This document shows positions 1 through 43,508 of a DNA stretch of 43,508 nt, piece by piece. Below the pieces are notes generated by a model. That model had not been told where the DNA came from and ran no database searches. It saw only the letters and a program-made list of their open reading frames with translations. The DNA is from Thiofilum flexile DSM 14609 (lineage in GTDB: Bacteria; Pseudomonadota; Gammaproteobacteria; Thiotrichales; Thiotrichaceae). The first letter of the stretch is position 1; every line of letters begins with the position of its first letter. The DNA is taken from assembly GCF_000380185.1 (NCBI RefSeq), contig NZ_KB904817.1, positions 1-43,508 on the forward strand. Reading direction: 5' to 3'. Both the position numbers and the translations under genes were made by a program.

Positions 1-52
1 GGGATAGGAGGAGTGTTTGGCATCTTGACGGCTCTCGGAGTAAAAGCCTTAC

Positions 53-229
53 TTATCCTCTATTTATATAGCAGGGTTCAAGCGATTGCCCTGGGTTATT
101 TATATCAGGGACTAGTTTTTCTTCAAATGCATTTACATCAGTACCAGAATGGAGCGGGCGTATTGGTTCTATTTGAGTAGGGGCAGGTGTTCCAAGCCAA
201 GCAGGTATGGCAGAGGGAATATTACTCAT
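53..229 (-). CDS. Small proline-rich protein of unknown function (58 aa)
   Basis: I do not recognise this protein. The frame stays open from a TTG at 298, but the ATG at 229 is the better start because GGGAG lies 7 bases before it. The product begins MSNIPSAIPAWLGTPAPTQ and is rich in Pro, with acidic residues in the middle and one Cys near the C-terminus (PCYINRG). There is no membrane segment or signal peptide. It lies about 90 bases downstream of the SafE-like gene on the same strand. At the window edge a further minus-strand ATG (21-23) begins MPNTPPIP, which resembles this N-terminus and may be a paralogue. The protein could be a spurious ORF; only the ribosome binding site and the similar neighbour support it. 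Confidence 0.4.
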   Translation of the reverse strand: MSNIPSAIPAWLGTPAPTQIEPIRPLHSGTDVNAFEEKLVPDINNPGQSLEPCYINRG

Positions 230-318
230 TATTGATCTCCCAGTTATTTCGTTTCTTATTGGGAGTATGGTAGGGGTATTAACTTTTTGCGGAAGCAAAG
301 TATCTTAGTGGTTTAATT

Positions 319-1023
319 TTAGGGATAACGGGATAAAGCTTGAATAAGCAAACCTATTCCCATAGCCACCACCAGCAAGCCTGCTGTTAGTTTGATAGCA
401 GGTTTACGCAAAAAGCGTTGTAATTGGGCGGCAAACGTACCCATGAGTAATAAATTAGGTAAGGTTCCCAGACCAAATGAGAGCATAATCAGCGCCCCCT
501 TGGTTATACTGCCTGCTGATACCGTCCACAGCAGTACACTATAGACTAAACCACAAGGGAGCCAGCCCCAGATAACCCCCAGCGGGAAAGCTTTGAGCGG
601 GGTATTAATAGGAATAAAACGCCGCCCTAAGGGTTCTAAGCGTTTCCAAATCGGCTTGCCCATGTGTTCGATTTTGGTAATCCCACCCCAGATACCTGCA
701 AGATAGAGACCTAGGGCAATCATAAATAGAGCAGCCAGAATACTGAGCACAGTACGCAAATGATTCAGCTCAGTCCATTGTAAAGCAGCAAACCCTAGGC
801 TACTGGCAATCACACCAGCAAGGGTATAGCTGCTTAAACGTCCTAGATTATAACTGAGCAATAGGGGCAGGGATTGGCTAAGCTGTTGGCGCTGAGTGGC
901 AGGGAGGCTAAAGGTCAGGGCGCTGACAATACCACCACACATACCCAAGCAGTGCACGCCACCCATTAAGCCTACTAAAAACGCAGCGCTATAGTCTGAG
1001 TATTGTAGCCAAGCCCAATCCAT
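319..1023 (-). CDS. SafE/DsbD_2-like integral membrane protein
   Basis: A 234-residue polytopic inner membrane protein of the family annotated as sulfite exporter TauE/SafE or cytochrome c biogenesis transmembrane (DsbD_2, PF13386). The N-terminal motif GGVHCLGMCGG (residues 21-31, Cys25 and Cys29) is the family signature. A second conserved stretch, PLGVIWGWLPCGLVYS, carries another Cys in a later membrane segment. About six hydrophobic segments are visible. Family members often accompany cbb3 oxidase or copper handling genes and are thought to move metals, thiols or sulfite; none of those partners is in this window, so the substrate is open. It lies 21 bases downstream of hspQ and has no clear Shine-Dalgarno sequence. 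Confidence 0.8.
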   Translation of the reverse strand: MDWAWLQYSDYSAAFLVGLMGGVHCLGMCGGIVSALTFSLPATQRQQLSQSLPLLLSYNLGRLSSYTLAGVIASSLGFAALQWTELNHLRTVLSILAALFMIALGLYLAGIWGGITKIEHMGKPIWKRLEPLGRRFIPINTPLKAFPLGVIWGWLPCGLVYSVLLWTVSAGSITKGALIMLSFGLGTLPNLLLMGTFAAQLQRFLRKPAIKLTAGLLVVAMGIGLLIQALSRYP

Positions 1024-1044
1024 ACTGCGTTTACTCTAAAAACA

Positions 1045-1374
1045 TTAATTGAGGGTATGACGGGTTTCATAATGTCCCGCCTTAAAGCCTTTAAAGAAGT
1101 TATTTAATAAGGGATGATCAACGGGAGCCTTTAGATTATCCGGCTCTAAATTGCGCTGAGCGACATAAGCCACATGACCATCTTCGTCAATTAAGACGTG
1201 ATACCAAGGCTCATCCTTAGGAGGTGCTTCTTTACTAGCATTCGTATTACGCTCATACCATTCTTCACTCCCCTGAAATTGGGCATCCACATCCACCACG
1301 ACGCCACGATAATTAAATAGGCGATGGTGAATGAGTTGACCAATGGCAAAATTAGCGTTTTGCTGGGTTGTCAT
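1045..1374 (-). CDS. hspQ: Heat shock protein HspQ (YccV-like, hemimethylated-DNA-binding fold)
   Basis: A small cytoplasmic protein of the HspQ/YccV family. In E. coli HspQ is linked to turnover of DnaA and acts as a specificity factor for Lon. The family signature is clear: FAIGQLIHHRLFNYRGVVVD near the N-terminus and PWYHVLIDEDGHVAYVAQ in the middle, with NLEPD and a basic tail after it. The frame is open upstream to 1419, but the ATG at 1374 gives 109 residues, close to the 105 of E. coli, so I prefer it. An AGAGG lies about 12 bases before that ATG, which is a long spacing. Oddly, its first five residues (MTTQQ) are the same as those of the upstream cca product. Confidence 0.88.
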   Translation of the reverse strand: MTTQQNANFAIGQLIHHRLFNYRGVVVDVDAQFQGSEEWYERNTNASKEAPPKDEPWYHVLIDEDGHVAYVAQRNLEPDNLKAPVDHPLLNNFFKGFKAGHYETRHTLN

Positions 1375-1452
1375 GCTGTTGTAATACCTCTTCAAGCTGC
1401 GATGATGCTCCGAAGCCAATAGTATGTGGCGTAGTAGCAGTATTTCAAGTGC

Positions 1453-2700
1453 CTAGCTATTTTGCTCAACTATTAATGCCGCTAATGCGTGCTCATAGTG
1501 CTGGTATAATTGTTGCCGAATCGCCTCACCTTTAAAGCCTTGGCGAATAATATCTTGCACGTTAATTTGCTGGCAGACCGTAAGTGCTTGTTGCAGCAAG
1601 GTACGTTGTGGATAAGGAGCTTGTTCAAATCCCAAACGTCCTCGACTATCAGCTTCACAGGTCAGCAGCAGTGCCTCAAAGCGTTCTGGGCGGCGTAGTG
1701 CATCTGTATTCACTAGAAGTTGTACCAGCTCTGCGGCATTTAATAAGCGGCTCTTATGAATTTGACCATGAAACTCAGCGACTAGTTCAGCAAGTTGTTG
1801 ATAGTGATTCGGAATACGATAGTGCTGACACCAGGCGGTAACCAGTTGCTTACTCAAGGGTTCATGCCCAGTATGAGCGGGTAGAATATCAGCAGGTGTT
1901 AAACCTTTGCCTAAATCATGGACTAAGGCAGCAAAGCGAATTTTGGGATCAGAACTTAGGCTACAAGCGGCTTGCAGTACCATCAGGGTGTGAATACCAC
2001 AATCAACTTCGGGATGAAACTCAGGATTTTGCGGTACACCAAAGAGTCGATCAAGCGCGGGGAAAATAATGGCTAAAGCCCCACACTCGCGTAGCACCTC
2101 AATAAAACGCGCGGGTTGTGCTTCACCTAGTGCATCCTCCATTTCTTGCCAAACCCGCTCCGGGACGAGTGCGTCGACTTCGCCATTATCTACCATGCTT
2201 CGCATGAGTTGCAGGGTTTCAGGTGCCACATTAAAGCCTAAGGGTGCATAACGCGCCGCAAACCGTGCCACCCGCAAAATCCGCACCGGATCTTCAGCAA
2301 AAGCATCTGAAACATGGCGCAGTACTTTATGGGCTAAATCATCTTGACCGTGATAGGGGTCAATAATGTCACCATTTTCAGCTTGTGCGATGGCATTAAT
2401 GGTTAAGTCGCGACGGGCTAGGTCTTGCTCTAAGGTAACACTGGTATCGGTATGAAATTGGAAGCCGTGATAACCCTTAGCCGTTTTACGTTCGGTACGC
2501 GCGAGGGCATATTCGTCTTGCGTTTCAGGGTGTAAAAAAACCGGAAAATCTTTCCCCACCGGGCGAAAGCCTGCTTTGAGCATCGACTCAGGATCAGCAC
2601 CTACGACCACATAGTCACGGTCTTTAACCGCACGCCCTAATAATTGATCCCTTACGGCTCCCCCTACTAAGTAAAATTGGGGCTTTTGCTGAGTTGTCAT
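1453..2700 (-). CDS. cca: Multifunctional CCA tRNA nucleotidyltransferase with HD domain
   Basis: Adds or repairs the 3' CCA end of tRNAs using CTP and ATP. It is a class II nucleotidyltransferase, 415 residues, full length for the gammaproteobacterial type. Visible motifs: YLVGGAVRDQLLG (residues 10-22), the metal-binding KDRDY (Asp27 and Asp29), RRDLTINA (96-103), the EDPVRILRVARFAARY brace (136-151), and an HD phosphohydrolase domain with HTLMVLQA near 237 and VHDLGK at 260-265. The HD domain is typical of bacterial Cca with phosphatase and phosphodiesterase activity. No Shine-Dalgarno sequence precedes the ATG, because the sequence directly upstream is mobile-element-like. This suggests that the native leader was lost or moved. 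hspQ follows 78 bases downstream. Confidence 0.95.
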   Translation of the reverse strand: MTTQQKPQFYLVGGAVRDQLLGRAVKDRDYVVVGADPESMLKAGFRPVGKDFPVFLHPETQDEYALARTERKTAKGYHGFQFHTDTSVTLEQDLARRDLTINAIAQAENGDIIDPYHGQDDLAHKVLRHVSDAFAEDPVRILRVARFAARYAPLGFNVAPETLQLMRSMVDNGEVDALVPERVWQEMEDALGEAQPARFIEVLRECGALAIIFPALDRLFGVPQNPEFHPEVDCGIHTLMVLQAACSLSSDPKIRFAALVHDLGKGLTPADILPAHTGHEPLSKQLVTAWCQHYRIPNHYQQLAELVAEFHGQIHKSRLLNAAELVQLLVNTDALRRPERFEALLLTCEADSRGRLGFEQAPYPQRTLLQQALTVCQQINVQDIIRQGFKGEAIRQQLYQHYEHALAALIVEQNS

Positions 2701-2713
2701 CAGTCTTGTGCGA

Positions 2714-2762
2714 GAAACCCCGCTCGTGAGGCTTGGGGAGGGATAGCGCGTCGATAGTCGAC
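2714..2762 (+). repeat. Right-end-like hairpin remnant beside cca
   Basis: The sequence reads GAAACCCC at 2714-2721 and GGGGAGG at 2735-2741, with CTC/GAG pairing inside the loop. This is the layout of an IS200/IS605 right end (GAA-hairpin-GGAGG), yet it lies upstream of tnpB. A second small hairpin, GTCGA-TAG-TCGAC, follows at 2750-2762. It may be the remnant of another element of the same family, or part of the left end of the present one. Confidence 0.4.
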
Positions 2763-2840
2763 CCTCTTCTCGCTCCTCTTGTTTGTTAGGCTATCTTGGA
2801 TAATGGAGTATTCACACAATAATATAGTATCATGTGAAGC

Positions 2841-3992
2841 ATGAAAGTAAAACGTGCCTATCAATTCCGCTTCTATCCTGATCCACAGCAACAAAAGTTG
2901 TTGGCTCAGACGTTTGGTTGTGTGCGTTTTGTCTATAATCACCTGCTGCGTTACCGTACGGATGCTTATTATCAGGCAAAGGAAAAGGTTAGCTATATCG
3001 GTGCCAATGCCAAACTGACCGAAATGAAGCAGTTGCCTGAATTTGCTTTTCTAAACGAAGTCTCTAGCGTCCCTCTACAGCAATGTCTGAGAAGTCAACA
3101 GGCGGCGTTTAAAAACTTCTTTGAAGGTAGAGCTAAATACCCCAGATTTAAATCTAAGAGACATCAGCAGTCAGCAGAGTTTACTTATCGTGCTTTTACT
3201 TATCGTAACGGCGAACTAAAACTGGCAAAGTGCGATAAGCCGTTGGATATTAAGTGGAGCCGTCAACTTCCCTCTGATCCTACTACCGTTACTGTTTCTA
3301 AAGACGCAGCAGGGCGCTATTTTGTGTCTTGCTTATGTGAGTTTGAACCTACCTTGTTGCCCATTACTGATAAAAAGGTAGGAATAGATATAGGCATTAA
3401 AGATTTATTCGTCACCAGTGAGGGGTTTAAGTCTGGCAATCCTCGTCATACAGCGAAATACGCTATTAAATTAGCTAAGTATCAACGTCGTCTTGCTAAG
3501 AAGAAACTCGGTAGCAAGAATCGGTTGAAAGCTAAAGTCAAAGTAGCTCGTATTCACGCTAAGATTTCCGATTGCCGTTTGGATAATTTGCATCAATTAT
3601 CCCGCAGATTAGTAAACGAGAACCAAGTGATCTGTGCTGAAAATCTTGCTGTGAAGAATATGACTAAAAACCCGAAGCTAGCTAAGCATATTGCAGATGC
3701 TAGTTGGGGAGAATTCACTCGACAATTGGAGTATAAGGCAAGTTGGGCAGGTAGAACGTATGTCGAAATCGATCGTTTCTTTCCTAGCTCTAAACGTTGC
3801 TCTTGTTGTGGATTTGTCTGTGAATCCATGTCATTAGATATTAGATCGTGGACATGCCCTGAGTGTAGCACTCAGCACGACCGTGATATCAATGCAGCAC
3901 AAAATATCTTAGCCGTGGGACTCACGGTGTTAGCCTTTGGAGAGAGTGTCAGTGGCGATAGCATTTCGATGTTGTTGTCCCGTTCTCGTTGA
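2841..3992 (+). CDS. tnpB: TnpB, RNA-guided endonuclease of IS200/IS605 family
   Basis: A 383-residue intact TnpB. Members of this family are RNA-guided DNA nucleases, ancestral to Cas12, which cut sites matching a guide at the 3' end of an omega RNA and so help keep the element in place. An N-terminal HTH_OrfB-like region (about 1-50: YQFRFYPDPQQQ, FVYNHLLR) is followed by a wedge-like beta domain and a split RuvC domain. Catalytic candidates are Asp183 in GIDIGIKDLF, Glu267 in AENLAV, and Asp347 or Asp349 in HDRDINAAQNI. The zinc ribbon is intact with Cys320, Cys323, Cys339 and Cys342. No frameshift or missing catalytic residue is seen. The ribosome binding site is weak (GTGAAGC). No tnpA accompanies it. 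Confidence 0.93.
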   Translation: MKVKRAYQFRFYPDPQQQKLLAQTFGCVRFVYNHLLRYRTDAYYQAKEKVSYIGANAKLTEMKQLPEFAFLNEVSSVPLQQCLRSQQAAFKNFFEGRAKYPRFKSKRHQQSAEFTYRAFTYRNGELKLAKCDKPLDIKWSRQLPSDPTTVTVSKDAAGRYFVSCLCEFEPTLLPITDKKVGIDIGIKDLFVTSEGFKSGNPRHTAKYAIKLAKYQRRLAKKKLGSKNRLKAKVKVARIHAKISDCRLDNLHQLSRRLVNENQVICAENLAVKNMTKNPKLAKHIADASWGEFTRQLEYKASWAGRTYVEIDRFFPSSKRCSCCGFVCESMSLDIRSWTCPECSTQHDRDINAAQNILAVGLTVLAFGESVSGDSISMLLSRSR

Positions 3993-4043
3993 ATTAGGAA
4001 TCCCTTAGCTTTAGCTAAGAAGGTCAATTGCTTATTCCAGAAT
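3900..4043 (+). ncRNA. Putative omega RNA (TnpB guide RNA) with guide
   Basis: In known TnpB systems the omega RNA overlaps the 3' end of tnpB and the right end of the element, and its last 16 or so bases, just outside the element, serve as the guide. Here the right end finishes in hairpin 4004-4019 plus AAGGTCAA, so the predicted guide starts at 4028 with TTGCTTATTCCAGAAT. The 5' limit given is a guess. The call rests on position and the family-typical end, not on a full structure match. Confidence 0.5.
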
Positions 4044-4129
4044 ATTATTTAGCCGTAGTCTATCCAACTAGTAACATTGACGCTTTTGGGGAATTATGTT
4101 CACATGCAAATTGCTCTATTTAAAGTATT

Positions 4130-4159
4130 TTGTCGTATAGGTTATACCTATTCTAAAAT
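4130..4159 (+). promoter_or_regulatory. Candidate sqr promoter with palindromic operator
   Basis: TTGTCG at 4130-4135 and TAAAAT at 4154-4159 are separated by 18 bases and fit a sigma-70 promoter. Between them lies a perfect inverted repeat, ATAGGT-TAT-ACCTAT (4137-4151). A dimeric repressor bound there would block the promoter. TAGGAGA precedes the sqr ATG. Confidence 0.45.
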
Positions 4160-4205
4160 ATTTACCCTTTATCGTCACGCTACGCTAACCGTTAGGAGAT
4201 AATCA

Positions 4206-5477
4206 ATGGCTCATATTATTGTGTTGGGTGCTGGTACTGGTGGAATGCCAGCGGCTTATGAACTTAGAGAAACTCTAGGTAATGATCATGAGATTACCGT
4301 AATCAATGAGCGTGATTACTTTCAGTTTGTCCCTTCTAATCCTTGGGTGGCAGTGGGTTGGCGTAATCGTAATGATATTACTTTTCCGATTGAACCCTAT
4401 CTTAATCGTAAAAATATTAAATTTGTAGCAGGGCGCTGTGACAAAATTGATCCAGCGACGAATACCCTTACTCTGGAAAATGGTACGCAATTCCAATATG
4501 ACTATTTAATGATTACCACAGGGCCTAAATTATTTTTCCAAGAGGTCGAGGGGGCGGGGCCAGAAATTGGGCATACCCATTCTATTTGCACCGTCGATCA
4601 TGCCGAAGCGCTGTATGTTGAGTATCAAAAATTACTTGAAAAAGGCAGTGGTCATATTGTAGTGGGAGCTATGCCGTTTGCGAGTTGCTTTGGTCCGGCT
4701 TATGAGTTTGCCTTTATTGTCGATGCTGATCTGCGTAAGCGTAAGATTCGCCATAAATTCAAAATGACTTATGTGTCCTCTGAGCCTTATGTGGGGCATC
4801 TCGGTTTAGCTGGGGTGGGCGATTCTAAAGGTATGATGGAGCATGAGTTACGTAATCATCATATTGATTGGATTATCAATGCTAAAACCACCAAAGTAGA
4901 GCAAGGCTTACTCCATGTCGATGAATATAATACCGATGGTGCGGTGCATAAACAGCATCAAATCAAATTTGATCTCGCCATGATGCTCCCCGCGTTCAAA
5001 GGCGTGGATGCCGTGGCAGCGGTGGAAGGACTGTGTAATCCGCGTGGTTTCGTGATTGTTGATGAGCTACATCGCAGTACAAAATACAAAAATATTTATT
5101 CAGCAGGGGTCTGTATCGCTATCCCGCCCGTTGAAGCCACACCTGTCCCCACCGGAGCGCCCAAGACCGGCTATATGATTGAGACCATGATGACCTCCGC
5201 TGTGCATAATATTGCGGATGAATTAGCCGGTAAGGAACCGCATACCAAAGGTACTTGGAATACTATTTGTTTGGCTGATTTTGGTGATACGGGGGCGGCG
5301 TTTGTGGCTCTACCTCAATTGCCACCGCGTAATGTGGCATGGTTCAAAAAAGGCAAATGGGTACATATGGCTAAGATTGCATTTGAGAAGTACTTTATTC
5401 GTAAAATGAAAAAAGGCACCTCAGAACCCTTCTATGAAAAATCTATTTTAAAAATGATGGGTATTACCCGTATCTAG
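4206..5477 (+). CDS. sqr: Sulfide:quinone oxidoreductase, type I
   Basis: A peripheral membrane flavoprotein that oxidises sulfide to sulfane sulfur and passes electrons to the quinone pool. It is 423 residues and looks close to Acidithiobacillus ferrooxidans SQR along its length. The N-terminal dinucleotide fold is IIVLGAGTGGMPAAYEL. The three conserved cysteines are present: Cys128 (HSICTVDHA), Cys161 (ASCFGPAYEF) and Cys355 (WNTICLADFG), matching the 128/160/356 set that carries the polysulfide bridge. PVPTGAPKTGYMIE (residues 313-326) is the quinone/FAD-side motif. The amphipathic C-terminus (FEKYFIRKMKKG, residues 393-404, then EPFYEK) is the membrane-binding tail. It is monocistronic, with its own promoter region and a terminator behind it. 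A good ribosome binding site (AGGAG) supports the start. Confidence 0.95.
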   Translation: MAHIIVLGAGTGGMPAAYELRETLGNDHEITVINERDYFQFVPSNPWVAVGWRNRNDITFPIEPYLNRKNIKFVAGRCDKIDPATNTLTLENGTQFQYDYLMITTGPKLFFQEVEGAGPEIGHTHSICTVDHAEALYVEYQKLLEKGSGHIVVGAMPFASCFGPAYEFAFIVDADLRKRKIRHKFKMTYVSSEPYVGHLGLAGVGDSKGMMEHELRNHHIDWIINAKTTKVEQGLLHVDEYNTDGAVHKQHQIKFDLAMMLPAFKGVDAVAAVEGLCNPRGFVIVDELHRSTKYKNIYSAGVCIAIPPVEATPVPTGAPKTGYMIETMMTSAVHNIADELAGKEPHTKGTWNTICLADFGDTGAAFVALPQLPPRNVAWFKKGKWVHMAKIAFEKYFIRKMKKGTSEPFYEKSILKMMGITRI

Positions 5478-5504
5478 CCGCTGGCATAAATTCAGGTATG
5501 ATAC

Positions 5505-5533
5505 ACGGAAGGTCTAAACCTTCCGTTTTCATT
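5505..5533 (+). terminator. Intrinsic terminator after sqr
   Basis: ACGGAAGG (5505-5512) pairs with CCTTCCGT (5519-5526) around a six-base loop and is followed by TTTCATTT. It separates sqr from nadC. Confidence 0.8.
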
Positions 5534-5546
5534 TGGGGAGCCGCCA

Positions 5547-6392
5547 GTGCCATTACCATATTATGTAACTCAAGCCGAAATTGAACAGACCGTTGCTGAT
5601 GCCTTGCGCGAAGATATTGGCTCCGGTGATGTAACCGCTGATCTCATTCCTGAAAGTACCTATTCGGTCGCAACCGTCATTACCCGTGAAGACATGGTGC
5701 TTTGTGGGGTCGACTGGTTTAATGAAGTGTTTCGTCAAGTAGACCCTAGTATGAAAATTACCTGGTTCTTTAATGATGCCGATCACGTACCCGCGAATGC
5801 CACCCTATGCCGTATTGAAGGCAAGGCGCGTTCTATGCTGACTGCGGAACGTTCGGGCTTAAACTTTGTGCAAACCTTATCCGGTACTGCTACCCAAACC
5901 CAAAGCTATGTGCAAATGATTGCCCATACCCGTTGCAAGGTGCTAGACACACGCAAAACGTTACCTAATTTACGTAATGCCCAAAAATACGCCGTATTAT
6001 GTGGAGGCGGGAGTAATCATCGTATTGGTTTATATGATCGTGTCTTAATTAAAGAAAATCATATTATTGCAGCTGGTTCGATTACCGCAGCTATTCAACA
6101 AGCGCGACGTTTACATCCTACTATTCCGGTAGAAGTGGAAACCGAAAACTTAAAAGAAGTCGCCGAAGCAATTGAGGCTAAAGCCGATATTATTATGGTC
6201 GATGATTTTAATTTGGCGGATATGCGCGAAGCCGTCGTATTTACTAATGATCGTGTTCCGTTAGAAGCCTCCGGCGGTGTTAATCGCGATACTATCGTAG
6301 CGATTGCCGAAACAGGGGTAGATTTTGTATCGATTGGCGGCATTACCAAACATATCCGCGCTATTGATTTATCCATGCGGTTTCAATCATGA
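5547..6392 (+). CDS. nadC: Nicotinate-nucleotide pyrophosphorylase (carboxylating)
   Basis: Quinolinate phosphoribosyltransferase: quinolinate plus PRPP gives nicotinate mononucleotide, CO2 and pyrophosphate in de novo NAD synthesis. It is 281 residues, the normal length. The N-terminal segment ALREDIGSGDVTADLIPE, then AERSGLNFVQTLSGTAT, LDTRKTLPNLR, and GGGSNHRIGLYDRVLIKENH are family motifs with the substrate-binding Arg and Lys residues. EVETEN and MVDDF carry the acidic ligands, and EASGGVN closes the barrel. The start is GTG, with GGGGAG six bases before it. Its stop overlaps the lptM start by four bases (ATGA), so nadC, lptM and lysA are probably co-transcribed. Confidence 0.96.
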   Translation: MPLPYYVTQAEIEQTVADALREDIGSGDVTADLIPESTYSVATVITREDMVLCGVDWFNEVFRQVDPSMKITWFFNDADHVPANATLCRIEGKARSMLTAERSGLNFVQTLSGTATQTQSYVQMIAHTRCKVLDTRKTLPNLRNAQKYAVLCGGGSNHRIGLYDRVLIKENHIIAAGSITAAIQQARRLHPTIPVEVETENLKEVAEAIEAKADIIMVDDFNLADMREAVVFTNDRVPLEASGGVNRDTIVAIAETGVDFVSIGGITKHIRAIDLSMRFQS

Positions 6393-6571
6393 GAACGTAT
6401 TTAGTACTCATACTAATAGCCAATAGTCTAACAGGTTGTGGATATAAGGGTGATTTATATTTACCTGAGCCTAAAAAAACAGAAGTAGCACCCGCCACGA
6501 CACCGGCTAATACCACAATAACCACCGAAACCGATACGCCAAAAATAAAACGTATCATCCCTGAGTCATAG
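6389..6571 (+). CDS. lptM: LPS assembly lipoprotein LptM (YifL-like)
   Basis: A 60-residue lipoprotein. The signal peptide MRTYLVLILIANSLTGC ends in the lipobox LTGC with the acylated Cys at 17. The sequence just after it, GYKGDLYLPEP, is the LptM/YifL signature. LptM binds the LptD-LptE translocon and helps LptD fold with correct disulfides. The rest is a disordered Thr/Pro tail. The position directly before lysA is the conserved gene order in Gammaproteobacteria. It overlaps the end of nadC by four bases. Confidence 0.85.
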   Translation: MRTYLVLILIANSLTGCGYKGDLYLPEPKKTEVAPATTPANTTITTETDTPKIKRIIPES

Positions 6572-6586
6572 GATTATTTTTAAATC

Positions 6587-7837
6587 ATGGATCATTTTGA
6601 ATACCGTAATGGGCAGTTATTTGCAGAGAATGTTGCCGTTGCTGAACTTGCCAAACAATACGGCACACCGTGCTATATCTATTCAAGAGCCACATTAGAG
6701 CGACATTGGCATGCCTTTAATGATGCATTTGGTACACAACCCCATTTAATTTGCTATGCCGTAAAATCTAACTCTAATTTAGCAATTCTCAATCTATTTG
6801 CTCGTTTAGGCTCTGGCTTTGATATTGTGTCCCTAGGGGAGTTAGAGCGGGTATTAGCAGCGGGTGCAGATCCTAAAAAGGTAGTATTTTCAGGGGTCGC
6901 TAAAAAAGCGAGTGAAATGCGCCGTGCTCTAGAGGTAGGGATTCGCTGCTTTAATGTAGAATCTGAGGCAGAATTAGAGCGCCTAAATCAAGTCGCGGGC
7001 GAAATGGGTAAGATTGCTCCTATTTCATTGCGGGTGAATCCTGATGTGGATGCTAAAACGCATCCTTATATTTCCACTGGGCTTAAAGATAATAAATTTG
7101 GTATTGCTTTTGATGAAGCCGAACGGGTTTATATCAAGGCTAGTCAGTTACCTAACTTAAGAGTAGAGGGCATTGATTGCCATATTGGTTCGCAGCTTTT
7201 AAGCCTAACTCCTTTTATGGATGCCTTAGATCGTTTATTAGTAATGGCTGAGCGCTTGAAAACAAAAGGTGTACATATTCATCATATTGATTTAGGTGGC
7301 GGATTAGGAGTGCGTTATAATGAGGAAACCCCTCCATTACCTTCTGATTATACTAAGCGTTTAATGCAAGATGAGCGTTTAAAACAATATGAAATTCTAA
7401 TGGAGCCAGGGCGAGCTATTACGGCAAATGCGGGTGTCTTAGTTACTGAGGTTGAGTATTTAAAATTAGCAGAGCATAAAAACTTTGCCATTATTGATGC
7501 CGGAATGAATGATCTCATTCGACCCGCTTTATATCAAGCATGGATGAAAATCATTCCTGTTATAGAAAATCCAGCGCGTGAAACCCGTACTTATGATGTG
7601 GTAGGACCGGTCTGTGAAACGAGTGACTTTTTAGGTAAAGAGCGTGAGTTAGCGATTCAAGCAGGAGATTTGCTCGCGGTACGCTCAGCGGGCGCTTATG
7701 GGTTTACCATGGCCTCTAATTACAATACTCGTCCATTAGCGGCTGAAATTATGGTGGATGGTAATAAAGCCTATGTCATTCGTGAGCGTGAAACGATTGC
7801 ATCTTTATATGAGAATGAAAAAATACTGCCACTTTAA
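6587..7837 (+). CDS. lysA: Diaminopimelate decarboxylase
   Basis: A PLP enzyme that decarboxylates meso-diaminopimelate to L-lysine, the last step of lysine synthesis. It is 416 residues, a fold type III alanine-racemase-like barrel plus a C-terminal beta domain. Lys60 in CYAVKSNSN is the PLP Schiff-base residue. IDCHIGSQL, HHIDLGGGLGVRY (glycine-rich phosphate loop) and MEPGRAIT follow. Cys343 in GPVCETSDFLG is the active-site residue from the neighbouring subunit. It lies 15 bases after lptM. dapF, often the next gene, is not here; instead the gene ends seven bases from the convergent cyclase gene. Confidence 0.96.
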   Translation: MDHFEYRNGQLFAENVAVAELAKQYGTPCYIYSRATLERHWHAFNDAFGTQPHLICYAVKSNSNLAILNLFARLGSGFDIVSLGELERVLAAGADPKKVVFSGVAKKASEMRRALEVGIRCFNVESEAELERLNQVAGEMGKIAPISLRVNPDVDAKTHPYISTGLKDNKFGIAFDEAERVYIKASQLPNLRVEGIDCHIGSQLLSLTPFMDALDRLLVMAERLKTKGVHIHHIDLGGGLGVRYNEETPPLPSDYTKRLMQDERLKQYEILMEPGRAITANAGVLVTEVEYLKLAEHKNFAIIDAGMNDLIRPALYQAWMKIIPVIENPARETRTYDVVGPVCETSDFLGKERELAIQAGDLLAVRSAGAYGFTMASNYNTRPLAAEIMVDGNKAYVIRERETIASLYENEKILPL

Positions 7838-7856
7838 TAAAGCACTAGCCTTTATT
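7836..7856. terminator. Possible shared hairpin between convergent lysA and cyclase genes
   Basis: AATAAAG (7836-7842) pairs with CTTTATT (7850-7856) across both stop codons. It is AT-rich with a seven-base loop, so only a weak candidate. Confidence 0.3.
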
Positions 7857-10043
7857 TAAATGATCCTGTACGCCTGTCCAATAGGGGATAGGCTGATGGA
7901 TACAATCTTTTACCCGTTGAATATAAAGCTGAGTGACATAATCATTCGGAAGTTGAGCATTAACTTGTTCTAAGGTAGTAAGTGCTGCTTCCCAGCGATG
8001 AGCATAGCAATGCTCTAAACCTAACTCATACAGGGCGTAAAGCGCTTTCTGATCAGCGCTTAATTCAGTGATTAAACCGATTGGCTCATAAAGATTCACG
8101 ACATTTTGTTTGCCTTTTACTCTCACTTGATCAATGTGACGAAATAAAATAGTAGGGCATTGTTTTTTAGTCGTTTCAGTCACTAAAATATCAACCTGAT
8201 AAAAGCGTGTTAGAGGTTCAATTCGAGAGGCTATATTCACCGCATCACCTAATACCGTATAAGCACGGCGTTGTTGTGAACCCATTTCTCCAACATTCAT
8301 TTCTCCGGTATTAATACCAATCCCCAATTTAACTGAGGGTACACCTAATTCATTAAATTCATGCTGGTGCTTTCTTAGCATGTTTTGTAGAGCCAGTGCG
8401 GTATAGACACTTTGCTCGGCATGATTCGCTTCTGGTAAAGGAGCACCCCAAAAAGCCATAATCATATCACCAATATATTTATCAATAATACCGCGATAGT
8501 CATCAATAATAGCTGTAGCATAGGTTAAATAACGGTTTAGAAATTGCTTTAGCTCTTGAGTGCTAATTTCCTCCGAAATTTGAGTGAAATCATGTAAATC
8601 AGCAAATAATACTGTCATTTCACGCCGCTCACCTTCAAGATTGATAGCTTTAGGGTCATGCATAATACGTTGAATATGCTCTGAGGGCACATATTGACCA
8701 AAGAGTTGCTGTAATTGGGCACGACTACGACTCTCAAAGAAAAGACTGGCAATTAAAAAGATTAGGGTAATGCTAATAATAAGTAATAGGGGAGTAGTAG
8801 GGGAAATATAAATTTGAGAAAATTGGTGTAAGGCATAATGGCTAAATAGTATTATACCTAATAGTGTCATCCCCGTTAACAGTAAATGATGCGGTCTACA
8901 GCGTGGATACCACAAGAGCATTATTAGACATAAAATAAATAGTTCCGCCATGACAACAATGTAACCCCAGTCAGGTGCATACCATAAAATACTAGGATGT
9001 AGTATGCCATTTAAAGCCAGCGCTTGAATTTCAAACTCAGCCATCGCGGCTCGTATAGGGGTGGATTTTAAATTCCCTACGGAGCTAGCAGAGGAGCCAA
9101 TAATGGCAATGGCATTATTTAAAATAGGCAGGGGGGTTTTATTAACAATATCAGCCGCTGATACCCGCTTAATCTGGTTTAGATTAGCATGATAGGGAAT
9201 TAGCAGTTGTCCGAGCGGATCTGTGGGAATAAAAATATTACCTAATTGCAGACCTTGATAGATGGTTTTACCATAATGTTGATCTAAAACAATTTGGTAA
9301 TCTTCTACATTTAAGTAATGCTGGGCTAATACTAAGGCAAAGGCAGGATATAGTGCTTTATCAAATTGCATGACTAAGGGTAAACTACGCAATACACCAT
9401 CAGAATCTACTTGACTGGCTATATGCCCCTCACCACCACTTGCATCTTGATAGGGTAATAAATTGGCTGAATATCCAGTCGATTGCCAACCCGATACTAA
9501 ATTAGGGTCAATTAAGGGTTTACCTTTAGCAAGTAGATTATTTTGTGCCGCTTGATCGTGGAAAGAAAAACTTAATATGACCTGATTTTGATGTAGAGTC
9601 CGAGTCAGAATATCATCCGCATCCATTTGATCCCGTAAAGCTAATAAGTTATTAGGTATAGGGCGTTTGAGTTCGCGTAATTTATTTTCTAATTCATCAA
9701 TAGGATTAATTTCACGATGATCAAAAATCGTAGTTAGCCCAATTAATTTAGGCTTATAGCTGCCTAAGATATTAATAAAATCGGCAATCTCTTTACGTGG
9801 ACGAGGCCAACCCCCAATTTGGCTCATGGTATTTTCGTCTATATCCACCAATACAATAGTAGGCTGTTCGAGCGGGGCTTGACGACTGCTATTGATGAGG
9901 TCGAGATCATAATAAAGCCGCTCAATACGTTGCAAAAAGGGGGTGATACTCGCGACAGGCCAGCACGTTGCACCCATGAGTACTAGCCCAAGTAGCAAGC
10001 TGAGTATGATTTGTAATTGGTAATTGCGATAAAAGAGCCACAT
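7845..10043 (-). CDS. CHASE2-domain class III adenylate cyclase
   Basis: A 732-residue membrane receptor cyclase. A first membrane segment (about residues 9-30) is followed by an extracytoplasmic CHASE2 sensor (about 40-345: VLVDIDENTMSQIGGWPRPR, then a typical AAMAEFEIQALALNGIL end), three membrane segments (about 355-435), and a cytoplasmic class III cyclase domain (about 470-650). The cyclase has metal-binding Asp in TVLFADLHDFTQIS and in DKYIGDMIMAFWGAP; the Lys of DKYIGD and the Thr of AYTVLGDAVNIASRIE are the ATP-selecting pair of the IIIb type, so cAMP is the expected product. A short C-terminal helical region resembles TPR tails of related cyclases. The ligand is unknown. It lies 68 bases downstream of a Crp-type gene on the same strand. 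Confidence 0.92.
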   Translation of the reverse strand: MWLFYRNYQLQIILSLLLGLVLMGATCWPVASITPFLQRIERLYYDLDLINSSRQAPLEQPTIVLVDIDENTMSQIGGWPRPRKEIADFINILGSYKPKLIGLTTIFDHREINPIDELENKLRELKRPIPNNLLALRDQMDADDILTRTLHQNQVILSFSFHDQAAQNNLLAKGKPLIDPNLVSGWQSTGYSANLLPYQDASGGEGHIASQVDSDGVLRSLPLVMQFDKALYPAFALVLAQHYLNVEDYQIVLDQHYGKTIYQGLQLGNIFIPTDPLGQLLIPYHANLNQIKRVSAADIVNKTPLPILNNAIAIIGSSASSVGNLKSTPIRAAMAEFEIQALALNGILHPSILWYAPDWGYIVVMAELFILCLIMLLWYPRCRPHHLLLTGMTLLGIILFSHYALHQFSQIYISPTTPLLLIISITLIFLIASLFFESRSRAQLQQLFGQYVPSEHIQRIMHDPKAINLEGERREMTVLFADLHDFTQISEEISTQELKQFLNRYLTYATAIIDDYRGIIDKYIGDMIMAFWGAPLPEANHAEQSVYTALALQNMLRKHQHEFNELGVPSVKLGIGINTGEMNVGEMGSQQRRAYTVLGDAVNIASRIEPLTRFYQVDILVTETTKKQCPTILFRHIDQVRVKGKQNVVNLYEPIGLITELSADQKALYALYELGLEHCYAHRWEAALTTLEQVNAQLPNDYVTQLYIQRVKDCIHQPIPYWTGVQDHLNKG

Positions 10044-10111
10044 AGGCTAACAATGTGGCACAAGTTGGGTGTTTTTGCCTAGGGTATTTTTTACTACCAT
10101 TTAGTTTTAAA

Positions 10112-10783
10112 TCACCAACGCGACGGCAGCTTTTTCTTTAACACGATTTGCTTCAGGTCATTACTACCGATGTAATCCCCATGGCGTAAATCTTTCATAA
10201 TCCGACTTACCATTTCGCGCGATGAGCCAACCATTTCAGCAATTTCTTGGTGGGTCATGCGTGGTGTGACTAAGACACCGTTTTCTTCTTTGGCTTGTGA
10301 GAGCAGGACACGAGCGACGCGCCCATAGACATCAAGTGTAGAGAGTGAGCAAATCGTATCGTCTAAGACACGTAGGCGGGTGGCTAAAGCGCTGAGCATG
10401 GGCAAGAGCGACTCTGGGAATTGCTCAATAAATTGTTGAAAACCTTCGGTAGTTAAGCATAGTAGTTTAGTCGATTCTACGGTCATGACGGTCGCTGAGC
10501 GCGGTTGACCATCCAATAGACTCAGCTCACCAAAAAAATCACCTTCATTTAAAAAGGCTAATAAAGTTTGGCGTCCTTCTTCATTGCTAGCCAGCACTTT
10601 CAAACGTCCATTTAATACAATGTATAAGGACTGAGTCATCGCCCCTTGGTTGATAATGATGCTATTTTTGGGGTAGGTAAAGGCATGAGCTAAGCCATTA
10701 AGATGTTCTAACTGCTCAGGTTTCAGGTTTTTAAATAGGGGAATATGGTTAAATGAATGGATAGCACTAGGTATTGTTTTCAT
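10112..10783 (-). CDS. Crp/Fnr-family transcription regulator, probably cAMP-binding
   Basis: A 223-residue regulator with an N-terminal cyclic-nucleotide-binding domain and a C-terminal winged helix. The phosphate-binding cassette GDFFGELSLLDGQPRSAT keeps Gly85-Glu86 and Arg95-Ser96, matching the cAMP contacts of E. coli CRP. There is no N-terminal cysteine cluster, so it is not FNR-like. The recognition helix region MTHQEIAEMVGSSREMVSRI (residues 176-195) is close to that of CRP (QEIGQIVGCSRETVGRIL). It could be the organism's CRP or a second paralogue. With the cyclase gene downstream it may form one transcription unit, and the cyclase may supply its ligand. Confidence 0.9.
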   Translation of the reverse strand: MKTIPSAIHSFNHIPLFKNLKPEQLEHLNGLAHAFTYPKNSIIINQGAMTQSLYIVLNGRLKVLASNEEGRQTLLAFLNEGDFFGELSLLDGQPRSATVMTVESTKLLCLTTEGFQQFIEQFPESLLPMLSALATRLRVLDDTICSLSTLDVYGRVARVLLSQAKEENGVLVTPRMTHQEIAEMVGSSREMVSRIMKDLRHGDYIGSNDLKQIVLKKKLPSRW

Positions 10784-10978
10784 AATGGTCAGTATTCATT
10801 AAAAGTGATCAATCAGTATGCCATGCTTAGCAGTATTTTGCTGGTGTTGCTATAAGTATAGTCGTTAGTGATGGATATTTAATCACATTAAGCGCTAAAC
10901 TAGGGTAAAAGACAGGGGAACTGTTTCTTGATCTGGTTTGTTCTTAGGGCTTTTCCTCCAAATGTGAGGAAGTGGTCT

Positions 10979-11362
10979 ATGCTTAGTACAGAGGAAGCGT
11001 CGAATAGCAAATGGAGTTTGAGTATGACGAACCAAAATACCCTATTTGAAGTAGGGATGGTATTGTCCAAACGTGGCAAGGTAACCGCCAGTTTGGAAGG
11101 TGTTACCCGTATTTTAAAGCGAGGAGATGTCATTTTTAGTGATGATATTGTCTCTACTGTGAGAGGCGCTAATCTGCAACTGCGGATGGCAGATAATAAT
11201 ATTGTTATGCTGCGAGGTGGCAGCACGTTTAGAGTAAGCTTATATCGTATGGAGTTTGGGCTAGAGCAAGTAAGACGCTTTGAATACAGTGGCGGATCGA
11301 TTCGCCCTAGTCATCGCCATGAGCCACCTTTAGGAGCGCCCGCTATGGTGGCTAATAGTTAG
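10979..11362 (+). CDS. FecR-like domain protein (short)
   Basis: A small protein of about 127 residues. The central part, GKVTASLEGVTRILKRGDVI followed by FSDDIVSTVRGANLQLRMAD, resembles the FecR domain (PF04773), in which a small beta sandwich follows a 'gdvi..gd.i.T...s.a.l...dg' pattern. There is no signal peptide or membrane segment, and no FecI or TonB receptor gene nearby, so it is not a classic sigma regulator. The frame opens at 10928. Two starts have ribosome binding sites: ATG 10979 (GAGGAAG, about 8 bases) and ATG 11024 (TGGAG, 7 bases, giving 112 residues). It may be a stand-alone or truncated member. Confidence in coding is fair, in function low. Confidence 0.5.
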   Translation: MLSTEEASNSKWSLSMTNQNTLFEVGMVLSKRGKVTASLEGVTRILKRGDVIFSDDIVSTVRGANLQLRMADNNIVMLRGGSTFRVSLYRMEFGLEQVRRFEYSGGSIRPSHRHEPPLGAPAMVANS

Positions 11363-11378
11363 CTTATGTCATTTTAAG

Positions 11379-12302
11379 TTAGGGTTGCAGGCAATGGGCT
11401 AGCTGGTCTGCGGCCTGCACTAATAACTCAGGATAAGTACGTGTAGTCAAGGGCAGTTGACTACCTAATCCATCTAAAGTAGCGGTGTGTAAGTTTAATT
11501 CTGCTACTAAACTCGCCAAAGCAGTGGGTGAAAATTGTGGCTCATATAATAAACACTTTACCCCATCCTGTTGCACCGTTTGATACAAAGACTGTAAGTG
11601 TTTAGCACTCACCTGATGTCCTAATCCCGTGCCTACGGTGGCCTTTAATTGTATTCCATAACGCCTATCAAAATACTGCCATGCATCATGGAAAGTAATA
11701 TAGCCTTGCCCTTTGAATGGTAATAGTTGTTGGCGTGCGCTTTGATCGGCTTGTTGAATGGCTGCTATTAATGGCTCGGCATTGGTATTAAAGGTTTTAG
11801 CATATTGGGGATAGCGCTGACTCAATGTTTGAGTAATGGCTTGAGCCATGGCTATGCCATTATCCGCATCTAGCCATAAGTGCAGATCTTTTATCCCATG
11901 TTCATGATGCTCATCTTCATGGTGGGAATCCGATAAATCGCGCGTTGATAGCAAAGTAATATGCGGAGCTGCTGATAAAGTTAATAGCTGTTGCTGTGGT
12001 TTGAGTTGCTGCAATGCTTTATCTAGCTGTGCCTCAAATTCAGCATCAATACGAATAATAACCTCAGCCTGAGCCAAGGCACTCGCATCCGAGGGACGTA
12101 CACTGTATTGATGCGGCGAGACATTATCAGGTAATAACTGGCGGGTTTGTAGTGGTGTTCCTGCCGTAATAGCCAATGTCATGCTTTGAATCGGTTTAAT
12201 CGTGCTAATAATCAGGGGCGCTTCTGTGGCCTTATCGGCAGAGTTACAGGCACTTAAAAGCAACATAGCACAGAACATAAAAAGGGATACAATACGGCGC
12301 AT
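11379..12302 (-). CDS. znuA: Zinc ABC transporter substrate-binding lipoprotein
   Basis: Periplasmic zinc-binding component of the ZnuABC importer (cluster A-I family). The ATG at 12302 gives 307 residues starting MRRIVSLFMFCAMLLLSAC, a signal peptide with lipobox LSAC, so it is membrane anchored. Metal ligand candidates are His in VSPHQYSVRPSD, His in DLHLWLD, His in ITFHDAWQYF, and the Glu of YEPQFSP near the C-terminus. A His-rich loop (DSHHEDEHHEHG) typical of zinc-specific members lies before the second ligand. A TTG three codons upstream is a less likely start. The gene is divergent from znuC, with only 24 bases between start codons, so the promoters must overlap coding sequence or each other. 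Confidence 0.9.
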   Translation of the reverse strand: MRRIVSLFMFCAMLLLSACNSADKATEAPLIISTIKPIQSMTLAITAGTPLQTRQLLPDNVSPHQYSVRPSDASALAQAEVIIRIDAEFEAQLDKALQQLKPQQQLLTLSAAPHITLLSTRDLSDSHHEDEHHEHGIKDLHLWLDADNGIAMAQAITQTLSQRYPQYAKTFNTNAEPLIAAIQQADQSARQQLLPFKGQGYITFHDAWQYFDRRYGIQLKATVGTGLGHQVSAKHLQSLYQTVQQDGVKCLLYEPQFSPTALASLVAELNLHTATLDGLGSQLPLTTRTYPELLVQAADQLAHCLQP

Positions 12303-12326
12303 TATAGTCAATGGGTAGTTATAAAG

Positions 12327-13094
12327 ATGTCAGAACAGGTACTGGCTGCTTTAGAGCATGTCAGCTTGAGGTTAAATCAGCGCGACATTTTGCATGATAT
12401 TAGTCTTGAAGTACACCCAGCTAAAGTACTCACTCTGATTGGCCCTAATGGGGCGGGTAAGTCTAGTTTATTAAAAATCCTCTTGGGGTTAGAGCAACCT
12501 ACTGTCGGCAAGGTATGGCGTAAGCCGGGTTTAAGTGTGGGGTATGTGCCGCAACGCTTTCAATTAGAGCCGCTGATGCCTTTAACGGTGGAACGTTTTA
12601 TTTGTTTGGGGAGTAAACCTAAACAGTCGGTGCAATCCGTGTTACAGGCCGTAGGGATTGAGCAGTTACAACAGGCCTCCCTACAAGGCTTATCAGGAGG
12701 AGAGATGCAGCGGGTATTATTAGCCCGTGCTATTTTAAAACGTCCTGAGTTATTAGTGCTGGATGAGCCGGGGCAGGGGGTGGATGTGGCAGGTTTAAGT
12801 GAGCTGTATCAACTCTTAACCCAGTTAAAAAATGACTATGACTATGGGGTGGTGTTAGTGTCCCATGATTTACATTTAGTCATGGCGGCTACCGATCAAG
12901 TCTTGTGCTTGAATACCCATGTCTGTTGTTCGGGGCGACCTGATGCTGTGACCGCGCACCCCGAATATTTGAAATTATTTGGTTTGCCTAATATTGAGCA
13001 AAATCTAGCCGTTTATACCCATCATCATAATCATCATCATGGCCTAGATGGTTCGGTGATTATTGATAGTTGTGAGGGGCATACGCATGGGTAG
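12327..13094 (+). CDS. znuC: Zinc ABC transporter ATP-binding protein
   Basis: ATPase of the zinc importer, 255 residues. Walker A GPNGAGKSS, Q-loop YVPQRF, signature LSGGEMQRV, Walker B LLVLDEP, and switch His in VSHDLH are all present. The C-terminus has a His-rich tail, HHHNHHHG, then CEGHTHG, which could bind zinc and sense its level in the cytoplasm. That role is inference. The ribosome binding site is weak (AAAG). znuB follows nine bases on. Confidence 0.93.
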   Translation: MSEQVLAALEHVSLRLNQRDILHDISLEVHPAKVLTLIGPNGAGKSSLLKILLGLEQPTVGKVWRKPGLSVGYVPQRFQLEPLMPLTVERFICLGSKPKQSVQSVLQAVGIEQLQQASLQGLSGGEMQRVLLARAILKRPELLVLDEPGQGVDVAGLSELYQLLTQLKNDYDYGVVLVSHDLHLVMAATDQVLCLNTHVCCSGRPDAVTAHPEYLKLFGLPNIEQNLAVYTHHHNHHHGLDGSVIIDSCEGHTHG

Positions 13095-13103
13095 TAGGGT
13101 GTA

Positions 13104-13892
13104 ATGATGGATGGTTTTATTATTCGTGCTCTGCTTGCAGGTAGTGCTGTAGTGACTGTGACGGGTGTTTTAGGGGTGTTTCTATTGTGGCGGCGTATGG
13201 CCTATTTTGGGGATGCGTTATCACACTCTGCCTTATTAGGGGTGGCATTAGGCATTTTATTAGGTGGACAAGAATATTGGTTTGTCTTAGCCGTGTGTAT
13301 TGTAGTGGCTTTGTTAATGACACGGATACAACGTAGGCCAGAACTGAGTAATGATACCATTTTAGGCATCTTAGGGCATGGTGGCTTAGCTTTAGGCTTG
13401 ATGGCGCTACACTTTAGTACTCAAGCAGGTGGCCGAAGTTTAGAGGCTTATTTATTTGGTGATATCTTACTATTGCAAGATACCGATGTTTATTTTGCGT
13501 TAGGGCTCAGTGCCGTTGTGGTGGGAGTGGTCTGGTATTATTGGCAATCGTTATTACTCATGACCGCTCATCCAGAACTAGCTCAAGCCGAGGGTGTTAA
13601 TACCGAGCGATTGGGATTAATCTATATGCTACTGATTGCATTGGTAATTGCTATTGCTATGCGAGTGGTAGGGATTTTTTTACTAACCGCGTTATTAATT
13701 ATTCCTGCTGCGACCGCTAGACGCTTAGCCCGTACTCCAGAGCAAATGGTCTTTATAGCTATTGTGAGTGGCTTAGTGGCTTTGATGCTGGGCTTAGCCA
13801 GTTCGCTATGGTGGGATAGCCCTACAGGTCCTAGTATTGTCGTGGTTGCAGTCATAGAATTTGCCTTAGTGCAGCTCATACCCCAGCGTTAA
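13104..13892 (+). CDS. znuB: Zinc ABC transporter permease
   Basis: Inner membrane permease of the ABC-3 family, 262 residues, with about eight hydrophobic segments. Family stretches include RRMAYFGDALSHSALLGVAL near the N-terminus and LLTALLIIPAATARRLARTP in the later half, the region that contacts the ATPase. It is translationally close to znuC, so ZnuC and ZnuB are made together while ZnuA is transcribed the other way. Confidence 0.94.
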   Translation: MMDGFIIRALLAGSAVVTVTGVLGVFLLWRRMAYFGDALSHSALLGVALGILLGGQEYWFVLAVCIVVALLMTRIQRRPELSNDTILGILGHGGLALGLMALHFSTQAGGRSLEAYLFGDILLLQDTDVYFALGLSAVVVGVVWYYWQSLLLMTAHPELAQAEGVNTERLGLIYMLLIALVIAIAMRVVGIFLLTALLIIPAATARRLARTPEQMVFIAIVSGLVALMLGLASSLWWDSPTGPSIVVVAVIEFALVQLIPQR

Positions 13893-13914
13893 AAATGAGC
13901 CAATCAGTAGATAC

Positions 13915-13936
13915 GGTTTGTGCGCTGCACAAATCC
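13915..13936 (+). other. Hairpin between znuB and coaD
   Basis: GGTTTGTGC (13915-13923) pairs with GCACAAATC (13927-13935), with one wobble and a three-base loop. No T run follows, so it is not a canonical terminator. It may end the znu transcript weakly or be a binding site. Confidence 0.35.
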
Positions 13937-13999
13937 ATGTTAAAAACAGTCCCGACTCCAAATTTAATGACGCTAGAGTAAGCGTAATCTAGCAGGTGA

Positions 14000-14515
<516 letters not shown>

Positions 14516-14529
14516 GAACTACTAGATAA

Positions 14530-14856
<327 letters not shown>

Positions 14857-14888
14857 AGCGTAAGTCCAATAGCCTTAGATTATATTTT

Positions 14889-14920
14889 ATATGCCTGCTT
14901 TATGCAGGCATATTGTATTG
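14889..14920. terminator. Bidirectional terminator between ferredoxin and META genes
   Basis: ATATGCCTGC (14889-14898) pairs perfectly with GCAGGCATAT (14904-14913) around TTTAT, followed by TGTATTG on the plus strand and an A/T run on the other side. It lies between convergent genes. Confidence 0.75.
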
Positions 14921-14940
14921 GGCTGATTATATTGCTTATA

Positions 14941-15390
14941 TTAAGTTGGTTTATAGGTCTGAAAGGTAAGCAGTGGCTTGCGTTGAGCATCCAGTAATAC
15001 TAATTGACCTCTAACTAAAGCATAGATTCGGACGCGAGCCAGTTTATCCATATAGTCTCGCTCCGTCTGAGACGGTACCCCTGAACATAATATACGACTG
15101 ACACTCGGCTGACCCAGCGCTAAAGTGCCATCTTCGTTGGCGATATAATTGCCAGAGTAGCTGTTGCAACCATTAAAGCCACTCATACGCCCCCGCTCAA
15201 ACAAAACCGTTATTGGGCGTGAAAGATTAGGTACATTCTTAGCTAAGACCCACTGAGACTGATTGAGGAGCGGGTCATGAATAGAACTAGGATTCGCTTT
15301 GGTATTGCAAGCATTTAGCGTTAATAGCAAGCAGCCCACCAAAACAAGCCGCCAGTACTTATGTTGCATAAATAGAATCATCGATAGCAT
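14941..15390 (-). CDS. META-domain lipoprotein (HslJ-like)
   Basis: A 149-residue protein with a signal peptide ending in lipobox LNAC (LVLVGCLLLTLNAC), so probably an outer or inner membrane lipoprotein. The mature part is a META domain (PF03724): QSQWVLAK, FERGRMSGFNGCNSYSGNY, and a later SRILCSG stretch, with two cysteines that could pair. META/HslJ proteins are linked to heat shock and novobiocin resistance in E. coli; the molecular role is not known. Three in-frame ATGs (15390, 15381, 15369) are possible starts and none has a clear ribosome binding site; the one at 15369 (MQHKYWRL) gives a normal signal peptide. Confidence 0.8.
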   Translation of the reverse strand: MLSMILFMQHKYWRLVLVGCLLLTLNACNTKANPSSIHDPLLNQSQWVLAKNVPNLSRPITVLFERGRMSGFNGCNSYSGNYIANEDGTLALGQPSVSRILCSGVPSQTERDYMDKLARVRIYALVRGQLVLLDAQRKPLLTFQTYKPT

Positions 15391-15514
15391 GCTCAGGAGT
15401 TTTATTATTATTCTATGAGAGGGATCTATAACCGATAAGGTTCAATCCACTATGATGATAGAAGGATGATAGGGATACAACTAAATCAGGATGATTGGAA
15501 ATTGAGGCTAGTGA

Positions 15515-16237
15515 GTGTTTAGTATTCAACCTATTGGGTATATACAATCCTGTTATCAGGAGAAGTTTGGGATTCCACGCCAGCCTAATTTGGTGTCAGA
15601 GGCTAAAGCGCGTATTAATCTGCTTGAGACTTTTTCCTTAGAGAGTGTCAGAGGGTTGCAGGAGTTTTCTCATATTTGGGTAATTTTTCGCTTTCATTTG
15701 ACTGCAGAGCAAGGTTGGCATCCCACGGTACGCCCACCCCGTTTAGGCGGGAATCAACGGGTAGGTGTCTTTGCGACCCGCTCTACCTTTCGACCTAATG
15801 CCTTAGGCTTATCCGTGGTGTCATTGAGTGGTATTGTGGAGTGTAATGGGCAGGTGAGCTTAGAATTGCGCGGAGCCGATTTACTAAATGGCACCCCAAT
15901 TATCGATATTAAACCCTATATTCCCTATGTAGACGCACTGCCTCACGCCCAAGCAGGCTATGCTCAACAAGCTCCATTGAGCCAAGTGAAGGTACGTTTT
16001 GCTTTACAAGCTTCAGTGCAGTGTCAGCAAAAATCTACACAATGGGGGGTGAATATGGAGCTGTTGATTCGCCAGATTCTACAACAAGATCCGCGCCCTG
16101 CTTATCGTACAACACAACAAGATCATCGTGAGTATGGGATGCGGTTATATGATTTTGATCTTCATTGGCGCTATGACGCCGATGGTATTGAGGTTTTAGA
16201 CTTAAGCGAGGGCAGTCTGCCTCACACTAAGCATTAG
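15515..16237 (+). CDS. trmO: tRNA (t6A37) N6-methyltransferase TrmO
   Basis: SAM-dependent enzyme that methylates N6-threonylcarbamoyladenosine at position 37 of tRNA-Thr(GGU), giving m6t6A. It is 240 residues, TsaA/YaeB family. The beta-barrel N-domain starts FSIQPIGYIQSCYQEKFGIP and contains RPPRLGG, GVFATRSTFRPNALGLSVV, and LLNGTPIIDIKPYIPYVDA, all family hallmarks. The C-terminal region with DPRPAYR is typical of the bacterial type. The start is GTG at 15515, with GAGG about eight bases before. Its known substrate tRNA-Thr(GGT) is encoded in this window at 26090. Confidence 0.93.
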   Translation: MFSIQPIGYIQSCYQEKFGIPRQPNLVSEAKARINLLETFSLESVRGLQEFSHIWVIFRFHLTAEQGWHPTVRPPRLGGNQRVGVFATRSTFRPNALGLSVVSLSGIVECNGQVSLELRGADLLNGTPIIDIKPYIPYVDALPHAQAGYAQQAPLSQVKVRFALQASVQCQQKSTQWGVNMELLIRQILQQDPRPAYRTTQQDHREYGMRLYDFDLHWRYDADGIEVLDLSEGSLPHTKH

Positions 16238-16249
16238 GGAATATATCAC

Positions 16250-17737
16250 TTGAATACTCATTCATTATGGCGCTGCTCATTAAGTCTGATAACAGGTTTA
16301 ATATTAGCCCATTCATTAGCTTATGCTAAATCAACCCATGACAATTCTAAAAATAACACAACAGAAGCAAAGTCGACTGAAGCCACTGCCTTAAAACAGT
16401 TACCCGAAAAAGTAGTGGCATTACTACAAAAATATAAAATTCCGGCTAGCGAACTTAGCATTTTGATTCAAGAGGTGAGTGCATCTAAGCCTTTAGTAGA
16501 GTATGAAATCGATACACCACGTAATCCCGCCTCTACTATGAAACTCCTCACGACATGGACTGCGCTGAAAGTACTAGGGCCTTCTTGGCGTTGGAAAACC
16601 GAAGTATGGACCCGTGGCACTATCACAAATGGTGTTTTGTATGGTGATCTTGTGCTTAAGGGATATGGCGATCCGTATCTAATTTATGAAAATTTTTGGC
16701 AATTAATGTTTGATTTACGGGCGAAAGGCTTAAAAGATATTCAGGGTAATCTGATTATTGATAATAGTTATTTTGATGTACCTGAGCAGGCGAGCCAACA
16801 GTTTGATAAAACACCAGAGCGGGTTTATAACGCATTACCCTCGGCATTAATGTTTAATTTCCAAGCCACACGTTTCTTATTATCTCCCAATACCCTGACC
16901 AATAAAGTGGATATCACGACCTTTCCTGAGGCGGCGGTGTTAAAAATTGATAATCAATTATCGCTACATGAAGGGCGTTGTAGTGAGGATAACTATAATC
17001 CCGTGTTTGTCCGCCAAAGTACCGGGACTATGCTGATTCGGGGGGGGTATGCGACGGAATGTGGGCAGCAATTTATTATGCGTTTAATGACCACACCCAC
17101 TAACCATGTCGCACAAGCTTTCCGCCAGTTTTGGCAACAACTCGGTGGAACCCTTTCTGGAGGTGATCAATCCGGTACTTTGCAAGCTAGCGATCAACTA
17201 TTTTATACCTATTATTCACCACCACTTATCGATCAAATTCGCGCAATTAATAAGTGGAGCAATAATGTAATGACACGTCAATTATTGCTAACGTTAGGGG
17301 CGAAGGGGATTGGTGTTCCGGGTACAACGGTTAACGGGAGTGAAGTCGTCAAGGTTTATTTAAACTCGGTGGGGATTAATACTCAGGGTTTAGTGATTGA
17401 AAATGGGGCAGGGCTATCACGCGATGAACGTGTTACCGCACGACAAATGGGGCAAATGCTTAACCTTATTTGGCATGATGCCTATATGCCTGAATTCATT
17501 TCGTCCTTGCCATTATTAGGCGAGGATGGCACCTTACTGAAACGTTTCCGCCACCAAGCCCTACGCGGTCAAGCGCACCTGAAAACCGGCACTTTAAATG
17601 ACGTCACTGCCTTATCAGGCTTTTTGCTCACTCAATCTGGTAAGCAGCTTATTATAGTGATTCAACATCATGGTCGCCATGTCTCAGCCGGACGTGCTGT
17701 GCAAGATGCTTTATTAGAGTGGGCGTTTAATCAATGA
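16250..17737 (+). CDS. dacB: D-alanyl-D-alanine carboxypeptidase/endopeptidase, PBP4 type
   Basis: A periplasmic class C low-molecular-weight penicillin-binding protein (peptidase family S13), 495 residues. A signal peptide (residues 1-26, ending SLAYA) is followed by a charged Lys/Thr-rich linker, then the catalytic domain. Active-site motifs: Ser95-Thr-Met-Lys98, Ser337-Asn-Asn339, and Lys445-Thr-Gly447. The long insertion between the first two motifs is the usual S13 domain. It trims or cleaves peptidoglycan cross-links. The start is a TTG at 16250 with AGGGA upstream. trmO ends 13 bases before and tamA starts 15 bases after, so these may form one operon. Confidence 0.93.
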   Translation: MNTHSLWRCSLSLITGLILAHSLAYAKSTHDNSKNNTTEAKSTEATALKQLPEKVVALLQKYKIPASELSILIQEVSASKPLVEYEIDTPRNPASTMKLLTTWTALKVLGPSWRWKTEVWTRGTITNGVLYGDLVLKGYGDPYLIYENFWQLMFDLRAKGLKDIQGNLIIDNSYFDVPEQASQQFDKTPERVYNALPSALMFNFQATRFLLSPNTLTNKVDITTFPEAAVLKIDNQLSLHEGRCSEDNYNPVFVRQSTGTMLIRGGYATECGQQFIMRLMTTPTNHVAQAFRQFWQQLGGTLSGGDQSGTLQASDQLFYTYYSPPLIDQIRAINKWSNNVMTRQLLLTLGAKGIGVPGTTVNGSEVVKVYLNSVGINTQGLVIENGAGLSRDERVTARQMGQMLNLIWHDAYMPEFISSLPLLGEDGTLLKRFRHQALRGQAHLKTGTLNDVTALSGFLLTQSGKQLIIVIQHHGRHVSAGRAVQDALLEWAFNQ

Positions 17738-17751
17738 CATAGGTTTGCCGT

Positions 17752-19803
17752 ATGAAACATTGGGATGTACGCTACTTAGTACTAACCTGTTTAATGAGTA
17801 CAGGGGTGAACGCAGCAACCCTGCCACCCTTAGAGTTAGATACTACTTTACCCGCCCTAGATACTACCCTGTCAGCGGAAGAGGCTCTAAGCTCTTTAGA
17901 TACCGAGGTAGATACTACTTTGCCCCCGACACTAGCGCCGTTAGGGGGTGAGGAGGCGGTATCTACTGAGTTAACAGACGAAGTGAGTAGTGCTCCTGAT
18001 CCCACCGCCGATAGCACGGATGATTTTAGGCGTTTGCCCGAAGAAGCACCGAGTTTAGGTGAAGACCCGGCTAATGCCTATTCTGCCAAAACCACTAAAG
18101 CCAATTCAAAAACGAAGGCGAAGACGGAAGAGTCTCCGGTTAAAGTATTAGTTAGTGGGGCAGATAAAGCCCTCTCCGATAATATTATTGCTTTTTTACC
18201 TTCGAGACGGCGCTTAAATTGTGCCACCTCCGCCGAGCGCATTGAGCGTTTTATTACCGCAGCACAGCCCAAGCTACAAGCCTCCGCCGAGGCTATGGGC
18301 TATTTTGATGCCCAATTTAAGATGGTTTCAGCGCGGCGTGATGGTTGTTGGGTATTGAATGTAGCGGTGAACCCCGGGCAGCCCATTCGTGTCAAAGGCA
18401 TGGATATTAAGCTGGAGGGGGCGGGAGCTAAGACTAAAGATTTTGCTACTATTCAGCAAAATCCTCCCTATCGCATGGGGGATGTGATGGTGCATCAGCC
18501 CTATGAAGATTACAAAGACAAGCTAAATCAAAAAGCCAATCAACTAGGTTATTTCGACGCCGAATATAAAACCAAACAGCTACAAATTGACCCGGATAAG
18601 CATGAGGGTAAGGTAGTCTTGGATTATAAAACAGGCGAGCGTTATCGTTATGGGCAAGTGGATGTAAAACAAGATGTGCTTAACCAAAAAGTGCTTAATC
18701 GCCATTTAAGGGTGCGTCCGGGTGCCTATTATGATTCGGAACAACTCCTTAAGCAGCAACGTTTATTAGAAGCCAGTGGCTATTATAAGGATGTACAAAT
18801 TGTCCCTAAGCACATGGAGGCTAAAGACAAACAGATTCCAGTGAGTATCCAAGCCGAACGTAATAAGCGTTATACCTATACAGGCAAAGTAGGCTATGGC
18901 GCTGATACCAAAGCACGTCTAGAAGCGAAAATGGATACCAACTGGGTGAATGACAAGGGGCATAAATTAACGGTAGAGGGAGTCGCCTCTAAACCAGAAG
19001 CGTCTTTGGGATTTAATTATAAAGTGCCTTTGTGGGAGCCAGAATTTGAGTTTGCGGCCTTAAGTGGGGGCTGGGAACGTTCTGATACTAATCAGATTAA
19101 AAGTTCGGCTTTAAAAAGTGAGTTTAGTTATAATCGCCGTAATGATAGTGACTGGCAACAAACCGCCTTTGTTTCAACCCTTTATGAGACGACTCAGACC
19201 GAGGGAAGTGATAAAACGACTTCTCAATTAGCGTTGTTAGGCGCTAGGATGAAAAAAACGGAGGCGGATGATTTATTGTATGCCACCCAAGGCTGGCAAT
19301 TAGCCGCCGAGTTACAAGGGGCTAAAAAAGGCTTATTAAGCGATCAATCTTTAATACAAGGTAAGGTTTCTGGTAAGTATTTAAAAACCTTGGAGTCCAA
19401 AAATAAGGTCATTTTACAAGGGGCTTTGGGCACTACCTATACCGATGATTTGACCACCACCCCTAAATCATTACGCTTTTTTGCGGGTGGGCAAAACTCT
19501 GTGCGGGGCTATGATTACCAGTCTTTAGGTACGAAGGATGCCAATGATGTGGTGATTGGGGGTAAGCATTTATTAACAGGAGGGGTTGAATTTGAAAAGC
19601 CTGTCCGTGACAAGTTTAGTTTGGCTGCATTTGTGGATGCGGGTAATGCGTTTGAAGATTGGTCGAATTATGACATTAAATGGGGGGTGGGCTTAGGAGC
19701 ACGTTATCAATCCCCCATAGGCCCGATTCGTGTCGATGTTGCTGTGCCTAAGGATAATTTTAATGATTTCCACTTTTACTTTAGCTTAGGACCTGATTTG
19801 TGA
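17752..19803 (+). CDS. tamA: Translocation and assembly module protein TamA (Omp85 family)
   Basis: Outer membrane beta-barrel that works with TamB in outer membrane protein insertion and phospholipid transport. It is 683 residues against about 577 in E. coli. After a signal peptide ending GVNAA comes an extra low-complexity stretch (about residues 25-130) rich in Asp, Thr, Leu, Glu and Pro, with repeats such as LDTTLPALDTTL and EVDTTLPP. POTRA domains follow (about 135-380: YFDAQFK, GYFDAEYK, LLEASGYYKDVQI), then the barrel with the Omp85 VRGY motif at 584-587 and a C-terminal strand ending YFSLGPDL. Its stop overlaps the tamB GTG by four bases. Confidence 0.92.
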   Translation: MKHWDVRYLVLTCLMSTGVNAATLPPLELDTTLPALDTTLSAEEALSSLDTEVDTTLPPTLAPLGGEEAVSTELTDEVSSAPDPTADSTDDFRRLPEEAPSLGEDPANAYSAKTTKANSKTKAKTEESPVKVLVSGADKALSDNIIAFLPSRRRLNCATSAERIERFITAAQPKLQASAEAMGYFDAQFKMVSARRDGCWVLNVAVNPGQPIRVKGMDIKLEGAGAKTKDFATIQQNPPYRMGDVMVHQPYEDYKDKLNQKANQLGYFDAEYKTKQLQIDPDKHEGKVVLDYKTGERYRYGQVDVKQDVLNQKVLNRHLRVRPGAYYDSEQLLKQQRLLEASGYYKDVQIVPKHMEAKDKQIPVSIQAERNKRYTYTGKVGYGADTKARLEAKMDTNWVNDKGHKLTVEGVASKPEASLGFNYKVPLWEPEFEFAALSGGWERSDTNQIKSSALKSEFSYNRRNDSDWQQTAFVSTLYETTQTEGSDKTTSQLALLGARMKKTEADDLLYATQGWQLAAELQGAKKGLLSDQSLIQGKVSGKYLKTLESKNKVILQGALGTTYTDDLTTTPKSLRFFAGGQNSVRGYDYQSLGTKDANDVVIGGKHLLTGGVEFEKPVRDKFSLAAFVDAGNAFEDWSNYDIKWGVGLGARYQSPIGPIRVDVAVPKDNFNDFHFYFSLGPDL

Positions 19804-22800
19804 AGTTAAGTCGCTCCCTGATTTGGACGCCCTTATTAGCGGTAATAGTACTGATTGTATTGGTATTATTGTTGGTAGGGTTTTTAGTATTTAGCCAAGC
19901 AGGGGCGCGTTTGGTTGCTCAACAATTAGAGCAACGGGTGGCGGGACTGACCTTTGAGGGAGTAGAGGGGGCATTAGGGGGCGACTTAAAGGCTAAGCGG
20001 ATTTACTGGCAGGAAGAGGGGATAGAGGCTAGCGTGACCGTAGAAGGCTTAGATCTGAACACTAAACTAGGCTTACGTCCCGAATTAAAGCGTACCTATA
20101 TGGATCGTCTGATTATTAAAACCCCGCCAGCAGGGCCAGGGCCGGTCGTGATTCCTGAGTTATCCGATCCATTAGAGGCCTTACTATCCGATGTACGTGT
20201 TAAGGAGTTTGAGTTTTGGGTCGGAGCGAGTGCCCTTAAGCTCTATGATGTCAGTATTAAAGCTAATAATGCAGCGGGTATGCTCTATGTACAGGAGCTG
20301 AGTGCTCGTACTCATGCCAATCCTAATCAAGGTTTAATGCTGAACCTTCAAGGGCAAATGGCCTTAGGTGCTTTACATACAGGTGAGTTTAACGGGCGAG
20401 TAGCGTCGGTTGATCCGAATCTTGGGATTGGTACCCTCGATTTAAATATAACAGGGCCTGATAATGCCTATAAGATTGCGGGACAAGGGCAATGGTCTTA
20501 TCGTAATTCACCCCGCTATACCGTCAAGATCTTAGGCTCCGGTAATATGGAGCAATTAAATATATATAAACTTACCCTTACTGATCCAGAAGGAGGAAGT
20601 GAGGGGCAAGCTAAGGGCTATCTCAATTGGTATGACCCTATCTTATGGCAGTTAGATATGACCACGCACGGGGTTGATCTAGCCGACTATGGTGTAAGTA
20701 CACCAACTAGCTTAGATAGCCATATCGTTTGGAGTGGTGAGCGTAGTCAGGTTAAGCGTTCTACACATTGGGCTATTCACTCACTGACTGGGCAGGTACA
20801 GAATTATCCAGTACGCGCTACTGGGGAAGTTTTGTCTGAGTTTGGAGTGTTTGAGGTTAGAAGTTTAGATGCAGCACTCGGTGATAATAAGCTCACGATT
20901 GTGGGCAAAGCGGATCAAGACTTGGCGATGGATTGGTCATTGAATGCACCCAAGTTAGCACAAATCTCACCACAATTATCCGGTGCCTTAAAAGGTAATG
21001 GAGCCTTACAAGGGCGCTTAGATGGTTCGCAGTTAACGGTTGATATTCAAGATCTTAGTGGTCATTTACAAGGGTATAAACTCAAAGCTACAGGGCAATT
21101 GGCGCGGAATAATAATACCCTATCAGCGCGTAATGTACGGGTTTATATGGGGGATAATGTGCTGACCCTAGATGGGGATGCCCGTGATGATTTAGGTTTA
21201 GTGTGGACTTTAGATGCTAAAAACCTTACTCAACTCAAGCCCACCTTAAAAGGCAATATTAGTGGCAGTGGGCGCATAGAGGGGCAGCTCGATAAAAAGC
21301 ATTTGGATCTGCATATTGATGGTCTAAAAGGGCAAATCAACCAGCTGCCTATTCAAGCCCAAGGCCAATTAAAGCTACAAGACGATATTTTGAGTGCTCA
21401 AGATATGCAGGTGTTTGTGGGTACGAATCGGCTAACTTTTGATGGCAGTAGTGCTGCCAATACCTTAGGGCTGAATTGGCAATTAGAGGCGGATAAATTA
21501 TCTACACTTCATCCTAAACTGAAAGGTAATCTAAGTGCATCGGGTAATGTAAAGGGTTTAATGGATGGCTCAGAATTTGACCTGAGTATTGCCAAAATGC
21601 GCGGGACTTTGCAGGATTATCCTATACAAGGTACGGGACAACTTAGCTTAAAAAACAAAGCCTTGAGTGCTAAAGATGTGATCTTAACGCTAGGGGATAA
21701 TAAGCTCATTTTGAATGGGAGTGCGGCGGAAACTTTAGGTTTGGATTGGCAGTTGGAAGCTAAAGCCTTAAAGCAACTACACCTAAAGCTTAAAGGGCAG
21801 GTGAGTGCAGAGGGTAATCTTAAGGGTTTAATTGACGGTTCACAGTTAGATATTGCCATTCAAAGGCTAAAAGGCAATGTGCAAGATATCCCATTAGAGG
21901 CTAAGGGCTTATTACATTTTGAAAATAAAGTCTTAGAAGCACGTAACCTAGTGATTGATACCGGTAAAAACCAGATTACCCTCGATGGTAGTGCTGGGGA
22001 TAGCTTGGGCTTAGATTGGAAGGTGAGTGCTAATGATTTAGGGCAGTTATCGCCTAAGTTAACTGGCAAGCTCAATGGGCAGGGTACGTTAAAAGGCACT
22101 TTGGATGGCAGCCAGCTTGATATTAGTATCGGCCGCTTAGAGGGTAAGATTAATCAATACCCTATTAATGCCAAAGGCCAATTAGCACGGCGTGATCAGG
22201 TGTATTCGGCGCGGGATTTAGTGGTTAATGTGGGTGATAATCAATTAGTACTCAATGGTAATGCTGGAGATGCTTTAGGTTTAGATTGGCGTATTAATGC
22301 CTCACGCTTAGAGCAGTTAAGTCCCAAGTTACAAGGTAATGCCGAAGGGTCGGGCACTTTAACCGGAGCCTTAGATGGTTCACGCCTAGATGTCACGATT
22401 AAGCGCCTGACTGGTAAGGTGCAGGGCTATCCTCTTAATGTATCCGGCGGCTTAAAGCGTCAGGGGGATGCGATTACGGCACGTGATTTAGTGGTGGAGT
22501 CGGGTAAAAATCGGGTGATACTCAATGGTAGTGCTACCGATAGCGCGGGGGTAAGTTGGCAAGTCGAGTTAAAAGATCTCTCACAGATTAAACCTAATCT
22601 AACCGGACGAGTGCAAGGGCGCGGACGTCTACAAGGTTTACTAGATGGCTCACGATTGGATGTTAGTATTCAAGCCTTAGAGGGGCAGGTACTGCAATAT
22701 CCTTTGACGGCGACTGGGCAAATAGGCTTACGTGATAAGCAATTATCCGCAAAAGATTTAGCCATTAACTTAGGGCAAAATCGTATAGTGCTCAATGGTC

Positions 22801-25637
22801 AGGCTTCCAACCGTTTGGGTGTTAATTGGTCATTAGAGGCGAAAAATCTCAGTCAAATCCATCCTGAGTTGCAAGGCAATCTACAGGGTAATGGACGTAT
22901 TGAGGGAGCCGTGGATGGCTCAACGCTTACTCTGAGCATTAGTCAGCTCAATGGTCAGTTACGAGAGTATCCTCTATCCGCTCGTGGCTCTATTACCCGA
23001 CGCAATAATGTGTTTAATACGGAGGGATTTAGTGTTGATGTGGGGCAAAATCGCCTGTTACTCAGTGGTCAAGTGTCTGATCGTGTGTCAGTACGTTGGC
23101 AGCTAGATGGGCGTAATCTCAGTCAATTACATCCTAGCTTAAAAGGTAATTTAAAAGGGCGGGGTAGTTTAACGAGTCGACGGGATGGCTCAAATTTGAG
23201 CGTCGATATTGAGCAATTGACGGGGCAATTAAATGGCTACCCTCTCGATGCTACAGGTCAGATCGCCCAACAAGGCAAAGATTGGATCGTAAAACAAGGC
23301 CGGGTTCGTGCGGGCAGTAATGCCTTGCAATTATCAGGTAAGGTAACCGAGCCAATCGATGTGCAATGGCGCATTGATGCTAAGCAACTTTCACAAGTGT
23401 TGCCTGGTTTAGCTGGTAGTATCCAAGGCCAAGGGACAGCAAAAGGTAAATGGTCTTTGCCACAAGTCCAAGGACAGGTTCAAGGCACTCAATTACGTTA
23501 TCAGGATTTAAGTATTGAAAGTCTGGTGGCTGATATTGGGCAAAGTGGGGGGCAATATCGTGCTAATGCGACTTTGAGAGGTATTCGCCAAGGCGATAAT
23601 GTGGTGAGCCAAGCCGTACTGGAGGCGCAAGGTACACCAGAAAATCATCGCGTACGTGTCAGTGCCATACATAAAGAGGGCAAAATTGATCTCAGTGCGG
23701 TGGGGCGTTGGCAAAATAATGTCTGGGCGGGCAACATACAATCGGCTGATTTAAGAGATACTGCCGCCGGTAATTGGCGTCTAATCCGCCCAGTTACCAT
23801 GCAGGTTAGTAATAAGCAATTGGCAAGTGGTGAAATTTGCCTCTCTAATGGTCAGGGTAATATTTGTGCTCAGCCTGCTATATCCAGTTCAGGGGTAGCA
23901 GCTACCGGGCGTATTCAAAATATGCCTTTGGTGATGTTAAAGCCTTGGTTGCCTGAGAATATTAAATTAGCCGGTTCGGTCGATGGATCCTATCAGGTGG
24001 TTTGGCGTAAAGGACAAGGATCGGGTCAAGCTAAGTTACGCTTCCCCGATAATACAGTACAAATCCGCCAAACGAATGGGCAGTTTGAGCAATATACCTA
24101 TCACAATGCTCAAGTAGTAATCACTTTAGTGGGCAAAACAGTCAGTCTACAAGGTCAAACTCAAGTTGATCCCTATGGTGCGGTAAAACTAAATGGGCGC
24201 ATTGACTTAGTCGAGCAAGGCGATCCACGCATTCAAGCGGTGATTAGTGCCGAGTCGCCTAATGTGGCTTGGCTAGAAAAAATGACCCCCGATTTGGGTG
24301 AGATCAAAGGACAAGTTCAATTAGAAGTTGAGGTGGTGGGGACACTGAGTAAGCCTACTCTGCGTGGTATTGCGCGTTTGCAAAATGGGCAAGCTTATCT
24401 ATCTGAAACGGGTGCCTTACTCCAAGATATTAACTTAACTGTAAGAACTGTCGATGCGCGTAATGCCACTATTACAGGCTCATTAAGGGCAGGCTCTGGG
24501 GTATTACAAGCTAAAGGTACGATGCAGTTTGGCAATCTACCGAAATGGTCAGCCGATGTGCAGCTACAAGGCGAGCGTTTACTCTTAATGGATACTCACG
24601 AAATTCAGGCGTGGGCTTCGCCTAATTTACGCGTTACGGCTGTTCCCGGTACGGTGAATATTCAAGGGAGTATTTTTATTCCTGAAATGGTGGTGAGCTT
24701 GCGCGAGTTACCTAGTTCTGCCAGTGTGCGCTCAGACGATGTGGTCATAGTAGGCAGGCGTGCGCAAGCTAATAGTGATGTGGTGATTGTTGGAAGGCGC
24801 GGGCAGTCTCGTACTAGTAGGGTTGCCCAAGCACCACAAGGTGGTAATTTACCCGGAGCTGGGCGGCCTAATCTGCAAACGCAGGATGAACCTTTGAATA
24901 TTAATCCCGATGTGACCATTGAGTTAGGGGATAGAGCCGTGTTTTCAGGGTTTGGTTTAGATGCCAAAATGCGCGGACGTTTAAGAATTGCCCGCACCCG
25001 GCAAGATATTATTGGTTTAGGTACTTTGAGTATTGTGGATGGGGTGTATAAGGCCTATGGGCAAAATCTTAGAATTGAGCGGGGGCGGCTCATTTTTAAT
25101 GGCAATCTGGAAAATCCGGGCTTAGATGTTCAAGCCGTGCGCACTATAGAGGATGATACGGATATTAAGGTTGGGATTACGCTCAATGGGACAGTACGTC
25201 GCCCAGAGTCAACCTTGTTTTCCTCACCTACACAAACCCAAAGCGATACCTTGAGTTACTTATTAACAGGACATTCGGCGAGTACCCTGTCTGGTTCAGA
25301 TACTAATGTGTTGCGTCAAGCAATCATGAACTTAGGCATTACGGGTGGCGAAAGTATTGCTAATCAGCTAGGTGTGGCTTTAGGGCTGGATGAGGTAGGC
25401 ATTAATACTAAAGGTGATGACTATCGTGAGAGTGAGTTGCTATTGGGCAAGCGATTAGGGCCACGTCTCTATGTAAAATATATCGTTGGAGTCTTTGATT
25501 CCCTACAAAGAGTAGCTATTACCTATCAGATTAATAAGCGTCTACAGCTTGAGGCTCAATCGGGTAGGAAGCAAGGTGTTGATTTTATTTATAAAATAAA
25601 TACAGATAAAGGCCCTTTTAGGCGTTCAAATCGCTAA
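19800..25637 (+). CDS. tamB: TamB, AsmA-like bridge protein with expanded repeats
   Basis: Inner-membrane-anchored periplasmic bridge partner of TamA, implicated in lipid transport to the outer membrane. It is 1945 residues, far above the roughly 1260 of E. coli. A signal anchor (about 7-33) is followed by beta-rich sequence, then nine tandem units of about 90 residues from Leu393 to about 1203. Each unit follows the pattern LxGxxxGxGxLxGxxDGS, then YPLxAxGQ, LSAxDLVV, GxNxLxLNGSA and LGLxWxLxAKxLSQLxPxL. The conserved C-terminal TamB/DUF490 domain closes the protein (ARTRQDIIGLGTLSIVDGVY; LLTGHSAS; GLDEVGINT). DVVIVGRR occurs twice, at about 1647 and 1660. The start is GTG, overlapping the tamA stop by four bases. 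No frameshift is seen. Confidence 0.93.
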   Translation: MKLSRSLIWTPLLAVIVLIVLVLLLVGFLVFSQAGARLVAQQLEQRVAGLTFEGVEGALGGDLKAKRIYWQEEGIEASVTVEGLDLNTKLGLRPELKRTYMDRLIIKTPPAGPGPVVIPELSDPLEALLSDVRVKEFEFWVGASALKLYDVSIKANNAAGMLYVQELSARTHANPNQGLMLNLQGQMALGALHTGEFNGRVASVDPNLGIGTLDLNITGPDNAYKIAGQGQWSYRNSPRYTVKILGSGNMEQLNIYKLTLTDPEGGSEGQAKGYLNWYDPILWQLDMTTHGVDLADYGVSTPTSLDSHIVWSGERSQVKRSTHWAIHSLTGQVQNYPVRATGEVLSEFGVFEVRSLDAALGDNKLTIVGKADQDLAMDWSLNAPKLAQISPQLSGALKGNGALQGRLDGSQLTVDIQDLSGHLQGYKLKATGQLARNNNTLSARNVRVYMGDNVLTLDGDARDDLGLVWTLDAKNLTQLKPTLKGNISGSGRIEGQLDKKHLDLHIDGLKGQINQLPIQAQGQLKLQDDILSAQDMQVFVGTNRLTFDGSSAANTLGLNWQLEADKLSTLHPKLKGNLSASGNVKGLMDGSEFDLSIAKMRGTLQDYPIQGTGQLSLKNKALSAKDVILTLGDNKLILNGSAAETLGLDWQLEAKALKQLHLKLKGQVSAEGNLKGLIDGSQLDIAIQRLKGNVQDIPLEAKGLLHFENKVLEARNLVIDTGKNQITLDGSAGDSLGLDWKVSANDLGQLSPKLTGKLNGQGTLKGTLDGSQLDISIGRLEGKINQYPINAKGQLARRDQVYSARDLVVNVGDNQLVLNGNAGDALGLDWRINASRLEQLSPKLQGNAEGSGTLTGALDGSRLDVTIKRLTGKVQGYPLNVSGGLKRQGDAITARDLVVESGKNRVILNGSATDSAGVSWQVELKDLSQIKPNLTGRVQGRGRLQGLLDGSRLDVSIQALEGQVLQYPLTATGQIGLRDKQLSAKDLAINLGQNRIVLNGQASNRLGVNWSLEAKNLSQIHPELQGNLQGNGRIEGAVDGSTLTLSISQLNGQLREYPLSARGSITRRNNVFNTEGFSVDVGQNRLLLSGQVSDRVSVRWQLDGRNLSQLHPSLKGNLKGRGSLTSRRDGSNLSVDIEQLTGQLNGYPLDATGQIAQQGKDWIVKQGRVRAGSNALQLSGKVTEPIDVQWRIDAKQLSQVLPGLAGSIQGQGTAKGKWSLPQVQGQVQGTQLRYQDLSIESLVADIGQSGGQYRANATLRGIRQGDNVVSQAVLEAQGTPENHRVRVSAIHKEGKIDLSAVGRWQNNVWAGNIQSADLRDTAAGNWRLIRPVTMQVSNKQLASGEICLSNGQGNICAQPAISSSGVAATGRIQNMPLVMLKPWLPENIKLAGSVDGSYQVVWRKGQGSGQAKLRFPDNTVQIRQTNGQFEQYTYHNAQVVITLVGKTVSLQGQTQVDPYGAVKLNGRIDLVEQGDPRIQAVISAESPNVAWLEKMTPDLGEIKGQVQLEVEVVGTLSKPTLRGIARLQNGQAYLSETGALLQDINLTVRTVDARNATITGSLRAGSGVLQAKGTMQFGNLPKWSADVQLQGERLLLMDTHEIQAWASPNLRVTAVPGTVNIQGSIFIPEMVVSLRELPSSASVRSDDVVIVGRRAQANSDVVIVGRRGQSRTSRVAQAPQGGNLPGAGRPNLQTQDEPLNINPDVTIELGDRAVFSGFGLDAKMRGRLRIARTRQDIIGLGTLSIVDGVYKAYGQNLRIERGRLIFNGNLENPGLDVQAVRTIEDDTDIKVGITLNGTVRRPESTLFSSPTQTQSDTLSYLLTGHSASTLSGSDTNVLRQAIMNLGITGGESIANQLGVALGLDEVGINTKGDDYRESELLLGKRLGPRLYVKYIVGVFDSLQRVAITYQINKRLQLEAQSGRKQGVDFIYKINTDKGPFRRSNR
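20976..23408 (+). repeat. Nine tandem 270-bp repeats within tamB
   Basis: 2433 bases hold 811 codons, or nine units of about 90 codons. Each begins with a form of LKGNxxGxGxLKGxLDGS. The bases differ between units while the protein pattern is kept, so the array is diverged. A tenth unit starts at 23409 (LAGSIQGQGTAKG) and quickly loses the pattern. Confidence 0.9.
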
Positions 25638-25796
25638 ACGCTAATGTCAAAAAAATACGATAAAAAGACTAGCTTTTAAGATGAATAGGGCATATAATCC
25701 TGTTCCTGTTTTAGTAGGTACGATCTGTTTAAAAATTAGTAATAGTTTCATCTGAAACTTATATCAAAATAATGCTGATTTTTAATGGTTATTAAG

Positions 25797-25825
25797 TTGA
25801 CTTTCTAATTTGATAACAAGATAAT
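25797..25825 (+). promoter_or_regulatory. Promoter of the tRNA-tuf operon
   Basis: TTGACT (25797-25802), a 17-base spacer and GATAAT (25820-25825) form a near-consensus sigma-70 promoter. Transcription would start near 25832, about ten bases before tRNA-Tyr. The rest of the 25638-25796 gap shows nothing else I can support; there is no clear terminator after tamB. Confidence 0.75.
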
Positions 25826-25841
25826 TCGTGCCTTTCCAGTC

Positions 25842-25926
<85 letters not shown>

Positions 25927-25981
25927 TCTTCTGTTTGATCTACATCATTAAGTGTGCGGTGATGTTTGATCAGAGCATTAG

Positions 25982-26055
<74 letters not shown>

Positions 26056-26089
26056 ATTATGTTGATGGCTGAGTGATTGTAAGTTTTTT

Positions 26090-26165
<76 letters not shown>

Positions 26166-26198
26166 GTTATTTAGTTTTTTGACGGAGTGCTTGTCAAA

Positions 26199-27389
26199 AT
26201 GGCAAAAGATAAATTCCAGCGTACAAAGCCGCACGTAAATGTGGGTACAATCGGTCACGTAGACCACGGTAAAACGACCCTAACAGCGGCCTTGACGGTT
26301 GTACAATCGCGTAAATTTGGTGGTGATGCCAAGGCGTATGACCAAATCGACGCAGCCCCGGAAGAAAAAGCACGGGGTATCACCATTTCGACGGCACACG
26401 TAGAATATGAATCATCGGCACGTCACTACGCACACGTAGACTGCCCTGGTCACGCGGATTATGTCAAGAACATGATCACGGGTGCGGCACAAATGGACGG
26501 AGCGATTCTAGTGGTATCCGCCGCTGATGGCCCTATGCCACAAACACGTGAGCACATTCTATTATCACGTCAAGTAGGTGTTCCATACATTGTCGTATTC
26601 ATGAACAAATGTGACATGGTCGACGATGAGGAATTACTTGAACTTGTTGAAATGGAAATTCGTGAACTGTTATCAGACTACGAATTCCCTGGTGATGACA
26701 CCCCCGTGATTAAAGGCTCTGCCTTAAAAGCACTACAAGGGGATGCCAGTGATTTAGGTGAAGGCGCGATTGCTAGCTTAGTAGAAGCCCTAGACACCTA
26801 CATCCCAGAACCTGAGCGTGCAGTAGACGGTGCCTTCTTACTACCGGTAGAAGACGTATTCTCTATCTCTGGTCGTGGTACAGTAGTAACTGGTCGTATT
26901 GAGCGCGGCATTATTAAAGTCGGTGAAGAGGTTGAAATCGTAGGCATTAACCCTACTACTAAGACCACTGTAACGGGCGTTGAAATGTTCCGTAAGTTAC
27001 TTGACCAAGGTCAAGCTGGCGACAACGTAGGTTTATTACTCCGTGGTACCAAACGTGAAGACGTAGAGCGTGGTCAAGTACTGTGCAAGCCCGGTTCTAT
27101 TAAACCACACTCTAAGTTTGAAGCCGAAGTTTACGTATTATCCAAGGAAGAGGGTGGTCGTCATACCCCATTCTTCAAAGGTTATCGTCCACAGTTCTAC
27201 TTCCGTACCACAGACGTCACTGGCGCTTGTGAATTACCAGAAGGCGTAGAGATGGTAATGCCGGGTGATAATGTGAAATTAGTCGTAAGCCTGATCAATC
27301 CGATTGCGATGGAAGAGGGTTTGCGTTTTGCGATTCGTGAGGGTGGTCGTACTGTTGGTGCGGGCGTCGTCGCTAAAATTATTGAGTAA
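26199..27389 (+). CDS. tuf: Elongation factor Tu, first copy
   Basis: Carries aminoacyl-tRNA to the ribosome as a GTPase. 396 residues from ATG 26199; the frame is open to a TTG at 26187 but the family N-terminus ([20 protein letters not shown]) sets the start. G motifs [19 protein letters not shown], and NKCDMVDD are present, with domains II and III complete to VVAKIIE. It lies in the tRNA-Tyr-Gly-Thr transcript. Copy two begins at 42643; the two copies alternate between identical blocks and blocks with synonymous changes. Confidence 0.98.
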
Positions 27390-27408
27390 TTCTCTACTCG
27401 CTTAAATT

Positions 27409-27440
27409 AAAGAGAGCGGTTATAATATTGCTCTCTTTCT
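27409..27440 (+). terminator. Hairpin after tuf, possible terminator or attenuator
   Basis: AAAGAGAGC (27409-27417) pairs with GCTCTCTTT (27430-27438) around a 12-base loop, followed by CT. The loop carries TATAAT (27421-27426), which could serve as a -10 box for tRNA-Trp; no good -35 is seen. Confidence 0.5.
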
Positions 27441-27445
27441 AATAC

Positions 27446-27521
27446 AGGTCAATAGCTCAATTGGCAGAGCGGCGGTCTCCAAAACCGCAGGTTGGGGGTT
27501 CGATTCCCTCTTGGCCTGCCA
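27446..27521 (+). tRNA. tRNA-Trp (CCA)
   Basis: 76 bases with encoded terminal CCA and discriminator G. Acceptor AGGTCAA pairs with TTGGCCT. The anticodon loop is CTCCAAA with anticodon CCA. T arm GGTTCGATTCC. It sits between tuf and secE as in E. coli relatives. Confidence 0.97.
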
Positions 27522-27607
27522 TCTTTAAGATGGTTTTGTCTAGTATCTGTTTGTATTCTCAAGGATATTAAACAAAGTCATTTCTGACTGTTCAGGTATT
27601 AAACAGC

Positions 27608-27994
27608 ATGTCAAGCACTACAGAACAACAATCCTCCAGCCTAGACACTATTAAATTAATTGCCTCTTTGGCATTAATTGTAGCTGCAATCGGTGTCTTT
27701 TATTACTTTGCTACTTGGCAAGGTGAGCCTGTATCAATCTTTTTTCGCGTTTTAGCTCTATTAATAATTGCGGGTGCAGGTGTAGCACTAGCCTTTACTA
27801 CAGCTAATGGTAAACGTCTCTTAGGATTCCTTAAGGACTCGCGTTTAGAAGTACGTAAAATGGTATGGCCTACTCGCGCTGAGACTATACAGACTACAAT
27901 GATGGTCATGATAATTGTCTTAATTTTATCCATTTTTTTATGGCTGGTTGATATGCTCCTAGGTTGGGGTATTAAATCGCTAATAGGAAATTAA
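27608..27994 (+). CDS. secE: Preprotein translocase subunit SecE
   Basis: Essential subunit of the SecYEG channel, 128 residues, the three-membrane-segment form of Gammaproteobacteria. Hydrophobic segments are at about 16-35, 43-64 and 93-118. The conserved cytoplasmic hinge is [20 protein letters not shown], just before the last segment. nusG follows two bases after the stop. Confidence 0.95.
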
Positions 27995-27996
27995 GT

Positions 27997-28530
27997 ATGT
28001 CCATGCGTTGGTATGTAGTGCAGGCCTATTCTGGTTTTGAATCACAAGTAAAGCGTTCTTTGCAGGAGCGCATTAGTCGTTTAGGGATGGATGACCAATT
28101 TGGTCAAGTGCTGGTACCGACTGAGGAAGTGGTGGAAGTACGCGAGGGACATAAACGTCGTAGTGAACGCAAATTCTTTCCGGGCTATGTGTTAGTCGAA
28201 ATGGAAATGAATGATGAAACGTGGCACATGGTTAAAGAGGTGCCTAAAGTGTTAGGTTTCATCGGCGGTACTAGCGATAAGCCTGCTCCCATTTCTAAGC
28301 GTGAAGTCGATGCCATTCTCAATCGTATTGAAGAAGGGGCTGAAAAGCCGAAACCCAAGGTTATTTTTGATGCGGGTGAGGTTGTTCGCGTGAATGATGG
28401 CCCGTTCAAAGACTTCAATGGTGTCGTGGAAGAAGTTAACTACGAAAAAAGCCGTTTATTAGTGGCAGTACAGATTTTTGGTCGCTCAACGCCTGTTGAG
28501 CTAGAGTTTTATCAAGTCGAAAAAGCTTGA
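27997..28530 (+). CDS. nusG: Transcription termination/antitermination protein NusG
   Basis: Binds RNA polymerase clamp through its NGN domain and Rho or ribosomal S10 through its KOW domain. 177 residues. The N-domain starts [20 protein letters not shown] and contains [12 protein letters not shown]; the C-terminal KOW part is [20 protein letters not shown]. Standard length and no anomaly. Confidence 0.97.
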
Positions 28531-28541
28531 TTGTTTAATCA

Positions 28542-28568
28542 TGGGGAGCCGTGAGGCGTTATTACCCA
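28542..28568 (+). promoter_or_regulatory. L1-binding translational control site upstream of rplK
   Basis: The 54-base nusG-rplK gap folds as TGGG (28542-28545) with CCCA (28565-28568), an asymmetric internal loop, then GCC (28548-28550) with GGC (28555-28557) closed by the tetraloop GTGA. Two short helices with an asymmetric loop are the form of the L1 target that controls the L11-L1 mRNA. Confidence 0.65.
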
Positions 28569-28584
28569 CATAGGTATTTTTCAT

Positions 28585-29013
28585 ATGGCAAAGAAAGTTA
28601 GTGGCTATATCAAGCTACAAGTTCCTGCTGGTAAAGCAAATCCTAGTCCTCCTGTAGGTCCCGCCCTTGGTCAAAAAGGCGTGAACATTATGGAGTTCTG
28701 TAAAGCATTCAATGCGGCTACCCAAGGTTTAGAAGTAGGCCTACCTATTCCGGTTGTTATTACCGTTTATAGTGATAAAAGCTTTACCTTTATTACCAAA
28801 ACGCCACCTGCCACGATTCTATTAAAGAAAGCAGCAGGGCTTAAATCAGGTAGTAGCCGCCCTAATACCCAAAAAGTAGGTAAGGTAACGCGCGCGCAAT
28901 TAGAAGAAATTGCTAAAGCGAAAGAGCCTGATTTAACAGCAGCTAGCCTCGATGCAGCAGTACGTACTATCGCCGGTAGCGCGCGTAGTATGGGCTTGGA
29001 AGTGGAGATTTAA
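28585..29013 (+). CDS. rplK: 50S ribosomal protein L11
   Basis: Part of the GTPase-associated centre with 23S rRNA, needed for RelA activation. 142 residues, the standard length. The N-domain starts [20 protein letters not shown] with the Pro-rich switch [21 protein letters not shown]; the C-domain ends [10 protein letters not shown]. rplA begins two bases later. Confidence 0.98.
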
Positions 29014-29015
29014 TC

Positions 29016-29711
29016 ATGGCAAAACTTTCAAAGCGTCAACAAGCGATTCGCGCAGTAGTATCACGTGATAAATCTTATGCCTTACCAGAAGCATTAGATT
29101 TATTAAAATCATTACCTCGCGCAAAATTCATTGAAAGTGTGGATATTGCGATTAATTTAGGGGTTGATCCACGTAAATCTGATCAAGTAGTGCGTGGTGC
29201 AACGGTATTACCTAATGGTAATGGTAAATCAGTACGTGTAGCCGTCTTTACCCAAGGTGCTAATGCAGAAGCGGCTCGTGCAGCTGGTGCAGATGTAGTC
29301 GGTTTTGATGATCTTGCGGCTGAAATTAAAGGCGGTCGCATGGATTTCGATGTGGTCATCGCTAGTCCAGATGCTATGCGCGTTGTGGGTCAATTAGGTC
29401 AAATTTTAGGTCCACGTGGCTTAATGCCTAACCCTAAAGTCGGTACTGTGACGCCTGATGTTGCTACTGCAGTAAGAAATGCCAAAGCGGGTCAAGTGCG
29501 TTACCGTACTGATAAAGCTGGTATTATTCACGCTGCTGTGGGTAATGTTGACTTTGATACCACTAAGCTCGTTGAAAATATTAACGCGTTAGTATCTGAC
29601 TTAGTTAAAGCTAAACCGTCTAGTGCTAAAGGTGTTTATCTAAAAGCATTAGCTGTATCCACTACTATGGGTGCAGGTGTGCGTGTAGATAGCTCTAGCT
29701 TAAGCTATTAA
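29016..29711 (+). CDS. rplA: 50S ribosomal protein L1
   Basis: Binds 23S rRNA at the L1 stalk, and its own mRNA leader as repressor. 231 residues. Conserved regions: [35 protein letters not shown], and the C-terminal [20 protein letters not shown]. Standard length. The probable mRNA target precedes rplK. Confidence 0.98.
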
Positions 29712-29789
29712 TTAGTTTAAAATTTAAGGCTTTATGCCTTCGTTCACAAGGATGTGAGCTGCCGTGAGGCATTAGATATACACGATGTA

Positions 29790-29880
29790 TGTCGTCAAAG
29801 ACCGCAGGTGTTAAGTAGTTAACTTAATGACATCTCTAGTTAGATGAAGCCTGCGCAGATGGCGTACCCGAGTCAGTATT
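29790..29880 (+). promoter_or_regulatory. Ribosomal protein L10 leader (rplJL autoregulation)
   Basis: The 258-base rplA-rplJ gap holds a branched RNA: CGCAGG (29803-29808) pairs with CCTGCG (29850-29855), enclosing TTAAGT/ACTTAA (29811-29816 with 29822-29827) and CATCT/AGATG (29831-29835 with 29842-29846). GACCGCAGG followed by CCTGCGCAGATGG is the pattern of the proteobacterial L10 leader, where L10-(L7/L12)4 binds and represses translation. Another small hairpin, AAGGC-TTTAT-GCCTT, lies near 29726-29740. Confidence 0.82.
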
Positions 29881-29969
29881 GGTTTGGGGCGCTGTTTCCT
29901 TCAAAGGTAATGGTTAATTACATTTGATTGATTAACGGTGGTTTTTCCGCCGAACCAGGAGTAGATAAC

Positions 29970-30506
29970 GTGGCATTAACACTGGAAGAGAAAAAACAAG
30001 TTGTCTCTGAAGTGGCCGCAGTCGCTGCGAGTGCTCATTCTGCGGTTGCTGCTGAAAACCGTGGTCTGAATGCTGAGCAATTGACCTCACTACGTAAAAA
30101 AGCACGCTCTTCAGGTGTGTATTTACGCGTAGTGAAAAATAACTTAGTACGTATTGCTGTAAAAGACACTAGCTTTGAATCTTTAGGTGAAAATTTGACA
30201 GGCCCTATGGTACTGGCATTTTCTCAAGAAGATCCGGGCTCAGCTGCACGTTTATTACGTGAGTTTTTAAAAGCAGATAAAGCTAATGCAGATAAGTTAG
30301 AAGTAAAGTTTGTAGCTATTGATGGCAAAACTTTACCGGGATCTGAATTAGAACGTTTAGCTAAGTTACCAACCCGTGAGCAAGCCTTGTCTACCTTGGC
30401 GGCTGTATTGCGTGCTCCGTTGGATAAATTTGCTCGTACACTTGCTGCATTGCGTGACCAGAAAGACGGCGGTGCTCCAGCACCGACTGAAGCTGACGCA
30501 GCTTGA
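29970..30506 (+). CDS. rplJ: 50S ribosomal protein L10
   Basis: Base of the L7/L12 stalk, and autogenous repressor of rplJL. I choose the GTG at 29970 because AGGAG lies eight bases before it and the product then starts MALTLEEKKQVVSEVAAVA as in the family; the frame runs open to 29928. 178 residues. The C-terminal helix that docks L12 dimers ends in an Ala/Asp-rich tail (GGAPAPTEADAA). Confidence 0.95.
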   Translation: MALTLEEKKQVVSEVAAVAASAHSAVAAENRGLNAEQLTSLRKKARSSGVYLRVVKNNLVRIAVKDTSFESLGENLTGPMVLAFSQEDPGSAARLLREFLKADKANADKLEVKFVAIDGKTLPGSELERLAKLPTREQALSTLAAVLRAPLDKFARTLAALRDQKDGGAPAPTEADAA

Positions 30507-30551
30507 TTTTAAGATACTCATACTGATTTAGGTTTTTTGGAGATAAATAAC

Positions 30552-30932
30552 ATGGCGATGGCGATTTCTCAAGCCGATTTGTTGGAAGCATTTGCCAACA
30601 TGACTGTAACTGAAGTTGTAGAATTAATTGCTGCAATTGAAGAAAAATTTGGTGTAACTGCTGCTGTTCAAACAGTAGCTGTATCAGGTGTTGGTGATAC
30701 CGCTGCTCCTGTTGAAGAGCAAACTGAATTTAACGTTGTTATGACCAGCTTCGGTGATAACAAAATCGGCGTTATTAAAGTAGTACGTGAATTAACTGGC
30801 TTAGGCTTAAAAGAAGCCAAAGCAATGGTAGAGGGTGTACCTTCTACTGTTAAAGAAGCCGCTCCTAAAGCTGAAGCTGAAGACATTAAGAAGAAGCTTG
30901 AAGAAGCAGGCGCTAAAGTTGAAGTTAAGTAA
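30552..30932 (+). CDS. rplL: 50S ribosomal protein L7/L12
   Basis: Stalk protein that recruits translation factors. 126 residues from ATG 30552, with GGAG about nine bases before. The N-terminal dimerisation helix region ([20 protein letters not shown]), the Ala-rich hinge and the C-domain with [20 protein letters not shown] are all present. Ala- and Glu-rich as usual. Confidence 0.97.
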
Positions 30933-30987
30933 GTTCTGTGCGTAGGTGTGCCTTTGATTAGTCATTAAACCTACCCCCAACTGAAGA

Positions 30988-31019
30988 GGCTGACAGTGCA
31001 TTTGTGCTGTCGGCCTTTT
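30988..31019 (+). terminator. rplL-rpoB attenuator hairpin
   Basis: GGCTGACAGTGC (30988-30999) pairs with GTGCTGTCGGCC (31004-31015) around ATTT, with three wobble pairs, followed by TTTT. It corresponds in place to the partial terminator that lowers rpoBC expression relative to rplL in E. coli. Confidence 0.8.
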
Positions 31020-31108
31020 GCCGCTTATACAGTAGGCAATAAATAATGATGTTACATGAATGACCATTGGGGTCATTGATAAAGTCTGATTCCAAGTGAG
31101 GAAACACG

Positions 31109-34100
31109 ATGGGACTGAGTTATACTGAGAAAAAACGAATCCGTAAAGATTTTGGTAAACGTGAGCAAGTGCTAGAGGTACCTGAGCTTTTAGCGATTCA
31201 GTTAGAATCATACGACAGCTTTTTACAGCTTGACAAACCAGTCGACAAGCGGTCGCAACAAGGTTTACATGCGGCATTCTCATCTGTGTTCCCGATTATA
31301 AGCTATAACGGTTATGTCTCCCTTGAGTATGTCGATTATCGTTTAGCTGAGCCTGTATTTGATGTGCAAGAATGCCAATTACGTGGTTTAACCTATGCGG
31401 CCTCATTGCGTGTTAAATTGCGCTTAGTCATCAATGACAAAGATGCACCGGCTGGAGCAAAAGTCGTTAAGGCTATTAAAGAGCAAGATGTTTATCTAGG
31501 TGAACTGCCTTTAATGACGGATAAAGGTACCTTTATTATTAATGGTACTGAGCGCGTGATTGTGTCCCAATTACATCGCTCACCTGGGGTATTTTTTGAG
31601 CACGATAAAGGTAAGTCGAATACGGCAGGTAAGTTACTGCATAGTGCCCGTGTTATTCCTTATCGTGGTTCGTGGTTGGATTTTGAATTAGATCCAAAAG
31701 ATTCTATTTTCGTGCGTATTGACCGTCGCCGGAAATTGCCTGCTACTATCTTATTACGTGCTATAGGCATGGATAATGAGCAGATTTTAGATTATTACTT
31801 TGATACCACCCAAGTGCATTTAGGTTTGGATAAGGTCGCGATTGATCTAGTACCGGATCGTCTACGGGGTGAGTTGGCGTCTTTTGATATTAAGATTAAT
31901 AACGAAGTGCTAGTTGAGGCGGGTCGACGCATTACGGCTAAGCACATTCGGAAATTAGATGAGGCTAAGCTTGATAAGCTAGAAGTACCTACTGATTATA
32001 TTGTGGGTAAAGTGATCGCTCATAATGTGGTGGATACTTTTACGGGTGAGTTATTAGCGCAGGCTAATACCGAAATAACCAATGATCTATTAGAAAAGTT
32101 CCGCGACAATCGTATTGAAGATTTCCGTATTTTGTTTACGAATGAATTAGACCGTGGTGCTTTTATCTCCAATACGCTCCGTATTGACCCTACTCATTCG
32201 CCTTTAGAGGCGCAGGTAGAGATCTATCGCATGATGCGCCCCGGTGAGCCACCAACCAAAGAGTCGGCTGAAAACCTATTTAACAATTTGTTCTTCACCG
32301 AAGAGCGTTATGACTTATCTGCCGTAGGGCGTATGAAGTTTAACCGCCGCTTAGGACGTGAAGAGTCAACAGGTAGTGGCATCCTAAATCAAGAAGATAT
32401 CTTAGCCGTACTGAAAAAGCTGATTGATATCTGTGATGGTCGCGATGATGTGGATGATATTGACCATTTAGGTAATCGCCGCATTCGTAGCGTGGGTGAA
32501 ATGGCTGAAAATGCTTTCCGTATCGGTTTAGTCCGGGTTGAGCGTGCGGTTAAAGAACGTCTGACTATGGCAGAAAGCGAAGGCTTAATGCCACAAGAGT
32601 TAGTGAACTCTAAGCCCGTATCGGCAGCGATTAAGGAGTTCTTTGGTTCAAGCCAGCTCTCTCAGTTCATGGATCAAAATAATCCATTATCTGAGGTGAC
32701 TCATAAGCGTCGTATTTCTGCGTTAGGCCCTGGTGGTTTGACCCGTGAACGTGCGGGCTTTGAGGTACGTGACGTACATCCTACCCACTATGGTCGTGTG
32801 TGCCCAATTGAGACGCCTGAGGGACCTAATATCGGTCTGATTAACTCTCTATCCGTGTATGCGCGTACCAATGAATATGGCTTCTTAGAAACACCGTATC
32901 GTCGTATTGTGGATGGTAAAGTGACTTCTGATGTGGATTATTTATCTGCAATTGAAGAATCACAGTACGTTATTGCACAGGCCAATGCTGAGCTAAATAA
33001 AGATGGTTCATTTGCCAGTGAATTCGTAACCTGCCGTTATAAAAATGAATTCACGCTCATGACGGCTGACCGTGTGCAGTACATGGACGTCTCGCCTAAG
33101 CAAATTGTATCGGTCGCAGCTTCCTTGATTCCGTTCTTAGAGCACGATGACGCGAACCGTGCCTTGATGGGTTCTAACATGCAACGTCAAGCTGTACCTT
33201 GCTTACGGGCGGATAAGCCTTTAGTAGGGACAGGTATGGAGCGTGCGGTTGCGGTTGACTCAGGGTCTACGGTATCTGCTAAACGTGGTGGGGTGATTGA
33301 TTCTGTGGATGCGAGCCGTGTGGTGGTGCGTGTTCATGATCATGAGGCCGACGAGAAGGGTGGGGTTGATATTTATAACCTGATTAAATATACCCGCTCT
33401 AACCAAAATACCAGTATTAACCAACGCCCTATTGTGAAGGTAGGCGATGTAGTTGAACGTGGTGACGTATTAGCAGATGGTTCTTCTACTGACCTAGGTG
33501 AATTGGCTTTAGGACAAAATATGTTTATCGCCTTTATGCCTTGGAATGGTTATAACTTCGAGGACTCGATTCTTTTATCGGAGCGTGTGGTCGAAGAAGA
33601 TCGTTATACCTCGATTCATATTGAAGAACTGATTTGCTTGGCACGCGATACTAAACTAGGGCCTGAGGAAATTACCGCTGATATTCCTAATGTGAGTGAA
33701 AGCTTACTCTCTAAATTAGACGAGTGCGGCATTATTCATGTGGGAGCTGAGGTAAAACCGAACGATATTCTAGTCGGTAAAGTGACCCCTAAAGGTGAAA
33801 GCCAATTAACGCCAGAAGAGAAGTTATTGCGTGCGATCTTCGGTGAAAAGGCTTCTGACGTTAAAGATAGCTCTTTACGTGTGCCTACCGGTATGACCGG
33901 AACCGTTATTGATGTGCGGGTCTTTACTCGTGATGGCGTTGAGCGTGATGCGCGTGCGTTAGCGATTCAAGAAGAGTCGTTAAAACAAGTTCGTAAAGAC
34001 TTACTCGATGAGTTACGTATTTACGAAACGGACGTTTATGAGCGGGTAGGACGTTTAGTACTCAATCAAGTCGCAGACGGTGGCCCGAATCGGTTACGTG

Positions 34101-35188
34101 CTGGTGATACGATTACTTTAGATTACCTAGAAGGTTTGGCGCGTAAAGATTGGTTCTCAATTCGTCTAGCCGATGAGTTATTGAATGCTCAATTAGAAGT
34201 ACTCAATAACCAACTGATGGATAAAAAGAAATCTTACGAAACACGCCTACAAAAGCAACGTGAAAAGCTCACAGCCGGTGATGATTTACCCGCAGGCGTC
34301 ATGAAAATGGTCAAGGTGTATATTGCGGTTAAACGTCGTATGCAACCCGGTGACAAAATGGCGGGACGCCACGGTAATAAAGGGGTTGTGTCTAAGATTG
34401 TTCCCGTCGAGGATATGCCTTACCTAGAAAACGGTCAAACCGTTGATATCGTATTGAATCCTCTCGGTGTACCTTCACGGATGAACGTCGGTCAGGTACT
34501 AGAAACCCATCTAGGTTGGGCGGCTAAAGGCTTGGGTGCGAAAATTGCCCGCATGATTGATACCAAAGCGCGTATTGATGAAATGCGTCAATTTATTACC
34601 GAGGTCTATTCCACCGGTGGTAATCCCCGTCAAGGCGATATCTCTGATTTGAGTGATGCCGAAGTCATTGAACTGGCTACTAATTTGCGTGGTGGAGTCC
34701 CCATGGCAACGCCCGTATTTGATGGTGCTCATGAGGCTGAAATTAAGGAAATGTTGAGCCTGGCGGAACTACCTGATAGCGGTCAAACCACTTTATATGA
34801 TGGTCGGACTGGGGATTCGTTCGAGCGTAAAGTCACCGTAGGCTATATGCACATGCTAAAACTCAACCATTTGGTTGATGACAAAATGCATGGTCGCTCT
34901 ACCGGGCCTTATAGCTTGGTCACGCAACAGCCTCTAGGTGGTAAAGCCCAATTCGGTGGTCAACGTTTCGGTGAGATGGAGGTCTGGGCACTGGAAGCTT
35001 ATGGTGCGGCCTATACGCTACAAGAAATGTTGACCGTAAAATCAGATGACGTGAATGGTCGTAACAAGATGTATAAAAACATCGTGGATGGTGATCACTC
35101 TATGGTCGCGGGTATGCCAGAGTCGTTTAACGTATTGATGAAAGAAATTCGTTCCTTAGGCTTAAATATCGAACTTGAAACCGATTAA
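31109..35188 (+). CDS. rpoB: RNA polymerase beta subunit
   Basis: Catalytic core subunit of RNA polymerase, 1359 residues against 1342 in E. coli. The rifampicin region [20 protein letters not shown] followed by [10 protein letters not shown] has the wild-type residues at the usual resistance positions (Asp, His and Ser of the 516/526/531 set). Other landmarks: [28 protein letters not shown], and the C-terminal switch region SYNVLM-like stretch [24 protein letters not shown] precedes the ATG. No intein or large insertion is apparent. Confidence 0.98.
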
Positions 35189-35200
35189 TACAAAAGCAGC

Positions 35201-35238
35201 AACCGAGTACTTTGTGAAAGTGCTCGGTTTACCCTTTT
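35201..35238 (+). other. Strong hairpin between rpoB and rpoC
   Basis: AACCGAGTACTTT (35201-35213) pairs with AAAGTGCTCGGTT (35217-35229), 13 pairs with one wobble and a GTG loop, followed by TACCCTTTT. The form is close to an intrinsic terminator. It may be a partial terminator or an RNase processing site, since rpoC needs readthrough from upstream. Confidence 0.6.
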
Positions 35239-35261
35239 GACTGAATGCAGCGGGCAAAGTG

Positions 35262-38200
35262 ATGAAAGATTTATTAAGTATTTACAAGAAAGAGCAAGAG
35301 ATTCAGGAGTTTGATGCGATCCGCATTAGTTTGGCCTCTCCTGAAACGATTCGTACTTGGTCTTTTGGTGAAGTGAAAAAGCCAGAAACTATTAACTATC
35401 GTACCTTTAAGCCTGAGCGCGACGGTTTATTCTGTGCCAAGATTTTTGGCCCAGTAAAAGATTTTGAGTGCTTATGTGGCAAGTACAAGCGTTTAAAACA
35501 TCGCGGTGTTATCTGTGAAAAATGCGGGGTTGAGGTTACTCAAACTAAAGTACGCCGTGAGCGTATGGGGCATATCGACCTGGCCAGCCCAGTAGCGCAT
35601 ATTTGGTTTTTAAAATCACTCCCTTCCCGTATCGGTCTGATGCTGGATATGACTCTGCGTGATATTGAGCGTATTCTGTATTTTGAAACCTTCGTTATTA
35701 CCGATGCAGGTATGACTCATTTAGAAGTAGGACAACTACTGTCTGATGAAGCCTATTTGGAGGCTGTAGAAGAGTTTGGCGACGAATTTACGGCAAAAAT
35801 GGGTGCGGAGGCGATTAAGGAATTATTGAGCAGTATTGATCTGAAACATGAGATCAATAAGATGCGTGAAGAGATTGCTGAAACTAACTCTGAGACCAAG
35901 CTCAAGCGTTTAACTAAGCGCCTAAAGGTCATGGAGTCCTTCTTACAATCTGGTAACGAGCCTTCATGGATGATCATGGATGCCTTACCTGTATTGCCGC
36001 CTGATTTGCGTCCATTAGTACCGTTGGACGGTGGTCGTTTTGCAACCTCGGATTTGAACGATCTATACCGTCGTGTGATTAACCGTAATAACCGATTGAA
36101 GCGTTTATTAGAGTTAAATGCGCCGGACATTATCGTGCGCAATGAAAAGCGTATGCTGCAAGAAGCGGTCGATGCTTTATTAGATAATGGTCGCCGTGGT
36201 CGTGCTATCACGGGTTCTAATAAACGTCCTTTGAAATCCTTATCCGATATGATTAAGGGTAAACAAGGTCGTTTCCGTCAGAACTTATTAGGTAAGCGGG
36301 TTGACTACTCCGGACGTTCGGTCATTGTAGTAGGCCCTACTTTACGCCTACATCAGTGCGGTTTGCCTAAGAAAATGGCGCTGGAGCTATTCAAGCCTTT
36401 CATTTTTGGTCGCTTACAACGTCAAGGTTTAGCAACCACGATTAAAGCGGCTAAAAAGCTGGTAGAGCGTGAAACGCCTGAGGTTTGGGATATTCTCGCG
36501 GATGTTATCCGTGAACATCCAGTGATGTTAAACCGTGCGCCTACGCTACACCGTTTAGGTATTCAAGCGTTTGAGCCGGTATTGATCGAAGGTAAAGCGA
36601 TTCAATTACATCCTTTGGTTTGTGCGGCGTTCAATGCGGACTTCGACGGTGACCAAATGGCGGTACACGTACCTCTGTCTCTAGAGGCTCAGCTAGAAGC
36701 TCGTGCGCTGATGATGTCAACCAATAATGTGTTATCGCCTGCGAATGGTGATCCGATTATTGTGCCATCACAAGACATCGTTTTGGGTCTGTATTACATG
36801 ACTCGTGAAGCGGTTGCCGCGAAAGGCGAGGGCATGGTATTTGCCGACCCTAAAGAAGCACAACGCGCCTATGAGTCTGGGTTTGTGTCTTTACATGCTA
36901 AGGTGAAAGTACGCATTACTGACAGCATTAAAGAAGACGGACAGCTCATTAAACGCACACGTTTAATGGATACCACGGTAGGGCGCTCTATCTTAACCAG
37001 CATTATGCCGGAAGGTTTGCCTTTTGAGCTGTTCAATACCACGCTGAAAAAGAAAGCCATTTCTAAGCTCATTAATGAGTCTTATCGCCGTGTGGGGATG
37101 AAAGAGGCAGTCGTATTTGCTGACCAACTCATGTATACCGGTTATCGTTATGCGACGCGCTCAGGGGTCTCATTCTGCTCGGATGATATGATCATTCCTG
37201 AAAAGAAAGTAGAACTACTCTCTGAAGCAGAAGATGCGGTTAAAGAAATTGAGATGCAATTCGCCAGCGGTCTCGTGACGCAAGGCGAACGCTATAACAA
37301 GGTCGTTGATATCTGGGCCAGTACCAATGAGAAAGTCGCGAAAGCGATGATGGAAAAGATTGGTAAAGAAACCGTTATTAATACCGAAGGTAAAGAAGTT
37401 AACCAAGAGTCGTTTAACTCCATTTACATGATGGCGGACTCAGGAGCGCGGGGTTCTGCCGCTCAGATTCGTCAGTTAGCCGGGATGCGGGGTTTGATGG
37501 CAAAGCCGGATGGCTCGATCATTGAGACACCGATTACCTCTAACTTCCGTGAAGGGTTAAACGTTCTTCAGTACTTCATCTCGACTCACGGTGCGCGTAA
37601 AGGTCTAGCTGATACGGCATTGAAAACGGCAAACTCTGGTTATCTAACCCGCCGTCTAGTAGACGTTGCTCAAGACATGGTCGTCGTTATTGATGACTGT
37701 ACAACTGAGCAAGGCATTCGTATGCGCCCCATTATTGAGGGTGGGGATGTTATTGAAGCCCTCGCTGAGCGTGTATTAGGTCGTGTGGTGGCTCAGGATG
37801 TCATTCGTGGTGATGAGATTTTAGTGCCAGCCGGTACTTTGCTAGATGAAGCTTGGGTTAAAAAGATTGATGCTTTAGGTGTCGATGAGGTTGTGGTACG
37901 TTCGGCGATTACGTGTGAGGCACGTTATGGTGTGTGCCGTAGATGCTATGGACGTGATTTATCCCGTGGTCACTTTGTCAATAAAGGTGAGTCAGTAGGG
38001 GTAGTCGCGGCGCAATCTATCGGTGAACCCGGTACTCAGCTCACCATGCGTACCTTCCATATCGGGGGTGCGGCGAATCGGTCCGCTGCTGAGAACAATA
38101 TCTCCATTAAGTCCTCTGGTAAAATTCACTTAGTTAATATGAAAACGGTAGTGAATAAACAGGGTAATTTAGTGGCGGTATCGCGCTCTGGTGAATTAGG

Positions 38201-39461
38201 TGTCGTGGATGATAACGGTCGTGATAAAGAGCGCTATAAAGTCCCTTACGGTGCTATTTTAACGGTCAAAGAAGGTGAGGCAGTCGGTGCGGGTCAACAG
38301 GTTGCTACATGGGATCCTCATACCCAGCCGATTGTCTCTGAGGTATCGGGTCGAGTTGATTTTAGTGACTTCATCGACAATATGACGGTACAAACTAAGA
38401 TCGACGATACTACTGGTTTGTCCTCTATCGTGGTGATGGATCCACGCAATCGTCCAGGGCCGGGTCGGGATATGCGTCCTACCTTAAGACTGATGGATGA
38501 GGGTGGAAATAGCATTTACTTTGAAGGCACTAAGATTCCAGTACAGTATCCATTGCCTGCTAATGCGATCGTCAGCTTAACCAATGGCGCGATTGTAGAA
38601 GTAGGGGAGATCCTTGCACGTCTACCACAAGCGTCTTCTAAGACACGTGATATCACCGGGGGTCTACCACGGGTAGCGGACTTATTCGAAGCACGTCGTC
38701 CTAAAGATGGTGCGATCTTAGCCGAGAAGACCGGTACGATTTCATTTGGTAAGGAAACGAAAGGTAAACAACGGATTGTGATTACCGATGAAAGCGGTGA
38801 GCAATACGAAGAGCTGATTCCTAAATGGCGTACTCTCGATGTGTTTGAGGGGGAAAAGGTAACACGTGGTGAGGTGATTGCCGATGGTGAACCTAATCCA
38901 CACGATATCTTGCGCTTGCGTGGAGCTACCGAGCTTTCTGCTTATCTAGTGCAAGAAATTCAAGACGTTTACCGCCTGCAAGGGGTAAAGATTAATGATA
39001 AGCACCTTGAAGTTATCATCCGTCAGATGATGCGTAAGGTGGATATTATTGATCCGGGTGAAAGTCATTTCATTCGTGGTGAGCAAACCGACTACTGGCG
39101 AGTAGTTGAGGAAAATCGCCGCCTGAATGCAGAAGGTAAACTCACGGTAAAATATGAGCGTGTATTAATGGGGATTACTAAGGCCTCTTTAGTCACGGAT
39201 TCGTTCGTATCCGCCGCTTCTTTCCAAGAGACAACCCGTGTCTTAACAGAAGCTGCAGTGCGTGGAGCGCGTGATGATTTACGTGGCTTGAAAGAGAACG
39301 TTATTGTGGGACGTTTGATTCCTGCGGGGACAGGTTTGGCGTATCACGAAAGTCGTCGGGCTAAGTTCCAAAATGCGACACCTTTTAGTGATATGCGCTC
39401 GCCTTCCATGGAGCCTGTCATGACTTTCAGTATGGACTCTGAGGGTGATATAGACGAATAG
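35262..39461 (+). CDS. rpoC: RNA polymerase beta' subunit
   Basis: Largest core subunit, 1399 residues from the ATG at 35262. With this start the catalytic NADFDGDQM aspartates are 460, 462 and 464, the same as in E. coli, so I prefer it to the GTG three bases upstream. The N-terminal zinc site is [20 protein letters not shown]. The bridge helix and trigger loop regions ([32 protein letters not shown]) and the second zinc site ([15 protein letters not shown]) are intact. The C-terminus is short and acidic (DSEGDIDE). No clear Shine-Dalgarno sequence. Confidence 0.98.
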
Positions 39462-39501
39462 GAAAGTGGAAAAATCCTAGTCTCAGTAAGTAAGTGCTTG
39501 A

Positions 39502-39548
39502 CTAGGGATGGCTAAACATAGCTTGACAGAATGGATAGCCATCCCTAG
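39502..39548 (+). repeat. 13-bp inverted repeat between rpoC and rpsL
   Basis: CTAGGGATGGCTA (39502-39514) pairs perfectly with TAGCCATCCCTAG (39536-39548) around a 21-base loop. No T run follows, so it is not a typical terminator. The str promoter lies inside it. Confidence 0.85.
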
Positions 39549-39551
39549 AAT
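39523..39551 (+). promoter_or_regulatory. str operon promoter
   Basis: TTGACA (39523-39528), a 17-base spacer and TAGAAT (39546-39551) form a near-consensus promoter. The -35 sits in the loop of the inverted repeat and the -10 overlaps its right arm. Start would be near 39558, after CTTGCGACC, a G/C-containing discriminator as in stringently controlled promoters. The rpsL leader is then about 90 bases. Confidence 0.75.
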
Positions 39552-39649
39552 CTTGCGACCTTAAATGGGTCGAATTTCCGACCGAAGTTTTTATATGAGA
39601 GTGATTAATTGTATTCACTCACACGTATCTCGTAGGAGAATTTAATTAG

Positions 39650-40024
39650 ATGGCAACAGTGAATCAGCTGGTACGCAAACCGCGTAAAAGCAAGGCTGAA
39701 AAAAGCAATGTACCCGCTCTAGAAGCATGCCCACAACGTCGGGGTGTTTGTACTCGCGTTTATACTACTACTCCCAAAAAACCAAACTCAGCGATGCGTA
39801 AAGTCGCTCGTGTGCGTTTAACCAATGGTTTTGAGGTAACAAGTTATATCGGTGGCGAGGGCCATAACCTTCAGGAACACTCGGTTGTACTGATTCGTGG
39901 TGGTCGTGTTAAAGATCTACCTGGTGTGCGCTATCACACTGTGCGCGGTAGCTTAGATACCCAAGGTGTTAAAGATCGTAAACAAGGCCGTTCTAAATAC
40001 GGTACTAAACGTCCTAAGAAATAA
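39650..40024 (+). CDS. rpsL: 30S ribosomal protein S12
   Basis: Decoding-centre protein, 124 residues. [17 protein letters not shown] and [16 protein letters not shown] hold the lysines (E. coli 43 and 88 equivalents) and the Asp that RimO modifies, all in the streptomycin-sensitive form. TAGGAG precedes the ATG. First gene of the str operon. Confidence 0.98.
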
Positions 40025-40040
40025 TTCGAGAGTGTAGAAA

Positions 40041-40511
40041 ATGCCTAGAAGAAGAGAAGTCCCCAAACGCGAAGTCCTGCCGGATCCAAAGTTTGGTAGC
40101 CAATTGCTCAGTAAATTCATGAATGCTGTTATGCAAGATGGTAAGAAAGCTGTTGCCGAGAGCATTATTTATGGTGCTTTAGATGAAATTGCCTCTAAAA
40201 AAGGTGGCGATGGTATGGATGTCCTGAGTGATGCACTGGATAATGTCCGTCCTGCGGTCGAAGTTAAAGCTCGCCGTGTGGGTGGTGCTACTTATCAAGT
40301 ACCGGTTGAAGTACGTCCTGTACGTCAAAACGCTTTAGCAATGCGCTGGTTAATTGATGCTGCTCGTAAACGTGGTGAAAAATCCATGGCACGTAAATTA
40401 GCAGGCGAACTCATGGATGCCTCTGAAAAACGTGGTACTGCGGTGAAAAAACGTGAAGACACGCATCGTATGGCGGAAGCAAACCGTGCCTTTGCTCATT
40501 TCCGTTGGTAA
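40041..40511 (+). CDS. rpsG: 30S ribosomal protein S7
   Basis: Head-assembly initiator protein of the 30S subunit, 156 residues. Starts [20 protein letters not shown] and ends [10 protein letters not shown], the short-C-terminus form. It follows rpsL by only 16 bases, so the larger S7-binding intercistronic structure known in E. coli cannot be present in that form. Confidence 0.98.
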
Positions 40512-40525
40512 TGGGATAAACGGTT

Positions 40526-42643
40526 GTGGCTGCTAATACTATCGTACGCAAGACTCCTATAGATCGTTATCGCAATATCGGCATCATGGCTCACATTGAT
40601 GCGGGTAAAACGACGACGACGGAGCGTATTTTATTTTATACCGGTGTGTCTCACAAACTAGGTGAGGTACATGATGGTAATGCGACGATGGATTGGATGC
40701 CACAAGAACAAGAGCGTGGTATTACGATTACCTCGGCTGCAACCACTTGCTTTTGGCAAGGGATGGATAAGCAGCTAGAGCAACATCGTATTAATATCAT
40801 TGATACACCGGGTCACGTTGATTTCACTATTGAGGTGGAGCGTTCGCTGCGTGTTCTCGATGGAGCGGTGGCGGTGTTTTGTGCGGTGGGTGGAGTTGAA
40901 CCCCAGTCCGAAACCGTATGGCGTCAAGCAAATAAGTATCATGTACCACGCCTAGCGTTTATTAATAAAATGGATCGCTCAGGTGCAGATTTTCTGCGCG
41001 TAGTCGAGCAAATCAAAGAGCGTCTTGCTGCTAATGCAGTCCCTGTCCAGTTGCCAATAGGGGCTGAGGAAAGTTTTCAAGGCGTGATTGATTTAGTGCG
41101 GATGCAGGCCTTGTATTGGAATGAAACCGATAAGGGCATGACCTATCAAGCCACTACTATACCTGATGCGTATCAAGCTGAAGCCGAGCATTGGCGTGAG
41201 CACTTATTAGAAGTTGCTGCTGATGCGAGCGATGAGCTAACGAATAAGTATCTTGAAGAAGGTACTTTATCCGAAGATGAGATTTATGGTGCTTTGCGTA
41301 CGCTAGCTTTAGCAGGCAAAGTTATCCCTACTTTTTGTGGTTCTGCCTTTAAAAATAAAGGCGTACAAGCCGTTTTAGATGGGGTGGTGCGTTATTTACC
41401 CTCTCCATTAGATATGCCTGCGGTGCATGGCTTAGCGAGTCTTGATGAGGATGCTAAGGAGTTAGAGCGCCATCCTGACGATCAAGAGCCTTTTGCAGCA
41501 TTAGCTTTCAAAATTGCTACCGATTCGTTTGGTACCCTGACCTTTATGCGGGTGTATTCAGGTCATTTACGCTCTGGTGATATCGTCTTTAATCCTATTA
41601 AAGGTAAACGTGAGCGCATTGGTCGTTTAGTACAGATGCATGCGAATTCGCGTGAAGAGGTTGAGGAAGTACTAGCTGGCGATATAGCCGCAGCGGTAGG
41701 ACTAAAAGATATTACTACCGGCGATACGCTATGCGATCAGAATAACAAGATTATTCTGGAGCGTATGGAGTTTCCTGAACCCGTTATTTCAGTTGCGATT
41801 GAGCCTAAGTCTCTAGCCGATCAAGATAAATTGATTAATGCTCTTAATCGTTTAGCACAAGAAGATCCCTCTTTCCGAGTGAAAACGGATCCCGATTCGG
41901 GGCAGACGATTATCTCCGGTATGGGTGAGTTACACCTCGATATTAAAATCGATCTACTCAAACGTGATTATGATGTGGGTTGCAATGTGGGTAATCCACA
42001 AGTGGCCTATCGCGAGACGATTCGTAATACGGTTGAGGTAGAAGGGAAATTTATTCGTCAAACGGGTGGCAAAGGTCAGTATGGTCATATCTGGTTGCGC
42101 CTAGAGCCCTTAGCTCAAGGTTTGGGTTATCAGTTTGAGAATGCGGTTGTGGGAGGCGTTATTCCTAAGGAATTTATTCCCGCTATCGATAAAGGTATTC
42201 GTGAACAGATGGTTAGCGGTGCGTTAGCAGGCTATCCATTAGTGGATTTTAAGGCCACTCTATTTAATGGTTCTTATCATGAAGTTGACTCTAGCGAGTT
42301 AGCTTATAAGATTGCCGCTTCAATGGCATTGCGCCAAGGCCAATTGGATGCGGGAGCCGTACTACTTGAGCCGATTATGAAGGTTGAAGTAGTAGCCCCT
42401 GAAGAGTATATGGGCGATGTGATGGGCGATATTAATCGCCGTCGAGGTACCGTGTTAGGCATGGATGATTTACCTAATGGTAAAAGCATTCGTGCTGAAG
42501 TACCACTTGGTGCAATGTTTGGTTATGCGACTGCCTTGCGTTCAGCGACTCAAGGTCGGGCTAGCTATTCTATGGAATTTGAAAAATATGCTGAAGCACC
42601 CAGCCAAGTTGTGCAAGCAGTAGTGAAAAAAGGTGATTATTAA
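40526..42643 (+). CDS. fusA: Elongation factor G
   Basis: GTPase that drives ribosomal translocation, 705 residues. G motifs: [37 protein letters not shown], and [12 protein letters not shown]; domain IV has [15 protein letters not shown], and domain V ends [16 protein letters not shown]. The start is a GTG at 40526. Its stop shares one base with the ATG of the second tuf. Confidence 0.98.
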
Positions 42644-43508
42644 TGGCTAAGGATAAATTCCAGCGTACAAAGCCGCACGTAAATGTGGGTACAATCGGTC
42701 ACGTAGACCACGGTAAAACGACCCTAACAGCGGCCTTGACGGTTGTACAATCGCGTAAATTTGGTGGTGATGCCAAGGCGTATGACCAAATCGACGCAGC
42801 CCCGGAAGAAAAAGCACGGGGTATCACCATTTCGACGGCACACGTAGAATATGAATCATCGGCACGTCACTACGCACACGTAGACTGCCCTGGTCACGCG
42901 GATTATGTCAAGAACATGATCACGGGTGCGGCACAAATGGACGGTGCGATTCTAGTGGTATCTGCTGCTGATGGCCCTATGCCACAAACACGTGAACACA
43001 TTCTGTTATCACGTCAAGTAGGCGTTCCATACATTGTCGTATTCATGAATAAATGCGACATGGTCGACGATGAAGAGCTACTCGAACTCGTTGAAATGGA
43101 AATTCGTGAACTGTTATCAGACTACGAATTCCCTGGTGATGACACCCCCGTGATTAAAGGCTCTGCCTTAAAAGCACTACAAGGGGATGCCAGTGATTTA
43201 GGTGAAGGCGCGATTGCTAGCTTAGTAGAAGCCCTAGACACCTACATCCCAGAGCCTGAGCGTGCAGTAGATGGTGCCTTCTTACTACCCGTAGAAGACG
43301 TATTCTCTATCTCTGGTCGTGGTACGGTAGTCACAGGTCGTATTGAACGCGGCATTATTAAAGTCGGTGAAGAGGTTGAAATCGTAGGCATTAACCCTAC
43401 TACTAAGACCACTGTAACGGGCGTTGAAATGTTCCGTAAGTTACTTGACCAAGGTCAAGCTGGCGACAACGTAGGTTTATTACTCCGTGGTACCAAACGT
43501 GAAGACGT
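42643..43508 (+). CDS. tuf: Elongation factor Tu, second copy (cut by window end)
   Basis: The first 288 or so codons of EF-Tu, running off the window. The start ATG overlaps the fusA stop, with AGGTG eight bases before. All differences I see from the first copy are silent: codons 2 and 3, then clusters around the region equal to 26500-26650 and 26810-26910 of copy one. Between these clusters the two genes are identical for runs of 150 to 290 bases. This is the str-operon (tufA-like) copy. Confidence 0.97.

Follow-up and report, generated by a model that had tools for sequence, protein, structure and literature searches.

An expanded TamB repeat array in Thiofilum flexile that covaries in length with other periplasm-spanning proteins

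How is periplasm width determined, and how do the many machines that span this gap adjust when it changes? E. coli tolerates a change of only a few nanometers, according to the available text of PMC8824477. The question is raised anew by a 1945-residue TamB from Thiofilum flexile DSM 14609, encoded within a window of 43,508 nucleotides (the whole stretch of DNA analyzed: NCBI RefSeq assembly GCF_000380185.1, contig NZ_KB904817.1, positions 1 to 43,508 of the forward strand). The features of the locus are collected in Table 1.

Table 1. Coordinates of tamA, tamB and the parts of TamB within the window.
Feature	Position	Strand	Description
tamA	17752..19803	+	683 aa; overlaps tamB start by 4 bases; N-terminal extension of ~125 aa before POTRA1
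tamB	19800..25637	+	1945 aa, GTG start; inner-membrane-anchored beta-groove protein
N-terminal anchor helix and first groove part	19800..20771	+	TamB residues 1-324
Unit 1	20772..21020	+	Residues 325-407, degenerate; groups with first units of other species
Unit 2	21021..21290	+	Residues 408-497, unit HMM
Unit 3	21291..21563	+	Residues 498-588, 91 aa, unit HMM
Unit 4	21564..21833	+	Residues 589-678, unit HMM
Unit 5	21834..22103	+	Residues 679-768, unit HMM
Unit 6	22104..22373	+	Residues 769-858, unit HMM
Unit 7	22374..22643	+	Residues 859-948, unit HMM
Unit 8	22644..22913	+	Residues 949-1038, unit HMM
Unit 9	22914..23183	+	Residues 1039-1128, unit HMM
Unit 10	23184..23453	+	Residues 1129-1218; counterpart in E. 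coli TamB ~480-570; groups with last units elsewhere
TamB canonical middle	23454..24488	+	Residues 1219-1563
C-terminal TamB domain PF04357	24489..25598	+	

The protein is a member of the TamB family in every feature tested. Its C-terminal domain PF04357 scores 203.3 bits against a Pfam cut-off of 22.4, and the whole-protein NCBIfam equivalog NF047952 scores 854.7 bits against 825, in a match spread over 11 stretches that the repeats may inflate. In a structural model, helices are followed by regular strands, corresponding to an N-terminal membrane anchor and a continuous beta groove. The neighboring frame is TamA by its domains (PF01103, PF17243 and PF07244, all above cut-offs), with the equivalog NF047950 at 432, below its cut-off of 625. 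The novelty lies in the variant itself and chiefly in the way its length covaries with that of other spanning proteins; the portions of the literature available to us contained no report of TamB arrays or of joint lengthening of spanning proteins.

An original prediction, made from the letters alone, had seen nine 90-residue repeats at 20976-23408. The frame and the regular array were both recovered: in the self-comparison it had called for, an offset of 90 scored 1581 over residues 326-1123, and ten shuffles peaked at 53. A unit HMM delineated ten units of 90 residues spanning residues 325-1218 (positions 20772-23453), so that nine is correct for the well-formed units (residues 408-1218, 111-126 bits each) and ten is the total once the degenerate first one (residues 325-406, 69.9 bits) is counted; the true borders lie ~200 bases earlier and ~45 later than predicted. 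The motifs said to mark each unit are frequent without being universal, as DGS starts eight of the nine well-formed units and LG[LV].W occurs in six. Draft assemblies, here of 71 contigs, could misassemble repeats, and the array might therefore be an artefact, an idea for which we found no support. The units are only 30-54% identical at the protein level and Tandem Repeats Finder reported no DNA-level tandem repeats in this stretch, pointing to an old array in which an assembly error is unlikely. Moreover, six genomes of the neighboring genus group g5 carry arrays of 8-16 units (L037, L039, L048, L058, L077, L082), and we consider an artefact practically excluded.

Alignment to E. coli TamB (1259 aa; PDB 9xdc, 5vtg) placed the array precisely. 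The two proteins share family, N-terminal anchor, groove, C-terminal domain and a TamA neighbor, and the T. flexile protein has a shorter N-terminal part. Overall, residues 213-307 and 1113-1933 are alignable; against 9xdc, residues 213-307 correspond to 376-468 and residues 1113-1656 to 465-1015. The array thus splits two adjoining E. coli segments, as expected of a clean insertion at one point that duplicated a segment present singly in E. coli, where one counterpart (~465-562) stands against ten units in T. flexile. A model of residues 19-1218 (mean pLDDT 82.4, pTM 0.44) has seven strands and a short helix per unit, and these scores make the local fold credible but not the overall curvature; for Thiothrix lacustris, the model of its two-unit TamB has pLDDT 76.0. 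Strands of the array model are two-faced, with an alternate-residue hydropathy difference of 2.74 over 53 strands versus 1.67 +/- 0.16 in 500 shuffles, which in the model is the pattern that a greasy groove requires, and the units are predicted to continue the TamB groove. Extension of a groove by a repeated strand module is also described, in the available text of PMC12800296, for the bridge-like lipid transfer proteins VPS13 and ATG2, a likeness in mode of working; the T. flexile unit differs in being 90 aa long with clear tandem-duplication similarity. Foldseek comparison of the array model with the PDB gave generic beta-protein matches with TM < 0.3 among the best 50 of 458, and these were set aside.

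Within its family, T. flexile falls among Thiothrix, Thiolinea, Leucothrix and Cocleimonas. The nearest named record was Thiothrix lacustris, 60% identical over the C-terminal 416 residues of TamB, in a searched set without members of the genus Thiofilum. We sorted relatives into genus groups: g2 includes Thiothrix lacustris; g4, Cocleimonas flava; g5, Thiolinea disciformis and T. eikelboomii; g7, Leucothrix pacifica; and g8, a MAG labelled Leucothrix mucor. Counting units across related species, as had been proposed, revealed a range of 1 to 16: Thiothrix proteins have 1-2 unit-HMM matches, the six g5 genomes 8, 10, 10, 10, 13 and 16, and T. flexile 10. Thiolinea disciformis has 8 and T. eikelboomii 10. 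Other lineages have amplified other periods, namely 95 residues in Cocleimonas, 96-99 in g6 and 112-113 in g7 and g8; the shortest period, 71 aa, occurs in L054 (G002) over TamB residues 408-1228. In a tree of units from ten proteins, first units cluster together and last units likewise, many inner units are species-specific, and the units of the sister pair G004/G024 correspond position by position. The nearest neighbor lies within the same protein for 12 of 16 units in G407 and 4 of 10 in T. flexile. From shared ends and species-specific interiors we infer a two-unit ancestor that expanded from inside, more than once. On this model, one internal 90-residue segment would have been duplicated in tandem from the ancestral two-unit form, kept in Thiothrix, and the extra units, flanked by the inner-membrane end on one side and the TamA-binding end on the other, would extend the bridge without changing its kind.

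The claim of a longer bridge calls for an independent witness, a point the original prediction had missed. Since relatives with few units exist, we examined other proteins that cross the same gap. E. coli PqiB forms a syringe of ~230 Å that is proposed to span the periplasm (PMC10897342, available text); it thus shares the spanning task of TamB with an unrelated fold, and in T. flexile it is the needle, not a groove, that is lengthened. The T. flexile homolog (G000:C57) has PF02470 in three stretches, and its flanking frames are PqiA- and PqiC-like by eye; because it scores 395 bits against a cut-off of 525 for the equivalog NF008070, we term it PqiB-like. (The PqiA-like protein preceding this gene, in L258:6026-7293, is seemingly in two frames of 212 and 226 aa.) The needle measures 225 residues, versus 103-117 in 13 g2 genomes. 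PqiB was fetched for 50 of the 63 family genomes and TamB was measurable in 45, with both available in 44; six TamB sequences taken from named records (L073, L077, L082, L089, L090, L097) were paired with their genomes by identical frame length, and in three g3 genomes with a second, short TamB the long copy was used. Over the 44 genomes, the TamB middle and the PqiB needle correlated strongly (Pearson 0.87, Spearman 0.90). Phylogenetic contrasts gave r 0.885 with a slope of 0.114, and were robust to removal of g3 (0.882), thinning to 32 taxa (0.883) and use of an MCE-only tree (0.875). The relationship also held inside genus groups (Pearson/Spearman 0.95/0.99 in g5, n=6; 0.99/1.0 in g7, n=4; 0.97/0.92 in g8, n=5). 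It was weaker by rank in g2 (0.80/0.50, n=13) and in g3 (0.95/0.34, n=5, resting on one genome), and absent from g4 (-0.19, n=7), where the TamB middle hardly varies (640-741). Needles of the Leucothrix-type g7 exceed the length expected from their TamB.

Two further spanning proteins followed the same trend. The Pal linker, which runs from the outer membrane to the peptidoglycan, tracked TamB in 21 genomes, 20 hand-picked to span the range plus T. flexile (Spearman 0.90, contrasts 0.76). TolA did so less strictly (Spearman 0.74 in 36 genomes, contrasts 0.57 in 35); it was matched in 56 of 63 genomes and fetched for 48, the 36 used being those with a complete frame, a membrane helix and a TamB. 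Its exceptions run both ways: G409 (303 aa) and G413 (371) are short with a long TamB, and G033 (506) is long with a short one. T. flexile has the highest measured TolA (a 795-aa frame) and Pal linker (206 aa). Both score above their family cut-offs, with TIGR02794 at 152.8 versus 59.45 for TolA, TIGR02802 at 135.5 versus 125.35 and a lipobox for Pal, tolQRAB-pal operon order, and confirmed TolB and Pal domains (G000:C9). In the same contig (L233, L278), TolA has helical repeats of ~39 aa, and the 337-aa Pal frame a Gly/Ser/Gln-rich linker. By contrasts, regions serving as controls, which do not have to cross the gap, were flat against TamB: the MCE region (-0.04), PqiB tail (0.04), Pal domain (0.13), TolB (0.01) and TamA core (-0.02). 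One control was not flat, the TamB C-domain having a weak relation to the needle (contrast r 0.40, p 0.007), and, uncorrected for phylogeny, the MCE region (Spearman 0.36, p 0.017) and TolB (0.42, p 0.07) showed some association.

Could such growth be neutral, with repeat-prone genomes or coil-prone proteins simply gaining functionless tandem copies? The needles of TolA and PqiB, being coils of low complexity, can easily slip, and the T. flexile copies do carry such repeats; even shuffled TolA scored 231 in a scan for internal repeats. But the three strongest scores in that scan belonged to spanning proteins (TamB 1581, TolA 1267, PqiB 366; next 172) and only six of 185 frames (257 kb) exceeded 120, in a sample that held the TolA and PqiB stretches because they were already fetched and counted one neighbor twice. 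TamB units, moreover, have diverged from one another, adopt a fold in the model and show no repetition at the DNA level, and neutral growth does not predict the covariation inside g5, g7 and g8. We therefore regard neutral expansion as very improbable, and favor instead a wider gap as the driver of TamB lengthening, with the PqiB needle, the Pal linker and, less strictly, the TolA stalk lengthening too; TolA and PqiB of T. flexile would likewise have grown by internal repeats.

A straight helix rises 1.5 Å per residue, so the contrast slope of 0.114 needle residues per TamB residue equals 15.4 Å per 90-aa unit (17.4 Å by the ordinary slope), although the T. flexile PqiB repeats contain proline, against the straight-helix assumption. 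By the same conversion TolA gains 21-23 Å per unit, above TamB's own value; the Pal linker, if fully stretched, would gain up to 22 Å. A length of 178-246 Å is given for E. coli TamB in the available text of PMC11014939, which over 1259 aa amounts to 12.7-17.6 Å per 90-residue unit. The needle's gain per unit falls within this range, so two unrelated rulers agree. The same source describes the E. coli AlphaFold model as a 178 Å supercoil that stretches to 246 Å to reach TamA. Length and span are thus not strictly tied, and extra units might be slack or storage, giving more coiling or a larger lipid load while the periplasm keeps its usual width. Slack does not, however, predict covariation with the PqiB needle or Pal linker, and it would leave unexplained why TamB and PqiB gain nearly the same length per unit; we think it unlikely.

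Because the PqiB needle, Pal linker and TolA are also longer in the same genomes, we favor, at a probability of roughly 0.7, the reading that the TamB groove was lengthened by tandem duplication of an internal segment to bridge a wider periplasm. Compared with a two-unit Thiothrix, T. flexile has eight more units, equivalent to 10-14 nm, and ~115 more needle residues, equivalent to up to 17 nm. Its periplasm is thus probably 10-17 nm wider. The longer bridge or unusual envelope foreseen by the original prediction gains from three further proteins that lengthen with TamB and from a PqiB slope near the geometric value, while the width itself is deduced from sequence. Part of the extra width would lie between the outer membrane and the peptidoglycan, and the longer TamB would presumably still transfer phospholipid. 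The original prediction had also noted that close relatives with the same periplasm and far fewer units would speak against a longer bridge. Such few-unit relatives exist (1-2 in Thiothrix), but they also have a shorter PqiB needle, Pal linker and, with one exception, TolA, so that, judged by their protein lengths, the periplasm is not the same. Among the papers that our literature search listed, none bore on periplasm width in Thiothrix or Leucothrix.

TamB length is also partly confounded with loss of YhdP, an alternative or additional cause that the original prediction overlooked. With YhdP, and mostly AsmA too, lost, TamB could have been enlarged as the sole AsmA-type phospholipid bridge, width not being the cause. 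Of 60 family genomes, 16 have YhdP (PF13116, >200 bits), each belonging to g2 or g6, and none has YdbH; AsmA (PF05170) had no match in T. flexile, 9/9 g5, 7/7 g7 and 10/12 g4 genomes. By three family searches TamB may thus be the only AsmA-type bridge in the T. flexile cell. The TamB middle measures 355-551 aa in genomes with YhdP and 432-1711 in the 29 measured genomes without it (Mann-Whitney p 2e-7), and the three AsmA-type proteins of E. coli compensate for each other (PMC12800296, available text). Yet the TamB-needle correlation persists both without YhdP (r 0.77, n=28) and with it (0.81, n=16), losing YhdP would not account for the longer PqiB, TolA and Pal, and some YhdP or AsmA absences may be gaps, as many genomes are drafts. 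We consider YhdP loss improbable as the explanation in place of width, but it may accompany TamB lengthening and contribute; a wide gap to which YhdP failed to adapt could account for both. Compared with those of g2, the AsmA frames of g3, g4 and g8 seem longer.

Under the wider-periplasm reading, we lean toward a more general proposal, namely that periplasm width changed stepwise, up to about twofold, within this one family, with TamB, PqiB, TolA and Pal growing jointly, in many cases through internal tandem duplication, and serving as a genomic ruler, and with YhdP dropped. The Lpp+21 strain of E. coli, with a periplasm stretched by 3-4 nm, shows that envelope machines depend on width, and in it one tether was changed in the laboratory, with Pal and others becoming essential (PMC8824477, available text). 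In the family of T. flexile, by contrast, several bridges and a tether appear to have changed naturally. The family would then be a repeated natural experiment, and either side of it has cultured members (Thiothrix lacustris versus Thiolinea and Leucothrix). Its TamB lengths, from 1 to 16 units, form a natural series in which to ask whether such a bridge has to reach both membranes, and some of its lineages have TamB as the sole AsmA-type bridge detected by the three family searches. If the proposal is true, periplasm width could be predicted for uncultured bacteria, at ~15 Å per TamB unit.

TamB repeats extend beyond this family. Four Thiomargarita/Thioploca-type genomes (L119, L124, L129, L133), probably outside the family as their C-domains are 31-33% identical, carry arrays with a period of 162 aa, an independent expansion; these were the only four to score at least 150 internally among 46 frames of L103-L150 (without L107 and L130). 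YhdP is absent from three of the four, as would suit its loss as a cause, but L133 has both array and YhdP, and L139 and L113 lack a strong YhdP yet have no array. No three-MCE PqiB frame was found in six genomes, these four and two related ones. Among the matches listed, the ten longest TamB outside the family were L151-L159 and L066. Two of these, L151 and L153 from the gammaproteobacterial family f85, are genuinely long rather than read through from upstream: their internal repeats score 353 and 335, with offsets near 102, 162 and 264; the other seven of L151-L159 scored at most 114, and in L152, L154, L155 and L157 the N-domain match starts only at residue 250-601. L066 has a single 184-aa self-match (score 185).

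One part of the original prediction gained no support, that an extra N-terminal linker in the neighboring TamA may go with the array. Among 31 genomes measured, linker length had no association with TamB length (Pearson 0.13, contrasts 0.09), and we rejected the linker as a partner of the array. The ~125 residues before POTRA1 in T. flexile (17752-18126) are the longest of the 31 and rich in acidic residues, Thr and Pro.

Several relatives have unusual tamB arrangements. Three genomes encode two TamB paralogs each, one with one unit and the other with three or four: G009 (L033/L034), G015 (L031/L049) and G022 (L045/L051). In a Thiothrix nivea MAG (L072), tamB is in two frames of 586 and 1334 aa with 3 and 7 units, either a broken gene or a sequencing error. 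Finally, Ca. Thiothrix singaporensis (L076/G477) has a single 1609-aa frame in which a start that is TamA-like by eye runs into TamB.
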